Shown piece by piece: positions 1-64,000 of a stretch of 64,000 bases of DNA. This stretch comes from Deltaproteobacteria bacterium (GTDB lineage: Bacteria; Desulfobacterota; DSM-4660; Desulfatiglandales; Desulfatiglandaceae), in NCBI GenBank assembly GCA_019307945.1, contig JAFDIS010000004.1, positions 1 to 64,000 of the forward strand. The letters are read 5' to 3'. The notes under the pieces were generated by a model. The model ran no database searches and was not told the origin of the DNA. It saw only the letters and a list, made by a program, of their open reading frames with translations. Every line of letters begins with the position of its first letter. The first letter of the stretch is position 1. A program made the translations under genes and the position numbers.

Positions 1-112
1 GGCGATGGTCGGCTGGCACCTTTTCGCTTCTCATCCGGAGAAGCGAAAAAAAATCTTGTCCGCCACGCGAGACGCAGGCTCGCGGGGCCTATCCTGTCAA
101 TCCTGTCTAAAA
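1..112. repeat. Direct repeat copy A with hairpin (cut by window edge)
   Basis: This segment recurs with few changes at 289-405. It contains a perfect 12-bp inverted repeat (TTTTCGCTTCTC at 21-32, its complement at 38-49, 5-nt loop) followed by an A-run, a GC-rich block around CGCGAGAC, and a tract of ATCCTGT units spaced nine bases apart. There is no plausible coding frame. The true left end may lie outside the window. Confidence 0.8.
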
Positions 113-145
113 AAACAATGGAAAAGGTCTTTATTCTTAAGTGAA

Positions 146-172
146 TGACAGGATTTACAGGATCTTCTGGAT
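146..172. repeat. Nonamer tract, NNACAGGAT type
   Basis: Three consecutive 9-bp units end in CAGGAT, CAGGAT and CTGGAT. The same unit occurs at 415-441 and 4703-4729 and, inverted, at 377-403. The period is exactly nine bases in each place. Confidence 0.7.
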
Positions 173-181
173 CTTTTTCCT

Positions 182-210
182 GGTCTCTCTCCCCGGATGG
201 GAGAAAGACC
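182..210. repeat. Imperfect hairpin in intergenic mosaic
   Basis: GGTCTCTCTCCC at 182-193 pairs with GGGAGAAAGACC at 199-210 with one mismatch and a 5-nt loop. It sits just after a nonamer tract, the same arrangement seen with the hairpin at 4734-4762. It has no T-run, so it is not an obvious terminator. Confidence 0.55.
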
Positions 211-288
211 CAGGATCCGCCTGCGGCGCAAGGGACCTCGGTACGAAGCTCCGGGTGCTATCGCCGGCGTCAAGGTCGTTTGAAGCAT

Positions 289-405
289 GGCGATAGTCGG
301 CCGGGCCCTTTTCGCTTCTCGTCCGGAGAAGCGAAAAATCATCCTGTCCGCCACGCGAGACGTAGGCTCGCGGGGCTTATCCTGTCAATCCTGTAAATCC
401 TGTCA
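289..405. repeat. Direct repeat copy B with hairpin
   Basis: This is the second copy of the element at 1-112. The 12-bp stem TTTTCGCTTCTC is at 309-320 and its perfect complement at 326-337. The copy continues through the CGCGAGAC block into ATCCTGT nonamers. It lies between the left window edge and the sugar transferase gene, in 633 bases without a convincing gene. Confidence 0.8.
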
Positions 406-441
406 GAAAACATTAGACAGGATTAACAGGATCTACTGGAT
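377..441. repeat. Inverted pair of nonamer tracts
   Basis: Three units ending ATCCTGT (377-403) face three units of type ACAGGAT (415-441). Bases 388-404 and 416-432 match as an inverted repeat at about 16 of 17 positions around an 11-nt loop. The structure would form a long hairpin in RNA or a cruciform in DNA. Confidence 0.7.
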
Positions 442-633
442 TCCTGTTTCCCCCCGCACGGAAAAGGGAAAAATACATCTTCTCAATCTTGTTTATCCCG
501 TCCGGCGTTTTTACAAAGCTCCGCCTTGTCGGTTACACCCTGATCCGGACGTAACCGCTTGAAACAACTCACCTTGATCTCGAAAACGGCGTGCGCTCCG
601 CACTCAGTTCCGAACTGCCGCCGCCCACGTCCT

Positions 634-2025
634 CTACCTTGAACCCCGGCTCAGCAGTACGATCTTGACCGTATGGAAAATCACCACCAGGTCCATTAGG
701 AGGGACATGTTCTTGATGTAAAACAGGTCGTATTTGAGCTTTTCCAGGGCATCCTCTTCCGAGGCGCCGTAAGGGTACATGACCTGCGCCCAGCCCGTCA
801 CGCCTGGCTTTACGCTGAACCGCTCGTTGTAATAAGGGACCTTCTTCTTCAACTGCTCCACGAAATAGGGCCGTTCCGGCCTGGGCCCCACGAAGCTCAT
901 ATCTCCCTTGAAGACATTCCACAGCTGGGGCAGTTCATCTATCCTGAGCTTTCGAATGATCCGCCCTACCCGCGTGATCCGCGGATCGTTTTCGTCAGCC
1001 CAGACGGGACCGGTCATCTTTTCCGCGTCCGCCACCATGGAGCGAAACTTGTAGATGGTAAAAATTTTCCCGAACTCACCCACCCGCTCCTGCTTGAAAA
1101 ACACCGGCCCCCTGGAGTCTATCTTGATTGCCAGGGCCACCAGGAGCATGAGGGGCGAGAGAAGAATCAGCATCAGGGTCGCCAGCACAAGCCCCACGAG
1201 CCTCTTGGAGGCCCGGGAGAGTTTGGACTTGCGGAACCCGTCCGAAAAGATGAGCCAGCTCGGGTTGAGCTTTTCCACCAGGAGTTTGCCCGTGACCCGC
1301 TCGTAAAAGCTCTCACCGTCGATGATGTTGATGCCCCGGATCTTACAGTTGAGAAGTTCACGGTAGGGCATGACCCCCCGCTTTTCGTCAAGTGCCACGA
1401 TCACGCTCTCGGCGTTTTCCGCTTCCGCCATGTCGCAGAGGCCGTCGAAGCCTTTCCTCACCGGCACCCGTGCCGAGATGGACTCTTCAAGGTCCTCGGG
1501 GATCACCACGGACCGGATATCGTAGCTCAAATCCTCCCGCTCTTCGATCTCCTTGAGGATGTCCCTTGCAAGATCTCCGGAGCCCACCATGAGACATGTC
1601 TCGGAAAAGATGCGTTTCTTGATCACCAGCGCGTAAAGGAGCCTCCAGGACACTACGAAAAACAGTAAAAAGACGAGACTGATGAAAAAGATCCACCGCC
1701 CTATGATCAGGTCGGGCCATATGAAGTAGATCACCGCCAGGATGATACTAGTGATCCCCACGGCCTGAATAAGCCTTGAGGCCAGATCTATGGTGCTCTC
1801 CGATTGCCTGAACTCGTAGAGGTCATGGAAGTAGAGGCTTAACTGCATGATCACGGCCACCAGGACGATCTTCGGCCAATGGACCTGGAGTATGAAAAGG
1901 ACTCCCGCGTCACTGTCCAGGATAAGGACGGAGGCCAGGGCCACGGCCGCAAAAATCAGGCACCCTTCTCCCACAACAAAGGCAAGTTTTCTGGGGGAGA
2001 CATATTGTCGGAACAGCCGAATCAT
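634..2025 (-). CDS. Polyprenyl-phosphate sugar phosphotransferase (exosortase-associated type)
   Basis: This 463-residue inner-membrane protein should transfer the first sugar-1-phosphate to undecaprenyl phosphate to start an exopolysaccharide repeat unit. Four membrane helices fill roughly residues 14-136. A Rossmann-like cytoplasmic domain follows ([11 protein letters not shown] near 146), then a fifth helix near 275-300. The C-terminal bacterial sugar-transferase domain shows [24 protein letters not shown] and SFVGPRPE, the conserved catalytic core. Length and architecture match the PEP-CTERM/exosortase-associated sugar transferases. A weak AGGTGA lies ten bases before the ATG. It is the last gene of the minus-strand polysaccharide locus seen here, 68 bases after the kinase gene. 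Confidence 0.93.
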
Positions 2026-2093
2026 TTCTTTGGCTCACCTGAAACGGGATCAGCGGATCAGCAGCGCCCGGCGGCCGTCAAGGTCCCCGGCAT

Positions 2094-2912
2094 TTACTTG
2101 TAATACCGCTTGTAATACTTGTCGTATGCCTTGTAGCTCTTGCTGTAGCCGTTGAACACGATGCCGATGATCTTGTTTTTTCCGAGGTTCTCGATACTCC
2201 GCCTGACAGTCTCGCGGGGGGCCTTCTGATTCATGACTACGAAGACCACTCCGTCCACGTTGTGGGCCAGGACATTGGCTTCAGCCGTCACCTGGCTCGG
2301 AGTGGCGTCCAGGATTATGTAACGGTCATCATAGCGGTTTTTCACCTCCCGGATGAACTCGCGCATGGCACTGGATGCCAGAAGCTCCGAGGGGTTGTGG
2401 GCCGGCTTCCCGGCCATGAGCAGGGAAAGCTTGTCTATCTTGGTCTTGACCAGGAGTTCGGGCAGATCCCGTTCCCCCCGGAGATACTCTCGCAGGCCTT
2501 CGGCCCTCTTGTAACCCAGCATCTTGTGGAGGCTCGGCCGTCTCAGGTCGCAGTCCACCATCAGGACATGCTCGTTGATTCCCAGCGCAATGCTCACGGC
2601 CAGGTTGGCTGCCACGTAGGTCTTACCCTCACCGGGGAAGGCGCTTGTTACCATGATGCAGCGGGGGGGCTCCCCTTTCTGGGGGAACAAGATTTGGCCC
2701 CTTAGGACCTTGAAGTTTTCGGCGTCCATGGAGTCGGGGGCCGTGACCACCACCAGCTTGTGGCTGAAGCCCGTAAAATCCAGCAGGGGCTTGCTGATGA
2801 TTTTGGGGGACCGTTCTTCCACGATCCGCTCCGGTACCGCCAGGGGGTGCTTTTCGGACTTGAGCGCCGTTTCCTTCCTGCGTCTTTCAAGTGCATCGGA
2901 AATCTTTCCCAT
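2094..2912 (-). CDS. Tyrosine autokinase, CpsD/Wzc-C type
   Basis: This 272-residue cytoplasmic BY-kinase partners a Wzz-type membrane protein to control polysaccharide chain length and export through autophosphorylation. The Walker A motif SAFPGEGKT is near residue 90 and the Walker A' region LMVDCDLRRP near 117. A tyrosine-rich tail (seven Tyr in the last 17 residues) is the likely autophosphorylation cluster. The N-terminus MGKISDALERRR is typical of exosortase-associated kinases, which are separate from the chain-length protein. GAGG six bases upstream supports the start. It lies between the ExeA-like ATPase and the sugar transferase, in operon order. Confidence 0.93.
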   Translation of the reverse strand: MGKISDALERRRKETALKSEKHPLAVPERIVEERSPKIISKPLLDFTGFSHKLVVVTAPDSMDAENFKVLRGQILFPQKGEPPRCIMVTSAFPGEGKTYVAANLAVSIALGINEHVLMVDCDLRRPSLHKMLGYKRAEGLREYLRGERDLPELLVKTKIDKLSLLMAGKPAHNPSELLASSAMREFIREVKNRYDDRYIILDATPSQVTAEANVLAHNVDGVVFVVMNQKAPRETVRRSIENLGKNKIIGIVFNGYSKSYKAYDKYYKRYYK

Positions 2913-3003
2913 GGTTTTCCTCTCTCCCCGTTCCCGTCCCGGCGCAACCCCAAGGACGGGGTTTACTCCGCCCTGACACGGCGGGCGGACCCGGCAGAAC
3001 CCG

Positions 3004-4683
3004 TCACCTCATTTCCAGCCGAATCGCACGGGCGTAATCTGAAATGCCCCGCTTGACCACGTCGGAGGCGAACTGAACAGCCAGCAGCCTCTCCGTAAAA
3101 CTGCCCAGGGTAACCCGGTATATCTTGCCCTTGTCGGGATCTATCACCGGGATGATGTAGGCCTCGTGCCCCTGGTCTATGAGCTGCTGGAAAAGCTCCC
3201 GTGCGTTGGCAAAGGGCTTGAACGAGGCAATGTGCACCGTGTATGTAACGCCCTGCTTGGACGCGTGAATAGGAGGAAACGTGATCTTCTGCCCCACGTC
3301 GATCCAGTTGATGTCCCGGATCTGCGGGTTGCTCCTCTTGAGCATTTCGATGATGCCCTCGTCCACCCAACCGTAAACCGAGGCCGCCAGACCCGTGAGC
3401 GTATCCCCCTCCTTGACCACGACGATCTTGGGGGGCTCTTCCGGTTTCGGACGAACCGGCTCGGCCGCAGCCGTAGGGACCGGTGGTGGCTTGGGTTCGC
3501 GCGCATGGGCCATCGGCGTCCCTGACTCAGGCGATATGCGGCTTTCCGCCGCCCCCTGCCCTTTCAGTGTCCCCGTGTCCGTTTTACCGGTTGGATCGGC
3601 AGAGTCGAGCCGATCCTGAAGTGTTCCCCCTCCGGTCCTGGGCGGCAGTGGTCTTTTCACATGGTCCGCCTTGTGGGCCGGGGCCGTTTCCCCCATGAGT
3701 TTCGAAAAAAAGTCGTAGAACTCCGTGCTTCTTCGACTCAAAATCAAGACCAGGAAAACAAGGCTCAGGCAAAGGATGGCCCACCGCAAGGCCCCCGCCC
3801 AGCCTGCCCGCTTCTTTTCCGCCTGGACCGGGGGTTCACCCGCCGGGGGCGGTGTGGCGCTCGGCGTCCCCGCCTCGAGCTGGATGTCCTGATGACACTC
3901 CTTCACCATGCCCGATGAAATCTGCTTCTTTTCCCTGGAATAGCCCAGCAGGAGCGCATTGTCCGCCAGGATGTTGATCATCCGGGGGTAGCCCGTGGAG
4001 CACTCGAACAGGGCCTTCACCGCACCCTTGGTGAAGATCTTGTGCCAGTCCTTGCTACCCGCGGTTTCCATTCGGGCCGCCACGTACTCCCTGGTGCCTT
4101 TGAGGTCCAGGGGCTTGATGTGGTATCGAATGCTGATGCGCTGAAGAAGTGCCCGGCACTCAGGCATGGCCAGGGTCTCGTTCAGCTCCGGCTGTCCCAC
4201 GAGAAAGATGTTGATCAGTTTCTCATCCGCAGTCTCCATGTTGGAAAGAAGCCTCACCTCTTCCAGGAGATCAAGGGACAGCTTGTGGGCCTCGTCGATG
4301 ATCAGCAGAAAGGTCTTCTGGTGCTGGAGGCAATCCTTCAGGAACTCCTCGAACTCATAAAGAAACTCGGTCTTGGACTTGAAGTGGATTTTGCGCTTGA
4401 AGGCCGAAAAAGCGATGTAGTCCAGGAACTCTTCCCTTGAGATCACCGGGTTGGAGAGATAGATGTATTGAATGTTATTGTCCAGGTTGGAGAGAAGGGC
4501 CTGGACCATGGTGGTCTTGCCCGTTCCCACCTCGCCGGTGAGCAGGATGAACCCCTTTCGCTCCACCACGCCGTAGGTGAGGAGTGCGAGGGCCTCCTTG
4601 TGCACCTCGCCCAGGTAAACGAAGCGCGGTGAAGGAGTCAGGTTGAACGGCTTTTCACTCAGGCCGTAGAATTCTTCGTACAT
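3004..4683 (-). CDS. ExeA-like AAA ATPase with transmembrane helix, LysM and SPOR domains
   Basis: The N-terminal ~265 residues are an ExeA/GspA-type AAA ATPase: FYGLSEKPFNLTP at the start, Walker A TGEVGTGKT near 50, Walker B LLIIDEAHKLS near 128. Such ATPases are a fixed part of exosortase-linked polysaccharide loci. A Pro-rich linker leads to one membrane helix (about 300-318) flanked by basic residues. The remaining ~240 residues should be periplasmic: a LysM domain (VVKEGDTLTGLAASVYG onward) and a C-terminal SPOR domain (YTVHIASFKPFANA). Both bind peptidoglycan in known families. The protein may couple cytoplasmic ATP use to the cell wall during export. It is longer than the usual ATPase-only relatives, so the fused domains are notable. 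Confidence 0.9.
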   Translation of the reverse strand: MYEEFYGLSEKPFNLTPSPRFVYLGEVHKEALALLTYGVVERKGFILLTGEVGTGKTTMVQALLSNLDNNIQYIYLSNPVISREEFLDYIAFSAFKRKIHFKSKTEFLYEFEEFLKDCLQHQKTFLLIIDEAHKLSLDLLEEVRLLSNMETADEKLINIFLVGQPELNETLAMPECRALLQRISIRYHIKPLDLKGTREYVAARMETAGSKDWHKIFTKGAVKALFECSTGYPRMINILADNALLLGYSREKKQISSGMVKECHQDIQLEAGTPSATPPPAGEPPVQAEKKRAGWAGALRWAILCLSLVFLVLILSRRSTEFYDFFSKLMGETAPAHKADHVKRPLPPRTGGGTLQDRLDSADPTGKTDTGTLKGQGAAESRISPESGTPMAHAREPKPPPVPTAAAEPVRPKPEEPPKIVVVKEGDTLTGLAASVYGWVDEGIIEMLKRSNPQIRDINWIDVGQKITFPPIHASKQGVTYTVHIASFKPFANARELFQQLIDQGHEAYIIPVIDPDKGKIYRVTLGSFTERLLAVQFASDVVKRGISDYARAIRLEMR

Positions 4684-4702
4684 CTAGTTTGCACCCATGG
4701 AA

Positions 4703-4762
4703 TGACAGGATCTACAGGATTCACATGATGATTCTTTCGCTTTCCCAAAAGGAGAGCGAAAG
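4703..4762. repeat. Nonamer tract plus hairpin
   Basis: Units ending ACAGGAT, ACAGGAT and ACATGAT occupy 4703-4729 with 9-bp period. A hairpin follows: CTTTCGCTTTCC at 4734-4745 and GGAGAGCGAAAG at 4751-4762, with one mismatch. Its stem resembles the TTTTCGCTTCTC hairpins at 21-49 and 309-337, so this is the same mosaic family. Confidence 0.65.
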
Positions 4763-4840
4763 GTCGCTCTCCGGTCATCGCAGATCCACAACCGCCCCGC
4801 CAGTCGGCATGATGGTCATGAGTTCCCCCGTCCACTCTGT

Positions 4841-5095
4841 GGCCGCCCACGGATTCCCGGTCTATCTTGTGCCGGGGACAAAAACGGGACAGGACAGACC
4901 AGACAGACCAAATGGACCAAACGGACCACATGGACCTCATGGACCAGACAGACCAGATAAACGAGATAGACAAAACAAACTCAACCGACCCACCTAACCC
5001 AACGAACCCAAGTAACCCAATAAACCCAAGTAACCCAATAAACCCAAGCAACCCAAAAAACCAGGACGGACCCCCATCACCCCACCAGCCCCAAC
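4841..5095. repeat. Long direct repeat 1 with 20-unit nonamer array
   Basis: An uninterrupted 9-bp periodic array of about 20 units runs 4893-5072. Units change gradually from a GACAGACCA type to an AAGTAACCC type. The array is preceded by GGCCGCCCACGG (4841) and followed by CCCATCACCCCACCAG, exactly as in the second copy at 5791-6107. The two copies flank hicAB. Because nine is a multiple of three the array is open in several frames, but the encoded peptides are only short-period repeats. I see no real gene here. Confidence 0.85.
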
Positions 5096-5134
5096 AACAA
5101 CTCGCAACAATGAACGACGGAGACATCCTTTCTA

Positions 5135-5350
5135 TTACGCATACATCAAACGGCGGCCCTTGGGATCCGGGATGGGATCCCCACATTCCCTGGCCGTATC
5201 TATCCATAGTTGAATCGCTTCCTTGGCTTGCGCCAGCGCCGCTTCATAGGATTCGCCGTGAGCCATGCATCCCGGCAATTCGGGAACTTCGGCCAAGTAT
5301 GCCTGGTCTTCTTCACTCCAATAAATAATTGTCTCATACTTGAACATCAT
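5135..5350 (-). CDS. hicB: HicB-family antitoxin
   Basis: This 71-residue protein has the HicB fold signature: a YETIIYWSEEDQAYLAEVPELPGC strand-turn region followed by HGESYEAALAQAKEAI. It should bind and neutralise the HicA mRNA interferase and may repress the operon. It lacks an obvious added C-terminal DNA-binding domain, so it is of the short type. Its ATG overlaps the hicA stop in an ATGA junction (5347-5350), giving translational coupling. Gene order is toxin then antitoxin, usual for hicAB. The pair is bracketed by two nonamer-array direct repeats. Confidence 0.9.
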   Translation of the reverse strand: MMFKYETIIYWSEEDQAYLAEVPELPGCMAHGESYEAALAQAKEAIQLWIDTARECGDPIPDPKGRRLMYA

Positions 5351-5601
5351 CTGTCTCCGGCAAGCTTATATCGTACCAGTATGGATCGAACCTGGCGTAC
5401 CTGATAAGGCTTGGCCAGTGCACCATCCTTCTGAAGATTCAGTTTTTCTAAAACGCCCTCTTTTCGAAAAATGTGATGGCTACCTCTTGTTCTTTCTTCG
5501 AATCCATGTCTTTTCATCAAATTACACAGATCATCGAAAGCAATATTGGCATCCGACGTCCCGCTGAGGATCTTCCAGAGTAGTTTTTCATATTTGCCCA
5601 T
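5347..5601 (-). CDS. hicA: HicA-family mRNA interferase toxin
   Basis: This 84-residue toxin of the HicA (YcfA-like) double-stranded RNA-binding fold would cleave mRNA when HicB is lost. The motif GSHHIFRK near residue 41 carries the catalytic histidine, and LCNLMKRHGFEE is the typical helix before it. An upstream in-frame start exists at 5667, but the family begins close to the ATG at 5601. The region is AT-richer than its neighbours (for example TATTTGCCCATAAACACC at the start), which fits horizontal arrival. The N-terminus MGKYEKLLWKILSGTSDANI is somewhat longer than minimal HicA proteins. Confidence 0.88.
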   Translation of the reverse strand: MGKYEKLLWKILSGTSDANIAFDDLCNLMKRHGFEERTRGSHHIFRKEGVLEKLNLQKDGALAKPYQVRQVRSILVRYKLAGDR

Positions 5602-5790
5602 AAACACCCCAAACGCTACAGCCCCTAAGAAATCCCTCCCCTCTCTGGTGCATCCTCGCTGTATCACTCATCCGATTTCACAGATCCGATCGAAAACGAA
5701 AAAAGGCCCGCCGACACTCACCGTGCAAACTCAGATTTCCGGAGACCTCAATATTCCAATGTGAGGTCCCTCCGCTTTCCCAAGGCCCCT

Positions 5791-6107
5791 GGCCGCCCAC
5801 GGACTCCTGGTCCCTCTTGCGCCGGGGAGGAGAAAGCGACAAGACAAACCAAATAGACCAGATGGACCAGACGGACCAAATGGACCAGACAGACTAGATA
5901 GACCAGAGAGACCAAATGGACCAGACAGACCAGATAAACGAGATAGACAAAACAAACTCAACCGACCCACCTAACCCAACGAACCCAAGTAACCCAATAA
6001 ACCCAAGCAACCCAATAAACCCAAGCAACCCAAGCAACCCAAGCAACCCAAGCAACCCAAGCAACCCAAAAAACCAGGACGGACCCCCATCACCCCACCA
6101 GTCCCAG
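5791..6107. repeat. Long direct repeat 2 with 27-unit nonamer array
   Basis: About 27 consecutive 9-bp units run 5843-6085 without a phase break, from RATRGACCA types to AAGCAACCC types (five identical AAGCAACCC units at 6023-6067). The flanks match those of the first copy at 4841-5095. The right end runs into the last codons and TGA stop (6090-6092) of the chain-length gene. Copy 1 therefore carries a duplicate of that gene's extreme 3' end. Confidence 0.85.
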
Positions 6108-7748
6108 CGTCTCCTTTACGAACTGGACCGTCCTTTCCACACCTTTGTATGCCATCACGATGGCCATGGCCGAGAGCACGAACCCGAGACTCACGGTCGC
6201 ATAGGCCAGGAAGGCCTTCCGTTTCCGAGCCTTCATCTCTTTCTCAGTGTACCTGATCGGCATGCTCACCAGCACCGGGATGCCCAGGTCCTCTTCCACT
6301 TCCTTGGGTCCCTTGTAGGAATGATCCATCATCTCCACGAGATAGGCCAGTCCGCCGCCCAGGGCGAGGCCCAGGACCAGGCTCAAGAGCAGGATCTTGC
6401 GGGCATCGGGTTCCACGGGCTTTTCCGGAAGCCTCGCAGGATCGATCACCCTGAATTGTTCGCCCTTCTGCTTCTTTTCCATGCTCACGGCGATTTCGGC
6501 CTCCAGCTTGCGGTTGAGCAGCGACTCGTACAGGCTCTTGAGGTTGTCATAGTCCCGGGTCAGGGAGATCATTTCCTGTTCCCGCTTGGGCGTGTCCTCG
6601 ATCCGCTTCTGGTACATGGCCATCTTTCGCTGGACCTGCTTGATTTCTTCCTTCAACTTTCGGATCTCGAAGTCCACCTGTTCCAACTGGGGTGTGAGGA
6701 AATCTCCTGTGCCGGGGAGGGCCGGTGCCGGTGGGGCCGCTTCTTCCGGGGCCGATTCCGTATCCGCGCCTTCCGCCTCTTTTTGGGCCATCTCCTTTTC
6801 CGCCTTTTCCCGTTCCTCCTTTTCCGCCTGCTCCAGCTTGGCGATGGCGGTCTTGACTTTCACCACGTCGGGGTGATTCTCCGTGTAACGGGTCAGAAGG
6901 AGTTTCAACTGTTTCCTGAGGCTTGCCAGTTCCTGGGACTCACCCTGGTCCGGGCCGGTCCCGTCATCCAGTTCAATGAGTGAGTTGTCCGCGCCCAGAT
7001 CCGCCATCTGCTCCATCATGGAGCGGCTCTGGGCGATCTGCTGCTGTATGATGAGCTTTCGGTTTTCCGCGTCCCTCAGGTTGTCGTTGAGCTGCTCGAC
7101 CTGGGACTGGAGTCTTCCCAGGACACTCAGGTTCGTCTGGAGATTGTTGGGAAGGGCGCCCATGTATCGCTGGCGATACTGCTTCAACACTTCCTCCTTT
7201 TCGGCTAAGCGCCTTCTCACGTTTTCCAGCTCATCGGCCAGGAAGTCGGAGGTCCCCAGGGCCTGTGACTCCCTGATCTTCAGGTTTTCACTGATGAAAT
7301 TGGAGGCAAGGGCGTTTGCCACCCTCATACACAATTGGGGGTTGCTGTCCCTGTACGCGATGCTGAAGGCGTTGCCCCCGCCCCTGCCCCCGCGCACCAC
7401 GTCCAGGATGATCCTCTTTCGCACCGTTTCCACCTTGTCCACCGGAAGCATGTCCCGGTCTGCGAGGATGCCGTACTCCTTGATAATGGCCTCCAGGTTC
7501 GTGCGGCTGGTCACCTGCTGGGAAATGGTCCTCAGTCTGTCCTCGATCCCGCTGGAGACAATGGGCTTTACAAAGCTCGTGGGGACCTTCTGACTCTGGA
7601 TCAGGATGAGTGTCCTGGCCTCATAGATCTTGGGGGCGCCCAGTGCATATATGAGCCCCCCTAGGATGGCCAACAGGAACGGCAGAATGATCCACCATTT
7701 TCGCCGCAGGGCCATTTCCACGTATTGACTGATGTCGAAATTGGTCAT
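6090..7748 (-). CDS. Wzz/GumC-type polysaccharide chain-length determinant
   Basis: This 552-residue inner-membrane protein should set exopolysaccharide chain length and contact the outer-membrane export protein. The N-terminal Wzz domain begins ISQYVEMALRRKWW, with the first helix near 18-37. Long coiled-coil stretches run about 160-245 and 260-400, interrupted by a charged then Pro/Ala-rich insert near 315-355. The C-terminal helices are near 440-462 (LLLSLVLGLALGGGLAYL) and 505-528. No kinase domain is attached; the separate tyrosine kinase at 2094-2912 would supply it. The gene's 3' end lies inside a repeat duplicated beyond hicAB. Confidence 0.92.
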   Translation of the reverse strand: MTNFDISQYVEMALRRKWWIILPFLLAILGGLIYALGAPKIYEARTLILIQSQKVPTSFVKPIVSSGIEDRLRTISQQVTSRTNLEAIIKEYGILADRDMLPVDKVETVRKRIILDVVRGGRGGGNAFSIAYRDSNPQLCMRVANALASNFISENLKIRESQALGTSDFLADELENVRRRLAEKEEVLKQYRQRYMGALPNNLQTNLSVLGRLQSQVEQLNDNLRDAENRKLIIQQQIAQSRSMMEQMADLGADNSLIELDDGTGPDQGESQELASLRKQLKLLLTRYTENHPDVVKVKTAIAKLEQAEKEEREKAEKEMAQKEAEGADTESAPEEAAPPAPALPGTGDFLTPQLEQVDFEIRKLKEEIKQVQRKMAMYQKRIEDTPKREQEMISLTRDYDNLKSLYESLLNRKLEAEIAVSMEKKQKGEQFRVIDPARLPEKPVEPDARKILLLSLVLGLALGGGLAYLVEMMDHSYKGPKEVEEDLGIPVLVSMPIRYTEKEMKARKRKAFLAYATVSLGFVLSAMAIVMAYKGVERTVQFVKETLGLVG

Positions 7749-8259
7749 AATCGTCCTCTAAGTTTCAACTCGGCCGAAACGTCCCCCCGAAAAACGAACG
7801 GATGAGGATCAGCACCGCCTTGCCCGTCTCAACCCGCAATTCTCACGACTGGTCCGCCGTGAGGGGGCATACCCCCCCGGCCTTCTGCGTTGCTCCGGGA
7901 AAATGTGCTCGAAATACCGTATGCTCTCACGCCACTGGACGCCTTTCCGCCTCTCCTCCCCGGAGCGGGACTCCTCAGGCTCGAAATACCGACCACGAAG
8001 ATCTCCGAAGTCTCGCCGGGAAATTGCTTGAAAAATACGGGCTAAAGATTCCATCGGCACGCCGGACCGGATCCTGCATCCCAATTTGAACCCGACATCC
8101 CGGTGGGCGCAATGCCTCTTGGTCCTCCTTGTGACAGGGGTGGAGCGGGAACCGGGGCCTGGTCGCGACCTGACCATACGGGAGTGACCGGGGGTGGTCA
8201 CACCGACCTTTCGCCCCGGAGGACACGATCCCGGGCCTGGTGCCGGGACGCGATTCTGG
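7749..8259. other. 511-base gap between chain-length and beta-barrel genes
   Basis: I find no convincing gene. The 13-mer GCTCGAAATACCG occurs twice in the same orientation, at 7907-7919 and 7979-7991. A G5/C5 hairpin sits near 7863-7876. The gap could hold a second promoter for the distal polysaccharide genes, but no clear sigma-70 or sigma-54 consensus was recognised. Confidence 0.4.
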
Positions 8260-9564
8260 TTACCACCGGAACAAACGGCTGCCCGAAAGCGTCAGCATGA
8301 CCTGATTGACCTCGTAATCGTCCGTATCTATATCGTCGTCCCGCTGCCTGTAAGTGTAGGTGAGGGAAAGGGAAAACCACCTGAGAAAAGACCAGCTCAG
8401 ACCGCAATTTCCGCTCCAGGTCTTCCACTCCCGGCCGTCCGCCTGCCGGTCCAGCCGGTAGGAACCTCCGGCAAAGACCTTCAGGGGTTCCAGGACCTGG
8501 TAATCAGCGCTCGCGGTACCGCTGTAATACTTGCTGAAGCCACGCCTTTCGGCCTCCAGGTAGGCCTCGTCCCACCCCCCCCGGCCTCCGATGCTGAGGC
8601 TTCCTCGTTCGATTCGTTTGGAAAAATCCAGGTTATAGCTGTATCCCTTCTGATCCTTGGAGACGTCCTTGTCCTGCTTGAAGTACCCGGCCCCCATGGA
8701 CACGGAAAAATCCCGGGAAAAGGCATGGGAAAAATCGAGGGAACCGTCGTGCACCTTGTATTCCTCGGTGTCCCCGTCGAAATTGCGCGTGCTGAAGTTG
8801 TATCCCAGCGAGGCACTGGTATGTTTTGTGAAGCGATAGGTGTAACGAAGACCCGCAGAATGGCCGGTGTAATCATCCCCTGCCGTTCCCTCGTCCCGCC
8901 AGAATTCCGCTTTGGTGTAACCGTAGGTCAATGTTACGCTATTTTGGACATTGAACGAATACGTCAGGGAAGCGTTGGGCGTCTGCGTGATTCCATTGTC
9001 TACGGTCTTGTCGTCGTTCTTGAGCCACGCGTGTCCGTAGCCCAGGGTGATGCTGTCACCTTGTCCGAAAATGTAATTCAGGCTACCGCTCGCGTTGTTG
9101 CGGTAGTAGGGCTCCCTGTTGCTTCGAACACCTTCCACGTCCTCGGCTTCTTCAATGGGCTCTTCACTCCGGGTCAGCGTGTCCGAGAGGCTCATTCGCA
9201 GATGCCGCCCCAACTGCCGGCCGAAGCTGAGAGAGCCTGAGTGCCGGACCGTGTCGTTCCTGTCCTGGTCGTCGTAAAAGACAAACGAAGGGCCGTATCG
9301 CAGGTCCAGGTCAGTGTGCTGTGCCCGAAAGCCCAGGTTGAGACTCGGCGAGACACTGGTAATGTAATCGGACTTTTCGTTCCGCTCGCTCAGGTAGATA
9401 TTGTCGTCGTACTGCTCGCTCACGGACAGGGCCGGGGTCACATCGAAGTGATAGCGGGCCCGCACCTGCCCGCAAAAGCAAAAGAGCACCATTGCAGCCG
9501 CCACCACCCCCAGGAAGCCCTCTTTGACCCGAGCCCTAACCCCGACTGATGACTTCATCCTCAT
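8260..9564 (-). CDS. Outer-membrane beta-barrel protein, exosortase-locus type
   Basis: A signal peptide (GFLGVVAAAMVLFCFCGQVRA) is followed by about 400 residues of alternating polar and aromatic beta-strand pattern. The first strand, VSEQYDDNIYLSE, is typical of the porin-like proteins found in PEP-CTERM/exosortase polysaccharide loci. The chain ends in an aromatic residue (LFRW), the usual outer-membrane insertion signal. No enzymatic motif is present. It may serve as an outer-membrane conduit or structural partner for polysaccharide secretion. It lies between the export-protein and chain-length genes. Starts at residues 1 and 3 are both possible. Confidence 0.82.
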   Translation of the reverse strand: MRMKSSVGVRARVKEGFLGVVAAAMVLFCFCGQVRARYHFDVTPALSVSEQYDDNIYLSERNEKSDYITSVSPSLNLGFRAQHTDLDLRYGPSFVFYDDQDRNDTVRHSGSLSFGRQLGRHLRMSLSDTLTRSEEPIEEAEDVEGVRSNREPYYRNNASGSLNYIFGQGDSITLGYGHAWLKNDDKTVDNGITQTPNASLTYSFNVQNSVTLTYGYTKAEFWRDEGTAGDDYTGHSAGLRYTYRFTKHTSASLGYNFSTRNFDGDTEEYKVHDGSLDFSHAFSRDFSVSMGAGYFKQDKDVSKDQKGYSYNLDFSKRIERGSLSIGGRGGWDEAYLEAERRGFSKYYSGTASADYQVLEPLKVFAGGSYRLDRQADGREWKTWSGNCGLSWSFLRWFSLSLTYTYRQRDDDIDTDDYEVNQVMLTLSGSRLFRW

Positions 9565-9655
9565 CCCCCTTTCCGCTCCCGAACCGTTCCACGAACCCTT
9601 ACCCTGCCGTGCCCCATTCCTTTTCCGAACCCTCGGTCCCGCCCGGGAACGCCCC

Positions 9656-10240
9656 CTACGGCACCACGATCGTGTCGTTGGGTCGCAACAGGATGTTTTG
9701 ATCCACGTTATCGCCGGAGATAAAATCCTTGTAATTGAAGGGAATCCTGATTTCCTTGTCGCCTTCCCTGCGGATGATCAGGATGTTCTTGGTGTCCGCC
9801 CACTCCGCAAAGCCGCCTGCCGTCGAAAGGGCCTGAAGCACTGTCATGCGGGGGGCCAGAGCAAAGGGACCGGGGCTGTTCAGCTTGCCGATGGTGTAAA
9901 TCACGCGGCTTCGGCTCTGGGCCACGATCACCGTCACCTCCGGTGCGGTGACGAATTTTTCCAGTTTCTTGCTCATCGCCTCCCTGAGCCCCGTCACGGT
10001 GCGCCCCGCGGCCATGATCTCGCCTATGAGAGGATAGGAAATACGACCGTCGGACATGACCGTCACATCCCTGGTGAGTTCCGGCTCCTTCCAAACGTAA
10101 ATGCTCAACACATCGTTCGGGCCGATGAGATAAGGCTCGGGCTCAGCTTCGCCGGCCGGGGCGGACGCGGCGGTCAGACAGAGTCCGACAACAGCCATGA
10201 CGAGGCACATGACTCCCTTTTTCCACGACTCGGACTTCAT
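9656..10240 (-). CDS. Wza-family polysaccharide export protein
   Basis: This 194-residue periplasmic/outer-membrane protein has the Poly_export domain (IGPNDVLSIYVWKEPEL, then VMSDGRISYPLIGEI) and a SLBB-type domain (IYTIGKLNSPGPFAL). It should form the outer-membrane end of the polysaccharide export channel with the chain-length protein. I placed the start at 10240 rather than 10261 because GGAGG lies eight bases upstream of that ATG. The signal peptide ends near ASAPAGEA. There is no convincing lipobox cysteine, unlike classical Wza. Confidence 0.92.
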   Translation of the reverse strand: MKSESWKKGVMCLVMAVVGLCLTAASAPAGEAEPEPYLIGPNDVLSIYVWKEPELTRDVTVMSDGRISYPLIGEIMAAGRTVTGLREAMSKKLEKFVTAPEVTVIVAQSRSRVIYTIGKLNSPGPFALAPRMTVLQALSTAGGFAEWADTKNILIIRREGDKEIRIPFNYKDFISGDNVDQNILLRPNDTIVVP

Positions 10241-10285
10241 GAAACTTTCCTCCCTCTTCAAGGACCCCCGGACTTCGTCTACTCG

Positions 10286-11302
10286 TCAGTCCTTCGTGAT
10301 TCCCAGTTTTTCCAGCTTGTAGAAGAGCGTCTTGTAGCTGATCTTCAGCATGCGCGCCGCCTGTCGCTTGTTCCAACCCGTGGCGTCCAGGGCGCGCGTG
10401 ATGACCTTTTTTTCTATGTATTCGATCCCGTTCGCCTTTACCTGCTTGAGGGACCTGGGTCCCACAAGGTCAAGGGAAATCTCCCCTTCGTCACCCTCGG
10501 GCCCGGCCGGACCCTTCTCGAATTCCATGGGCACGGGAAGGCCGTCCCCCGCCATGTTCGCCAACAATTCGTACTTCACCTTTTCCGGATCATCCCCCAC
10601 CAGGAGGCGCAGGATGGTGCTGCTCAATTCCCTCACGTTCCCCGGCCAGTGGTATTTCTGGAAAAAGCGCTTGAGGTCCGTATCCAGCTTGAAGCGGTCC
10701 TGCACCTTCAGCTCCCGCTGGTGCTTCTGTATGAAGTGCTTGAGCAGCAGGGGGATGTCCTGTCTCCGCTCACGCAGCGGAGGGATGTCGATCTTGATGA
10801 TGTTGAGGCGGTAATAAAGGTCCTCTCTGAACCTCCCTTCCTGCTGGTCCTTTTCCAGGTCATGGTTGGTGGCCGCCACCACCCAGGCATTGACCTTCAC
10901 GTCCTCGGTTCCTCCAAGCCGGGTGAAATCGCCGCTCTGGAGCACCTGGAGGAGCTTGGCCTGAAGCACCAGGGGCATGTCTCCGATCTCGTCCAAAAAA
11001 ATCACACCATCCGATGCGATCTCGAACTTCCCAGGCTTGAACTTGACGGCTCCCGTGAAGGCCCCTTTCTCATACCCGAACAGTTCACTCTCCAGGAGGG
11101 TCAAGGGTAATGCGGCGCAGTTGACCTTGACGAATCTCTTGTCGCGGCGGTTCGAGGCATAATGAAGCAGCCGGGCCACCACCTCCTTGCCCGTGCCGGT
11201 CTCGCCGGTGATCAGCACGTTGAACGCCGTGTCCGAGACCATGGTGATCAATTCGCGGATCTTCTGGATGTCAGGGTGGTTGCCCAGGAGCACGTAGTCC
11301 AT
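10286..11302 (-). CDS. Sigma-54 activator lacking a receiver domain
   Basis: This ~338-residue enhancer-binding protein has the AAA+ core almost at its N-terminus: Walker [11 protein letters not shown], the sigma-54 contact loop GAFTGA, Walker [11 protein letters not shown], and a C-terminal Fis-type helix-turn-helix ([20 protein letters not shown]). With no receiver it is probably controlled by partner proteins or its own level. A GTG start at 11404 would add 34 residues that look non-conserved. I prefer the ATG at 11302, which follows a promoter-like element at 11314-11341. It probably activates the adjoining polysaccharide genes at sigma-54 promoters. Confidence 0.87.
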
Positions 11303-11313
11303 AATGTGGTAAA

Positions 11314-11341
11314 TTTTTACACACTGCCCCGGGCCTGTCAA
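11314..11341 (-). promoter_or_regulatory. Candidate sigma-70 promoter for the receiverless activator
   Basis: On the minus strand, TTGACA (11336-11341) and TAAAAA (11314-11319) are separated by 16 bases. Transcription would begin only a few bases before the ATG at 11302, giving an almost leaderless mRNA. The -35 is perfect, the -10 matches at four of six positions. Confidence 0.4.
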
Positions 11342-11483
11342 CGAAAATTCCCCGGCCCGGAAACGGCTGTAATATCTCCTCGTGCCTTCATTTTTCGGGA
11401 TCACGCCCTTTTTTTGACGGGACCCGGCCCCGAATGAGGCCGACCTGCCTTTGTGCAGCCTCTCCCCTGCCCCGGGGATGCGT

Positions 11484-12887
11484 TCACGGCTTCAAATCGA
11501 ATTCAAGGATCCTGTTCAGGAGCGTCTTATAGCTCACCTGCAAGAGTTCGGCGGCCCGTTTCCGGTTCCAGTTGGTCTCCTTGAGAGTCTTGAGGATGGC
11601 CGTCTTTTCCACCTCCGAAACATAGGCCTTGCTGATCATTCTCAAGGAAAAATCCTTCTCCCTGAAAAACTTATTGATCTTCTCGTCGCCCCAGATCAAC
11701 AGGGGCGTCTTGGCCCCGGAAAAACTCCCGGCCGGCTGGCCCGCGATCCGTTCTCCCAGTTCCATCTCCTTGAAAATGGCGTTCCAGTCTCGTATCACGA
11801 TGGCCCTTCGAATGACGTTCTCCAGTTCCCGGACATTGCCGGGCCAGTCATAGGCCTGCAACAGTCCCATGACCCCCTCGGGCACGTCCAGGTTCTCTTT
11901 CCGGTACTCGAAACAGTACTTGTTCATGAAGTAGTGGACCAGCAGGGGGATATCTTCCTTGCGGCGGCGCAAAGGCGGCACCTCTATGTGCACGACGTGC
12001 AGCCTGTAATAAAGATCCCTGCGGAAGAGCCCATCCCTCACCTTGCGTCCCAGGTCGGCGTGGGTGGCCGCCACGACCCTGGTGTCCACCCACGTATCCC
12101 TGGTGCCCCCCAGCCTTGAGAAGGACTTGTCTTCGAGCACCTGGAGAAACTTGACCTGGAGTGAGAGGGACAGATCCCCGATCTCGTCTATAAACAGCGT
12201 GCCCTCGTCGGCCATCTCCAGCCGGCCGGGCTTATTCTTGTGGGCCCCGGTAAAGGCCCCTTTCTGAAATCCGAAGACCTCGCTTTCCAGGAGTTCGTCG
12301 GGCAGGGCGCCGCAGTTAATCTTCACGAGGGGGCCCTTGCATCGCGGAGAATGATAATGAATGGCCCGCGCCACGAGTTCCTTGCCCGTTCCGCTCTCGC
12401 CGGTTACCAGGACGGTGATGTCTTTGGGGGACACCATCCGCACCTTTTTCCGAATGTCCCTAAGCCCTGCGCTCTGGCCGATGATCACGGGGAAATCCGT
12501 CCTAGCCCGGCATTCCTGCCTGTAGGCAAGGGCCCCGCCGATGATCTCCCGCAGGGCATCCTCATCCGCGTCCGGCGGCACGAGATGAATCCCGTCAAAG
12601 GGAAAAAGATTCATGAGGTCGGAGGATGCCTCGTTTTCGCAGATGATCAGGACCGGCATCTCCAGCTCGATGATTTTGAGCTTGTGGAGGCACCGAATAC
12701 CGGCATCCAGCCCCACCCCGGGCCCGAGGATCGCCAGGTCCGGGGACAGGGCCTCCATTTGCTCGATGGGCATGAGAGGGGAGGCATTGCTGCGAAACCG
12801 GTAGCCCAGCCTATCCAGACGCTCCTCAATCCCGGTCAGACGAGCTGGATCCTCATCCAACAACAGGATATTTAGTTTGCTCTCCAT
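11484..12887 (-). CDS. Sigma-54 response regulator with degenerate receiver
   Basis: This 467-residue activator has an N-terminal receiver-like domain ([12 protein letters not shown]), an AAA+ domain ([24 protein letters not shown]) and a Fis-type DNA-binding helix ([20 protein letters not shown]). In ordinary receivers the strand-3 motif carries the phosphoacceptor Asp; here it reads [14 protein letters not shown], with Gly at the expected position. Classical phosphorylation is thus unlikely. It resembles PrsR-type regulators of exosortase loci. The ATG at 12887 has GAGGG six bases upstream; the longer frame from 12938 looks non-conserved. It sits between the hybrid kinase and the second activator. 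Confidence 0.88.
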
Positions 12888-13009
12888 GAGTGCCCTCTTG
12901 GTCCCCCTCCCTCCGGGCCCGGCAGGCCCGGGCATCACCCTGTTGGTCCCGGGACCAGGACTCGATTCTCAAAAGGCCGCCGCCCGGTGGAGGGCGCCTT
13001 TGGGGCCGC

Positions 13010-15439
13010 TCAGGCCGCCAGGACCCTTGAAAGGGTACGGCTCAGCTCCTCCAAGCCGCAAGGCTTTGTCAGGTACCCCTTGATCATGTTACTCACGGTC
13101 TCATCGATCCCGTTGGGACCTGATTCCTCGTACCCCGAGACTATGATGATCCTGGCGTCACGGTCCTCCTTGAGAAGTTCCTTGATACATGCCACCCCGT
13201 CCATTTCGGGCATGTTTCGGTCCATGAGCACCAGGTCCGGGCGCCATTCCGCGTATTTTTTCAGGGCCTCGGTGGGCCGTGCCGCGGCCTGGACATCGTA
13301 GTTGAGGCCCTTTGCGAGACCCACGAGGGCCTCAAGGGAACTGGGCTCATCGTCCACGATAAGGATTTTTTGACCCTTTCCCTGTACCACCTGCTTTTCC
13401 GACTTTTCCCGCTCGTCCTTCCTCTTTTCGGCTAAAGGGAAATAAATCTTGAATACCGTGCCTTTGCCCGGGGTTGAAGAGACCGCGATCCTGCCGCCGT
13501 GCTCGGCCACGATCCCGTGAACCGTGGAAAGCCCCAGACCCGTTCCCTTCCCCACGTCCTTGGCCGAGAAAAAGGGTTCAAAGATCCGCTCCAGGGTTTC
13601 CTGGTCCATGCCGTGTCCCGTATCCGAGACCACGGCCCACACCTGGTTTCCCGTCCTGTCGGCCTGCACCGCCAGTCGTCCCCCTTCCGGCATGGCGTCT
13701 CTCGCATTGGTGAAAAGATTCATGAAGACCTGGCCCAGGAGCGAGCGATTGCCGTTGACGAAAAGTCCCTCCGCCAGCTTCAGCTCCACCTGGATCCGTT
13801 TGTCGAACACCCTTTCTATGATGGTGTAGGTCTCAAGAATCACGTCCTTGAGATCCAGGACCACCGGGTTGAACTCCACGCCCACCTTCGAAAAGTGAAG
13901 CAGGCTGTTGACAAGGCCCACACCCTTGTCCACGGAGTTGTTGATGTTCCTTACGGTCTCCTTGACCTCGGGGTCGTCGCCGTGAATCATGTCCAGGTAT
14001 TCCACGTTGCCCAGGACGGCCTGGAGAATATTCCTGAAGTTGTGGGCCACGCCTCCCGCCAGCCGGCCCAGGGATTCGAGTTTCTGGGATCCCAGGAGCC
14101 TATTCTGGAGTGCGCGCTGTTCCTCCTCCGACTTCTTGACGCCCGTCAGGTCGTTGAAAAGGGTCACGATCTCACCCGAGGGCAGGCGGTAGACGTCGTA
14201 CTCCCTCCAACCGCTGGTCCGTTCATCCTCATAGAGAAAGGCCGGCACGTGTTCGCTTTCGCCGGTGCGCCATACCCGGCGGAACACCTCCGGGAGACCC
14301 ACCCGGCCGTAACCCGGGAAAACCTCCTCAAGTCGCTTTCCGCGCACCTGCCCGCGATCAATGCCCTCCATCTCCTCGGCCGCATAGTTGACATCCGCAA
14401 TGAGAAATTCCTCCGCGTCCCCCCCCACCTCGTAGACGACCACTCCGCTCTTCATGTTGTCAAAGATGGCGCGGAAGCGGGCCTCGCTTTTTCGCAGGCG
14501 CTGCTCGGTCCGATGCAGGGTACGGGTGCGGCTTTCAACGCGCCTTTCCTGGCGGGCATAGAGGAGGGCGTTTTCAATGGCGATGGCCGCCGGGCTCGCC
14601 AGTCCCATGAGCAACTGGAGGTCTTCCTTACGGAAGCCGTGGGGCGCGTGCAGGGAATCCACATAGATGGCCCCACGAATCTTGGAACGGCTGACGAGGG
14701 GAACACACATGACGGATCGGATCTTGAGGGCCTTGATGCTGTCGGACAGATCCGCCTCCAGCTCCGAACTGGTATCCGCCATGGTCACGGGCTTTCCTTC
14801 CTTGATCACCCGGTTCACGATGGTCCGGCTGTAATCGATACTCGTGTGCTTGCCGTCCTGCCTGGATCGGGCGATGGTCTCGGACAACCTCCCCGTGTCT
14901 CCGTCCAGCAGCAGGACCGCGCCCCTGTCGATGCGCTTGAGGCAGTCGAAGAGATACTCCATGACCTTTTCGAGAATATCGTTGATGTCCAGCGACTGGG
15001 TCAAGGCATTGGATACCTTGTACATGAGCTGCAGGTTCTTCAGGTTGGTGAGCGGCCTGTCACGGTAGGGACCCGAGCCGAGATAGTCCCTGAAGCCCTT
15101 GGGGAACTTCACTGCGTGCCGGACCAGTGTGCCCCCCACGCTGAATTCCCGATCCAGGCACATCAGGGTGCCGCCAACTGCAATGGGGTGGCCCTCTTGC
15201 ACCTCCACCTCCTCGCCCGGGCTCAGGAGCCGACCGTCCAGGTAGGTCCCGTTGGTGCTCTTGAGGTCCTGGATGAAGAAGCGTTCTTCCCGCCGGACGA
15301 TCCTCATGTGACGGGCGGAAATGGAAGGGTCTTTGAGCCTGATGTCGTTCTGTTCCGACCGCCCGAGATACTGGGTGTCCTTTTTCAGTTCAAATGACTC
15401 CCCTTTGTCAGGACCTTCCAGGATGAAAAGTTTGAGCAT
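13010..15439 (-). CDS. FHA-GAF-PAS hybrid histidine kinase with C-terminal receiver
   Basis: This 809-residue soluble sensor has an FHA domain first (YLGRSEQNDIRL, then STNGTYLDG), which in other proteins reads phosphothreonine. A GAF domain follows (about 130-300), then PAS (about 330-440), a histidine-kinase core with H-box GGVAHNFRN, a GHKL ATPase (GTGLGLSTV) and a receiver (VDDEP, LVLMDRNMPEMDG). No membrane helix is visible. I moved the start to the ATG at 15439, which has GGAGG eight bases upstream and begins MLKLFILEGPDKG, the natural FHA start. It may receive input from a Ser/Thr kinase outside the window and signal to the neighbouring sigma-54 regulators or to the lone receiver. Confidence 0.92.
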   Translation of the reverse strand: MLKLFILEGPDKGESFELKKDTQYLGRSEQNDIRLKDPSISARHMRIVRREERFFIQDLKSTNGTYLDGRLLSPGEEVEVQEGHPIAVGGTLMCLDREFSVGGTLVRHAVKFPKGFRDYLGSGPYRDRPLTNLKNLQLMYKVSNALTQSLDINDILEKVMEYLFDCLKRIDRGAVLLLDGDTGRLSETIARSRQDGKHTSIDYSRTIVNRVIKEGKPVTMADTSSELEADLSDSIKALKIRSVMCVPLVSRSKIRGAIYVDSLHAPHGFRKEDLQLLMGLASPAAIAIENALLYARQERRVESRTRTLHRTEQRLRKSEARFRAIFDNMKSGVVVYEVGGDAEEFLIADVNYAAEEMEGIDRGQVRGKRLEEVFPGYGRVGLPEVFRRVWRTGESEHVPAFLYEDERTSGWREYDVYRLPSGEIVTLFNDLTGVKKSEEEQRALQNRLLGSQKLESLGRLAGGVAHNFRNILQAVLGNVEYLDMIHGDDPEVKETVRNINNSVDKGVGLVNSLLHFSKVGVEFNPVVLDLKDVILETYTIIERVFDKRIQVELKLAEGLFVNGNRSLLGQVFMNLFTNARDAMPEGGRLAVQADRTGNQVWAVVSDTGHGMDQETLERIFEPFFSAKDVGKGTGLGLSTVHGIVAEHGGRIAVSSTPGKGTVFKIYFPLAEKRKDEREKSEKQVVQGKGQKILIVDDEPSSLEALVGLAKGLNYDVQAAARPTEALKKYAEWRPDLVLMDRNMPEMDGVACIKELLKEDRDARIIIVSGYEESGPNGIDETVSNMIKGYLTKPCGLEELSRTLSRVLAA

Positions 15440-15530
15440 GGCGAAACCTCCCCGAAACGCTGAACGCCGTGGGTGGAAGGGCTGGGATTTCAGGCTCATG
15501 CCGCGAAGGGCCCCCCGGGGGGCCTTCGGG

Positions 15531-15899
15531 CTAACCCAGGAGCCTTTCGATGTGATCTTTCAGCACCGCCATCTTCACGGGCTTGGCCAGGACCAGGTCT
15601 GCCTTTCTTTCCAGGGCCGCGGCTTCGGGCTCCTTTCCATACCCCGTGATGGCGATGACCGGAATTTCAGGCCTTCTCTCTTTCAGGGCCGTCACCACGC
15701 CCACGCCGCTCACATAGGGCATGACGATATCGGTGATCACCAGATCGTATGCAGCAGAATCCAGGAGTTTCATCCCTTCCATGCCGTCGGCCGCGCTGAT
15801 CACCCCGTAACCCAGGTATTCCAGGTGCTTGATCATCATGGACAGGACGTCCGGATCGTCCTCGATCACGAGGATGGTCTTCCGAGGTTTATCGCTCAT
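15531..15899 (-). CDS. Stand-alone CheY-like receiver
   Basis: This 122-residue single-domain response regulator has the acidic pair in VIEDDP, the phosphoacceptor Asp in DLVITDIVMP, Thr in IAITGYG and Lys in LAKPVK. All catalytic positions are intact, in contrast to the receiver of the sigma-54 regulator at 11484. It may act as a phosphorelay intermediate or allosteric switch for the adjacent hybrid kinase, 91 bases downstream on the same strand. Confidence 0.9.
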   Translation of the reverse strand: MSDKPRKTILVIEDDPDVLSMMIKHLEYLGYGVISAADGMEGMKLLDSAAYDLVITDIVMPYVSGVGVVTALKERRPEIPVIAITGYGKEPEAAALERKADLVLAKPVKMAVLKDHIERLLG

Positions 15900-15995
15900 A
15901 TGCCTTGTCTCCCGTTCCTGCGCCGGGGTTTGCCGTGGGACGCTCCGGGGAAGTTTTCTCCCCGGGCGCCCACCTTTTCCCCGTGGTTTCCGACC

Positions 15996-17150
15996 TCACC
16001 GGATGCTTTCCAGGTATGCGAGGTCCTGTTCCTGGGTGTTCTTGGTCCCAATGGCCAGGACTGTGATCCTGCCCCGGGTGTCTTTCTGATAATAGAGCCT
16101 CCCCGAATAGGAGAAATCCACCTCCAGGACGTTCATCTTGCCGCCCTTGCCGAAGACCTTTCTCCTTACGGAAACCAGGCTGTCATCCCGATCGAGGTGC
16201 TGAATAACCTCCTCTGCCTTGAGCTGGAATTCCCCCGTGAGTCCGCTGAAGCCCGTAAGGGCCCTCTCCGTGAAGGTGAGGTTCTTGTAAAGGACCCGGA
16301 AGCGCTTGGCAGCGGCGGCCGCCTGCTTTTGCCTTTTGCGCGGATGTCGCGTTTTCGCCCGCAACCGGTCCAGTTCCTCGCGCAGCCTCAGGGCCTCCTG
16401 CTCAAGCTCCTCCTTGAGATCCTTCTGGCTCTGGAGACCCGTCTCCAATTCTTCCATCTCTTCGAGCAGCGCGTCAACGTCTTTCGAAAGGCCTTCCTTG
16501 TCCTTGCTCAGATGCTCGATCCGCCGGAGATAGCCGTTTTGCTTGGCCTCGATTTCCTTCAACGCCCCCCGGGTCTGATCCAACTGGCCGGAAAGGCGCT
16601 CGATGACGGCCCTGCGGTCAGCTTCGAGGGCCTCGACCCGGCGCATGCCCCTGCGCACGAAGGCCCTGAGGACCAGGGCCGCAGCGAGCAGATAGACCAG
16701 GAGGATTGAATTGGAAATCCAACTGTTGTGTGCGACCTTGAGGTTCAGGGAAACGACCAGCCCCTCGTTGAGCAACCGGTAATTTTCCGTGGCCACAGCC
16801 ATGTAATGGGCCGCGTCAAGGGGGTCGTCTTCTGTTCCGGCGGTTCCTGGCTCCAGCTCCGCCACAGGGTAGAGGATCCGGTTGTCCCCCGTCTTTACAA
16901 GGATCCGGGCCCGCACGCCCAGGCGGTACTTGAGGCTTTCGGACAGATATTTTCCGATATTCCTGTTGATCTCTTCGACCAGGGAATAGCGTCCTTCGTA
17001 AAGGGCTTCCTGATCCTGGACGATGATGCGGTTGAGCCGTTCGGATTCCCGTCGCTGCCAGTAACTCTCCAGACCCTGGATCGTCAGGATGTAGCACAGG
17101 GGGGGCAGAAAGATGCATAGGAACAGTATGCGATAGGGGAACCTGTTCAT
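15996..17150 (-). CDS. Membrane coiled-coil protein with RelE-like C-terminal region
   Basis: I do not recognise this 384-residue protein as a named family. One helix (about 6-24) and a second (about 147-166) bracket a ~120-residue extracytoplasmic region, the layout of a membrane sensor. A long coiled coil follows (about 170-285), then a basic linker with KTRHPRKRQK. The last ~85 residues (VRRKVFGKGGKMNVLEVDFS, then YYQKD, ITVLAIGTKNTQEQD) have the pattern of a ParE/RelE-like fold: two helices, then strands ending in a 'vl.iG.K' motif. I infer this by eye. It could be a signalling output domain rather than a toxin, since no antitoxin gene is adjacent. Confidence 0.6.
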   Translation of the reverse strand: MNRFPYRILFLCIFLPPLCYILTIQGLESYWQRRESERLNRIIVQDQEALYEGRYSLVEEINRNIGKYLSESLKYRLGVRARILVKTGDNRILYPVAELEPGTAGTEDDPLDAAHYMAVATENYRLLNEGLVVSLNLKVAHNSWISNSILLVYLLAAALVLRAFVRRGMRRVEALEADRRAVIERLSGQLDQTRGALKEIEAKQNGYLRRIEHLSKDKEGLSKDVDALLEEMEELETGLQSQKDLKEELEQEALRLREELDRLRAKTRHPRKRQKQAAAAAKRFRVLYKNLTFTERALTGFSGLTGEFQLKAEEVIQHLDRDDSLVSVRRKVFGKGGKMNVLEVDFSYSGRLYYQKDTRGRITVLAIGTKNTQEQDLAYLESIR

Positions 17151-17200
17151 GGCAGCGTGCGGGGCGCCCGCGGGCGGGGGCGCCCGGCATCCTCCCTCCC

Positions 17201-19525
17201 CTAACCCTTGGGTCCGCCTGCCCGAATGGCCTCCAGCGTCTTCCTCGCCTCCCGGGCTCCCTTGAAGGTCTTTGAGAGGCTCAAGGCCTTTTCCAGGGCC
17301 TCCCGGGCCTTATTAGGCTGGTTGTTCTTGAAGTAGGCCATCCCGAGGTGATAGTTGATGACCGGATTATCAGGGCTTTTCTCCAGGCTGTCCCTGAATT
17401 CGGAGATGGCGCTCGGGTATCGTCCCTTGAGGTAATAGACCCAGCCCAGGGTGTCCATCACGCCGGGATTGTCGGGTAGTTGTTCTTTGGCGATCTGGGC
17501 ATAATTCAAGGCCTCGTCTATGTTGAGACCCCGCTCGGCAAGGTTCCATGCCAGGTTGTTGGCCGCGGGACCAAAGTCTTTCTTGACCTCCAGGGCCTTG
17601 CGATAATAGCTCTCGGCCTTTTTCCCGTCTCCCAGGTGGTCATAAATGGCACCCACCGCGAGGTATGAGGCCAGTTGCTTGGGGTTTTTCTTGAGGATCG
17701 CCTCGTGCTGGGCGATGGCCTCCTTATAGCGTTTCTCGCTCACGTAGATCCTGGAAAGGGCCAGGTAGGGGCCCAGGATATTGGGGTTGGTCTGAATGGA
17801 CTTCTCGAACAAGGCCCGGGCCCTGTCTTTGTCTTTCCGGGCCATGTATACCGTACCCTGCAGATATTCAATCCGGGCCAGTGTCAGCGAGTTGTCCTTG
17901 ACCCGCTTCTTCTGTGCCTCGCACAACCGCAGGGCCTGATCCGACTTACCCTCCGCAGTCAGCAAACTCACCAGGAAGGTGAGGGCATCGATCTGTCCCG
18001 GGTTGAGGTCGACGGCCTTTTGAAAGGCCTCCCTCGCCTTTTCCCGGCGCTTCGTCATGTTGTAGAGGAGCCCCAGCTTCACGTATCCCGAGGCCCGATT
18101 GGGAGCCAGCTCCACCACCTTCAGATAGGAGGCCTCCGCCCCTTTCACGTCCCGCTCAAGGAGCCGCAGGCCGCCGTCCAGGGTCAAGGCCTTGATATTA
18201 TTGGGAGCCAGTGCCAGGATCTTGTCCACCTGCTCCCGGGCCCTCTCCTTGTCGCCCTGCCTGATGTACCTTTCCGCAAGGATGAGGCGGGCGTCCACCA
18301 GGCGCGGGTTGAGTTCCACGGCCTTGACCAGATCCTTTTCGGCCAGTTTTCGCTCGCCCTTCCCCAGGAGGGCCAGTGCCTTGAAGTAATGGGCCCGGGC
18401 ATCCCGTGGCCTCTCCCGCACCACCAGATCGAACCGCCTCAGGGCGTCGGCCACGTCCCGTTTCATGAGGGAGAGCCTGCCCTTAAGGAAATTGGCCCTA
18501 ACGTGGCCCTTGTCCTTTGCCAGGACCCGGTCCACGGCCTTTTCCGCCTCCGCAAACTTTCTGAAATCAAAGTGAAGCCGGGCGATGGCCACCTGGATTC
18601 CCGGGTCGTCCTTCTTGATTTCCGCGGCCTTGTTCATGGCGGACAGGGCCTTTTCATAGTTCCGGGCCCTGATGTGGAACCCGGCCAGGTTCATGAGCGG
18701 TCCCACATCGCCCGGCGGGGCCTTTTCAACAGCCTCCATGTACGTCTTTTCCGCAAGTTCGGGTCGCCGGGTGCCTTCATAGAAACGGGCCAGTATGGGC
18801 AGGACCTGGTAGCGGGCCTCGGCCTTTTCCAGCATTTTCTTGAGGAGTTCTTCGGCCTTTCGAACCTCACCCCTGCGGGTATAGATGGTGGCGAGTTCCA
18901 CATAGGGCACACGGGCCTTGGGCTCCAGCGCGAGTGCCTTGAGATAGGACTGTTCGGCCTGGGACAGGTCCCCTTTCAGGAGACTGAGCCTGGCCAGGGA
19001 GAGGTGGCTCTTGAACTGGTCCGGATCCAGGGAAATGGCCTTCTTGAGGGTTTCGATGGCCTCGTCGGTCTTCCTTTCCTGGACCAGGACCCCGGAAAGC
19101 AGCATCAGGGCTTCGATATTTTCAGGGGATTCGGCAAGGATCAGCTCGGCCTTTTTCCGGGCATCAGCGGTCCTTTTGCCCAGGAGAAAGATCTGGCCCA
19201 TTTTCAGATGGGCCTTCAGATTTTCAGGGTTTGCGGAAACCGCCCGCGCAAAGGACTGGAAGGCCTCCCTGCCCTTCTTGACCCGGAGATAGGCCTCCCC
19301 CAGCTCGTAGTAGGCCTCGTCGTTGTGGGGGTTGAGCTGGACGGCGTTCCGGAACTCGATCACCGCCTTTTCGAATTCACCTTTCTGCACGTATTCCCGT
19401 GCCTTGCTAAGGTGTTGGGCCTCCTTTTCCTCTTTGCTCGCACAACCTCCCGTGAAGGCCGCCAGCAAGAGCAATGTAAACGCCGCTGCGAAAACCCCTC
19501 TCCGGGATCGGATCATGTTCTGCAC
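17201..19525 (-). CDS. TPR-repeat lipoprotein, PrsT type
   Basis: This 774-residue protein begins with a lipoprotein signal (LLLLAAFTGGC, Cys near residue 28) and continues with about twenty tetratricopeptide repeats (for example AYYELGEAYLRVKKGREAF). This matches the PEP-CTERM-system TPR lipoproteins that accompany exosortase polysaccharide loci and are thought to scaffold envelope complexes. A GTG start at 19525 is favoured over the ATG three codons later because GAGGAG lies six bases upstream of the GTG. It is the first gene of the minus-strand polysaccharide/regulatory set, so the promoter probably lies in 19526-20115. Confidence 0.88.
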   Translation of the reverse strand: MQNMIRSRRGVFAAAFTLLLLAAFTGGCASKEEKEAQHLSKAREYVQKGEFEKAVIEFRNAVQLNPHNDEAYYELGEAYLRVKKGREAFQSFARAVSANPENLKAHLKMGQIFLLGKRTADARKKAELILAESPENIEALMLLSGVLVQERKTDEAIETLKKAISLDPDQFKSHLSLARLSLLKGDLSQAEQSYLKALALEPKARVPYVELATIYTRRGEVRKAEELLKKMLEKAEARYQVLPILARFYEGTRRPELAEKTYMEAVEKAPPGDVGPLMNLAGFHIRARNYEKALSAMNKAAEIKKDDPGIQVAIARLHFDFRKFAEAEKAVDRVLAKDKGHVRANFLKGRLSLMKRDVADALRRFDLVVRERPRDARAHYFKALALLGKGERKLAEKDLVKAVELNPRLVDARLILAERYIRQGDKERAREQVDKILALAPNNIKALTLDGGLRLLERDVKGAEASYLKVVELAPNRASGYVKLGLLYNMTKRREKAREAFQKAVDLNPGQIDALTFLVSLLTAEGKSDQALRLCEAQKKRVKDNSLTLARIEYLQGTVYMARKDKDRARALFEKSIQTNPNILGPYLALSRIYVSEKRYKEAIAQHEAILKKNPKQLASYLAVGAIYDHLGDGKKAESYYRKALEVKKDFGPAANNLAWNLAERGLNIDEALNYAQIAKEQLPDNPGVMDTLGWVYYLKGRYPSAISEFRDSLEKSPDNPVINYHLGMAYFKNNQPNKAREALEKALSLSKTFKGAREARKTLEAIRAGGPKG

Positions 19526-20115
19526 GACAGACTCCTCAGGGTCTTGTGTTCACCCAGGGCCGGGATACCCCCCCGCGGCACCCGGGCCCGGCACATCACC
19601 GGCAGGCTGTCCACAAATTACCACGCCGGATGATGTGACATTCAACTTATTGAAATTTAGGATTAAAATGCCTATCTCTTCGGATAAGGCCAGCGCCTTT
19701 GGGCTCCATATCGGCCATGTATCGGCCCGAGCTCGTCCGGATTTTTCAACGGCCTGCTAAAAAAGGTTCGACATCCCGCTCAGGAGGCTAAAGCCTTTTG
19801 TCTCTGGAAAGATACGGATAATCCCTCACCCCTGTCGGACATTGTTCAGGTAAAATACCGTTTGCACCAATCGATGTCAAACACCCAATGAATAAGACAC
19901 GTGGATCTTCAGGGCGCGATCCTTGCATAAGGGGACGCGGCGACCTTACGCCGGGAAAGCATCCTAGGCGCCCCCCCCTTTCCGGCAAGGAGTCGTGCGG
20001 GGTTGCCCTCGGCAAAAGAACGGGCTAGGATGAAGGTGTTCACGTGATGCGCCGTGTTTGGGAAAATTCTCAGGTATCACGGAAGGCCGGCGCTTCGTGA
20101 ATCGCCGGTGACCGG
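19526..20115. other. 590-base divergent intergenic region
   Basis: This gap separates the minus-strand polysaccharide locus from the plus-strand GHMP kinase. No gene is supported. The minus strand at 19742-19760 carries GCAGGCCGTTGAAAAA, a motif with look-alikes at 27414 and 34745. Bases around 19640-19680 are AT-rich, but I could not assign a convincing promoter pair on either strand. Confidence 0.4.
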
Positions 20116-21180
20116 ATGAACGATTCCGTCTCAAAAATCCTCCAGGAACGGCCTTTGGTCTCATCCGCCCCATGCCGGATCGACGCAGGCGGTACGTGGG
20201 ACATCCCTGCCATGGCCCTTCCCCTGGCAGGCGCCGTTCCCACCACCGTGAACCTGGCCATATCCCCGGGAACCGTCGTGCGGCTGGAGGCCTTCGATCC
20301 CGGCTGGGTCTCCATTTCTTCGGAGGGGTTCGTACGAATCGAGACACACCCCGGCCACGAACTGCCGTTCCACGGCCCGTACGGGCTTTTCTTCGCGGCT
20401 GTTTCCCATTTCGGGTTCCACGGCCTCAGGATAGCCATCCGGGCGGGTCTCCCGGTACGATCGGGCCTCGGGGGGTCCAGCACGGCGCTGGTGGCCCTGC
20501 TCCACGCCCTGAGCCGGCTCCGTGCGATCCTGGGAGGAAAGCCCCTGCGCCGGGAAGGCCTTCTCCGACTGGGGTTCCTGCTGGAAGACGCGGTGAGCAA
20601 CGGCCATTGCGGGATGCAGGACCAGGCCGCGGCCGTCTATGGCGGGGTAAACCAGTGGGTCTGGCGCTTCGGCGGCGGTTTATGTCCGTTCAGCAGGAAG
20701 CCGCTGCTGGACGCCCGCGGCCGGGCCGCCCTGTCTGCAAGGATCCTGGTGGCCCACAGCGGGAAAAGCCACGTCTCCTCCCGGACTAACAGGAAATGGA
20801 TCGGCGGGTTTCAGGATGGGACCACCCGAAGGGGCTGGCTCCGGGCCAATGAAATCACCCACAGCCTCGCACGCGCGCTGGAAAAACGGGATTGGGAAGG
20901 GGCTGCAGGATTTCTGCGTGAGGAGATGGCGGTGCGCCGAAAAATTACGCCCGAGGCACTGATCCCCCTCACCCACCGTCTCATCGACCGTGCCGAAAGG
21001 TTGGGATGCGGCGCCAGGTTCGCGGGGGCGGGCGCAGGCGGCGCCGTGTGGGCCCTGGGGGAGAAGGGAAAAATCCGGCGGCTGCGGCAGGCATGGGAGG
21101 AACTCCTTCGTCCCCACAGGGGGGCGGGGATCCTGGATTGCCGGGTGCACGGGCGCGGCGTGCACGCGCCGCGGGGCTGA
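20116..21180 (+). CDS. GHMP-family kinase, probably sugar/heptose kinase
   Basis: This 354-residue cytoplasmic kinase has the GHMP ATP-binding loop RSGLGGSST near residue 115, a substrate-side motif near the N-terminus (APCRIDAGGTWD) and the C-terminal glycine motif GAGAGG near 308. The N-terminal RIDAGG pattern resembles D-glycero-alpha-D-manno-heptose-7-phosphate kinase (HddA) and fucokinase-like enzymes more than mevalonate or homoserine kinases. It would phosphorylate a sugar for LPS, S-layer or exopolysaccharide precursors, fitting the adjacent locus. No strong Shine-Dalgarno site precedes the ATG, so the start is moderately certain. GC content is high throughout. Confidence 0.8.
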   Translation: MNDSVSKILQERPLVSSAPCRIDAGGTWDIPAMALPLAGAVPTTVNLAISPGTVVRLEAFDPGWVSISSEGFVRIETHPGHELPFHGPYGLFFAAVSHFGFHGLRIAIRAGLPVRSGLGGSSTALVALLHALSRLRAILGGKPLRREGLLRLGFLLEDAVSNGHCGMQDQAAAVYGGVNQWVWRFGGGLCPFSRKPLLDARGRAALSARILVAHSGKSHVSSRTNRKWIGGFQDGTTRRGWLRANEITHSLARALEKRDWEGAAGFLREEMAVRRKITPEALIPLTHRLIDRAERLGCGARFAGAGAGGAVWALGEKGKIRRLRQAWEELLRPHRGAGILDCRVHGRGVHAPRG

Positions 21181-21277
21181 AACATAGACGCACGAACCGT
21201 CCCCGGATCAAACCCCGGAGGAGGGCATCCCGATTCCGGCCCTTGCGGGTCTCCACCTCCACAAGAGGAGTGATGAC

Positions 21278-21607
21278 ATGGCGAAAAAAACCTTGATCTT
21301 TTTCCTGATGCCGGCGCTCACGCTTGCCCTTTGCACGGCCGCGCCCGCCCGGGCATCCGAGACCAGGATTTCGGTTACCATCGCGGCCGGGGGGGTGGGA
21401 TGTGGCCTGGGGCTCTTCTTCTATTACGTCTCCTCTTTTTTACCCGATCGAGGGATCCCGGCCGTAAGACCTGCCCTGGCAGCCTGGAACGGTTGCGGGG
21501 TCACGTGGGGAATCCCCCGAATCCGGGCCGAATCCCCCGCGGGGGATCCGTTCCGACCGCGCACAGTCCCTTCCTGGCAAGTGGATCTATTCCGGTGGGA
21601 GTTTTGA
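21278..21607 (+). CDS. Small secreted or membrane protein of unknown function
   Basis: This 109-residue ORF has AGAGGAG seven bases before its ATG, which supports expression. It starts with a clear signal peptide (LIFFLMPALTLALCTAAPARA). A second hydrophobic Gly-rich stretch follows (VGCGLGLFFYYVSSF). The C-terminal half is Pro- and Arg-rich with two Trp and shows no motif. I do not recognise the family. It ends five bases from the convergent gene at 21613. Confidence 0.6.
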   Translation: MAKKTLIFFLMPALTLALCTAAPARASETRISVTIAAGGVGCGLGLFFYYVSSFLPDRGIPAVRPALAAWNGCGVTWGIPRIRAESPAGDPFRPRTVPSWQVDLFRWEF

Positions 21608-21612
21608 AATAA

Positions 21613-21903
21613 CTAGTTCTTGATCGCGCCGTACAGTGAACCCACGTCCCCGTCCTCGAAAAAGGGGCGAAACTCCCACAGCAGGGCGTTGGTGGCCTGT
21701 TCCACCATCAATACGTCCAGTTCCGAGACCAGCCGCATGTCGAGCCCCTCCACCACCCGGCGAAGCTCTTCAAACTCGGCAAGGAGCTCCTCGTTTTCGT
21801 ATTCCCGGCCGATACGTCGCTGCACGTCCATGATTGCCCCGATGCAGCTTTCCACCCGCAGCCGGTATTTGTACTGCCGATCCATGCGGCCTTGCCCTTT
21901 CAC
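21613..21903 (-). CDS. Small helical protein of the pilT operon, unknown function
   Basis: This 96-residue protein is Glu/Arg-rich and predicted mostly helical (RRIGREYENEELLAEFEELRRVV). The GTG start at 21903 overlaps the TGA of the preceding gene in a GTGA junction, suggesting translational coupling. An ATG at 21885 with AAGG upstream is an alternative that removes six residues. No known domain was recognised. Its position as last gene of the pilT-pilT2-zinc ribbon set suggests a role linked to type IV pili. Confidence 0.65.
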   Translation of the reverse strand: MKGQGRMDRQYKYRLRVESCIGAIMDVQRRIGREYENEELLAEFEELRRVVEGLDMRLVSELDVLMVEQATNALLWEFRPFFEDGDVGSLYGAIKN

Positions 21904-22577
21904 ATCCTGCCCACTTCCTCAAGGGTCTCCATGAACACCTTGTAAAACCGCTTGTTCTCCATGACACCCTTTTTCAGGATCACGGCCAGACGGCCCAGGT
22001 CGCTTTCGTTCACCACCAGGTTGGCGCTTCGAGCAAAAGCGGTCATGGGATCCATGGTGCGAAAGTCCGCCCCCACCAACACCAGATAAACCCGCCTGCG
22101 GGACGACATGGGTTGATGGTCCAGAAAATGGGTCACCGGGCTCTGGTCCAGGTCGATCCCGTCGAACCCGTCCGGGACGATCACCACGGCGAACTGATGA
22201 AGGCGGAGCTTTCCCAGTGCGTCCCGTGTGTTTTTCGCCTCCAGGCACTTGTAACCCAGTGATTCCACCGCCTCGCGCATCATCCGGCTCTGGGCCTCAT
22301 TGTTTCCCATGACGAGGGCCATCTCCACCCCTTCTTCAAAGGCGTCGAGGGCCGCCTCGTCGTCGGCGAACTCGTAGTCTTCCTCATTTACCCCGAGCCT
22401 GGGACCTCCGGAGGTAACTTCCCCCGGGCCGGTTGAAATTTCCCCGTCTTCCCCCCTGGGGCCGATCGTCATCCTGTGTTTGCAGCGGGGGCAGCTTATG
22501 CTGATCCGCTGCCCGACGGGGATCTTTTGGTCCGGTATATTCAGACGGGTTCCGCATTCCTCACAGGTAATTTCCAT
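21900..22577 (-). CDS. MJ0042-type zinc ribbon with pseudo-receiver domain
   Basis: The 225-residue protein opens with a zinc ribbon: CEECGTRLNIPD, then CPRCKHRM, the MJ0042 pattern with CxxC pairs. An acidic linker follows (about 45-85). The C-terminal ~135 residues look like a receiver fold (ALVMGNNEAQSRMMREAVESLG, then FAVVIVPDGFDGID) but lack a clean Asp-acceptor and Lys set. It probably binds a partner or nucleic acid rather than taking phosphate. It is the third gene after the two pilT genes, 49 bases downstream of pilT2. Confidence 0.75.
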   Translation of the reverse strand: MEITCEECGTRLNIPDQKIPVGQRISISCPRCKHRMTIGPRGEDGEISTGPGEVTSGGPRLGVNEEDYEFADDEAALDAFEEGVEMALVMGNNEAQSRMMREAVESLGYKCLEAKNTRDALGKLRLHQFAVVIVPDGFDGIDLDQSPVTHFLDHQPMSSRRRVYLVLVGADFRTMDPMTAFARSANLVVNESDLGRLAVILKKGVMENKRFYKVFMETLEEVGRM

Positions 22578-22626
22578 GCGATTTCGCTCCTCGGCTCAAG
22601 ATCGGCGGCACCCCCGGCTCGCCGCG

Positions 22627-23799
22627 CTACTTCTTGATCTTCTTTTCGTATTCCCGGTCGATTTCGAGGTCCTCGATGTCGGTCGTCTTCTCTCCCCTGG
22701 CCGCCCTGATGGCGTCGATGGCGCGGCCCACCACGGCCCGCCTGGATGCATAACTCAAGGCCACATCTTCGGTGATCTGCCCCCGGCGGTAGAGGTCTGA
22801 AATGGACTGGTCGAAGGTCATCATGCCGAAGGTCCGGCTTTGCTCGATGATCTCGTAAAAGGTCTTCCCCTCCTCCTCGCCGTGGAGGATGGCGTCCTTG
22901 ACGCGCAGGTTGCTGCCCATGATCTCGAAAGCGGCGATTCTGCCTCCGCCCTTTTTGGGCAGGAGCCTCTGGCAGGCGATCCACCGCAGCGTGTCGGCCA
23001 GCCGTACCCGGACCTGGTTTTCCTCTTCCTGGTCGAACATGCCCACGATCCTGTTTATGGTCTGACCCGCGTCCACCGTATGAAGGGTGCTGAGGACCAG
23101 GTGCCCGGTCTCAGCGGCGGTAAGGCCGATCTCAACGGTCTCACGGTCGCGCATTTCGCCCACCAGAATCACCTTGGGCGCCTGGCGCAGGGCGGCGCGC
23201 AGACCAGTGGCAAAGCTCTCGAAATCGGTTCCCAGTTCCCGCTGGTTGAAAGTGGACCGCTTCTGCGAATGGACATACTCCACCGGATCTTCCAGGGTCA
23301 CCACGTGGACCGACAACCGCTCGTTGATCTCGTTGAGCACGGCGGCCAGGGAGGTGGACTTACCAGTACCCGTCGCACCCGTAACCAGGATGATCCCGTT
23401 CCGCTCCCCGGCCATCTTGAGAAAGGCCTCCGGCAGTCCCAGTTCCTCGACCGTGGGGACCCGGTTGGCCAACTGTCTCATAACGGTGGAAAAATATCCC
23501 TTCTGAGAAAAGATGTTGACTCGGAATCGGGCCTTGCCCGCCAACTGGTAGGAGGCGTCGCAAGAACCTTCCTTCAACAGGGCCTTGGTCAACCTTCGGT
23601 CTCCGTTGATCAGGTTCAACGCGAATACCTCGGCCTGGAAGGGAGTCAGCCTCCGGATGGGGGGGTTGACGGAAACGGGCTTCAACTCTCCGTCCGCCTC
23701 CACCTGGAACGGCTTGTCCACCGTGATGTTGAAGTCCGACACGTTGTCGTAGGACTCGAGCATGGTGGTCAGGATGCTGTCGATCTGCTGCTTTTTCAT
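22627..23799 (-). CDS. Second PilT/PilU-type retraction ATPase
   Basis: This 390-residue hexameric ATPase of the type II/IV secretion family has Walker A VTGATGTGKST, the Asp box VVTLEDPVEYVH, Walker B ILVGEMRD and the His box STLHT. N-terminal and C-terminal regions resemble PilU/PilT2 paralogs more than PilT proper (for example DFNITVDKPFQVEADGEL). It should help retract the type IV pilus or modulate retraction. It lies 51 bases downstream of pilT in the same operon. No assembly ATPase is in this cluster; a PilB-like gene lies at 37140. Confidence 0.92.
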   Translation of the reverse strand: MKKQQIDSILTTMLESYDNVSDFNITVDKPFQVEADGELKPVSVNPPIRRLTPFQAEVFALNLINGDRRLTKALLKEGSCDASYQLAGKARFRVNIFSQKGYFSTVMRQLANRVPTVEELGLPEAFLKMAGERNGIILVTGATGTGKSTSLAAVLNEINERLSVHVVTLEDPVEYVHSQKRSTFNQRELGTDFESFATGLRAALRQAPKVILVGEMRDRETVEIGLTAAETGHLVLSTLHTVDAGQTINRIVGMFDQEEENQVRVRLADTLRWIACQRLLPKKGGGRIAAFEIMGSNLRVKDAILHGEEEGKTFYEIIEQSRTFGMMTFDQSISDLYRRGQITEDVALSYASRRAVVGRAIDAIRAARGEKTTDIEDLEIDREYEKKIKK

Positions 23800-23850
23800 G
23801 ACCCGCCACCTCCCTGTGTGTTTGTGGTGACCGGTTTTCCCCCCGCGCCC

Positions 23851-24933
23851 CTAGACCTCGGTGAAATCTGCGGGCGGGTTTTTCAGAAAAGGGAGAAATT
23901 TGGATTTTTCCACGGCCTTGGTGTAGGCGTCCTCGGCGCTGATGATCTTTTTCTTCAACAGTTCCATGATGGAATCATCCAGGGATTGCATGCCGTATTT
24001 TTTCCCGGTCTGGATCATGGATGGGATCTGGAATGTCTTTCCCTCACGGATGAGGTTCCGCACGCCCGGCGTGGCGATCATGATCTCAAGGGCGGCCACG
24101 CGGCCTCTTCGGTCAATGCGCTTGAACAGGGTCTGACTGATCACGGCGCGGATGCCGTCGGCCAGGGTGTTCCGCACCTGTTCCTGCTGGTTGACCGGAA
24201 ACACCTCGATAACGCGGTCCACGGTCTTGGAGGCGCTCATGGTGTGAAGGGTGCCGAACACCAGGTGACCCGTGGCCGATGCCTCAATGGCCAGGGATAT
24301 GGTCTCGAGGTCCCGCATCTCGCCCACCAGGATGATGTCCGGGTCCTCGCGCAGGGCGCCCCGAAGGGCCGCACTGAATGACCTCGTATGGATACCCACT
24401 TCCCGGTGGTTTACAATGGCCCGTTCGCTCTTGTGCACGAACTCGATGGGATCTTCTATGGTCAGTATGTGGTCCTTCCGGGTGAGGTTGGCTTCGTGGA
24501 CGATGGCCGCCAGCGTCGTGGACTTACCGCTTCCCGTAGGCCCCGTCACCAGGACCAGGCCCCTGGGTAGGGTTGCCAGTTTCTGAATCACCTTGGGGAG
24601 CCCCAACTGCTCGCATGTCATGATCTCGGACGGAATTTCACGGAAGACCGCGGCAACCCCGTTTTTCTGCAGGAAAAAGTTGGCCCGGTACCGGGCAAGT
24701 CCCGGGATTTCATATGCGAAATCCACGTCCCCGGTTTCTTCAAACACCTTGATCTTGTCCTCCGGGGCGATCTCGTAGAGCATGGCCTTCAGGGTATCAT
24801 TGTCCAGCTCCTTGTATTTTACCCGCTCCATGTCCCCGTCGATCCTCAGGACGGGCTGCTGACCTGAGATCAGGTGCAGGTCCGATGCCCCCTGGTCGTT
24901 CATCAGCTTGAAAAATGCATCGATCTGGGCCAT
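23851..24933 (-). CDS. pilT: Type IV pilus retraction ATPase PilT
   Basis: This 360-residue protein matches PilT along its length: DLHLISGQQPVLRIDG at the start, Walker A VTGPTGSGKST, Asp box LTIEDPIEFVH, Walker B ILVGEMRDLET and His box GTLHT. The AIRNLI-like motif appears as GVRNLIREGK. It depolymerises pilin to power twitching, adhesion or DNA uptake. It is the first gene of the operon behind the promoter at 25039-25066. Confidence 0.95.
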   Translation of the reverse strand: MAQIDAFFKLMNDQGASDLHLISGQQPVLRIDGDMERVKYKELDNDTLKAMLYEIAPEDKIKVFEETGDVDFAYEIPGLARYRANFFLQKNGVAAVFREIPSEIMTCEQLGLPKVIQKLATLPRGLVLVTGPTGSGKSTTLAAIVHEANLTRKDHILTIEDPIEFVHKSERAIVNHREVGIHTRSFSAALRGALREDPDIILVGEMRDLETISLAIEASATGHLVFGTLHTMSASKTVDRVIEVFPVNQQEQVRNTLADGIRAVISQTLFKRIDRRGRVAALEIMIATPGVRNLIREGKTFQIPSMIQTGKKYGMQSLDDSIMELLKKKIISAEDAYTKAVEKSKFLPFLKNPPADFTEV

Positions 24934-25038
24934 TTCTTCCTCCCCCTAACTGCGAAGGACGATATCCTTCCCTGGGCGTTCGGATTTTTCACGGTTTCCG
25001 GCAAGAGGGCGCTCTGCTTGAAGATGCGGGACATCGTC

Positions 25039-25066
25039 ATTATACCCGGTGATAGTGTCCATTCAA
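25039..25066 (-). promoter_or_regulatory. Sigma-70-type promoter of the pilT operon
   Basis: On the minus strand a perfect TATAAT (25039-25044) lies 16 bases downstream of TTGAAT (25061-25066). The predicted start near 25032 leaves a ~100-base leader before the pilT ATG at 24933. Confidence 0.65.
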
Positions 25067-25211
25067 CCAAAAAAGAATACCCTAGATTGTACAAAGCCCC
25101 GGGCCCACCGCGCGCCCCGGCACTCCCCGTCATATCCGGAAAGCGCATAATCCCCAGAAATCTTATTCGGCATGTTTTTTTCGGCCATGAAGAAATTCGG
25201 CGGTCCTGCGG

Positions 25212-25241
25212 TTGACAGCACCTCCGCAGATGGGATAAGAT
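25212..25241 (+). promoter_or_regulatory. Candidate sigma-70 promoter for the panB leader
   Basis: A perfect TTGACA (25212-25217) is followed after 18 bases by TAAGAT (25236-25241). Transcription would begin near 25248, about 365 bases before panB, and read through the hairpin at 25348-25376 to the terminator at 25530-25560. Confidence 0.5.
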
Positions 25242-25247
25242 TCCGAT

Positions 25248-25560
25248 CAGTGCCCGTACCCTAGAGAGGACAGGGTGATCCCAGGAAGATGCCGGGGGAC
25301 AGCCAGTCTCGCGGGAGAGGGGCGGGCCTTCAGATGTGTGTCGGGCTTGCTTCGCGCGCCTTGCGGGCGGCGAAGCGGTCGGCCGATTCACTTCCCAGCG
25401 TCACCGCCTGGATCGCCGATCAGGGCAGACCGGGACGGTCACATGGCCTTGTGCATCATCCGGCACCGGGGCGAAGGATGAGATCCATGCTTGTCCCGGC
25501 ACGTCGTGGTCAATGCGTATCGTCCCCAGGTCCTCCAGGTCTGTTTGGAGGACTTTTTTT
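25248..25560 (+). ncRNA. Candidate structured leader or small RNA upstream of panB
   Basis: About 310 bases lie between a promoter-like element and a strong intrinsic terminator, with no convincing ORF. Visible structure includes GCTTCGC at 25348-25354 pairing with GCGAAGC near 25370-25376, CATCC/GGATG pairing near 25456-25480, and the terminator stem. It is not RNase P RNA, tmRNA, SRP RNA or a cobalamin, TPP or FMN riboswitch by the signature motifs I know. A 'pan' RNA motif is known upstream of pantothenate genes in some bacteria, including Deltaproteobacteria; I cannot confirm a match by eye. Either a panB attenuator or an independent small RNA is possible. Confidence 0.4.
25530..25560 (+). 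terminator. Intrinsic terminator ahead of panB
   Basis: GTCCTCCA (25530-25537) pairs perfectly with TGGAGGAC (25546-25553) across an 8-nt loop, followed by seven T (25554-25560). It lies 53 bases before the panB ATG, so it either ends a small RNA or acts as an attenuator. Confidence 0.8.
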
Positions 25561-25613
25561 CGCCCGCCTGTCCGACCTTTTCCCGTGAACCCTGATGCGC
25601 ACAGGAGGTTTCC

Positions 25614-26447
25614 ATGGAACGCGCAAAAGTGACCATTGCTGATTTTCAGGAGAAGAAAAGGCAGGGCCGGAAAATCACCATGATGACGGCCTATGATTTT
25701 CCCACGGCAAGCCTCGTGGACCAGGCCGGCATCGACTCCATTCTCGTGGGCGACTCCCTTGGCATGGTAATGCTGGGCTACCAGAGCACCGTGCCGGTCA
25801 CCATGGACGAGATGATTCACCACTGCAAGGCCGTGGTCAGAGGGGCGGCCTCGAGCTTCATCATAGGGGACATGCCATTCATGTCCTATCAGGTGAGCAT
25901 GGATAAGGCCATAGAGAACGCAGGCCGCTTCGTGAAAGAGGCCGGCTGCGACGCGGTAAAACTGGAAGGCGGAACCGAGATGGCCCCCGTGGTAAAGGCA
26001 ATCGTGGATGCGGGCATCCCCGTGTGCGCGCATATCGGGCTCACCCCCCAGACCGCCACCAAACTGAGCGGATTCAAGGTCCAGGGGAAGGACGCCGAGA
26101 GCGCCAGGGAGATGGTCCGCTCCGCCAAGGACCTGGAGGACGCAGGGGCCTTCATGATCGTCATGGAATGCATCCCCGATCTCCTGGCCCAGAGGATAAC
26201 CCGCGAACTGGCGATTCCCACCATCGGCATCGGCGCGGGCAAGGACTGCGACGGGCAGGTGCTGGTCTACCATGACCTCGTGGGTCTTTTCGAGCGTTTC
26301 ACACCGAAATTCGTAAAGCAGTACATCAACCTGGCCCCCCTTGTGAAAGAGGCCCTCACGAGCTTCCGAGAAGAGGTGGAAAGGGGTGCCTTCCCCGGCC
26401 CGGAGCACAGCTTTGCCATGAAGCCCGAGGAGGCGGAGAAGCTTTGA
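25614..26447 (+). CDS. panB: 3-methyl-2-oxobutanoate hydroxymethyltransferase
   Basis: PanB makes ketopantoate from alpha-ketoisovalerate and methylene-tetrahydrofolate, the first committed pantothenate step. The 277-residue length is typical. Signatures include MMTAYDFPTASLVDQAG, the metal-binding VGDSLGMVMLGY and DAVKLEGG; the catalytic Glu lies in MECIPD, and the C-terminal part has IGIGAGKDCDGQVLVYHD. AGGAGG five bases before the ATG gives strong translation. panE follows after 42 bases. Confidence 0.97.
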   Translation: MERAKVTIADFQEKKRQGRKITMMTAYDFPTASLVDQAGIDSILVGDSLGMVMLGYQSTVPVTMDEMIHHCKAVVRGAASSFIIGDMPFMSYQVSMDKAIENAGRFVKEAGCDAVKLEGGTEMAPVVKAIVDAGIPVCAHIGLTPQTATKLSGFKVQGKDAESAREMVRSAKDLEDAGAFMIVMECIPDLLAQRITRELAIPTIGIGAGKDCDGQVLVYHDLVGLFERFTPKFVKQYINLAPLVKEALTSFREEVERGAFPGPEHSFAMKPEEAEKL

Positions 26448-26489
26448 CACCCCGGCGAGGCCGAAACAATCCGGCAAGGGAGATCAGAT

Positions 26490-27413
26490 ATGAAAATACT
26501 GGTTGTGGGACCAGGCGCCATGGGTTGCCTCTTCGGGGCGGGGCTCGCGCGCGCAGGTCATGACGTCACCCTGCTCGATTATCGCCCCGAACGAGCACAA
26601 CAGATCATGGAAAAGGGCGTGAGGGTGGAAACGCCCGAAGAGACTTTCCACGTCAAGATCCCAGCGATCACGGCGCCGCCCCCCGACAGCCCCGACCTGG
26701 TCCTCGTTTGCGTCAAGGCCAACAAGACACGGGAAGCGGCCCTTCCCCTCCTCCCGTCTTGCGACACCCACACCCGGGTGCTCAGCCTCCAGAACGGGCT
26801 GGGAAACCTGGAAGCCCTTGTGGAGATCTTCGGGCCGGGCCGGGTGCTGGGGGGTGTCACGGCCCAGGGGGCCACGGTACTGGGCGATGGCCACGTCCGG
26901 CACGCGGGCCGGGGAGAGACCCTGGTGGGCCCTGCGGGCCCCGAGGCCGGGCCCGTCTCGCCGGTGGTGCGCGTGTTTGCCGAGGCCGGATTTCCGGCCC
27001 GGGAAGCCCCTGACGTTCACCAGATCATCTGGGGAAAACTGATCGTCAACGTAGGGATCAACGCCCTGACCGCGCTGACCAGGCTCAAGAACGGAAGGCT
27101 CGCCCATGTAAAAGGGACCCGCCTGGTCATGGCAGACGCGGTGGCGGAGGCCGCGGCCGTGGCGGGGGCCATGGGGATCGACTTGCCTTACGAAGACCCC
27201 CTTGCCCGCGTGCTGGAGGTATGTGCCGCCACGGCCGACAATGTGGCCTCCATGCTGCAGGACGTCCGCAACAGACGACCGACCGAGGTGGCCCACATCA
27301 ACGGGGCCATCGTGCGGGAAGGATCGCGCCTGGGCATCCCCACCCCGGTGAACCGAACCCTCGCATCACTGGTGGAGGCCCTGCAGGAAACATACGGAGA
27401 AGGGGTCTTCTGA
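26490..27413 (+). CDS. panE: 2-dehydropantoate 2-reductase
   Basis: PanE reduces ketopantoate to pantoate with NADPH. The 307-residue protein begins with a Rossmann motif (VVGPGAMGCLFGAGLARAG). The central Lys is in WGKLIVNVGINALTAL, and the C-terminal ApbA-type helical domain contains PTEVAHINGAIV with its conserved Glu and Asn. GGGAG lies eight bases before the ATG. It follows panB directly, so the two genes supply pantoate; panC is not in the window. Confidence 0.94.
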   Translation: MKILVVGPGAMGCLFGAGLARAGHDVTLLDYRPERAQQIMEKGVRVETPEETFHVKIPAITAPPPDSPDLVLVCVKANKTREAALPLLPSCDTHTRVLSLQNGLGNLEALVEIFGPGRVLGGVTAQGATVLGDGHVRHAGRGETLVGPAGPEAGPVSPVVRVFAEAGFPAREAPDVHQIIWGKLIVNVGINALTALTRLKNGRLAHVKGTRLVMADAVAEAAAVAGAMGIDLPYEDPLARVLEVCAATADNVASMLQDVRNRRPTEVAHINGAIVREGSRLGIPTPVNRTLASLVEALQETYGEGVF

Positions 27414-27460
27414 CAGGGTGTTGGAAAACGCGGCCGGCGCAAAAGTATTTCAGCACCCTG
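27414..27460 (+). terminator. Hairpin immediately after panE
   Basis: CAGGGTGTTGGAAA begins right after the panE stop and pairs with TTTCAGCACCCTG ending at 27460, with a bulge and a GC-rich loop. It lacks a T-run, so it may protect the 3' end or act as a weak terminator. Confidence 0.4.
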
Positions 27461-27863
27461 CAGATGCCCGCCCCGGATCCACGGTCGGCCCGAATCACCG
27501 GGCATGGAAAGCCGCCGTTGAGAATCACACCCCCCTGCGGCTTGAAACTGCCCTTAAAGGACCTGGGGGATACCTTCGCCCTCTTCCGGGGCCTTTTCCG
27601 ACGAAAAGGCCCCGGGAGCAGGGCCTATTCCCGCAGCTCTCACGAAAGAGCCTCCCCCCGCCAGCCTTATTCTCAAAACCCACGCCCTCATGGGGTCCCC
27701 CGTCCGGTCCCCGGCGCCGCACGCCTCCCCGGGGCCCAAATGCCTTGCATTCCTCGGGCCTGCCCCTATACTGAACCCCCTGAGACACCAGGCCTTTGTA
27801 AGGCCCGGCGGTCACGGCCGGATGACGGGACCGCCTTGCCAGACATAAACCACTGGACTTCTC
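27461..27863. other. Gap of about 400 bases between panE and MFS gene
   Basis: Open frames here are GC-rich shadows without start signals or recognisable motifs. I see no RNA gene or convincing promoter, although the MFS gene must be served by one here or by read-through from panE. Confidence 0.4.
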
Positions 27864-29039
27864 ATGCCGTTTCATTTCAAAATTTTCGTCACCCTCTTCA
27901 TGGCGATCTTCGTCACCACCACGGGGGCCGGGCTGGTAGCCCCGCTCCTTCCCATCTACGCCCATACCCTCGGGGCGGGAAGTTTCGAAATCGGTCTCAT
28001 CTTCGGCTCCTTCTCCCTGACACGAAGCCTTTTCGTACCATATTTCGGGAGACTCTCGGACCGGAAGGGAAGAAAACAGTTTCTGACATGGGGACTCGCC
28101 CTGTACTGTTCCCTGTCTGTACTCTACGCCCTCTCGCGTCAGGTGGAGGCCCTGATACTCATCAGGATGGGCCAGGGATTTGCCTCTGCAATGATCCTGC
28201 CGGTGGCACAGGCCTTTGTGGGGGAAATCACGCCTCTCGGAAAAGAAGGACGTCTCATGGGTCTTTTCAACCTCTCCCTCTTCGGCGGCCTCAGCCTGGG
28301 GCCGGTGCTGGGCGGAATGGTCCGGGACACGTTGGGCATGGAGGCGGCCTTCCTGGCAATGGGGGCCCTGGCCCTGATGGGTTTTCTCCTCTGCCTGATT
28401 TTCTTGCCCGCCCGCGGGGCGCACCGCAAACCCGGAAGCGTATCGCGGACCGGGGTGCCGCAGGGGTATCTGGTCCTCCTTAGAAACCCCACCCTGGCCG
28501 CGCTTTTCATCTTCCGGGTCTGCTTCACCACCTGCGTGGGCATGACATGGACCTTCATCCCCTATCTGGCGGGCACGACGCTCGGTCTGTCGAGCACCGC
28601 CATCGGTGTGGTGGTGATGGTGAACGTCCTCATCGCGGGCTCCCTGCAGGCGCCCATGGGATACGTCGCAGACCGTTACAACAAGACCCTGCTGGTGGTG
28701 GGGGGAGGGATTGCGGGAGCCGGGGCCATGCTCTGGTTCAACCTGGCCGGATCCTTCCGGGATCTCTTCCTGGCCAACGCCTTTTTTGGAATGGCGGGGG
28801 GCGTCTCACTTCCCGCCCTCATGGCCCTGGGAGTGGTGCAGGGCAGAAGTTCCGGGTCCATGGGCGCCGTCATGGGGTTACTGGCCATGGCCCACAGCGT
28901 GGGCATGCTTGCGGGTCCCCTGGTGGCGGGTGCCTTGCTGGACCTGACCTCTTTCACAGTGATTTTCGGCCTGGGGGCTGGTATCATGTTTCTGGGAACC
29001 GCGATCTTCCTGGTCTGCCGCCCTGCTTCAGGACCCTAA
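27864..29039 (+). CDS. Major facilitator superfamily transporter
   Basis: This 391-residue protein has twelve predicted membrane helices. The MFS loop 2-3 signature is FGRLSDRKGRKQFL and a related repeat sits in the second half (MGYVADRYNKTLL). It resembles the drug-efflux/multidrug branch (GAGLVAPLLPIYAHTLGAG near helix 1). The substrate cannot be told. No strong Shine-Dalgarno site precedes the ATG. Confidence 0.88.
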   Translation: MPFHFKIFVTLFMAIFVTTTGAGLVAPLLPIYAHTLGAGSFEIGLIFGSFSLTRSLFVPYFGRLSDRKGRKQFLTWGLALYCSLSVLYALSRQVEALILIRMGQGFASAMILPVAQAFVGEITPLGKEGRLMGLFNLSLFGGLSLGPVLGGMVRDTLGMEAAFLAMGALALMGFLLCLIFLPARGAHRKPGSVSRTGVPQGYLVLLRNPTLAALFIFRVCFTTCVGMTWTFIPYLAGTTLGLSSTAIGVVVMVNVLIAGSLQAPMGYVADRYNKTLLVVGGGIAGAGAMLWFNLAGSFRDLFLANAFFGMAGGVSLPALMALGVVQGRSSGSMGAVMGLLAMAHSVGMLAGPLVAGALLDLTSFTVIFGLGAGIMFLGTAIFLVCRPASGP

Positions 29040-29170
29040 GACCGTGCGGCAACCGCCCGGCGGCACGAACAAGCCCCCGGAGGACGACAAAGACACCGAC
29101 TTGTGAAGAACTCCGGGACGCACGCACCGTGGCGCCCCGAATCATGAAACGGAGGAACAGGATTCATCCC

Positions 29171-29395
29171 ATGACCGAGCTATCCACCGGGTATATCGAA
29201 GTCGATCTCCTTCCCCGGGACGTGGATTCGCCGGATCATCCCGAGGTCAAGAAATTCCGGCGGATCCTCCAGGAAATAGCCGATGAATACGACTGTTCCA
29301 TCACCTATTTCGATGTGCACGAGGGCACGGTCACCTTTTCCGTGGACGATGATGCGGTCATGGCGGAAATCATCCGCATCCTGGAGGAAAAATGA
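29171..29395 (+). CDS. Small conserved-looking acidic protein, unknown function
   Basis: The 74-residue acidic protein has an alternating strand-helix pattern (STGYIEVDLLP, FRRILQEIADEYDCSITYFD, VTFSVDDDAVMAEIIRIL), suggesting a small alpha/beta ferredoxin-like fold. AGGA lies nine bases before the ATG at 29171, and an in-frame ATG nine codons upstream lacks a good site. Its TGA overlaps the trmJ ATG in an ATGA junction, evidence that it is translated and coupled to trmJ. I do not recognise the family. Confidence 0.7.
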   Translation: MTELSTGYIEVDLLPRDVDSPDHPEVKKFRRILQEIADEYDCSITYFDVHEGTVTFSVDDDAVMAEIIRILEEK

Positions 29396-30216
29396 GTTGC
29401 CTCCCTCCCCCCGGACCCGGCGATCGAAAGAAAGCCGTTGGCAGGGTGAACCTTGAAAACGTGGCCGTGGTCCTGGCGCAGCCTCAGATCCCGGAAAACA
29501 TCGGCTCCGCGGCCAGGGCGGCCCACAACATGGGGATCGGCCGCCTCGTTGTGGTCGATCCCAAGAATTGCGACCTGAGCCGCATCGTCAAGACCGCCAC
29601 AGGCACGAGCATCGACCTGGTGGAGCGCATGGAGGTGTATGAGGACCTCAAGGAGGCCCTGGGTCCCTTCCAGTACGTGGCGGGTACCACGGCGCGCATC
29701 GGCTCCCTGCGCCCCGCTCTCACCACGCCCCGCAGGCTCGCCATGGACCTGATCTCCATTTCCCGGGAAAACCTGGTGGCGCTCCTGTTCGGCCCCGAGG
29801 ACCGCGGTCTGTCAAACGAACAACTCCGCTATTGCCACACCATCACCCATATCCCCACCGCCGATTTTCGTTCCCTGAACCTGGCCCAGGCCGTGATGAT
29901 CCTGTGCTACGAGATCTTTCTCGCATCCGCGGACCCGCCCCAGCCTCCCAGCCCCCGCCTGGCGAATAAATTCGAACTGGAAGGCATGTACGAGCACTTG
30001 AAAACCGTGCTCACGCGCATCGGCTTCCTTGACCCCCAGAACCCGGAGCACTGGATGCTCAACATCCGCAGGTTCTTGAGCCGGGTTCCACTCAGGGCCA
30101 GGGAGGTGCGGGTCATCAGGGGTATCTGCCGGCAGATGGACTGGTATGCCAGGCAACTGGAAAAGAAGAAACGAGATCAGGCCTCCCCGCCTTCAGACCC
30201 CGCCATGCGGACATAG
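29392..30216 (+). CDS. trmJ: tRNA 2'-O-methyltransferase, TrmJ-like SPOUT enzyme
   Basis: TrmJ methylates the ribose of nucleotide 32 in tRNA using S-adenosylmethionine. The SPOUT fold is shown by VLAQPQIPENIGSAARAA (motif 1), LLFGPEDRGLSNEQL (motif 2, knot) and IPTADFRSLNLAQAV (motif 3). The C-terminal extension (GMYEHLKTVLTRIGFLDPQN) is typical of TrmJ. The 274-residue length fits. It is translationally coupled to the small ORF upstream and overlaps the convergent decarboxylase gene by 40 bases. Confidence 0.9.
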   Translation: MSCLPPPGPGDRKKAVGRVNLENVAVVLAQPQIPENIGSAARAAHNMGIGRLVVVDPKNCDLSRIVKTATGTSIDLVERMEVYEDLKEALGPFQYVAGTTARIGSLRPALTTPRRLAMDLISISRENLVALLFGPEDRGLSNEQLRYCHTITHIPTADFRSLNLAQAVMILCYEIFLASADPPQPPSPRLANKFELEGMYEHLKTVLTRIGFLDPQNPEHWMLNIRRFLSRVPLRAREVRVIRGICRQMDWYARQLEKKKRDQASPPSDPAMRT

Positions 30217-31886
30217 GCCGTGCGGAACTCGGGCCACAGCTCCAGGCCCAGACGGTTCTGGGTCGCCATTACCGTGTCGAGTGCCGTGCGGTCCGTGAGG
30301 GGATTGATGAGAACCGCCCGCAGGACCACGATGGACTGCGGCCTGTAGCGGGTGGACTCCAGGGTCGTCCTGGACACGAAGGTGGTATCGTCCGTCCTGA
30401 GGGCCTTGTGCAGTTTCACGTTGAGGGCGTTGACGATAGTGTTGACCTTCTTGATCCTGCCTTCCAGCTCGCGGGCCCGGTTCCTCTCCTTTGCCCCGGC
30501 TCGCTCGTCGAGCCAGGCGCCCAACCGATCCCGCACCTCGGCGGGGATGAAACGGTAGTTAAGGATGAAGAGTTCGGGATGGTTGAGGATCTCGAAATTC
30601 CCGCAGGTCTCGAGCATTTCGCGGAAGGCGTCCGTGGTCTCCTTGGCATGCCTGAAAAGGAGGCCGTAACCCTCGCGACCGATGATCTTCAGGGCCGCCC
30701 ACGGCTTGAGGGAGGCAAAGGGCCTTGAACCCTCCACCGTGAATCTACCCGTATCCACGGAATTGCGACGGATGATGTACCGGGAAGAATGACGGATGGT
30801 GTTGAGGTCCCTTTCGTTTCGAAACAAGACCACACCCATGCTCATGGGACAATAGAGCAACTTGTGGGCGTCGATAGACACGCTGTCGGCCCTTTCGATC
30901 CCCCGGAAAAGGTGACGGTATTCTTCCACCAGGAGTGCCGATCCCCCCCAGCAGGCATCCACGTGGAAGTGGGCCCCCGCCTCAGCGGCGATCCCTCCCA
31001 CGGCCTCCAGATCATCGATGTTGCCCGTCTCGGTGGTCCCGGCTATGCCCACCACCGCGATGATCTTGGACCGCTCACCGTCCCTGCCCTCCTGAAGCCT
31101 CCGGACCCTCCTTTCGAGCTTTTTGATGTCCATGCGGTTTTGCCCGTCCACCGGCACGGTAATCACGTTTTCCTCCCCCAGGCCCAGGAGGTTGGCGGCC
31201 TTGCGGATGGAATAATGTCCCCGCGCCGATACGAGCACCACGCCCCGGGTGTAACCGTAGTGGCGGAGGGCCCGCCCCACCCCTGCGACCCGGAGCCCGG
31301 GGAAGTCCCCATCCGGTGGAAAGGCCTTTTCCCGTGCCACCAGGAAGGCGGTGAAGTTGGCCAGGGTCCCGTCGGAGGTGACGTTGCCCAGGGCCACCCT
31401 GGGGTTCTGGATGTTCTTCTCGTAAAAGCGGTCCGTCCGGCAGAAGACGAGCCGGTGCATCCACGCAATCAGTTCGCGTTCAACGAAGCTTGAGGCCTTG
31501 GCCGTCTCGATCTTGACCTGGTTCTGGTTCAGGGCGGCGATGATCATCTCCAGCAGGATCATGAAATAGGGAATGGCGCTGGTCATGTGTCCGATGTAAT
31601 GGGGGCTTCCCACTTTGACCGAGTGATCGATCACCTTGGACTTGATTTCTCCCAGCACGTCCTTGATCAGGTGCGGCCCCTCGGGCACGGAGGTCCGGTC
31701 GAAGATCCTGCTCAGTTCCGGGAGCGTGATGGCGCTGTGAATTCCGCCCTTTTCCTGAAAGAAGTCGTGGATCATCTCCAACAGTTCGTTGCCGAACTCG
31801 ATGAACTTGTCGGGCGAGTCCGGCATGATGAACAGCTTGCGCAGATATTCGAGGTTCGCCTCGATTCGTCTGGGCTTTCCGGTCAT
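30177..31886 (-). CDS. PLP-dependent aspartate 1-decarboxylase-like protein (PanP type)
   Basis: This 569-residue group II amino-acid decarboxylase belongs to the glutamate/tyrosine decarboxylase superfamily. The PLP lysine is in SIDAHKLLYCP, the PLP-ring Asp in HVDACWGGS, and the phosphate region in TSDGTLANFTAF. The segments VGSPHYIGHMTSAIPYFM and LNQNQVKIETAK resemble PanP, the PLP-dependent aspartate decarboxylase that replaces PanD in Vibrio. It would make beta-alanine for pantothenate, consistent with panB and panE nearby. A glutamate decarboxylase role cannot be excluded. The ATG at 31886 overlaps the tsaC stop (ATGA). Confidence 0.8.
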   Translation of the reverse strand: MTGKPRRIEANLEYLRKLFIMPDSPDKFIEFGNELLEMIHDFFQEKGGIHSAITLPELSRIFDRTSVPEGPHLIKDVLGEIKSKVIDHSVKVGSPHYIGHMTSAIPYFMILLEMIIAALNQNQVKIETAKASSFVERELIAWMHRLVFCRTDRFYEKNIQNPRVALGNVTSDGTLANFTAFLVAREKAFPPDGDFPGLRVAGVGRALRHYGYTRGVVLVSARGHYSIRKAANLLGLGEENVITVPVDGQNRMDIKKLERRVRRLQEGRDGERSKIIAVVGIAGTTETGNIDDLEAVGGIAAEAGAHFHVDACWGGSALLVEEYRHLFRGIERADSVSIDAHKLLYCPMSMGVVLFRNERDLNTIRHSSRYIIRRNSVDTGRFTVEGSRPFASLKPWAALKIIGREGYGLLFRHAKETTDAFREMLETCGNFEILNHPELFILNYRFIPAEVRDRLGAWLDERAGAKERNRARELEGRIKKVNTIVNALNVKLHKALRTDDTTFVSRTTLESTRYRPQSIVVLRAVLINPLTDRTALDTVMATQNRLGLELWPEFRTAYVRMAGSEGGEA

Positions 31887-32578
31887 CTGATCTTTTCCAC
31901 CGGGTCCCCGGCGGCTCCCGCCTTCCGGAGATAAGGTTGTAACGCCTCCGCCGTTATCATACCCTCGCGCAGGATCCGGGGCGGCGACACACTGACATCC
32001 AGGACGGTGGAGGGAGATCGGCCCGGTGTCTCGCCCCCGTCGAGCACCAGATCCAGCCGCGCTCCCAGCGCACTGAGGACTCCCCGGGCGCTCCTGCAGG
32101 GGGGCATGCCGGAGATATTGGCGCTGGTCCCGGTGACGGCCCCGCCGAAGGCCGTGCAAAGCCCCCGTGCAAGGGTGTGGCTCGATACCCTGACACCGAT
32201 CTTTCCGCTCCCCGCCGTAAGCAGAGGCGAGATCCCCTCCGCCGCCTCCAGGACGAGCGTGAGACCTCCCGGCCAAAACCTTTCGGCCAGTTCGTAAGCC
32301 AGGAGCGGGACGCGCGCCGCCAGGGCCTCCATGGCCTCGGTGCGGGGGATCAGGAGCAGGATGGGTCTGCCCTCGGGCCTGCCCTTGGCCCGCATGAGCC
32401 TTTCGAGGGCCCCCTGACTTTCAGGGTCCGCTCCCAGCCCGTAAAAAGATTCCGTGGGATAGGCCACCACTCCGCCCCGGGCCATTACCTGCGCAGCCCG
32501 TTCCAGGGCCTCCATCGCGTCGGGGCCCGTCCGCGCGTGGACCACCAGAGGTCGGTGCCGGGCGTTCAGGTCCTCCAA
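31883..32578 (-). CDS. tsaC: Threonylcarbamoyl-AMP synthase, Sua5/YrdC family
   Basis: TsaC makes threonylcarbamoyl-AMP from threonine, bicarbonate and ATP for the t6A modification of ANN-decoding tRNAs. The 231-residue protein has the YrdC signatures VVAYPTESFYGLGADP, KGRPEGRPILLL (basic KxR motif), WPGGLTLVL and TGTSANISG. It lacks the Sua5 C-terminal domain. Translation starts at a TTG with GGAGG ten bases upstream. It overlaps purE by 13 bases. Confidence 0.93.
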   Translation of the reverse strand: MEDLNARHRPLVVHARTGPDAMEALERAAQVMARGGVVAYPTESFYGLGADPESQGALERLMRAKGRPEGRPILLLIPRTEAMEALAARVPLLAYELAERFWPGGLTLVLEAAEGISPLLTAGSGKIGVRVSSHTLARGLCTAFGGAVTGTSANISGMPPCRSARGVLSALGARLDLVLDGGETPGRSPSTVLDVSVSPPRILREGMITAEALQPYLRKAGAAGDPVEKIR

Positions 32579-33066
32579 GGGTTTTCAGCCTCCAGGACTT
32601 TTCGGGTCTGCTCCTCCCGGTAGGCCCTGAGCCTCTCATCGAGGTCAGGGTGAGTCAGCGACAGGATCTGAGCCGCCAACACCGCCGCGTTCTTCGCTCC
32701 GCCCTTTCCAACGGAAACCGTGGCCACGGGCACGCCCGGCGGCATCTGCACCGTTGCAAGCAGGGCGTCGAAACCCTTCAACGGGGATGAATCGATGGGA
32801 ACGCCGATGACCGGCCTATGCGTGTGACCCGCCACGAACCCGGCCAGGTGGGCCGCCCACCCTGCACCGGCGATAAAGACGCGCACACCGCGCGCCTCGG
32901 CTTCGGCCACATAGGCCCGGGTCTGATCCGGTGTGCGATGTGCGGAGAGAATTCTCACCTCGTGGGGCACCTCCAATGTCTGCAGGAGTTCCACGCATCC
33001 CTTCATGACATCAGCGTCCGACGCACTCCCCATGAGGATGGCAACCAAAACCTCTTTCTTGTCCAT
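32566..33066 (-). CDS. purE: N5-carboxyaminoimidazole ribonucleotide mutase
   Basis: PurE converts N5-CAIR to CAIR in de novo purine synthesis. The 166-residue length is typical of class I. Motifs are [13 protein letters not shown], the catalytic [20 protein letters not shown] and [17 protein letters not shown] before the ATG supports the start. It heads a purE-tsaC-decarboxylase run with overlapping genes. purK, the usual partner, is not in the window. Confidence 0.96.
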
Positions 33067-33114
33067 GATCCGGCTCCTCTCGGCCCCGGGGATGAGGCCC
33101 CACTTCCGCGGGAC

Positions 33115-33753
33115 CTACACCTGCCCGGATTTCAATGCACCGACCAGAGGGTATACGATCATCCCGGCAAGCCAGGCTATGTCCTCCGCCGACAGGATCT
33201 TGATGATGCTCTCATCGAAGAGGAGGTTTCCCTCAGGCGGGAATTCATCGTCTCCCTCCCACAGGACCAACGCCACCGGGACCCCGGGCAGGGCCTCCAC
33301 CACAACCCCTTGGTCCCCCTGTTCGAATGGTGTTGCACCGTACAATTTTTGAGCCGCCGTCGCAAGCTTTTCCGGGCAACCACCGAAGGCCCGGACCAGA
33401 GGGGCTTTGGCACGATTCTGAAAGGCCCCCAGGTAGAACCGCCCATCGGGGACCTCCTGGTAGGAAATCCATCTATGCAGGGGTCCCACATGTTCGGCCC
33501 CTTTCAGATAGTGGAGTACGAGGACCTGTTCCTGAATTGGCATCTGAGACCCCGACTCGGGGCGTTCCACGCGTATTACCGGCCACGTGACCTTCACCGG
33601 TCTTCCGAGGAACCGGAAGGTGACGCTTCGTACCCCGCCTTCCCCCCGCTCGCATCGGGCTCCCATACGCCCGGCGATCCGCTCCGGGTCGAGCCCCTCG
33701 GCATCTTCGCATGCAAGCTCCAGGGCCTTCTTGTAGTCATCCATTCTCGCCAT
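33115..33753 (-). CDS. DUF3786 family protein
   Basis: This 212-residue soluble protein resembles DUF3786 proteins of anaerobes. Visible elements are an N-terminal helix DDYKKALELACEDAEG, EQVLVLHYLKGA, WISYQEVPDGRFYLGAF and the C-terminal IKILSAEDIAWLAGMIVYPL. Some family members carry an added Fe-S domain; none is present here. Function is unknown, with corrinoid or acetyl-CoA pathway context often noted. It precedes purE by 48 bases. Confidence 0.8.
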   Translation of the reverse strand: MARMDDYKKALELACEDAEGLDPERIAGRMGARCERGEGGVRSVTFRFLGRPVKVTWPVIRVERPESGSQMPIQEQVLVLHYLKGAEHVGPLHRWISYQEVPDGRFYLGAFQNRAKAPLVRAFGGCPEKLATAAQKLYGATPFEQGDQGVVVEALPGVPVALVLWEGDDEFPPEGNLLFDESIIKILSAEDIAWLAGMIVYPLVGALKSGQV

Positions 33754-33984
33754 ACTGCAGACTGTCTCCTCCCCCCTGGGGAAACCCCCGGCCGTTCATC
33801 AGGGTCTACCCCTTTATTCCTCAACTCTCCGGACCTAAGTGCGTACTGATCCACCAATCCTATGGTTTTGTGCAATAATCGTGTTATAGTATGGGCCGAT
33901 CCGACAATTCAAGCACTAGATAAGAAAACCGTGCATCGGGAAGAGGGCCCCTGTGGCTGTAAACTGAGGGAGGAAGAGCGCCAG

Positions 33985-34707
33985 ATGGCTCGACGGAAAA
34001 AGCGGAGGAAAAAGGATTCCACCCCCAAGGCCCGGACACAACGCCCGGTGCGGTTCAACCCGGCCTTCGAGGGTCTCAAAGGGCTTTCCCTGGCCTCTAC
34101 GCCCCCCGAAAAAGCGGGGGAAGACGCCGCGCCACCCCAGGAGACCCCGCCCGGCGACGAACAGATATTCCTGGACGCCGTCTCGGACGTAGTCCCCATC
34201 CGGGACCCGCGTGGACGAGCCGCACCCACTCCCAATCCCCACCTGCGGCCCGGGCATCGTGCCCCTGACGATGAACTAGAGACCCTCTCCCGCCTCCAGG
34301 ACCTGGTGGACGGCGTCACCCAAATGGACATCACCTTCAGCGACGAGTATGTGGAGGGTTGCGTGCCGGGGTTCAGCCCCCGCCTGATGAAGCGTCTCAA
34401 GAGGGGCGAGTTTCCCCTCCAGGCCCACGTGGATCTTCACGGGCTCACCAAGCGTGAGGCGGCGGTTCGGGTCCGCGAATTCCTGGTCCGGAGCAACCGC
34501 CATGGCATGCGATGCGTACTGGTGGTGCATGGCCGGGGACTCAACTCGGAAAACCACATGCCGGTCCTGAAGGATCGTCTTCCGGTGTGGTTGAGCCGTG
34601 GGCCTGCCGGAAAAATTGTCCTGGCCTTTTGCACGGCCCGTCCTTATGATGGTGGCACCGGGGCCCTGTATGTCCTTTTGAGAAAAAGGATCGGCGGGGC
34701 CCTCTGA
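33985..34707 (+). CDS. Smr-domain protein
   Basis: The C-terminal ~90 residues of this 240-residue protein form a Smr (MutS2-like) nuclease/binding domain: DLHGLTKREAAVRVREFL, then VVHGRGLNSE and ALYVLLRK. The N-terminus is strongly basic (ARRKKRRKKD) and the middle Pro-rich. Free-standing Smr proteins often act as RNA endonucleases in ribosome rescue (SmrB type). I set the start at 33985, with GGAGGAAGAG upstream, rather than 33862. Confidence 0.88.
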   Translation: MARRKKRRKKDSTPKARTQRPVRFNPAFEGLKGLSLASTPPEKAGEDAAPPQETPPGDEQIFLDAVSDVVPIRDPRGRAAPTPNPHLRPGHRAPDDELETLSRLQDLVDGVTQMDITFSDEYVEGCVPGFSPRLMKRLKRGEFPLQAHVDLHGLTKREAAVRVREFLVRSNRHGMRCVLVVHGRGLNSENHMPVLKDRLPVWLSRGPAGKIVLAFCTARPYDGGTGALYVLLRKRIGGAL

Positions 34708-34918
34708 GATGGATCGGAAATTCACATGTATAACCTGAAATCAGACGGGGTGTTGAAGACCCCGGCGAGTGCAGGCCAGGCAGAACCGAAGGCGAAAGAG
34801 CCGGAGCTTACTATTATGAGCCTGGTTTTACCTGCGCATCAACAAGCGGGGTGGTTTTTCTACGGCCTGCTTGTGGTAAATAGGCACAAATGAGGATGTC
34901 AGGGACCTGGAGCACACC

Positions 34919-35965
34919 ATGAAACTGGGAATGGCGGGACTTCCCCTGTCGGGAAAAAAGACCCTGTTCAAGGCCCTGACGGGGGCAAGGGGGGAAGCCG
35001 GGCTGTCCCCGGCGCGGCACGCCGAGTCGAACCTTGCCTCCGTCACGGTGCATGATCCTCGTGTGGACCATCTGGCCCGCGTCTACAAGCCCAAAAAAAC
35101 CACCTATGCCAAGGTGGAATACCTTCTTCCCCCGGAACCCGTCAGGTCCGCGTCCGACAAGGGAGAGTCGGGGGTGTGGAACGCATTGCGCACTTGCGAC
35201 GGCCTTTTGCACGTTATCCGCAACTTCCCGTCGGCAGGGGGCGCCCCCCATAGTCCGGAACGGGATTTCCGGGACCTGGAAGAAGAGATGATCCTGGTGG
35301 ACCTCGGGGTGGTGGAAAAGAGGCTCGAGAGGCTGGCCCTGGACCGAAGGCGGGGAAAGAAGCCCGGGGGTGAAGAACAGGCCTTGCTCGAGGCCTGCCG
35401 TGACCGACTCACGGAGGGGCTCCCCCTTCGCAACGACAAGACCCTGGCGGGACACCCGGCACTGCGGGGTTTTACATTTCTTTCCGCCAAACCCGTCCTG
35501 GTCATCTTCAACAACGAGGATGAAGATGAAGCCGCCCCCGCCTGGAGCGATCCCCCCGAAGGAGTGGACGCATTGGTGGTACGCGCACGGCTGGAAATGG
35601 ACATCGCCGCAATGGACCCGGACGAGGCCGAGGAATTCCTGGAGGCCTACAACATTCGGGAATCGGCCCTGGACCGCGTAATCCGCTCCTCTTTCAGGAT
35701 GCTCCGGCGTATCTCATTCTTCACGGTGGGCTCGGACGAAGTTCGGGCCTGGCCCGTGACCGAGGGCACATCCGCCGTGGAGGCCGCCGGCACCGTCCAT
35801 TCGGACATGGCCAAGGGCTTCATCCGGGCCGAAGTGCTCCCCTACGAGGTGTTCAGGGAATTGGGTTCTTTTCAGGAGGCCAAGAAGGCCGGCCGCCTGC
35901 GGCTGGAGGGCAAGGAATACGTGGTTAAGGACGGCGATATCATGCACGTCCGTTTCAACGTGTAG
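34919..35965 (+). CDS. YchF/Obg-like protein with degenerate G motifs
   Basis: The protein aligns by eye with YchF/OLA1 P-loop proteins. The P-loop reads GLPLSGKKTLFKAL where YchF has GLPNVGKSTLF. The DxxG switch region is replaced (VEYLLPPEP), and the specificity motif reads NNEDED. The C-terminal DUF933/TGS-like domain is well kept (FFTVGSDEVRAWPV, KGFIRAEVLPYEVF, VKDGDIMHVRFNV). It may bind nucleotide without normal hydrolysis and interact with ribosomes through the C-terminal domain. argC follows after 18 bases. Confidence 0.8.
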   Translation: MKLGMAGLPLSGKKTLFKALTGARGEAGLSPARHAESNLASVTVHDPRVDHLARVYKPKKTTYAKVEYLLPPEPVRSASDKGESGVWNALRTCDGLLHVIRNFPSAGGAPHSPERDFRDLEEEMILVDLGVVEKRLERLALDRRRGKKPGGEEQALLEACRDRLTEGLPLRNDKTLAGHPALRGFTFLSAKPVLVIFNNEDEDEAAPAWSDPPEGVDALVVRARLEMDIAAMDPDEAEEFLEAYNIRESALDRVIRSSFRMLRRISFFTVGSDEVRAWPVTEGTSAVEAAGTVHSDMAKGFIRAEVLPYEVFRELGSFQEAKKAGRLRLEGKEYVVKDGDIMHVRFNV

Positions 35966-35983
35966 GCGCGGGAGAAGAGGAGG

Positions 35984-37045
35984 ATGGAAAAAATAAAGGT
36001 TGGAATCATCGGATCGGGAGGGTACGGCGGCTGCGGGGCCGTGGAACTGCTCCTTCAGCACCCTGCGGCGGAAATCCGGGCGCTCATCGACCTCCAGGAC
36101 GTGGGCAAACCCATAAGCGCACTCTACCCCCATCTTGAGGGCTTCTGTGATCTGCCCATAATGGCGCCGGATGATCCCGCCTGTCCGGACGATCTGGACG
36201 TGGTCTTCTTCGCCACACCTGACGGTGTGGGTCAGAAAGAGGCCGGCCGCTGGCTCGAGCGGGGAGTGAAGGTCATCGACTACAGCGGGGATTTTCGTTT
36301 CAACGATCTCGAGATCTACCGCGGTTATGCGTCCCGCATCGGAAGGGAACCGGAACATGCCTCTCCTCACTTGCTGGAGGATTCCGTCTACGGGCTGGCG
36401 GAACTGCACCGGGTGGAAATCGCCCGGACGAAAATCGTGGGAAACCCGGGATGTTTTGCGGTCAGTTGTATCCTGGGCCTTGCTCCCGCACTCAAGGAAG
36501 GGCTCATCGAGCCCGACTCCATCGTCTGTGATGCCAAGACCGGTGTGTCGGGGGCGGGAAAGAACCCGAACCCCACCTTTCACTACCCCGCCCGATACGA
36601 GGCCATGAACGCCTACAAGATCTCGGGTCACCAGCACGTCTATGAAATCGAAAGAGAACTGGGAAGCGTGGCCTCCCACGACATACGGATCACCTTCACC
36701 CCACACGTGGTCCCCCTATGCCGGGGGATCCTGAGCACCCTGTACGCCCGGGTGCGGGAGGGTCCGGGCGTGAACGAACTGCTGGAGGTCTACCGCGGGT
36801 TTTACGCCCGGGACGCCTTTGTACGTGTGTTCGGCCCTGAATCACCCCAGAGCAGCGTAAACGTCAGGGGGAGCAATTTCTGCAACCTTTCCGTGAACCT
36901 GGACGAAAGGACCGGCAGGCTGGTGGTGGTGAGCCTCATCGACAACCTGGTGAAGGGACAGGCGGGAAGCGCGGTCCAGAACATGAACATCATGTTCGGC
37001 CTGGAAGAGACCACGGGCCTTTTGAAGCCGGGGCTTTACCCCTGA
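35984..37045 (+). CDS. argC: N-acetyl-gamma-glutamyl-phosphate reductase
   Basis: ArgC reduces N-acetylglutamyl phosphate to the semialdehyde with NADPH in arginine synthesis. The 353-residue length is typical. The Rossmann start is VGIIGSGGYGGCGAVELL, the active Cys in VGNPGCFAVSC, and the C-terminal domain has SGHQHVYEIERELG. GAGGAGG abuts the ATG. Other arg genes are absent. A strong terminator follows at 37064-37096. Confidence 0.95.
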   Translation: MEKIKVGIIGSGGYGGCGAVELLLQHPAAEIRALIDLQDVGKPISALYPHLEGFCDLPIMAPDDPACPDDLDVVFFATPDGVGQKEAGRWLERGVKVIDYSGDFRFNDLEIYRGYASRIGREPEHASPHLLEDSVYGLAELHRVEIARTKIVGNPGCFAVSCILGLAPALKEGLIEPDSIVCDAKTGVSGAGKNPNPTFHYPARYEAMNAYKISGHQHVYEIERELGSVASHDIRITFTPHVVPLCRGILSTLYARVREGPGVNELLEVYRGFYARDAFVRVFGPESPQSSVNVRGSNFCNLSVNLDERTGRLVVVSLIDNLVKGQAGSAVQNMNIMFGLEETTGLLKPGLYP

Positions 37046-37063
37046 ACCAACCCTTCATGATGA

Positions 37064-37096
37064 ACGGGGCCACGGTAGTAGGAACCGTGGCCCCGT
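37064..37096. terminator. Bidirectional terminator-like hairpin
   Basis: ACGGGGCCACGGT (37064-37076) and its perfect complement (37084-37096) form a 13-bp stem with a 7-nt loop, followed by a short T-run in the plus direction. It lies between argC (+) and the convergent pilus ATPase gene (-). Confidence 0.75.
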
Positions 37097-37139
37097 TTCC
37101 GGCGTATTTCCCTACCTCGGGCCATCTCCCCCTGCGGTG

Positions 37140-39533
37140 TTACTTGATACAGACTTTCCTGACCTGGACCAGGTCCGTCTCCCCCAGGCAGACCTTCCGG
37201 ATGCCGTCCTGCATCAGTGTGGTCATCCCTTCCTTTATGGCCTGCTGGCGGATCTCCTCCATCCTGGCCCTGTTCTGTATCAGCTTCTTGATCTCGTCTG
37301 ATCCCACCAGCAGTTCATGAATGCCCGTCCTGCCTTTGTATCCCGTGTTTCCACACGCATGGCACCCGTTGGGCTTGTAAAGGACGAAGTCGTCATTGTA
37401 TTCAAACCCCAGGGCATCGAAATCCCCTTCATAGGAGCGCACCAGGGCGTCGTACTCTTCCCTCGTGGGGTGGTACTTCTCCTTGCACTGGGGGCACAGG
37501 GTCCTTACGAGACGCTGTGCCAGGACACCCAACAGGGCATCGGCGAAGTTGAAGGGGTCCATGCCCATGTCCAGAAGACGGGTCACGGTTTCCGGGGCGC
37601 TGTTCGTATGCAAGGTACTGAAGACCAGGTGTCCCGTGAGGGAGGCCTCGATGCCCGTGGAGACGGTTTCGTGGTCGCGCATCTCCCCCACCATGATTAC
37701 GTCCGGGTCGGCACGGAGAAACGCGCGCATGGCCGTGGCGAAGTCGAACCCGATCTTGGGCATGACCTGGACCTGGCGGAGTCCGTCCTGGGTGATCTCC
37801 ACCGGGTCTTCCGCGGTCCAGATCTTGGTCTCGGGCTTGTTGATGTGCGCCAGGGCGGCATGAAGCGTGGTGGTCTTGCCGCTGCCCGTGGGCCCCACCA
37901 CCAGGACGATTCCATAGGGCTTGCTGATCATGTCCAGGAACGCCTTATGATTGCGTTCGCTCATGCCCATCTTGTCCAGGGGGATCGGCTCACCGGCCGC
38001 CAGGAGCCGCAGAACCACATCCTCGTTTTGTCCCGCCGTGGGGATGGTGGCCACACGAAGCTCGATATCCAGGGGGGCATACCGCCTGAACTTGATCTTT
38101 CCGTCCTGGGGGAGCCTCCGTTCCGCGATATCCAGGTCCGACATGATCTTGAGGCGGGACACGATGGCACGTTTGTAGGTATAAGGGATGGTCTGGTAGA
38201 TCTGGCAGGCACCGTCGATCCTGAACCGCACCAGTGCGTTGGCCTTGCCCTGACGCGGTTCGATGTGGATATCAGACGCCCCGCGGTTATATGCGTCTAT
38301 GATCATCTTGTTGACGAGCTGAACGATGGCCCCGTCTTCCTCACTGACCCTTTCGAGGTCCTCTTCGGCCACATCCTCGCCGGCCTCCAGTTGCCCCAGA
38401 ATGTCTTCTATGCTCTCCCCGCCCCCGGTGAGCAGCTCCTTGCGCTCGATGTCGAAGAAGAGGTCGATCATCTGGAAGATGTCTTCCTTCAGGGACACAC
38501 AGTACTCGTACCCTTTGGCCGGGATGAGCCTTCGGATGGTGTCCCGGGCCGGAAGATAATTGGGATCCTCCATGGCTATGATCACCCGTTCGTCTTCCTT
38601 GCCTACGGGGACAAAGACATTGGATTTGAGGAAGTTGGGCTTCAACCCCTTGAGGAGTTCTCCCGGAATCACCATTTTGTGGTCAAAGGGAATGAAACGG
38701 GTCTTGTAATAGGCGGAGAGGGATTTGCCGATGTTGTCCTTGGAGACGTGAAAATCAGTGATGAGCACTTGCCCCACGGACCGCTTCGTCTTCCTGGCCC
38801 GGGACATGGCTTCCACCAGGTCCTTCTCGGCGATGATGTTGTTGGTGACCAAATAGTCGAACCGCCTAGGCTTCGGTTTCTGCGTGGCCTTCTGCTTGTT
38901 GAAAAACGCTATTCCCAGGACATGGGCGATATCCTGCACCGAGGATTCGTCCTCTTCCGTGAACCGTTCCCCGTGCCTCTTGTTGATCAGCTGGATGACA
39001 CCCAGGAGAAAACGCTTGTACTTGATGGGCGCCACCAGGACCTGGGTGGTCTTGTAACCGGTTTTTTCGTCCCAGCTCTTGTCGAAACGGAGTGCGGAAT
39101 TGATGCAAGCCAGCTCATCGGCGTCATAGGCGTTGGTGATATTGACAAGCTTGCCCGAAGTAGCGCAATAGCCTGAAATGCTGCTGTTGTCTATGGGCAC
39201 GCGGATCTCGTTGACTTCGTCGCCGGTCTTGATCTTGGAGACGATCTGTTTCCGGACGCCGTCCACCACATATATGGTGATCCGGTCCGCGTCGAAAAGG
39301 CTCAGGATTTCCGATTGCAGATTCAGGAGGATATCGTTGGTGTCGCGGGCCGAATGAATCTTGTTGGTGATGTTGTTGAGCCGTTTCTGGTATTCGAGCT
39401 GTTCCTCGAGGGTCCGGCCCCCGGCCGCCGCACTTTTCGCGTTTTTCAGGTATGTCGCCATGGGAAAACCGTCTTGAGCGCCTTCAAGTGCCGTAATCGG
39501 GTTCGTGAGGGAGACCCCCCTCCATCGAAACAC
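37140..39533 (-). CDS. GAF-domain PilB/GspE-type assembly ATPase
   Basis: This 797-residue protein joins an N-terminal GAF sensor domain (about 45-215: NNITNKIHSARDTNDILL, then TTQVLVAPIKYKRFLLGVI) to a MshEN/T2SSE N-domain (about 230-375) and a GspE ATPase. The ATPase shows Walker A VGPTGSGKTTT, Asp box WTAEDPVEI, Walker B VIMVGEMRDHET and a four-Cys zinc motif (CPQC and CHAC). It powers pilus assembly or type II secretion. The GAF part suggests that a small ligand controls it. GTG at 39533 has GGAG eight bases upstream; an ATG at 39461 is possible. Confidence 0.9.
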   Translation of the reverse strand: MFRWRGVSLTNPITALEGAQDGFPMATYLKNAKSAAAGGRTLEEQLEYQKRLNNITNKIHSARDTNDILLNLQSEILSLFDADRITIYVVDGVRKQIVSKIKTGDEVNEIRVPIDNSSISGYCATSGKLVNITNAYDADELACINSALRFDKSWDEKTGYKTTQVLVAPIKYKRFLLGVIQLINKRHGERFTEEDESSVQDIAHVLGIAFFNKQKATQKPKPRRFDYLVTNNIIAEKDLVEAMSRARKTKRSVGQVLITDFHVSKDNIGKSLSAYYKTRFIPFDHKMVIPGELLKGLKPNFLKSNVFVPVGKEDERVIIAMEDPNYLPARDTIRRLIPAKGYEYCVSLKEDIFQMIDLFFDIERKELLTGGGESIEDILGQLEAGEDVAEEDLERVSEEDGAIVQLVNKMIIDAYNRGASDIHIEPRQGKANALVRFRIDGACQIYQTIPYTYKRAIVSRLKIMSDLDIAERRLPQDGKIKFRRYAPLDIELRVATIPTAGQNEDVVLRLLAAGEPIPLDKMGMSERNHKAFLDMISKPYGIVLVVGPTGSGKTTTLHAALAHINKPETKIWTAEDPVEITQDGLRQVQVMPKIGFDFATAMRAFLRADPDVIMVGEMRDHETVSTGIEASLTGHLVFSTLHTNSAPETVTRLLDMGMDPFNFADALLGVLAQRLVRTLCPQCKEKYHPTREEYDALVRSYEGDFDALGFEYNDDFVLYKPNGCHACGNTGYKGRTGIHELLVGSDEIKKLIQNRARMEEIRQQAIKEGMTTLMQDGIRKVCLGETDLVQVRKVCIK

Positions 39534-39637
39534 GGACAGGTCTCCCCTCCCCGGGGCTGCTTTGGGGCATCATCCTCTCCTTGTCTGTCCCTTCCCGGGG
39601 GATCGCCTTACTCTATTTATATCGTAGTCTGAGCGAG

Positions 39638-39665
39638 ATTCTAAATCTTTTTTCGAATTATGCAA
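39638..39665 (-). promoter_or_regulatory. Possible promoter of the GAF-PilB gene
   Basis: On the minus strand TAGAAT (39638-39643) lies 16 bases after TTGCAT (39660-39665). The -10 is good (five of six), the -35 weak. The surrounding 39600-39670 is AT-rich compared with the rest of the 344-base gap, where I see no gene. Confidence 0.35.
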
Positions 39666-39877
39666 CATATTCGGCCGCGGATCAAGGAACCGCCGTCCCT
39701 GCCCCCGAAAGGCGCGATGTGCATCAACCGTTGAACCCTGACGCAATTCATGCGATAAGTGTCCGGGCACTTGGTGGGAGGACGGGGAACGCCCGAGGAC
39801 TTCCGTACTTTCACACCAAGGAAAATCCGCCTTTGTCCTGTACCCCGGGTTGAAGTTGTTTTCACTGGAGTTTCAAT

Positions 39878-40654
39878 ATGTTGACAGATAGCCACGCCCA
39901 TTTGGACATGCTTGAAGAGGACCTCGACGGGGTACTGCGACGGGCCCGCGAGGCAGGGGTCCGCAGGATCATCACCATCGGCGTGGACCTGGAAAGTTCA
40001 TCCCGGGCCGTCCGGATGGCCGAGAGGCTGGGAGGGGTCTTTGCAGCGGTGGGCTTCCATCCCCATGACGCGGCGGACGCGGACAAAGAGCAACTGGCAG
40101 CCCTCTCGGAACTCGCCCTTCACCCCCGGGTGGTTGCGTGGGGGGAAATCGGTCTCGACTTTTACCGGCGGCTCTCGCCGCCCGATCGTCAGGAAGAAGT
40201 GTTCCGGGCCCAGCTCGAACGGGCCGGGGACCTGGGGCTTCCGGTGGTGATCCACGACCGTGACGCCCACGATGAAGTCCTCTCCATTCTACGACGCATG
40301 GGAACGGGTCCCGGGCGGGGAGTGATTCATTGCTTTTCCGGAGACCTGGATCTGGCCATGGCCTTTATTGACCTGGGCTATTACATCTCCATCCCGGGAA
40401 CCGTCACCTTCCCGAATGCCGCCAGGGTTCGCGAAACGGCAAAAAACATCCCCCTGGAGCGCCTGCTGGTGGAAACCGACGCCCCCTTTCTCGCACCCGT
40501 TCCCATGCGGGGGAAACGCAATGAACCGGCCTATGTGAAATGGACCGCCCTCGAAATCGCCCGATTGAGGGGGATCCCCCTCGACGAGGTGGCCCGGCTG
40601 AGCACGGAAAATGCAGCCCGGCTTTTCGGCCTGAATTCCGATGATCCATCCTGA
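39878..40654 (+). CDS. tatD: TatD-family metal-dependent hydrolase
   Basis: This 258-residue TIM-barrel hydrolase has the TatD metal ligands: DSHAHLDM at the start, VVIHDRDAHDE, IHCFSGD and VETDAPFLAP. TatD proteins act as 3'-5' DNA exonucleases or deoxyribonucleases in repair and turnover. GGAG lies eight bases before the ATG. The 3' end overlaps maf by 14 bases. Confidence 0.94.
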   Translation: MLTDSHAHLDMLEEDLDGVLRRAREAGVRRIITIGVDLESSSRAVRMAERLGGVFAAVGFHPHDAADADKEQLAALSELALHPRVVAWGEIGLDFYRRLSPPDRQEEVFRAQLERAGDLGLPVVIHDRDAHDEVLSILRRMGTGPGRGVIHCFSGDLDLAMAFIDLGYYISIPGTVTFPNAARVRETAKNIPLERLLVETDAPFLAPVPMRGKRNEPAYVKWTALEIARLRGIPLDEVARLSTENAARLFGLNSDDPS

Positions 40655-41261
40655 AATCCATGAAAATCGTCCCTTGATCCTGGCATCCGCTTCACCCAGG
40701 AGAAAGGCCCTCCTCAAGCAGATCGGCCTGCCCTTCCGCGCCTTGCCCAGCGGCGTGGATGAGCAGGGTTCCAGCGGAGACCCTGACGACCTCGCGGTGC
40801 GATTGTCCCTGCGAAAGGCCCGGGAGGTGTGCCTAAAGGCCCCCGGCTCCTGGATCCTCGGGGCGGATACCCTGGTGGTGGTGGGACGCCGGGTACTGGG
40901 AAAGCCCCTTGACGCGGAGGAGGCCCGGGCCATGCTTCGGCTCTTGTCCGGGACAGAGCACAGGGTGGTGACAGGCTTTTGCATCCTGGATCCGGAAGGG
41001 AACCAAGCCGCTTGCCGGGCCGTAAGCACCAGGGTACGTTTCAGGGTCCTGGAAACTGCCGAAATCAAGGGATATGTGGCCTCGGGAGAACCCTTCGGCA
41101 AGGCGGGAGCCTATGCCATCCAGGGCATCGGGGCCTTCATGGTGGAATCCATCTCAGGGTCATACACCAACGTGGTGGGACTGCCCGTGTGTGCCGTGGT
41201 CTCATCCCTGCTAGCGGCAGGGGCGCTTCAAACCTTTCCCCTCCCCACCGCTTCAGGCTGA
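40641..41261 (+). CDS. maf: Maf-like nucleoside triphosphate pyrophosphatase
   Basis: Maf proteins hydrolyse non-canonical or pyrimidine NTPs to limit misincorporation. The 206-residue protein has LILASASPRRKALLKQ at the N-terminus, LGADTLVVV and a C-terminal AYAIQGIGAFMV. It overlaps tatD by 14 bases and the convergent rlmB gene by 34 bases. Confidence 0.93.
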   Translation: MIHPEIHENRPLILASASPRRKALLKQIGLPFRALPSGVDEQGSSGDPDDLAVRLSLRKAREVCLKAPGSWILGADTLVVVGRRVLGKPLDAEEARAMLRLLSGTEHRVVTGFCILDPEGNQAACRAVSTRVRFRVLETAEIKGYVASGEPFGKAGAYAIQGIGAFMVESISGSYTNVVGLPVCAVVSSLLAAGALQTFPLPTASG

Positions 41262-42022
41262 CCTGAAGGTCTTGAGTCCGGCCCGGAATGGACCCTACGC
41301 CGGGTGATTTCCGACAAAACGGCACCAGCGGCCACGGCCACGTTCAGGGATGCCACGGGCCCGCGGACCGGGATGCTCACCAGCTCACGGCAGCGCTTTC
41401 TAACACCCGGGCTCAGGCCCTTCTGCTCGTTTCCCACCACCAGAACCACATCCCGGTCCCAGTCGGTGCGGTAGACGCTCTGGGTGCCTTCCCCTGCAGC
41501 CCCTATCACCCAGAAGCCCTCTTTTTCCAACCTGTCCAGGGCCCGTCCCAGATTCACCACCCGCACCACCGGAATCAGGGCCGCCGCACCGGCTGATCTT
41601 TTCATCACCCGGGGAGTAACGGAAGCTGACCTGTCCCTGGGAATAATGAACCCATGCGCCCGAAAAAAGGCGGCGGTGCGAATGACGGCACCCAGGTTTC
41701 CTTCGTCCGTCAGATGATCGGCCGCCACCAGGAGCCCGGACCCGGGCTCCTTACGCGCCGCCCGGATCGTCTCCTCCAGGTCTGCGTAGGCATACCGTTC
41801 CGCCACAGCCATGATTCCCTGGTGGACCACCCCGGGCAGATGGCCGCCCAGTTCCCGTCCCCCCCGGGTCCGGACCGGGATCCCGAGATTCTTTGCCAGA
41901 TCCTCGATCTCCCTGCACCGCCGGGACTTGACTCCTTGGGCGATCCACACTTCCCGCACGGGTATCCCCCTCCGATGGAGCGTCTCACGTACGGCGTGAT
42001 ATCCGGGGATCAAATAGGGCAT
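41228..42022 (-). CDS. rlmB: 23S rRNA 2'-O-methyltransferase, TrmH/RlmB family
   Basis: This 264-residue SPOUT methyltransferase has an N-terminal substrate-binding domain (IPGYHAVRETLHRRG) and the three knot motifs NLGAVIRTAAFF, VVGNEQKGLSPGVR and IPVRGPVASLNVAVAAG. RlmB methylates G2251 of 23S rRNA. I set the start at 42022 where the family begins. It is the last gene in the gmk-side operon. Confidence 0.9.
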   Translation of the reverse strand: MPYLIPGYHAVRETLHRRGIPVREVWIAQGVKSRRCREIEDLAKNLGIPVRTRGGRELGGHLPGVVHQGIMAVAERYAYADLEETIRAARKEPGSGLLVAADHLTDEGNLGAVIRTAAFFRAHGFIIPRDRSASVTPRVMKRSAGAAALIPVVRVVNLGRALDRLEKEGFWVIGAAGEGTQSVYRTDWDRDVVLVVGNEQKGLSPGVRKRCRELVSIPVRGPVASLNVAVAAGAVLSEITRRRVHSGPDSRPSGQPEAVGRGKV

Positions 42023-42127
42023 GAGCCTTACACCCGAGGAAGCCTGCGTGGAGAAGCGGCGCGAACCCGAAACTCGCCCGCCCCTTGGCGGTAACGGTTT
42101 TCCATGCCTCACATTTGGAGCTCTTTT

Positions 42128-42733
42128 TCATCCAAGCAGGCGGAGCAGGGCCGTCTCCCTTCGCTCCACGCGGCACCGGTCGGAGATGATCACCGCCCGG
42201 GCCTCATCCACGGCCCGGTCCAGGTCATCATTTACAATAACGTAATCGTAATGGCGGCACTGGCTGATCTCGTCCCGGGCCTGCGCCAACCGCTTTTCCA
42301 CGCTCCTTGGGCCGTCGGTGGCCCTGCCCCGCAGACGGGTCTCCAGGGTCTCCAGGGAGGGGGGCAAGAGAAAGATCAGCACGCAGGTGGGGTCGTAATG
42401 CTTGAGATTTTTCGCGCCCTTTGGATCCAAATCAAGCACCACATCCAGACCGGAGGCCGTCAGTGCCTCCAGCCCCGCGAAAGATGTCCCGTAGTAGTCG
42501 TCGTAGACCCGTGCCCATTCCACGAAGTCGCCTGCCTCAATCATCTCCAGGAACCGTGACCGGGCCACGAAATGATAGTCTACGCCTTCCCGTTCGCCTT
42601 TCCGGGGTGGCCTGCTCGTGTGTGAGACCGAATAGCAGAGGCCCGGCACGCCCTGCCGTAATGCACGGATCACGGTGGACTTTCCTGTACCCGACGGAGC
42701 CGAAAACACGAAGAGCTTGCCCGGGGAACTCAT
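42128..42733 (-). CDS. gmk: Guanylate kinase
   Basis: Gmk phosphorylates GMP to GDP. The P-loop is [11 protein letters not shown], the GMP-binding region has [19 protein letters not shown], and the lid ends [12 protein letters not shown]. The length of 201 residues is typical. The ATG at 42733 overlaps the remA stop (ATGA), so translation is coupled. Confidence 0.96.
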
Positions 42734-43002
42734 TCTTCGATGTCTTCCTTGCTCAGCGTACACTCCGGGCTGAACCGCTGTGCGATGGTCTCGGACTGCA
42801 CGGCCGAAAGGATGACATGGTTGCTGTCCGTGATGAGAACCGAGCGTGTCCGACGGCCCTGGGTGGCGTCGATCAGGCGCTTCTCCTCTCTGGCCTCATC
42901 GCGAAGCCGCTTGATGGGGGCGGCGTTGGGTGAAATGATGGCGATCACCCGCCGCGAAACAACGGAATTCCCGAAACCGATATTGACAAGCTTAGGACTC
43001 AT
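42730..43002 (-). CDS. remA: RemA/DUF370-family regulatory protein
   Basis: The 90-residue protein matches the RemA/DUF370 family: [48 protein letters not shown] and [16 protein letters not shown]. In Bacillus RemA is a DNA-binding activator of biofilm-matrix genes. GGAGG lies eight bases before the ATG at 43002. A yicC-remA-gmk order is widespread. Here the target genes are unknown, though a large polysaccharide locus lies elsewhere in the window. Confidence 0.92.
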
Positions 43003-43017
43003 GAAAAAGCCTCCCAT

Positions 43018-43896
43018 TCACTCGACGTTTTGCACCTGCTCCCTCAGTTTTTCGAGTTCCGCCTTCATCTCGATCACAAGACCTGAGACGTGAGGATCGG
43101 GGGATTTTGAACCTAACGTATTGATTTCACGATTCATCTCCTGGATCAAGAACTCAAGGCGTCTGCCCAGGGCGCCGTGGGCCGACAAGAAGTCCTCAAA
43201 CTGCGCCAGGTGACTCTTGAGCCTCACGATCTCCTCGGAGACATCCGATTTCTCCGCAAAGAAGGCCACCTCCTGGGCGAGCCTCGCCTGGTCCACCTCC
43301 GCCTCACCCAGGAGGGCGGAAACACGTTCGGCCAGGCGCTTTCGGTAGGCCGCCACGATCTCCGGCACCCGCCCCTCGATCTCTTCCACGTAATGCCCTA
43401 TGCTATTCAGTCGCTTACGAAAATCCGAGGCGATGGCCTCTCCCTCTCGTCGCCTCATGGCGTCGAAGGAGTCCAGGGCCGCTCCCAGTGCGGCCAGGCA
43501 CCCCGCCTTTGCTTGCTCCAGGTCCACCTCCTCGGGCCTGTACACGATAACGTCTTTCATCTGACAGAGGGTGTCCACTCCAACCCTGTTGTCCACCCCG
43601 TAGCGGTCGGCCAGTTCCTGGAAGATGGTCAGATAGGCGCGCACCAGCGGCTCGTTCAGCTCGAGGCGGGAAAAGACCCGCTCGCCGTCCTGGTCCACCT
43701 GTATGGAGAGTTCAACCCTTCCCCTGTGCACGCGCGATGTGACCTGCGCCTTGAGGTCTTCTTCCAGGGCCTGGTAATCCCTCGGCATGCGCAGGAACAC
43801 GTCACGGTAGCGATGGTTGACGGAGCGAACCTCCACCACCGTGCGCATACCGTCGGCCTCGTGTTCGCCCCTTCCGTACGCGGTCATGCTCTTCAT
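43018..43896 (-). CDS. yicC: YicC-family endoribonuclease
   Basis: YicC proteins are conserved endoribonucleases implicated in small-RNA turnover. The 292-residue protein starts MKSMTAYGRGE, has EVRSVNHRYRDVFLRMP and ends with the DUF1732 part (RRLEFLIQEMNREINTLGSK). The ATG at 43896 overlaps the stop of the DUF4416 gene in an ATGA junction, so I reject the longer frame. Confidence 0.94.
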   Translation of the reverse strand: MKSMTAYGRGEHEADGMRTVVEVRSVNHRYRDVFLRMPRDYQALEEDLKAQVTSRVHRGRVELSIQVDQDGERVFSRLELNEPLVRAYLTIFQELADRYGVDNRVGVDTLCQMKDVIVYRPEEVDLEQAKAGCLAALGAALDSFDAMRRREGEAIASDFRKRLNSIGHYVEEIEGRVPEIVAAYRKRLAERVSALLGEAEVDQARLAQEVAFFAEKSDVSEEIVRLKSHLAQFEDFLSAHGALGRRLEFLIQEMNREINTLGSKSPDPHVSGLVIEMKAELEKLREQVQNVE

Positions 43897-44432
43897 GCCG
43901 TCAGCCCCTTCCGCCGCAACTGCTCCAGATACCCTTTTCTGAGGTCGTTGAACTCCCCGATGACGTCCGGGTCCGCGTAATCCGGATAGGTCCACGGCAG
44001 AGGTCGGAAGCCCCCCCGCTCATATACCAGCGTCAAGTCCGCGTATATACCCCGGCCGAGGTAGATACGGTGCACATAGTTCTTCCCCGTTGCCAGCACC
44101 AGCCGTTCCAGAGCGATATACCCGGGGTCGATATTGACCCGCCGGTTGGGGCCCTGCCGGAATTGTTCCTCGACCTCATTGGTCTGAAGTTTTATCTCCA
44201 CCAGTCGATCGGGCGGCGTCAGGGTTTCAAAAGACATGAAGCGCCGCACCAGAGGCCACCCCATCTCTCTCTCGTAATATCTCGTCCGATCGAAAGGACG
44301 CTCGGGGCCCACCCAGTCCAGGGATCCGAAACGCTCTTCGAGGACTCCTGCGGCCTCATCCAAGAGTTCCCTCTCGGATGAAAACAGGCTGCTCACCAAT
44401 TTTACCGGTACCGGCTCCTTCGGTCGACTCAA
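43893..44432 (-). CDS. DUF4416 family protein
   Basis: This 179-residue soluble protein resembles DUF4416 proteins of Desulfobacterota and other anaerobes: PVKLVSSLFSSERELLDEA, FDRTRYYEREMGWPLVRRF, RVNIDPGYIALERLVLATG and PDYADPDVIGEFNDLRKGYL. Its function is unknown. It is coupled to yicC and lies 24 bases downstream of the heptose kinase gene. Confidence 0.85.
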   Translation of the reverse strand: MSRPKEPVPVKLVSSLFSSERELLDEAAGVLEERFGSLDWVGPERPFDRTRYYEREMGWPLVRRFMSFETLTPPDRLVEIKLQTNEVEEQFRQGPNRRVNIDPGYIALERLVLATGKNYVHRIYLGRGIYADLTLVYERGGFRPLPWTYPDYADPDVIGEFNDLRKGYLEQLRRKGLTA

Positions 44433-44456
44433 AAGCCCACCCCCCCTGGGAACGCC

Positions 44457-45473
44457 TCAGCCGGTCAGGCCGTTGACGGCGCGCTTGAGGTCCCGGGCCG
44501 CCACCGCGGACGTGCCCACTTCTCCCACTACGATGCCCGCTGCGTAATTGGAGATTACCGCGGACGACCGCAGATCCAGACCCGATGCCAGGCCCAGGCA
44601 AAAAGTCCCGATCACCGTGTCGCCCGCCCCCGTTACATCGAAGACCTTCCTGGCCACCGTCGGGATGTGATGAACGGCGCCATCTCGCTCGAAGAGAGAC
44701 ATCCCGTCTTTTCCCCTGGTAATGAGGACCGACCGGCAATCCAGGGTTTCGAGCATCTTTCGGCCTGCGCGAAGGAGCGATCCCTCATCCACGATGGGGA
44801 AGCCGCAATAGGTGCCTGCTTCGAAGTGGTTGGGTGTGATGACGTCCACGCCCCGGTAGTGTTCGAAGTTACCCGTCTTGGGATCCACGCCCACGATCAC
44901 CCGGGAGCGGCCGATCAGTTCCCTCAGCCTGGTCATCAGTTCCCCGTTTATGCAGCCTTTGCCGTAGTCGGACACCACTACGGCCTGGATACCGGACAGG
45001 CGTCCCTCCATGAAAGACAGCAGACGTTCCATGGTTTCGGATCCGGGCCTTCGGGTACTCTCCTTGTCAAAGCGCACCACCTGCTGATTGTGGGCGATGA
45101 CCCGCGTCTTGACGCTCGTAGGTCTCCCGGGTTCCGTGACCACACCGTCGGCCGCAAGCCCCATGCCCTGCAATTTGGTCTTGATCTCTTGCCCCGCCCT
45201 GTCGTCCCCCACCACACCGCAAAGGATGGGCCTTGCGCCCAGCGTGGCCATGTTGCGGATGACGTTGGCCGCCCCCCCCAGCATCCGCGTCTCATGCCGG
45301 ATCTCCACCACCGGAACCGGCGCCTCGGGCGAGATCCGATTGACGTCCCCCCAGATGTACTTGTCCAGGATAATATCGCCGATGACCAGGACGCCCACAT
45401 CCGGAAACCGGTCTATGTGCCGCTTCAAGGTCTCGCCGTAATTCGTTTCCTGGTTCCCCTTCATATGTCTCAT
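44457..45473 (-). CDS. D-glycero-beta-D-manno-heptose-7-phosphate kinase (RfaE1/HldA type)
   Basis: This PfkB-family sugar kinase makes the heptose 1,7-bisphosphate used for LPS inner core. Motifs include VLVIGDIILDKYIWGDV, MLGGAANVIRNMATLG, ITPNHFEAGTYCG and DVTGAGDTVIGTF with the catalytic Asp. The cytidylyltransferase half of HldE is absent, so the protein is monofunctional. I set the start at 45473; 45464 is an alternative. Confidence 0.88.
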   Translation of the reverse strand: MRHMKGNQETNYGETLKRHIDRFPDVGVLVIGDIILDKYIWGDVNRISPEAPVPVVEIRHETRMLGGAANVIRNMATLGARPILCGVVGDDRAGQEIKTKLQGMGLAADGVVTEPGRPTSVKTRVIAHNQQVVRFDKESTRRPGSETMERLLSFMEGRLSGIQAVVVSDYGKGCINGELMTRLRELIGRSRVIVGVDPKTGNFEHYRGVDVITPNHFEAGTYCGFPIVDEGSLLRAGRKMLETLDCRSVLITRGKDGMSLFERDGAVHHIPTVARKVFDVTGAGDTVIGTFCLGLASGLDLRSSAVISNYAAGIVVGEVGTSAVAARDLKRAVNGLTG

Positions 45474-45613
45474 CGGGTGGACATCCTGAAACCCGGGGAT
45501 TGCCTCACCACATCCTTTGAACGATGGTATCAGAAAATGTAAAAATATCATCCGCCTCTTGTGCTGTCCAGCCAAATTGGAGCGCCCCTGTCGCCACACC
45601 CGCCAGGGCAACC

Positions 45614-45642
45614 TTGACTTTTTTTCGTTGCTCCTCTAAATA
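45614..45642 (+). promoter_or_regulatory. Possible trkA promoter
   Basis: TTGACT (45614-45619) and TAAATA (45637-45642) are 17 bases apart, upstream of the TTG start at 45693. The -35 is good, the -10 weak. Confidence 0.35.
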
Positions 45643-45692
45643 AGGTGCATCGTGACGCGGCTGGATACGATGACGCTTCGGAGGCCAAGCCC

Positions 45693-47051
45693 TTGAAAAT
45701 CATCATCGTAGGGGCCGGGGAAGTGGGTTTTCACATCTCCCAGCGGCTCTCTGAAGAAAACCAGGACGTGATCCTCATCGACAAGGATCCCGGCAAGGTG
45801 AAGCGGATCACGGAGAACCTGGACGCCCAAGTCTACCTCGGATCAGGGACCAGTCCGCGGCTCCTCAAGGAAGCGGGAGTCAGGGAAGCGGACATGCTGG
45901 TGGCCGCCACGGACAGCGACGAGGTCAACCTGATCGCCTGCCTTCTGGGCCGCACCCTTAACCCCTACATGCTGAAAGTGGCCAGGGTCAGGAACCCCGA
46001 ATACATCCGGGAAGAAGGGCTTGCGGTCCGCGAGGCCCTGGGTATCGACCACATCATCAACCCCGAATCCGTCATGGTGGAGACGATCCTGAGCCTGATG
46101 GAAGTCCCGGGCGCCTCGGAAGTGATCAACTTCGTAGGCGGGAAGGTGAAGTTGATCGGATTCGTGATTCCCCCCGGTTCCCCCTTTGACGGTCGGCCTC
46201 TTCACTCGTTTCAGGGGGTGGATGGAAGGATTCTCGTGGGTGCCATCATACGCGGGAGCCAGGTGATCATCCCCCGCGGCTCGGACGTGATTCACGCCGA
46301 TGATCTGGTCTACGTGGTGGTGCGAAACGAGGAATTGCCGGAGATCCTGCGGCGATTCGGACTCCGAGAGGAACACCTCAGGCGGGTGATCATCGTGGGC
46401 GCGGGACAAACAGGGGTCGCCCTCGCCACCGCGCTGGACCGATCGGGGATCGGGGTCAAAATCATCGACCGGGACGAGGAGAAATGCAGGGCCCTGGCCG
46501 AGGACTTCAAGAACGTCATCGTGATTCACGGGGACGGAACGGACCGCGATCTCCTGCTCGAGGAAAACATCGGGGACGTGGATTTTCTGGTGGCCCTGAC
46601 AGGGGACGAAGAAAACAACGTGCTGATTTCGCTCCTGGGCAAGGGTCTCGGCGCCAGAAAGACCATTACACGGATCAGCAAGTTGAGCTACATCCCGCTG
46701 GTGTCAGCCATCGGTATCGACACGGTGGTAAGCCCCAGGCTGTCGGCTGTCCGGGCACTCCTCCAGTATATCCGCAAGGGCAAAATCGTCTCCGTGGCAC
46801 CGCTCAAAGGGGAACACGCCGAGGCCATCGAGGCGGAGGCACTGGAAACCAGCCTCATCGTGAACCAACGCCTCTCCAAGGTAAAGTTTCCGAAAGGGGC
46901 CATCGCAGGGGCCATCGTACGCGGGGACGAGATCCACATCCCCAGGGGTGACAGCGTCGTCTTGCCCGGGGATCGGCTCATAATCTTCGCGCGCCACGAG
47001 GTAATCCCCAAGCTCGAAAAGCTCCTCACCGTCAAGCTGGACTACTTCTGA
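45693..47051 (+). CDS. trkA: Trk potassium uptake regulatory subunit TrkA
   Basis: TrkA is the cytoplasmic NAD(H)/nucleotide-binding gating ring of the TrkH channel. The 452-residue protein has two RCK units: IIIVGAGEVGFHISQRL with VILIDKDP, and VIIVGAGQTGVALATAL with IIDRDEEKC. Each is followed by a TrkA-C domain. I place the start at the TTG at 45693 because GGAGG lies eight bases upstream and the family begins MKIIIVGAG. Its TGA overlaps the trkH ATG (TGATG). Confidence 0.95.
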   Translation: MKIIIVGAGEVGFHISQRLSEENQDVILIDKDPGKVKRITENLDAQVYLGSGTSPRLLKEAGVREADMLVAATDSDEVNLIACLLGRTLNPYMLKVARVRNPEYIREEGLAVREALGIDHIINPESVMVETILSLMEVPGASEVINFVGGKVKLIGFVIPPGSPFDGRPLHSFQGVDGRILVGAIIRGSQVIIPRGSDVIHADDLVYVVVRNEELPEILRRFGLREEHLRRVIIVGAGQTGVALATALDRSGIGVKIIDRDEEKCRALAEDFKNVIVIHGDGTDRDLLLEENIGDVDFLVALTGDEENNVLISLLGKGLGARKTITRISKLSYIPLVSAIGIDTVVSPRLSAVRALLQYIRKGKIVSVAPLKGEHAEAIEAEALETSLIVNQRLSKVKFPKGAIAGAIVRGDEIHIPRGDSVVLPGDRLIIFARHEVIPKLEKLLTVKLDYF

Positions 47052-48499
47052 TGCATGTCCGCTTCATCACCCGTTTCATCGGTATCCTGATCCTGTTCTT
47101 GGGAACGGCAATGATTCTCCCCCTGTTGGGCTCCTTGTATTACAGGGATGGATGCGCCCCGGCACTGGCGTGGTCCGCGCTCATCTGCTGCGCCTTCGGG
47201 GCCCTGCTGGCCGTCTTTTCCGGCGCCAGGGGTGAATCGCCCCTCAGTCATCGCGACGGCGTTGCCGTGGTGACCCTGGGGTGGGTCACGGCGGGGCTCG
47301 CAGGGACCCTGCCTTATCTCCTTTCCGGAACCATCCCGGATTTCAGCAACGCCTATTTTGAATCCCTTTCCGGGTTTACCACCACCGGGGCGTCAATCCT
47401 GAGCGAGATCGAAGGACTCCCCGAGGGCATCCTCTTGTGGCGGAGTCTCACCCAGTGGCTCGGAGGCATGGGCATCATCGTCCTGTCCCTGGCCGTCCTG
47501 CCCCTTTTGGGCGTCGGCGGGATGCAACTGTACAAGGCCGAGGTCCCGAGCCCCGTGGTGGACAAGCTGAAGCCCAGGATTTCCGAGACCGCAAGGGTCC
47601 TGTGGAAAGTGTACCTGCTGATCACCGTCGCCGAGGTACTCCTCCTCCTGGCGGGAGGCATGGGCCTTTTGGACGCCCTGTCCCATGCCTTCTGCACCAT
47701 GCCCACAGGAGGTTTTTCCACGAAAAACGCAAGCATAGCCCACTATCGGAGCGCCTATTTCGACTACGTGGTCCTGGTGTTCATGATCCTTGCGGGCATC
47801 AATTTCTCTCTCCACTACCGGGCCCTGAAGGGCTCCCCCGGTATCTTCCGCAAGGATCCCGAATGCCGGGTTTTCCTCGGACTCGTGGCCTTTTTCACCG
47901 TAGTCGTTACCTTCGATGTTCATCGCACCGTGTACGACGGTCTCCTTCAAGCCTTCCGGTACGCGGCCTTCCAGGTGGGATCCATCATCACCACCACGGG
48001 CTTCGTCACGGCCGACTACGACCAGTGGCCGGCCCTTTCCAAGCTCCTCCTGCTCCTGTGCATGTTCCTGGGCGGCATGGCCGGATCCACGGGCGGCGGG
48101 ATGAAGACAATGCGCGTCGTACTACTGGTGCGGCACGGGTACCGTGAACTCTTCCGCATCGTGCACCCCCATGCAGTGACCACGGTGAAACTGGGAAACA
48201 AAGCGGTCCCCCCCGACATCCTGAGCGGCATCTGGGGTTTTTTCATCCTCTACATGGGGCTCTTCGTGACCGCCTCCCTCCTCATGGCGGCAATGGGGCT
48301 TGATCTGATATCGGCCCTGGCCGCCGTAGCCGCTTCTCTGGGAAATATCGGACCCGGCCTCGGGCTGGTGGGTCCCGTGAAAAATTACCTGTACGTGCCC
48401 CTGGCGGGCAAATGGCTCCTCATTTTCTGTATGCTCCTGGGCCGTCTGGAGATTTACACGGTGCTCGTTTTGCTCACCCCGGAGTTCTGGCGCAAGTAG
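47051..48499 (+). CDS. trkH: Trk potassium uptake channel TrkH
   Basis: This 482-residue membrane channel shows the four pore-loop filters of the SKT family: GFTTTGAS, MPTGGFST, ITTTGFVTAD and the C-terminal repeat region around SLGNIGPGLG. The gating-loop segment GGMAGSTGGGMKTMR is present. It works with TrkA, encoded one base of overlap upstream. Length and helix content fit TrkH. Confidence 0.95.
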   Translation: MHVRFITRFIGILILFLGTAMILPLLGSLYYRDGCAPALAWSALICCAFGALLAVFSGARGESPLSHRDGVAVVTLGWVTAGLAGTLPYLLSGTIPDFSNAYFESLSGFTTTGASILSEIEGLPEGILLWRSLTQWLGGMGIIVLSLAVLPLLGVGGMQLYKAEVPSPVVDKLKPRISETARVLWKVYLLITVAEVLLLLAGGMGLLDALSHAFCTMPTGGFSTKNASIAHYRSAYFDYVVLVFMILAGINFSLHYRALKGSPGIFRKDPECRVFLGLVAFFTVVVTFDVHRTVYDGLLQAFRYAAFQVGSIITTTGFVTADYDQWPALSKLLLLLCMFLGGMAGSTGGGMKTMRVVLLVRHGYRELFRIVHPHAVTTVKLGNKAVPPDILSGIWGFFILYMGLFVTASLLMAAMGLDLISALAAVAASLGNIGPGLGLVGPVKNYLYVPLAGKWLLIFCMLLGRLEIYTVLVLLTPEFWRK

Positions 48500-48544
48500 A
48501 TTCGGGGGCCATTAACTCCTGCCTGATATTTCCTATAGTTTTAC

Positions 48545-48573
48545 TTGATAAAATGCGGTTCAGGGAGTATAAG
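48545..48573 (+). promoter_or_regulatory. Near-consensus sigma-70 promoter of the TauE/SafE gene
   Basis: TTGATA (48545-48550) and TATAAG (48568-48573) are exactly 17 bases apart, each matching five of six consensus positions. The start near 48580 leaves a ~140-base leader that contains the hairpin at 48664. Confidence 0.7.
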
Positions 48574-48663
48574 TACGGGCCAAGATTTGGTTCAAATCGC
48601 CGGGAATTAGCTGTTTCATTGTGCAACGGATCGAGAATCGACCCATTGCTCTTTTCTAAGTCG

Positions 48664-48684
48664 GCCCCGCCCTCGGGACGGGGC
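48664..48684 (+). promoter_or_regulatory. Leader hairpin upstream of the TauE/SafE gene
   Basis: GCCCCG (48664-48669) pairs with CGGGGC (48679-48684), 34 bases before the ATG and 22 bases before the GGAGG site. No T-run follows, so it is more likely a translational or stability element than a terminator. Confidence 0.4.
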
Positions 48685-48718
48685 GCGGGTTCACCCTTTA
48701 TCCATATGGAGGTGCGGA

Positions 48719-49981
48719 ATGAGCAGAAAACTAAAGTGGTTCCTCTGTCTGGCTTTGGTCCTCGGCGTCTTTGCCGGTCCTCTCTTATCGGCCACGCCAG
48801 CCTCGGCGGACAAGCTCTCGGATGCCATCCAGCAGGCCGTCCAGGACGGCAAGGTGGACCAGAAGGCCGAGAAGGGTTTCCTGGGTATACCGGGGGCTCC
48901 TGACGTCAATTACATCGTGGGGCTGCTCTGGGCCATCTGGGTGGGCTGGATCTTTTCTACGGTCGGCGCCTTCGGCGGCATCATGGCGGGAGTGGGCCAC
49001 ATCACGATCTTCGGGCTTGGCAACTACGCCAAGAGTTTTGGCAAGGGTCACGTCCTCAACAAACTGGTAACCGACTCCATCCGCGTCTCTAATCAGTGGC
49101 TGGTTGGAATCAGCGCGCTCATTTCCAGCACCAACTACTACCGAATGGGAAGGCTCGTAGCGCCGCTGGGTATGTGCCTGGCCATCGGCGGGGTGGGCGG
49201 GTCCTGGCTCATCCCCGATCTGACGGCCGGCAAGGTGAGTCTCAAGGCCTACATCGGGTACTTCGGCATCATCGTACTCCTGCTGGGCATCATGTTGCTG
49301 CGGGAGACCACCGCCTCCGGGCAGGCCAAGAAGAAAAAGGCCAAGGAGGCGGCCGCCGCCTTCGAAGAAGCGGCCAAGAAGGACAGCGGCACGGACCAGG
49401 GCGTCAAGATCCTCGAAGGGAGCTGGGCCCTCATGTTCGTGGCCCTGGGTGTGGTGGTCGCAAGTGCACTCTGGGCGAACCTGGTGGACGGCCTGCGTTG
49501 GGTGGCCTACATCCTTGCCCTCATAGGATGGGTCTTGACTTTCTTCTTGGGCACCATCCGGTTTACGTTTTTCGGTGTGGAGTTTTCCTTCAAGGCCTTT
49601 ATCCCGATGCTGGGCGGCATCTTCATCGCCGCCATAGCGTCGTTCCTGGGCATCGGCGGCGGATTTCTCTTTGTTCCGTTCCTCACCTCCGTGGCGGGCC
49701 TCCCAATGTTCCTGGTGGCCGGGACCAGCGCCCTGGTGGTCCTGGTGGGGATGATCGTCTCCATCTTCTCCTACATGGTGGGCAAAGGCGTACCCGTGCA
49801 GTGGGGGTTCATTGGGGCCGAACTCATCGGGATCTTCATCGGATCCATGATCGGGCCCCGAACGAGCAAGTATATCCCGGACAGGTGGCTCAAGATCATC
49901 TTCATCATACTGGCCTTTTACGTGGGCATCCGTTATACCACTAAAGGCTTTCTGGGATACAGCATCGTACCGCCGTTCTAA
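48719..49981 (+). CDS. TauE/SafE-family anion exporter
   Basis: The 420-residue inner-membrane protein starts with a signal-like helix (LCLALVLGVFAGPLLSATPASA) and a ~35-residue extracytoplasmic segment. Two sets of helices follow, separated by a charged cytoplasmic loop (KKKKAKEAAAAFEEAAKK, about 200-225). TauE/SafE signatures are GAFGGIMAGVGHITIFGL and FLGIGGGFLFVPFL. Relatives in sulfate reducers are proposed to move sulfite, sulfonate or related anions. The substrate is an inference. GGAGG six bases upstream and the strong promoter suggest high expression. Confidence 0.87.
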   Translation: MSRKLKWFLCLALVLGVFAGPLLSATPASADKLSDAIQQAVQDGKVDQKAEKGFLGIPGAPDVNYIVGLLWAIWVGWIFSTVGAFGGIMAGVGHITIFGLGNYAKSFGKGHVLNKLVTDSIRVSNQWLVGISALISSTNYYRMGRLVAPLGMCLAIGGVGGSWLIPDLTAGKVSLKAYIGYFGIIVLLLGIMLLRETTASGQAKKKKAKEAAAAFEEAAKKDSGTDQGVKILEGSWALMFVALGVVVASALWANLVDGLRWVAYILALIGWVLTFFLGTIRFTFFGVEFSFKAFIPMLGGIFIAAIASFLGIGGGFLFVPFLTSVAGLPMFLVAGTSALVVLVGMIVSIFSYMVGKGVPVQWGFIGAELIGIFIGSMIGPRTSKYIPDRWLKIIFIILAFYVGIRYTTKGFLGYSIVPPF

Positions 49982-49992
49982 TGTGCACACGA

Positions 49993-50026
49993 CACGCCCC
50001 GCCCCCGTGGACGGGGGCGGGGCGTG
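49993..50026 (+). terminator. Very stable 16-bp hairpin after the TauE/SafE gene
   Basis: CACGCCCCGCCCCCGT (49993-50008) and its perfect complement (50011-50026) are separated by two bases. It follows the stop by eleven bases. There is no T-run, so it may be a rho-assisted terminator or 3' stabiliser. Confidence 0.6.
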
Positions 50027-50128
50027 CCCGCGCCGGACGAGCCCGGGTGAGTGTTTCGTGAGCAGCGGCCCTTGGGCCCCCGTGGGATCGTATACAGAGC
50101 GGTTCGAGAACGGAGGAGTCGAGGAGGC

Positions 50129-50653
50129 ATGGACTTTTTTTCCACAGTTTTCCAGTGGGTGGACGCCTTCTTGATCGCCCCTTACCGGTGGCCCCAATAC
50201 CCTGCGGCCGGGTGGTGGCTGGGTACAGCTCTTCTGGCAGTGTGGTGTACTCTGCTGGGAGAATTCACTCTGGCCGTCTGCCACCGCGCCAACCGCGATC
50301 ACCTACGGCGGGTCACCCGGCAGACACTGGAGCACCACGAGCAGTCTCTGAACGCCCTCAAGGCCGGGGACAAGGAGGCCTACAAGTCCATCAACCGCCT
50401 GGCCAATGATGCCTATGGCAAGACCTTTTTTCTCCAGATAGCCATGGCATCGAGCGCACTGTGGCCCGTGGCCCTGGCCCTAGGGTGGCTGGATCTGCGT
50501 TTCTCCGAGGTCGAATTTACCCTGCCCGCATTCCTTCCTCTTGCGGGGGGCAGCGTCAAGTACCCTTTCATCTTCCTGCCCCTCTACATCCTGACACGTA
50601 TCCTCTTTTCAGAGGCAAGAAGACGGCTCAAAACACAAGAAGCCGATTCCTGA
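50129..50653 (+). CDS. Small membrane protein, possibly DUF106/EMC3-like
   Basis: The 174-residue protein has a helix near 29-48 (GWWLGTALLAVWCTLLGEF), a charged helical cytoplasmic segment (about 52-95, HLRRVTRQTLEHHEQSLNAL), then two helices (about 100-115 and 150-165). This helix-coil-helix-helix order recalls DUF106/EMC3 proteins of the YidC superfamily, but I cannot confirm it. GAGGAGG precedes the ATG at 50129. It follows the TauE/SafE gene and may function with it. It ends eight bases from the convergent M48 gene. Confidence 0.65.
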   Translation: MDFFSTVFQWVDAFLIAPYRWPQYPAAGWWLGTALLAVWCTLLGEFTLAVCHRANRDHLRRVTRQTLEHHEQSLNALKAGDKEAYKSINRLANDAYGKTFFLQIAMASSALWPVALALGWLDLRFSEVEFTLPAFLPLAGGSVKYPFIFLPLYILTRILFSEARRRLKTQEADS

Positions 50654-50661
50654 ACCGCTGA

Positions 50662-52479
50662 TCAGGATGCGGCCCCCGACCGAAATTTGCGCAACTGCTC
50701 CTCGTAATAAGCGCGATTGTCCCGCGCCTTGTCCAGGGCCTCCCTTCCCAGCGCAAGGGCCTCCTCCATGAGACCGTTGACGAAGCAGGCCTCGGCCAAC
50801 GTGTCCAGATATACGGGTGAACGCTCCAGCGCCACCGCCCTTCTTGCCAGTTCCAGTCCCCGTGCAGGATCCCTCAGGCCCTTCTCAGGGCACGTCACCA
50901 GGAGCCATGCGAGGTTGTTGAGGGCCTCGGCCTTTCGGGGATCCCTTTCAAGGATCTTTTCATAGGCCTTCATGGCCTTGTCGTGCTCCCCCGCCCTGTA
51001 GTAGAGCATGGCCAGGCTCATCCGCAATTCCAGGTTCCGGGGCTGTAGTTGGGCCTGTCTTTCCAGGACACCGCCCAGGTAGGCCCGGAAAGCTCCCTTC
51101 TTGACCGGCCCGAAGTTGAGGAGATACGCCATGGAGCAAATACAAACCAGATATACGATGAATGAAGCGACCACACGCCGGGTGTGTCGCCCCGCAAGAC
51201 GGGAGTCCTGGGCGCTTTTCCACAGGGTCGCCACGCGCTGTGCTATGCTGAAGTGATGCCAGCTAGGCACCTCCCTGCTCTTCCCGCTCAAATAGGCGAT
51301 CTTCTCCAGCGCGGCAATGGTATAAAGGGGCGTCCCCATGACCCTCGCCGAGTAAAGGTCGGCCTGCCTTTCGAAATTCCGCATGAAAAATCCCATGACC
51401 ACCCGGAAATAGACCAGCAGGCTCAGCAGCATGGGAACGGAAAGGACGAGATAAAAAAGATCGGCATCCGAGGGGTTCCCCGTGGTAAGCATCCGAAGGA
51501 AGAGCGGTCGACTGGCGAGCCCGTAGAAAAAGAGATCGAAAAGACCGAAGGACAACACGAGGTACCCCACGAAGAAGAGCAGATAGAAGAGCATGTGGCG
51601 GTACCTGGCGTGTCCCATCTCATGGGCCAAGACGGCCTTGAGTTCGTCCACCGTCAAGGCCTCCAGGAGGGCGTCCGTCACCAGCACATATCGGTAACGA
51701 GGGACGATCCCCATGATCCCGGCCGTCAGAAGCCGGCCCTCGAAGACGGGCCATCTAAGCAGGCCGCGATAACGGAAACCCCGTTCCCGGAGAAAGGACA
51801 CCAGTTCTCCCGCCTTTCCAGTCACCCCCAGCGGCTCGCATCCCCAAAAGGCCTGAATGAACCGAGGCATCACCAGCATGAGGAGGCTGAGGAAGCCTGC
51901 GAAGAACAGGATTTGTCCCTCCACCCGGTCCAGGAAGCCCGCCAGTCCTGAACGCGGGAACAGGGAGACTAGATCGAAGATCAGCGAGAGGGCGCCCCAG
52001 GGAAACAGGATTGGGATATTGAAACGCAGGTTGGACCGGATGAAGGAACTCCTGGAAATTCCGGTCCGGTAGATCCGATCATAGACCGGATAGGCATGAT
52101 ACCATACCGTGCAAAGATAGAAAAAGAAGATGCCCAGGCCCGCCAGTCCCTGAAGCAGGGAAGAGTGATCGAACAGAGGGATCACCCGCAGCCAGGACTT
52201 GAGGTTGAGAAGCAACACATCCATGGCGAAGAGAAAAATGGCCAGGATGGAGAGCCTCACCGTCAGACCCTGATATGCACCGCTCAGGGTCCCTTCCCCT
52301 CCCCCGAGGAAGCGGCGCACGAGACCCCGAAATCCCCATCGGCAGTAGAGGGCGAAAGCACCCCAGCACACCCCCATCAACAGCACGGAAACCCACGGCC
52401 CCCTCTCGGGCGCCGTATCCGTGTAGCCCACGTTGAATATCAGCAAAACGACAATGAAATAGATGATGTTGTTGAACAT
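50662..52479 (-). CDS. M48-family membrane metalloprotease with TPR tail
   Basis: This 605-residue membrane protein carries the zinc-binding helix VLAHEMGHARYRH (HExxH) near residue 280 within an M48 (HtpX/Ste24-like) peptidase domain. Six or more hydrophobic helices surround it. The C-terminal ~150 residues contain TPR repeats (LAMLYYRAGEHDKAMKAYEK). It probably performs envelope protein quality control. The TPR tail may bind partners, as in BepA, though that protein is periplasmic. Confidence 0.85.
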   Translation of the reverse strand: MFNNIIYFIVVLLIFNVGYTDTAPERGPWVSVLLMGVCWGAFALYCRWGFRGLVRRFLGGGEGTLSGAYQGLTVRLSILAIFLFAMDVLLLNLKSWLRVIPLFDHSSLLQGLAGLGIFFFYLCTVWYHAYPVYDRIYRTGISRSSFIRSNLRFNIPILFPWGALSLIFDLVSLFPRSGLAGFLDRVEGQILFFAGFLSLLMLVMPRFIQAFWGCEPLGVTGKAGELVSFLRERGFRYRGLLRWPVFEGRLLTAGIMGIVPRYRYVLVTDALLEALTVDELKAVLAHEMGHARYRHMLFYLLFFVGYLVLSFGLFDLFFYGLASRPLFLRMLTTGNPSDADLFYLVLSVPMLLSLLVYFRVVMGFFMRNFERQADLYSARVMGTPLYTIAALEKIAYLSGKSREVPSWHHFSIAQRVATLWKSAQDSRLAGRHTRRVVASFIVYLVCICSMAYLLNFGPVKKGAFRAYLGGVLERQAQLQPRNLELRMSLAMLYYRAGEHDKAMKAYEKILERDPRKAEALNNLAWLLVTCPEKGLRDPARGLELARRAVALERSPVYLDTLAEACFVNGLMEEALALGREALDKARDNRAYYEEQLRKFRSGAAS

Positions 52480-52593
52480 GATTCAAACGCAGATTCAATC
52501 ACTCGCGCTCCGGGGGGCAGGCCCTCCCGCTCCCGGAAACGAGCGAGGTGCCTTGCCTCCGAAGCACCCGAAGCCGTTTGATCCTACTCCTGT

Positions 52594-54093
52594 TCAGGAT
52601 GAGCCGGCTTTCCGTTTCTTGATGAAATTGAGGCTGCCTTCACCCGGCGGCAGGGTAGGGTCGGCCTCCAGCACGATGGAGACATCGAAGCGGGATTCGA
52701 GATCGGCCAGTTCCTTGCGCTTTCGGTTCTGCAGGTAGGTGGCCACCTCCAGGGGGAGTCGTCCTTCGACCATGGCCACTCCTCCCTTGCTGAGCCCCAT
52801 CCAGATCTGGCGGAGCTGGGACAGGGAGGACGATTCGATGGATGGGATGAGCCCCCTTCCACGACAGTGGGGGCATTCCTGGTAACTGCGCGACTCCAGG
52901 GAGGGGCGAAGCCGTTGCCTGCTCAATTCCAGGAGTCCGAACTTGGAAATGGGCGACACGTCAATCTTGGCCCTGTCGTTCCTGGTCTCCTCCCGGAAGG
53001 CCTTTTCCACCTCCTTGATATGCTTTCGGTCCTTCATGTCGATGAAATCTATGACCACGAGGCCGCCGATGTCCCGGAGACGTAACTGCCGCGCAATCTC
53101 CACCGCCGCCTCCAGATTCGTATTGAAGGCCGTGGTTTCCACGTCCTTCTGACCCCGCCCCCTGCCCGAATTGACATCGACGGAAATGAGTGCCTCCGTG
53201 GAATCGATTACGATGGACCCGCCTGATTTCAAGGGAACCGTGTTCTTGTAGATGGCCTCTATCTGCCGTTCCACGTCGTAGACGTCGAAAATGGGCCTTT
53301 CCCCCTTGTATAGCTTCACGCGCCGCTGGTGACGCGGTGAAATAATCTTCATGTAGTCCTTGACCTGCCCGAAGACATCCTTGTCGTCCACCACCACCTC
53401 GGAGAATTCGCCCGTGAAATAATCCCTCAAGGTCCTCAGGCAGACATCCTGCTCCTGGTGCACGATGGACAGAGGCGGCGCCTTTTTGGCCCGTTTCTTA
53501 ATGTTGTTCCACATACGAAGGAGACGGTTCAGGTCCCGCGACAGGGTCTTCTTGCTCTGGTTCTGGGCGGCTGTCCTGACGATATAACCGATTTCGGGCG
53601 GGATTTTCAGACCCGACATGATCTCCTTGAGCCGCACGCGCTCGGTCTCATCCTCGATCTTCTTGGAAACGCCGGCGGTGGGCTTACCGGGGGTCAGCAC
53701 CAGGTAGCGACTCGCCAGGGAGAGGTAGGTGGTCAGTTGAGCCCCCTTGCGGCCCGGCATCTCCTTGGTCACCTGAACCAGGAGTTCCTGTCCCTTTCGA
53801 ACGATCTTGTCGATGGGCGGGGCCCCCCGAACCTTCTCCGGGTCAAGGGAGACCTGGTAATATTCCGGATGGATGTCCCCGGCCTGGAGGAACCCGTTCT
53901 TGTCCGCACCGAAATTGACGAAGCAGGCCTGAAGGCTGGGTCCCAGTCGCGCCACCACCCCTTTATAGATGTTCCCGATGCGCTGTTCGGATGTGGATGT
54001 TTCGATGTGAAACCCATCCAGGAGTCCGTCTTTGATCACGGCCACACGGAACTCCTCGGGCTCCACCGCATTGATAAGCATCTGCATGGTCAT
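52594..54093 (-). CDS. rng: Ribonuclease E/G family endoribonuclease
   Basis: The 499-residue protein has the S1 RNA-binding segment (GNIYKGVVARLGPSLQACFVNF split around residue 45), the catalytic DNase I-like region with VIDSTEALISVDVNSGRG and VVIDFIDMK, and a zinc link CPHCRGRG. It processes rRNA and decays mRNA. The length matches RNase G or a short RNase E without the long C-terminal scaffold. I start at the ATG at 54093, with AAGGAG upstream, not at 54402. Confidence 0.92.
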   Translation of the reverse strand: MTMQMLINAVEPEEFRVAVIKDGLLDGFHIETSTSEQRIGNIYKGVVARLGPSLQACFVNFGADKNGFLQAGDIHPEYYQVSLDPEKVRGAPPIDKIVRKGQELLVQVTKEMPGRKGAQLTTYLSLASRYLVLTPGKPTAGVSKKIEDETERVRLKEIMSGLKIPPEIGYIVRTAAQNQSKKTLSRDLNRLLRMWNNIKKRAKKAPPLSIVHQEQDVCLRTLRDYFTGEFSEVVVDDKDVFGQVKDYMKIISPRHQRRVKLYKGERPIFDVYDVERQIEAIYKNTVPLKSGGSIVIDSTEALISVDVNSGRGRGQKDVETTAFNTNLEAAVEIARQLRLRDIGGLVVIDFIDMKDRKHIKEVEKAFREETRNDRAKIDVSPISKFGLLELSRQRLRPSLESRSYQECPHCRGRGLIPSIESSSLSQLRQIWMGLSKGGVAMVEGRLPLEVATYLQNRKRKELADLESRFDVSIVLEADPTLPPGEGSLNFIKKRKAGSS

Positions 54094-54268
54094 AAACGTC
54101 GTTGCTCCTTCGGAGGTCACCTGAAAACGCCATAAAGGCAGTAAGGGGAGGGGAAAAGAGCGGGTTCTTCCCTCCCCGATTCCGGCTTTCCCTAGGTTCC
54201 TTGATGTTTGCGGGGTTGGAAGCAGGAGACGTGAGCCTCCTCCCCCCAGGGTCCGCCCATACGTCCAT

Positions 54269-55690
54269 TCAGCCGTGGCGGTTTCTTCCGTGGCGCCGGA
54301 AGTGCTGTTCCGCCTGGTACATGAAGGTTCGAATGGCGGCTTCCCTGCCCGGCTGCGTGCTCGAGTCGTAAGGCGTGTCCAGATAAGGGACGCCCAGGTC
54401 ATTCATGATGGGCCTGACAATGGCGGAAGTAGTGGTGCTGGGCATGCAGGTGAAGGGGTACACATTGACCACGCCGTTGTAGCCCTCCCTGGCATACTCA
54501 ACGATTCCGGCGATACTCAGGCAGGCTTCCGTTCCCAGGTCGAAGCTGTAAAGGTCGTCCTTTTTCAAGACCTTTTCCAGGTGGGCCACCCGATGGTCGG
54601 GGGCCACGTCCAAGAGGGCCCTTATGCGCTTGTAGATCTGCCTCTGCCGGAATTCCTGGTAATAAAGATCGCCCGCAAAACCGGCCATTTCCCGAATCTG
54701 TTCCCTTACTATCCCGAGGCGAAACTGTTTCAGGGCCAGCCGCAGGGCGATCTTGGTCTCGCGCAGTCGATCATAAGCCGTGTAGTTGATCCATTCGGCG
54801 ATGGAGGCGTTTACCGCCTCCCCTCCGTATCTCTCCAGGACCCGTATCAGGTGCTGGTTGGACGCCTCATGAGTTCGCAAATAGATCTCGCCTACGATCC
54901 CGATGAGGGGTTTTCGAGGAACGGCGGGGTCTATGATGGCCCTGGCCTCTTCCACCACCCCCTCCAAGGCGTCCAGTATCCGGTCGAACCGCTTTCGGGC
55001 GCCCTCGCGCTCAAAGACCTCTTCCATTTCCCGCGTGGAGCCCTCCACAAAGGCATCCGCGGCTCCCGGCTCCCTCTCATATGGACGGATCCGCCAGAGC
55101 AACCGATCCAGGATGTCGGCCACCACCACTGAAAAAAAGCTCGTCTTGCGCAGATCCAGGACACGGTCCGGATCTATGATCCCGTCCAGGGAGTACCCGT
55201 CCCGGGTCGTGAGCGATCCGATCCGGACCGGGGCGAACTCGGGGAATGAATCGAGCACGATCCGCTGGTACTTGTTGTACATCCCGAACCGGCAGGGGCC
55301 GTCTGATTCCGGCATGAAATAGATGTACTCTTCCGGGTCGAAGGCATCGCCCAGCCGCTCCTTTTCCGTTTTCAGGAAGTAGAGGATGTCGCCCGTGGTG
55401 ATCTGGCAGGGATAGCACTCCTTGCCGGAGGTGAATTCCTTTCCCAGATCCAGCCCCTTGTAGGTGGGAATGCATTGTGCCCTGATGCCGAACCCCCTGA
55501 AAACAGCGGCCAGCAGCCGCCCGCCGATGCGGTTCATCTGGGGGATCAGGAATGTCTTGTCCCGCAGGTTGTATCGACCTACGTTCCGCGTGATGGTCTG
55601 AAAGCTGATGACGTTGTTCGTCTGTTCCATGCTCAATCGCCCGGTGTCAGGGGAAAAAGGCCGCGAAGCCTCGTCCTGGTTCGTTTCCAT
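54269..55690 (-). CDS. 2-hydroxyacyl-CoA dehydratase-type activase subunit (HgdB-like)
   Basis: This 473-residue protein resembles the C-terminal HgdB/DUF2229-associated part of large CoA-substrate enzyme activases. Cys-containing segments GKECYPCQITTGD and TCMPSTTTSAI are likely Fe-S ligands. MPESDGPCRFGMYNKYQRIV and LIGIVGEIYLRTHEASN are further family-like stretches. It lies 16 bases downstream of the activase gene, and the two probably form the parts that are fused in longer homologues. The start at 55690 lacks a clear ribosome site. Confidence 0.82.
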   Translation of the reverse strand: METNQDEASRPFSPDTGRLSMEQTNNVISFQTITRNVGRYNLRDKTFLIPQMNRIGGRLLAAVFRGFGIRAQCIPTYKGLDLGKEFTSGKECYPCQITTGDILYFLKTEKERLGDAFDPEEYIYFMPESDGPCRFGMYNKYQRIVLDSFPEFAPVRIGSLTTRDGYSLDGIIDPDRVLDLRKTSFFSVVVADILDRLLWRIRPYEREPGAADAFVEGSTREMEEVFEREGARKRFDRILDALEGVVEEARAIIDPAVPRKPLIGIVGEIYLRTHEASNQHLIRVLERYGGEAVNASIAEWINYTAYDRLRETKIALRLALKQFRLGIVREQIREMAGFAGDLYYQEFRQRQIYKRIRALLDVAPDHRVAHLEKVLKKDDLYSFDLGTEACLSIAGIVEYAREGYNGVVNVYPFTCMPSTTTSAIVRPIMNDLGVPYLDTPYDSSTQPGREAAIRTFMYQAEQHFRRHGRNRHG

Positions 55691-55706
55691 TCATGAATCA
55701 AGGGCA

Positions 55707-58700
55707 CTAGTTCGCCGCCCTGAGGTCGGCCGAAGCGGCGCTCCTTTGCCTCTGCATCGTGTTGTCGATCACGTTCTTGTAGGCCTCCAGCCGTGTCATG
55801 ACGCCCGCCACCGCGCTATGCTCGTCCAGTTCAAGGATCAGGTAGGCCTTGTCCCCCATGATATGGCGGTAAAAATGCTCGATGAAGGAATCCGCGCCGC
55901 ACCCGAAATTGGTCAAATGAAGGCCGAAAGTCTGAGGACGTTGTTTGACATACTTGGCGGTACGCAGGATTTGGGCCCCAAGCCCCCAGTACATGGAAGG
56001 AAAATCGGAAAGATCCACCTCCGAGACATCCACCAGGTCCATGGGAAGGGCGGTAACACCGATCTTGGCCAGGTTCCTGCCAAGCCGCAGATTCAGACGA
56101 TCATCATACAGGTTGTAGGGTCTCCCCGTGACCAGCACCACGGGCTCACCGGGCGGGAGTGAGTCCAGGATATTGCGGCCCGCCTCCTGAAGTTCCCGGA
56201 TGAACTGCTCCTGTCGTTCCAGCCCGTACAGGAACGCCTTTCGGACCTGGGAACGGCGCAATCCCAAACGTGGACCCAGTTGTTCGTGGAGCTCCAGGGC
56301 CACGGTGGCAGGGTCCCATTTCAGGTGCACCACGGGGCTCAAGAGCCCGGACTGGTCTATTCCGTGGGCCGCCCTGACCATGTAGGCGTTCGCCTGCACC
56401 ATGGGGCAGAAGAACCCCCTCTCCGAATCCTGTGGCGTGGGCATGGTGATAATGCTGGGAAGGAAGAGATATCTCGTCTTTCCCATCAGTTCCTTGACGT
56501 GTCCGTGGCTGACCTTGACAGGATAACAGGTCTCGGCCACCATGCTTTCGATGCCGATCTTCGAGATCTGAGCGTTCGTAGGAGGAGTGAGAACCACCCG
56601 GTATCCCAACCGGTCGAAAAAGTGTGCCCAGAGCACGCCGGTGCCGTGTGTGTACAGCGCTAGCTGCATGCCCACGGTGGGCCGTCCGTCCACCTCCGGC
56701 ATCGGTCGATCCTTCACTTCCTCGTAGACACCCGCCATGTAAGCGTCCCAGATCTTTCGCCGCACGTCGAAGTAGTTCTCTTTGCGTACGCTGCTGCCTC
56801 GCGTCAACTCATATCGGCCGCACTCGCCCCCCCACACACTCTTCCTGCCGTCGAAATCATAGATCTTGAGTTTGCACTGGTTGTGGCAGTTGGGATCGGC
56901 CCTGCAGATCTTCTCCCTGTATTCCAACCGGTCCTTGATGGCCCGTTCCAGGCCCCGGAACGTGGAGGGCCTCGGCTGGAACGCCATCTTTTCCTGCACG
57001 CTGAGGGCGGCCCCGTAGGCCCCCAGTACCTCGCGGTGCTTCGGCACGGTGACACCACGGCCCAGCACGTTTTCGAAAGCCGCCACCACCCCCCGATTCA
57101 GGGACGGGCCGCCCAGGAACATGACATGTTTTCCTATCTTGCGCTTCTCCACGACCCGGTTGAGGTAGTTGTAGACGATTGCATAGCAGAGCCCTGCGAT
57201 GAGGTCTTCCCTGGGCACCCCTTTTTGGTGGTAGGAAACCAGGTCCGACTCCATGAACACGGTGCACCTTTCCGCCAGTTTCACGGGCCTTTCGGAGGAC
57301 AGGGCGATCTGCTCGAATTCTCCCACGATGTTGATGCCGTATTTGTTGGCCAGCTCGTGTAGAAAACTGCCCGTGCCCGCTGCGCATACCTTGTTCATGT
57401 CGAAGTCCAGGGGATGTGTATTGGAAATGTAGATGTACTTGGAGTCCTGCCCGCCGATCTCGAAAATCGTATCCACTTCCGGGTCGATCTCCACGGCCCC
57501 CCTGGCATGGGCGGTTATCTCGTCGATGATCAGATCCACGTTCAGGAAATCGCCCACCACGTTCCTGCCCGATCCCGTGGTGGCCGTGCCCAGTATCTCG
57601 ATCCGCTTGCCCAGGGCGTCTCGAATGGTGCTGAGCAGACGCTGGGTCACACCGATGGGGTTTCCCATGGTGGGTACGTAGCTCTTGTGGAGGATCCGCC
57701 TTTCCTGGTTGATCAACGCATATTTGGTGGTCGTGGATCCGATGTCGATCCCCAGGTAGACACCCGTTTTCCCTGGAATGGATGTCATGCGGATCTCGTT
57801 GCTTTCAGGAAACCGCGTCTCGCGCAGCCTCAACCTGGCGGCCGTCGGGACCGCCGTTTCCCCATGGATCCCCACATCCTCCACGCGGTCCGGGTCCACC
57901 CGGTTGGCGATGCCCGCCTGCCGCGCCTGCAGCGCCGCGCCGATGGCCCCGATGGATGTACTGTAAGGGGGGACCAGGAGTTCGGGGAAATACTCCTTGA
58001 AGGTCTTCACCTGCAGGGCGTTCAGGGAAAGGCCTCCCACGAAAAGCATGGGAGTTGCCAGGGTTCGGTTGGACACGATGGTGCTGATGTAATTCCTGGC
58101 GTTTCCCACGTGGAGACCGTAAATGATGTCTTCCAGCTTCTCGCCCTTGTTTTGCAGGTGGATCATGTCCGACTTGGTGAAAACAGTACACCTGCAGGCC
58201 ACGTTGGCGGGGCTCCGGCTCTTGAGACCCAGTTGAATGAAATCCCGCAGCACCCGGTCGGTCTGCTCTTCGCTCACCTGATCTTCCTCCGTGTACATGG
58301 AGGTGGCGAGCCGTTGGGCCTGCTGGTCCAGGAACGACCCTGTGCCCGATGCGCAGGGGCCGTTCGTGTTGAAATATTCCAGTTCCCAGCCCCCCTCGTC
58401 ATGTCGAATCTGGAGCAGGGCCGTATCCTGCCCCCCCATGCTGATGATGGTGCGCACGTCGGGCCGGACATGCAGCGCACCCAGGACCTGGGTTATGGTT
58501 TCGAATTCGTACGGCACATCCAGGCTCTGAGCCAGATTCCTCCCGTGATTTCCCGTAAGAGAAACCGAGACGATCCTGTCCCGGCCGAAACGCCCATATA
58601 TTTCCCGGAGCAGGGCCGCAACACCCTCCTCCACACGGCCCATGTGCCTCCTGTAGGGTGCCTCGTAGACCACGGATCCGGCCTCGTCCAGAACCACCGC

Positions 58701-58754
58701 ATTGAGACTGACGGCGCCTGCATCGATTCCCACGCGGAGACGGTCATCTTCCAT
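55707..58754 (-). CDS. Tandem BcrAD/BadFG acyl-CoA dehydratase activase
   Basis: This 1015-residue protein has two ASKHA-type BcrAD/BadFG ATPase modules: VGIDAGAVSLNAVVLDE near residue 8 and LGIDIGSTTTKYALIN near 333. Each has its own glycine and Cys motifs (GPCASGTGSFLDQQA; CAAGTGSFLHELA), the latter around the bridging [4Fe-4S] cluster. A DUF2229 region follows (CHNQCKLKIYDFDGRK). Such activases use ATP to inject an electron into 2-hydroxyacyl-CoA dehydratases or benzoyl-CoA reductase-like enzymes. The target enzyme is not in the window. It overlaps the radical SAM gene by 11 bases. Confidence 0.9.
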   Translation of the reverse strand: MEDDRLRVGIDAGAVSLNAVVLDEAGSVVYEAPYRRHMGRVEEGVAALLREIYGRFGRDRIVSVSLTGNHGRNLAQSLDVPYEFETITQVLGALHVRPDVRTIISMGGQDTALLQIRHDEGGWELEYFNTNGPCASGTGSFLDQQAQRLATSMYTEEDQVSEEQTDRVLRDFIQLGLKSRSPANVACRCTVFTKSDMIHLQNKGEKLEDIIYGLHVGNARNYISTIVSNRTLATPMLFVGGLSLNALQVKTFKEYFPELLVPPYSTSIGAIGAALQARQAGIANRVDPDRVEDVGIHGETAVPTAARLRLRETRFPESNEIRMTSIPGKTGVYLGIDIGSTTTKYALINQERRILHKSYVPTMGNPIGVTQRLLSTIRDALGKRIEILGTATTGSGRNVVGDFLNVDLIIDEITAHARGAVEIDPEVDTIFEIGGQDSKYIYISNTHPLDFDMNKVCAAGTGSFLHELANKYGINIVGEFEQIALSSERPVKLAERCTVFMESDLVSYHQKGVPREDLIAGLCYAIVYNYLNRVVEKRKIGKHVMFLGGPSLNRGVVAAFENVLGRGVTVPKHREVLGAYGAALSVQEKMAFQPRPSTFRGLERAIKDRLEYREKICRADPNCHNQCKLKIYDFDGRKSVWGGECGRYELTRGSSVRKENYFDVRRKIWDAYMAGVYEEVKDRPMPEVDGRPTVGMQLALYTHGTGVLWAHFFDRLGYRVVLTPPTNAQISKIGIESMVAETCYPVKVSHGHVKELMGKTRYLFLPSIITMPTPQDSERGFFCPMVQANAYMVRAAHGIDQSGLLSPVVHLKWDPATVALELHEQLGPRLGLRRSQVRKAFLYGLERQEQFIRELQEAGRNILDSLPPGEPVVLVTGRPYNLYDDRLNLRLGRNLAKIGVTALPMDLVDVSEVDLSDFPSMYWGLGAQILRTAKYVKQRPQTFGLHLTNFGCGADSFIEHFYRHIMGDKAYLILELDEHSAVAGVMTRLEAYKNVIDNTMQRQRSAASADLRAAN

Positions 58755-59721
58755 TGCTGTTCTGCTCCCCTTCCGGGACCTCCCTCTCGCTGATCACGTA
58801 AAAGGTGGTTCCCAGGTGTTCCTCTTCCCGCACCAGGCCCTTGTCCAGAAATCCCCGGATCAGGTCCTGAAAGGTTACGGGGTCAAGGCCCAGGGTCTTG
58901 CAGGCCTCTTCCGCCCGCACCGGCCTTCGCCGAATCATCTCCAATAGTTCGCGGCCGCCGTTTCCGGCGCCCCTTGTGCCCTTTCGCTGGAATTCCGCAA
59001 CGATTTCCGCACGGTTCCCAAGAAAGGTCATTATCGCCTTTAATCGATCCCTGTCAAGTGCGACAGCACCGGGGTCCGCCGGAGGCCGCGCCACCGTGTT
59101 GAGCTGGACCCGGTCCGGAGCGATCCTTCCGATCACCTCCCGCAACCTCTCCACCTCCCGATCCGTGTCGTTCAATCCCGCAAGGAAGACCACCTCCAGG
59201 AGAAACAGGCCCCGGTATTCCTTCCTGAAGGCCGAAAGACCCTCCAGGAGCCGCGCCAGAGTGATCTGCGGGTGGGGCCTGTGGATCCGCTGAAAGGTCT
59301 CCTCGTATCCGCTGGTGAGGGTGGGCAGAACCTTATGAGCCGCCAGAAGCCTTTCGCGCACCTCGGGCCGCCACAGAAGGGATCCATTGGTCAGGACCGC
59401 CACCTGCATGTCCATGACCTCCCTGACGGCCTCGATGACCCGCTGGATCCCGGAATGAAGTGTGGGCTCCCCGGACCCAGACAGCGTGACCACGTCCGCA
59501 CTGCATTCACGCAGTCTCTCCGCCACCTGCCTGATCACGGCCTCGACGGGTACCAGGTCCCTGGGCTCAGCGCACCTGTCGGTGGTCCTTCCCACCTGGC
59601 AATAGAGGCAGTCATAGGTGCATGTCTTGCGGGGCAGAAGGTCCACACCGAGGGAGAGGCCGAGGCGTCTGGACGGCACCGGACCGAAAACGTAAGGAGT
59701 GCTGACTCGGTTCTTGTTCAA
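58744..59721 (-). CDS. Radical SAM protein, COG0731-like
   Basis: This 325-residue protein binds a [4Fe-4S] cluster through CTYDCLYCQ (CxxxCxxC, near residue 34) and S-adenosylmethionine through LSGSGEPTLH. The N-terminus YVFGPVPSRRLGLSLG is typical of COG0731 oxidoreductases. A winged-helix-like C-terminus follows (RPVRAEEACKTLGL, FLDKGLVREEEHLG). Translation starts at a TTG with GGGAG seven bases upstream. It is coupled to the activase gene by overlap, suggesting a shared pathway. The substrate is unknown. Confidence 0.87.
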   Translation of the reverse strand: MNKNRVSTPYVFGPVPSRRLGLSLGVDLLPRKTCTYDCLYCQVGRTTDRCAEPRDLVPVEAVIRQVAERLRECSADVVTLSGSGEPTLHSGIQRVIEAVREVMDMQVAVLTNGSLLWRPEVRERLLAAHKVLPTLTSGYEETFQRIHRPHPQITLARLLEGLSAFRKEYRGLFLLEVVFLAGLNDTDREVERLREVIGRIAPDRVQLNTVARPPADPGAVALDRDRLKAIMTFLGNRAEIVAEFQRKGTRGAGNGGRELLEMIRRRPVRAEEACKTLGLDPVTFQDLIRGFLDKGLVREEEHLGTTFYVISEREVPEGEQNSNGR

Positions 59722-59833
59722 GGGGTCTCTCCCTTTCCGGCCGAATGCGGATGTTATTGCTCCTAAGGGCGGAGCCGGGGGGAGAGGGACTTTCGGGATC
59801 CGGTGTCCTCGCCACCGGGGGGGTCATTCCCCC

Positions 59834-62515
59834 TCAGTGGGCCTCCTCCCAGTTTCTGCCCTGGTGCACATCCACCTTCAGCGGAACGTCCAGTGGGTAT
59901 ACACCCTCCATCTCCTCCCGGATCAACGGTACGAGGGATTCGGCGTCTTCTTCCGGGACCTCGAAGAGCAATTCGTCGTGGACCTGCAGGAGCATCCGCG
60001 CTTTGGATCCTTCATCCCTCAGCCGGTGGTGGATCCGAATCATGGCCAGCTTGATGAGGTCAGCGGCAGTTCCCTGGATCGGCGTATTCACGGCCATTCG
60101 TTCGGCCTCGGCGCGAATCACTCGGTTGGCATGATGGAGGTCCGGGAGGTATCTCCGGCGGTTGAGCAGTGTGGTCACGTATCCTCTCTCCCTTGCGCCG
60201 GCGACGGCCTCCTCCCGGAACCGGGCCACCCCCTCATATCGTCTATAGTAGGTCTCAATATAGTCCTTGGCGGCCTTCACGTCGATGCCCAGTTCGTCGC
60301 TCAGTTTTTGCGGGCCCATCCCGTATATGATGCCGAAATTGATCGCCTTGGCGATCCGCCGCATCTCGGGGGTCACCTGGCCCGGGTCCACACCGAGAAT
60401 TTCCGATGCGGTGCGCGTATGGATGTCCTCCTCCAGCCGGAAAGATTCCAGGAAGGCCCGATCCTGTGAGTAATGGGCGAGAACCCGGAGTTCCACCTGG
60501 CTGTAGTCGGCCGAGACGAACAGGTGGCCTTTTTCCGCCACAAAGCCCTTTCTGATTTGTCTGCCCTCCTCGGTCCGGGCAGGTATGTTTTGAAGATTGG
60601 GGTCGCTGCTGCTCAGGCGACCCGTGGCCGCCACCGTTTGATTGAAGGAAGTATGCACCCTGCCCGTCCGGGGATCGGCCTGTTTCAACAGGGCGTCCAG
60701 ATAGGTGGATTTGAGCTTTGAGAGGGTGCGGTAACGCAGGATCAGCCCGGGGGTCTTTTGTGGAAAGCCCGCAAGTTTCCTGAGGGCACGCACGTTCGTC
60801 GAGTAGCGCTTCGTCTTGGTGGTCTTTCCCTGCGCGGGAAGGCCCAGCTTCTCGAACAGGACCTCGCCCAACTGCTGAGGCGAGTTGATGTTGAACTTCA
60901 TGCCGGCCTCGCGGTATATCTCCTCCTCGATCTCCTCCATGCGCCGCGCCATGCGCGCCGAAAGTTCCCGGAAAAACGCCGTGTCCACCTTGATCCCCGC
61001 CCGTTCCATTTCCATGAGAACGGGCAGCAGTCTCATCTCCAGGTTGTAAAAGAGTTCTTCGTTTCCATCCTCTTCCAGGCGTCTGGCCAACACCGTCTTC
61101 AGGCGCAGAGTAATATCGGCATCCTCACAGGCGTACTCCATTGCACGGTCAAGGGGCACCTGGGAAAAATTCCGGACGGTCTTGTCCTTTCCCACCACCT
61201 CCTTGTAGGAGATCATCCGGCGATTCAGATAGTGCTGCGCCAGGTGCTCGAGGCTGTGCTGCCTCAGGCCCGGATTGATCACATAAGAGGCGATCATGGT
61301 GTCGAACCCGATACCCCGGAGACAAACCCCCTCGCCCGCCAGCACGTGGGCGTCATACTTGATGTTCTGTCCGATCTTGGTGATCCCCTGGTCTTCAAGG
61401 ACCTCTTTGAGGGCCTCCAATGCATACCCCTTATCCAGCTGGGCCGGTGCGTCGGGATAGGCGTGGCCCAGCGGGAGGTAGACGGCCGAACGCTCCTCCG
61501 TGGAAAAGGAGATTCCCACCAAACGGGCCTTGAGCGGATCCCTGCCCGTGGTCTCCGTGTCAACCGAAACCAGGCCTTTTTCCTTGATCTGCGCCACTAG
61601 TGCGCCGAGGTCTTCCTCCGTCATACACAACCGGTAGCGGACGTCAGGGGTCCCGCGGGAAGCGAACCTGTCCCAGAGTCCCCTGAACTCACACTCCCTG
61701 AAAATTTCCGAGAGTTCTTCCTCCCGTGGCGGCCCGATCCTCAGGGACCCCACGTCCTGATCCAGCGGTACCCTGCAATCGATGGTGACCAGGGTTTTAC
61801 TGAGAGCGGCCTGGTCTCGATATTTCTGAAGATTCTCTTTGAGCTTCTTTTTCTTGATTTCGTGGAGCCGCTCAAAAACGCCGTCAAAATCACCAAAGGT
61901 ACGCACCAGTTGCACGGCCGTCTTCTCGCCCACGCCGGGCACACCGGGGATGTTGTCCGCCCTGTCTCCCGACAGACCCATCACGTCCACGAACAGCCCG
62001 GGCTCAAGGCCGTACGTTTCCCTCAGGGAATGATAATCGGTCACGGCATCCTTCATGGTATCCCACATGGTAACGCCGGGGGCCACAAGCTGCCGGAAGT
62101 CTTTGTCCCCCGTCACCAGCACCACTTCGTAGCCCGCATCCCTCGCCTGCCTGGCAAGTGTGCCCATGATATCATCCGCCTCATATCCCTGCAGTTCGAA
62201 ACGCTTGACGTTCAGGGCGTCCACGACCCTCTTGATCAACGGAATCTGCACGGCCAGGTCTTCGGGCATGGGAGGCCGATTGGCCTTGTATGCGGGGTAT
62301 ATCCGGTGCCTGAAAGTGGGTCCCTTGGTGTCGAAGGCCACGGCCAGGTACCGGGGATCGCGCTCCTCCAGGAGCTTAAAAATCATCCGCGTGAAGCCCA
62401 TAACGGCGTTCGTGGGAAGGCCCTTGGAATTGGAAAGGTTCCGAATGGCATGATAGGCCCGGTGGATGTAGGAACTGCCGTCCACCAGATAGATGATCTT
62501 ATCGTTCTTTTTCAT
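59834..62515 (-). CDS. polA: DNA polymerase I
   Basis: All three PolA activities are present in this 893-residue protein. The 5'-3' exonuclease has YLVDGSSYIHRAYHAI and GLSGDRADNIPGVPGVG. The 3'-5' exonuclease is intact (LVSVDTETTGRDP, then YACEDADITLRL). The polymerase has SADYSQVELRVLAHYS, FGIIYGMGPQKL and QVHDELLFEVP. It fills gaps in repair and removes Okazaki primers. The length is typical of the full-length enzyme. Confidence 0.98.
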   Translation of the reverse strand: MKKNDKIIYLVDGSSYIHRAYHAIRNLSNSKGLPTNAVMGFTRMIFKLLEERDPRYLAVAFDTKGPTFRHRIYPAYKANRPPMPEDLAVQIPLIKRVVDALNVKRFELQGYEADDIMGTLARQARDAGYEVVLVTGDKDFRQLVAPGVTMWDTMKDAVTDYHSLRETYGLEPGLFVDVMGLSGDRADNIPGVPGVGEKTAVQLVRTFGDFDGVFERLHEIKKKKLKENLQKYRDQAALSKTLVTIDCRVPLDQDVGSLRIGPPREEELSEIFRECEFRGLWDRFASRGTPDVRYRLCMTEEDLGALVAQIKEKGLVSVDTETTGRDPLKARLVGISFSTEERSAVYLPLGHAYPDAPAQLDKGYALEALKEVLEDQGITKIGQNIKYDAHVLAGEGVCLRGIGFDTMIASYVINPGLRQHSLEHLAQHYLNRRMISYKEVVGKDKTVRNFSQVPLDRAMEYACEDADITLRLKTVLARRLEEDGNEELFYNLEMRLLPVLMEMERAGIKVDTAFFRELSARMARRMEEIEEEIYREAGMKFNINSPQQLGEVLFEKLGLPAQGKTTKTKRYSTNVRALRKLAGFPQKTPGLILRYRTLSKLKSTYLDALLKQADPRTGRVHTSFNQTVAATGRLSSSDPNLQNIPARTEEGRQIRKGFVAEKGHLFVSADYSQVELRVLAHYSQDRAFLESFRLEEDIHTRTASEILGVDPGQVTPEMRRIAKAINFGIIYGMGPQKLSDELGIDVKAAKDYIETYYRRYEGVARFREEAVAGARERGYVTTLLNRRRYLPDLHHANRVIRAEAERMAVNTPIQGTAADLIKLAMIRIHHRLRDEGSKARMLLQVHDELLFEVPEEDAESLVPLIREEMEGVYPLDVPLKVDVHQGRNWEEAH

Positions 62516-62830
62516 GGCGTCCTGATGAAAAGCCCTCGGAAGAGAACCGGATCCGTATTACTCCCTTTCTTCCCATCCGCGGCGGACTATTCCGCCCCGC
62601 GGGCAACGCCGGGTCGGCCCGATCGTCCCTTTGCCCCGGGAACACCCCGCTTTTCCGTACCGGTCTGAAAAATGAAGGAATGAGGCCCCCCTCCCCCACT
62701 GAATGGCAAGGCTACTTCGGGATCGGGCCCTGAAATGGCTGAAAAGCATGGTGGAGGTTTCAGGGTGGGCCATTGCGGGACGTCGTTCATCGTCCGCTGC
62801 CGGAGACACCGTCCTCTTTGCCGCGCCGAC
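62516..62830. other. 315-base gap between rny and polA
   Basis: I see no gene, RNA or convincing promoter. The overlapping open frames are GC-rich shadows without recognisable motifs. polA must be transcribed from here or from rny read-through. Confidence 0.4.
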
Positions 62831-64000
62831 TCATTTGGCGTACTCCACCGCCCTGGTCTCACGAATTACCGTCACCCGGATCTGACCCGGATAGGTCAGT
62901 TCCTTCTCGATCTTCCTGGCGATGTCCTTGCACAGCACGTAGGCCTGATCGTCGTTCACGGTCTTGCCCTCCACCATTATGCGGATTTCACGGCCCGCCT
63001 GGATGGCGTAAGACTTGTTCACGCCCTTGTAGGACATGGCGATTTTCTCAAGGCCTTCCAGTCGCTTGACGTAGGACTCCAGCATCTCCTGCCGTGCGCC
63101 GGGCCTGGCACCCGAAAGGGTATCGGCCGCCTGGACCAATACCGCCAGAACGGACTCGGGTTGCACCTCCTCGTGATGGGCGGCGATAGCGTGCACTACC
63201 TCATTGGACTCACCATACTTCTTGGCCAGGTCGGCACCGATGAGGGCATGGGGTCCCTCCACTTCGTGGTCCACCGCCTTTCCGATATCGTGCAGGAGCC
63301 CGGCCCTTTTGGCCTGCTTGACATTCAGGCCCAATTCCGAGGCCATCACACCGCACAGGAAGGCCACTTCCTTGGAATGCTGCAGGACATTCTGCGCATA
63401 GCTGGAGCGGTACTTGAGACGACCGATCAACTTCACCAGCTCGCTGTGGATGCCGTGGACCCCCACGTCGAAGGTTGCCTGCTCACCCGCTTCCCGAATG
63501 CTCACCTCGATTTCCTTGTCCACTTTGGCCACGATCTCTTCGATGCGGGCCGGATGGATGCGCCCGTCATCGATCAACCGTTCCAGGGAAATCTTGGCCA
63601 CCTCCCGCCTGACCGGGTTGAAGCCGGAAAGGATAACCGCCTCGGGGGTATCGTCGATAATCAAATCAATTCCCGTGGCGGCCTCGATGGCCCGGATGTT
63701 CCTTCCCTCGCGGCCGATGATCCGTCCCTTCATTTCTTCATTTGGGAGGCTCACCACGGAAACGGTCCTCTCGGCAACGTACTCACCCGCGTAGCGTTTG
63801 ACCGCCAGGGCAAGGACTTCCTGGGCCTTACGATCCGCCTGCTCGCGCGCTTCACTCTCGATCTTGCGGATCATCTTGGCCGCTTCGTGTTTGGCCTCCT
63901 CTTCCATGGCCCGAATCAGATTCTGCTTGGCCTCCTCGCTGGAAATGCCGGCGATCCTCTCCAACCGCTTCCGCTGCTCCTCCAGCAACCGGTCATACTC
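62831..64000 (-). CDS. rny: Ribonuclease Y, 5' part cut off by the window edge
   Basis: The visible C-terminal ~390 residues match RNase Y, a membrane-anchored endoribonuclease of mRNA decay. The frame stays open to base 64000, so the N-terminal anchor and part of the coiled coil are missing. Present are the coiled coil ([18 protein letters not shown]), the KH motif [15 protein letters not shown] and the HD domain with [12 protein letters not shown] and [11 protein letters not shown]. The cell thus has both RNase Y and an RNase E/G (52594-54093), a combination found in several phyla. Confidence 0.95.

Follow-up and report, generated by a model that had tools for sequence, protein, structure and literature searches.

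The gene at positions 15996..17150 (-) of the window, the 64,000-nucleotide stretch of DNA analysed here, encodes a predicted membrane protein of 384 amino acids with two transmembrane (TM) helices and a C-terminal domain for which structure prediction provides strong evidence of a RelE-type fold. Domains of this fold are best known as free toxins that are kept in check by antitoxins. We tentatively propose that this protein is an envelope sensor of XrtA-type exopolysaccharide loci with an output acting on RNA or the ribosome, a reading to which we give not quite an even chance.

The best 19-residue hydrophobic windows of the protein are found at residues 147-165 and 8-26, and two hydrophobic segments were counted in each of 69 aligned sequences (window protein included), in agreement with the initial annotation, which had drawn two membrane helices around an outer region of about 120 residues. 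Based on hydropathy and charge, in the case of the first helix over the 69 sequences, TM helix 1 was assigned to residues 8-27 (17070..17129 (-)) and TM helix 2 to residues 147-166 (16653..16712 (-)). The positive-inside rule is the established basis for placing charged ends in the cytoplasm, and the charges over the 69 sequences predict a cytoplasmic location for both the N-terminus and the C-terminal part of the protein; residues 166-185, directly following TM helix 2, contain seven Lys and Arg residues.

In the model, the predicted periplasmic region between the TM helices (residues 28-146, 16713..17069 (-)) adopts an α/β structure. Searching Pfam with an alignment of this region from 47 of the 69 sequences (A5) listed families that each matched a single one of the 47 members and never the window protein, and the best match to PDB sequences had E = 0.35. 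The fold search with the whole-protein model barely probed this part, for which we propose neither a known nor a new fold. As the outer region is without a recognised family, the label 'sensor' rests on the architecture of the protein.

The outer region is followed in the whole-protein model by helices comprising residues 144-218, 225-268, and 270-287, so that the long helical section (residues 167-268, 16347..16652 (-)) has a modelled turn near residues 219-224. The long coiled coil proposed initially is thus modelled as helices with a turn, perhaps forming an antiparallel hairpin and not a straight stalk. Length variants of the section sit at residues 216, 224, and 269-270. The basic linker that had been noticed in the sequence is located at residues 263-281 (16308..16364 (-)) and has a net charge of +7 in the window protein, with a mean of +3.5 over the 69 sequences. 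Matches of the full protein to SMC, Rad50, and kinetochore proteins were rejected as coiled-coil chance matches, and its PADLOC matches were discounted, being located mainly on the helical stretch, with none for the C-terminal domain alone.

The RelE-fold domain comprises residues 289-384 (15999..16286 (-)) with the order β-α-α-β4-α. An AlphaFold2 model of residues 276-384, built on the alignment of 69 sequences, has a mean pLDDT of 93.7 and shows a helix, a strand, two helices, four strands, and a helix. Comparing it with the PDB by Foldseek resulted in eight matches at E ≤ 1e-3 (lowest 2.4e-4), namely YafQ, RelJK, YoeB (two entries), RelE (three entries), and one pneumococcal toxin-antitoxin complex. 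Using VIA-align, the best chain was 6n90_B, an Agrobacterium toxin titled YoeB/ParE (Z 10.1, 81 residues, 2.3 Å), with RelJK and YoeB being nearly equal to the top Z and 47 chains reaching Z 8. The whole-protein model led to the same Foldseek entries with weaker scores (none at E ≤ 1e-3, best 5.9e-3), and its VIA-align ranks 1-22 were helical matches, RelE-type entries appearing from rank 23 (Z 10.5). The modelled domain can thus be superposed on RelE, YoeB, and YafQ like a member of the RelE/ParE superfamily (BECR fold). Structure prediction and fold search, suggested in the initial annotation as the way to reveal another fold or a lack of RelE matches, gave neither, and the suspected arrangement, a toxin-fold module forming the cytoplasmic end of a receptor-like membrane protein beside a polysaccharide locus, is borne out.

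A RelE/ParE-like pattern at the C-terminus had first been noticed from the sequence alone, and it exceeds chance likeness in profile searches. NCBIfam TIGR02683 matches 46 of the 69 C-terminal domains at E ≤ 1 (best 3e-4) and PHROG 3445, annotated 'toxin', matches 52 (best 8e-4), both independently of the motif filter mentioned below, and Pfam Gp49 matches 10/69. For the window protein itself the profile matches are weak: TIGR02683 gave E = 0.0037 and 17.6 bits, far below the curated cut-off of 62.85 bits required for membership, and Gp49 gave 13.2 bits with a cut-off of 23.9. A hidden Markov model (HMM) of 16 standalone toxins scored above 10 bits on 59 of the 69 C-terminal domains; in the controls, the same was true for 1 of 1380 shuffled sequences (1267 reported) and for none of 69 reversed ones (47 reported). 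These toxins (A4) are 16 of 30 loci from related genomes that were picked with a motif filter, and because the filter was based on the same motif the HMM test leans towards it. Aligning the domain profile with the 16 toxins by hhalign gave 92% and E = 5e-7 in a single profile-profile comparison. Together, the searches point weakly but consistently to a sequence kinship with TIGR02683 toxins beyond chance. Neither the full protein nor the C-terminal profile had a credible RelE match among the sequences of solved structures; antibody chains, coiled coils, and ribosomal protein L20, which did appear, were dismissed as not credible.

The alignment was based on a search of one genome per species across GTDB, in which 101 relatives were confirmed and the best 80 loci kept. 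As the search patterns included GTKN[TS]Qx[QK]D, besides a stretch near residues 142-150, the constancy of the GTKN motif in the 69 sequences is partly selected. Five of the 80 loci (L048, L054, L085, L094, and L107) were dropped before clustering, removal of near-duplicates at 90% reduced 76 rows to 71, including the window protein, and L035 and L037 were removed as incomplete. The reading frame is broken in L054 (728-1955), near where the conserved strands begin, and in L085 (455-1569), by sequencing error or decay.

The 68 relatives in the final alignment share 27-55% identity with the window protein. Y288, E313, R330, E343, F346, G350, R351, Y353, G368, T369, K370, Q373, and D376 are unchanged in 69/69 sequences, and residue 331 is a Lys in all but one, which has an Arg. 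Among the longer stretches, conservation is highest in the C-terminal domain, which has a mean column identity of 57% versus 44% for the whole protein, with residues 1-20 being comparable. The succession of TM helix, outer region, TM helix, helices, basic linker, and C-terminal RelE-fold domain is conserved in the family. Residues of the conserved core (343-376, 16023..16124 (-)) were the same in 20/20 members of a set (A1) that had been collected by a whole-protein search and not by motif.

Next to the fold, the residues of the putative active site bear on the function of the domain. R351, Y353, G368, K370, Q373, and D376 align with residues kept in the standalone toxins in both an hhalign and an HMMER alignment. 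Counted over all 30 loci without motif filter and with gaps set aside, the toxins have Arg in 28/28, Tyr in 28/29, and Gly in 27/27 at the positions of R351, Y353, and G368, and Lys in 27/27, Gln in 26/27, and Asp in 26/26 at those of K370, Q373, and D376. According to passages of PMC9098466, alanine substitution of R77 or K95 inhibited the toxicity of Mycobacterium tuberculosis HigB, the effect of Q98A was mild, K99 was also needed for toxicity, and R77 and K95 of ribosome-bound HigB correspond to R61 and R81 of RelE. Judging from the motif spacing, R77, K95, and Q98 would be equivalent to R351, K370, and Q373. On the basis of alignment to the standalone toxins and motif spacing to HigB, the active-site Arg (R61/R77) and Arg/Lys (R81/K95) of ribosome-dependent RNase toxins would be represented by R351 and K370 in all 69 sequences, and RNase activity of the C-terminal domain is plausible.

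Of the toxin active site, Arg351, Lys370, and Gln373 are kept; the basic residue corresponding to R68 of HigB and K54 of RelE is missing in 69/69 sequences. Position 345 is never Lys or Arg, being L, I, V, E, D, T, A, Q, N, H, or P, and the R68/K54 place aligned without a gap is Glu343 itself. Both alignments disagree here, as hhalign pairs Glu343 with a toxin Glu, opening a two-residue gap, and HMMER, ungapped, pairs it with a toxin Arg. In the standalone toxins the R68/K54 position is basic in 26/29. The place of HigB K99 (position 374) has no basic residue in any of the 69 sequences and is basic in just 3 of the 16 A4 toxins; K58 and N73 of HigB had no confident placement on the family alignment. 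Our guess is that the basic pair R330-K331 (16158..16163 (-)), located on the neighbouring, first strand of the sheet, replaces the lost R68-type residue.

The domain can be compared with HigB toxins of the TIGR02683/Gp49 type, with which it shares the fold, as far as the model goes, and the residues Arg, Tyr, Gly, Lys, Gln, and Asp in like order and spacing. The net charge of the window domain is +5, that of the 16 standalone toxins ranges from -1 to +16. Unlike HigB-type toxins, the domain is fused to an anchor of two TM helices, the family has the R330-K331 pair and lacks the R68/K54-type residue, and it has no family-wide antitoxin gene. The last point was concluded from a search for short ORFs of 30-150 amino acids within 900 bases of the gene, which yielded 1037 ORFs that were grouped by similarity. 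Thirty-four groups occur in three or more loci, and the sole group found in more than six loci and not overlapped by longer ORFs is a CheY-like gene. Free-standing groups are restricted to at most five loci; among six members tested, two turned out to be ribosomal protein S18, and none of the remaining four had a credible Pfam match. No small antitoxin-like gene common to the family is thus present within 900 bases, and the gene does not have the surroundings of a type II module. A lineage-limited or unlinked antitoxin partner is possible.

The window is, on the basis of profile matches, an XrtA/PEP-CTERM-type exopolysaccharide locus. TIGR02917, TIGR03007 (chain-length), and TIGR03013 (glycosyltransferase) exceed their cut-offs, as does TIGR03016 (outer-membrane) with a match to part of the profile only, and TIGR03015 (ATPase), TIGR03018 (tyrosine autokinase), and TIGR03027 (export) stay below theirs, yet cover nearly the whole profile. 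The gene directly upstream encodes PrsT, the XrtA/PEP-CTERM TPR protein (17201..19525 (-), 382.6 bits with TIGR02917, cut-off 312.2). Downstream follow, all in the direction of the gene, a single-domain, CheY-like response regulator (15531..15899 (-), PF00072), a hybrid histidine kinase with FHA, GAF, and PAS domains (13010..15499 (-)), and a sigma-54-dependent regulator (11484..12938 (-)), beyond which lies a second sigma-54 activator (10286-11404 (-)). This set of kinase, CheY-like protein, and two sigma-54 activators (10286-15899) was not seen in the examined DNA of many more distant loci. On the other side, two adjoining genes for PilT/PilU-family ATPases (22627-24933 (-)) are located beyond a divergent gene (20116-21180 (+)), an order that is repeated in locus L062. 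A GC-rich stem-loop between prsT and the gene (17151-17200) is no more stable than shuffled sequences (z -0.19), and scans for promoters and terminators provided no basis for operon borders.

PrsK, PrsR, and PrsT are named by Haft et al. 2006 (PMC1569441) for PEP-CTERM/exosortase systems, a like locus type in which PrsT is the component that neighbours the window gene upstream, and the word 'toxin' occurs 0 times in that text. In Aquincola, prsT is required for floc formation (PMC9850573).

A PrsT-like gene is found upstream of the gene, in the same direction and 0-615 bases away, in 56/77 loci. PrsT-like here means E < 1e-15 to the PrsT of the window, so that some may be other TPR proteins, and the count leaves out three of the 80 loci near an edge. 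L059 and L100 have less than 1000 bases upstream. Of the 21 loci that lack it upstream, 11 contain a PrsT-like gene at another place and 10 do not contain one. Five genomes have two copies of the gene among the 80 loci, and PrsT-like genes are upstream in 10/10 of these. A scan of 148 related genomes with TIGR02917 was set aside, as it scored five candidates per genome out of many TPR proteins and overlooked the PrsT of the window itself. A TIGR03015-like ATPase gene lies directly downstream in 18/80 loci, with the example in L101 being confirmed by HMM, and a relative of the CheY-like gene is near the gene in 15/80.

Matches to the protein at E ≤ 1e-3 were obtained in 28 of the 148 related genomes, 24 of them at E ≤ 1e-19; in the source genome the gene itself is the sole strong match, two others having E above 0.2. 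The exosortase of this genome is encoded on another contig (C182, PF09721 E = 1.6e-69). Exosortase was strongly matched in 13 of 24 genomes with the protein and in 7 of 61 without it, the 85 genomes being drawn from the same family and order (odds ratio 9.1, Fisher p = 9e-5, not corrected for relatedness), and 11 of the 24, several of which are incomplete, have no exosortase match at E ≤ 1e-5. The polysaccharide locus noted initially is of the XrtA/PEP-CTERM kind, but its genome carries the exosortase elsewhere. Six genomes of one related family (G057, G067, G069, G081, G083, and G084) have the gene, in G057 as a fragment only, and no exosortase match at E ≤ 1e-5, so that the link between the gene and exosortase is not a strict one.

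By the titles of their records, 74 of the 80 loci belong to Deltaproteobacteria, Desulfo-named groups, or Smithella, five to plain Proteobacteria or Pseudomonadota, and one, L048, to a Woesearchaeota archaeon. The copy in L048 is closely related to the gene and has PrsT-like and CheY-like neighbours, and the archaeal label of L048 is probably due to binning contamination. Desulfospira joergensenii DSM 10085 and Desulfonema magnum 4be13, both cultured, are among the carriers. The C-terminal profile was found in 10 of 395 genomes from the phylum; the open frame containing it was never shorter than 373 residues, so that these genomes yielded no example of the subfamily as a separate, free-standing domain. 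The viral contigs, plasmids, and phages searched contained no relative.

The proposed envelope sensor would be an inner-membrane signalling protein whose outer region reads a periplasmic state, candidate signals including PrsT, the polysaccharide under assembly, and the machinery that exports it. The helices would relay the signal to the cytoplasmic RelE-fold domain, which would act on RNA, most likely on mRNA in the ribosomal A-site like RelE and HigB, thereby restraining the translation of exopolysaccharide or surface proteins, or translation more widely. Since no antitoxin gene is common to the family, the protein would have its own means of control, with the membrane tether and the neighbouring helices taking the part that an antitoxin plays for a free toxin. 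Cutting of RNA by the domain appears a little more likely than mere binding of RNA or the ribosome, because Arg351, Lys370, and Gln373 are unchanged. A narrower version, which we think rather unlikely to hold in full, is a one-component transmembrane receptor with a ribosome-dependent mRNA interferase as output: a signal from the periplasm or from polysaccharide assembly would cause mRNA cleavage on ribosomes near the membrane and would involve neither a phosphorelay nor a second messenger, a transcription factor, or an antitoxin. With such an architecture, a signal from outside might act on RNA or the ribosome directly. A sensor ahead of a RelE-type output is known from Cami1 (PDB 8phj and 8phb), a CARF-RelE ribonuclease that, by its entry title, was captured on the ribosome with cA4. 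Residues 265-363 of its 384 match the domain at Z 8.7 (89 residues, 2.8 Å); Cami1 is switched by a nucleotide signal, whereas the window protein has the architecture of a membrane receptor.

The RelE-fold domain might, however, be a non-catalytic adaptor that has kept the fold and the groove for binding RNA or protein and has lost the RNase chemistry, and that keeps ribosomes, a transcript, or a cytoplasmic partner at the membrane, such a partner being for instance a response regulator or the complex for polysaccharide synthesis. We think this could well be right, with the balance leaning against it. The loss of the R68/K54-type residue throughout the family speaks for it, as do the missing linked antitoxin and the position of the gene beside exopolysaccharide genes and its absence from plasmid, phage, and viral collections, but the other pocket residues are unchanged in 69/69 sequences, which is more than a scaffold should need, and R330-K331 could substitute for the lost residue. 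A RelE-type domain on a membrane anchor may alternatively be a defence toxin, foreign DNA or envelope damage freeing the domain so that translation stops. A published precedent is ToxM, which, as described in sections of Gerdes 2025 (PMC11980606), begins with its RelE-type domain, continues with a TM region, ends in an outer domain, and is linked to the antitoxin ToxR; it is the only membrane RelE-type toxin found in the portions of open-licence PMC literature covered. Both proteins combine a RelE (BECR) fold with membrane anchoring and an extracytoplasmic domain, but the window protein is reversed in order, has two TM helices, and is not of the ToxM type; its family has no shared ToxR-like or other antitoxin-like neighbour, its domain has no PADLOC match, and its gene is located in exopolysaccharide loci, with the upstream PrsT-like genes of the two-copy genomes underlining this tie. 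We therefore regard a defence role as improbable. Even less probable, and in our view very much so, is that the domain is a ParE-like module that binds gyrase and does not act on RNA. The fold is shared, with Z values of up to 8.3 for ParE chains, and the title of the best entry, 6n90, includes ParE, but the other leading entries are YoeB, RelE, and YafQ, with entries within 1 Z unit being tied, and R351, K370, and Q373 are unchanged, whereas ParE toxins are without RNase catalytic residues according to the same sections of Gerdes 2025 (PMC11980606).

If the protein is indeed an envelope sensor acting on RNA or the ribosome, it would be an example of the RelE fold working as a normal output of signalling within a membrane receptor, and it would point to a post-transcriptional control of the production of exopolysaccharide and surface proteins. 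Such a layer was not found for XrtA/PEP-CTERM systems in the parts of the open-licence PMC literature covered, nor did titles and abstract openings in that literature contain a description of a membrane RelE-fold family. In 5/80 loci (L061, L063, L065, L085, and L107) the genes for ribosomal proteins S6, S18, and L9 are located directly downstream of the gene, which is at most a slight hint towards the ribosome, as the five loci may be one lineage. L061 also has genes for a DUF2232 membrane protein and a DnaB-type helicase downstream.
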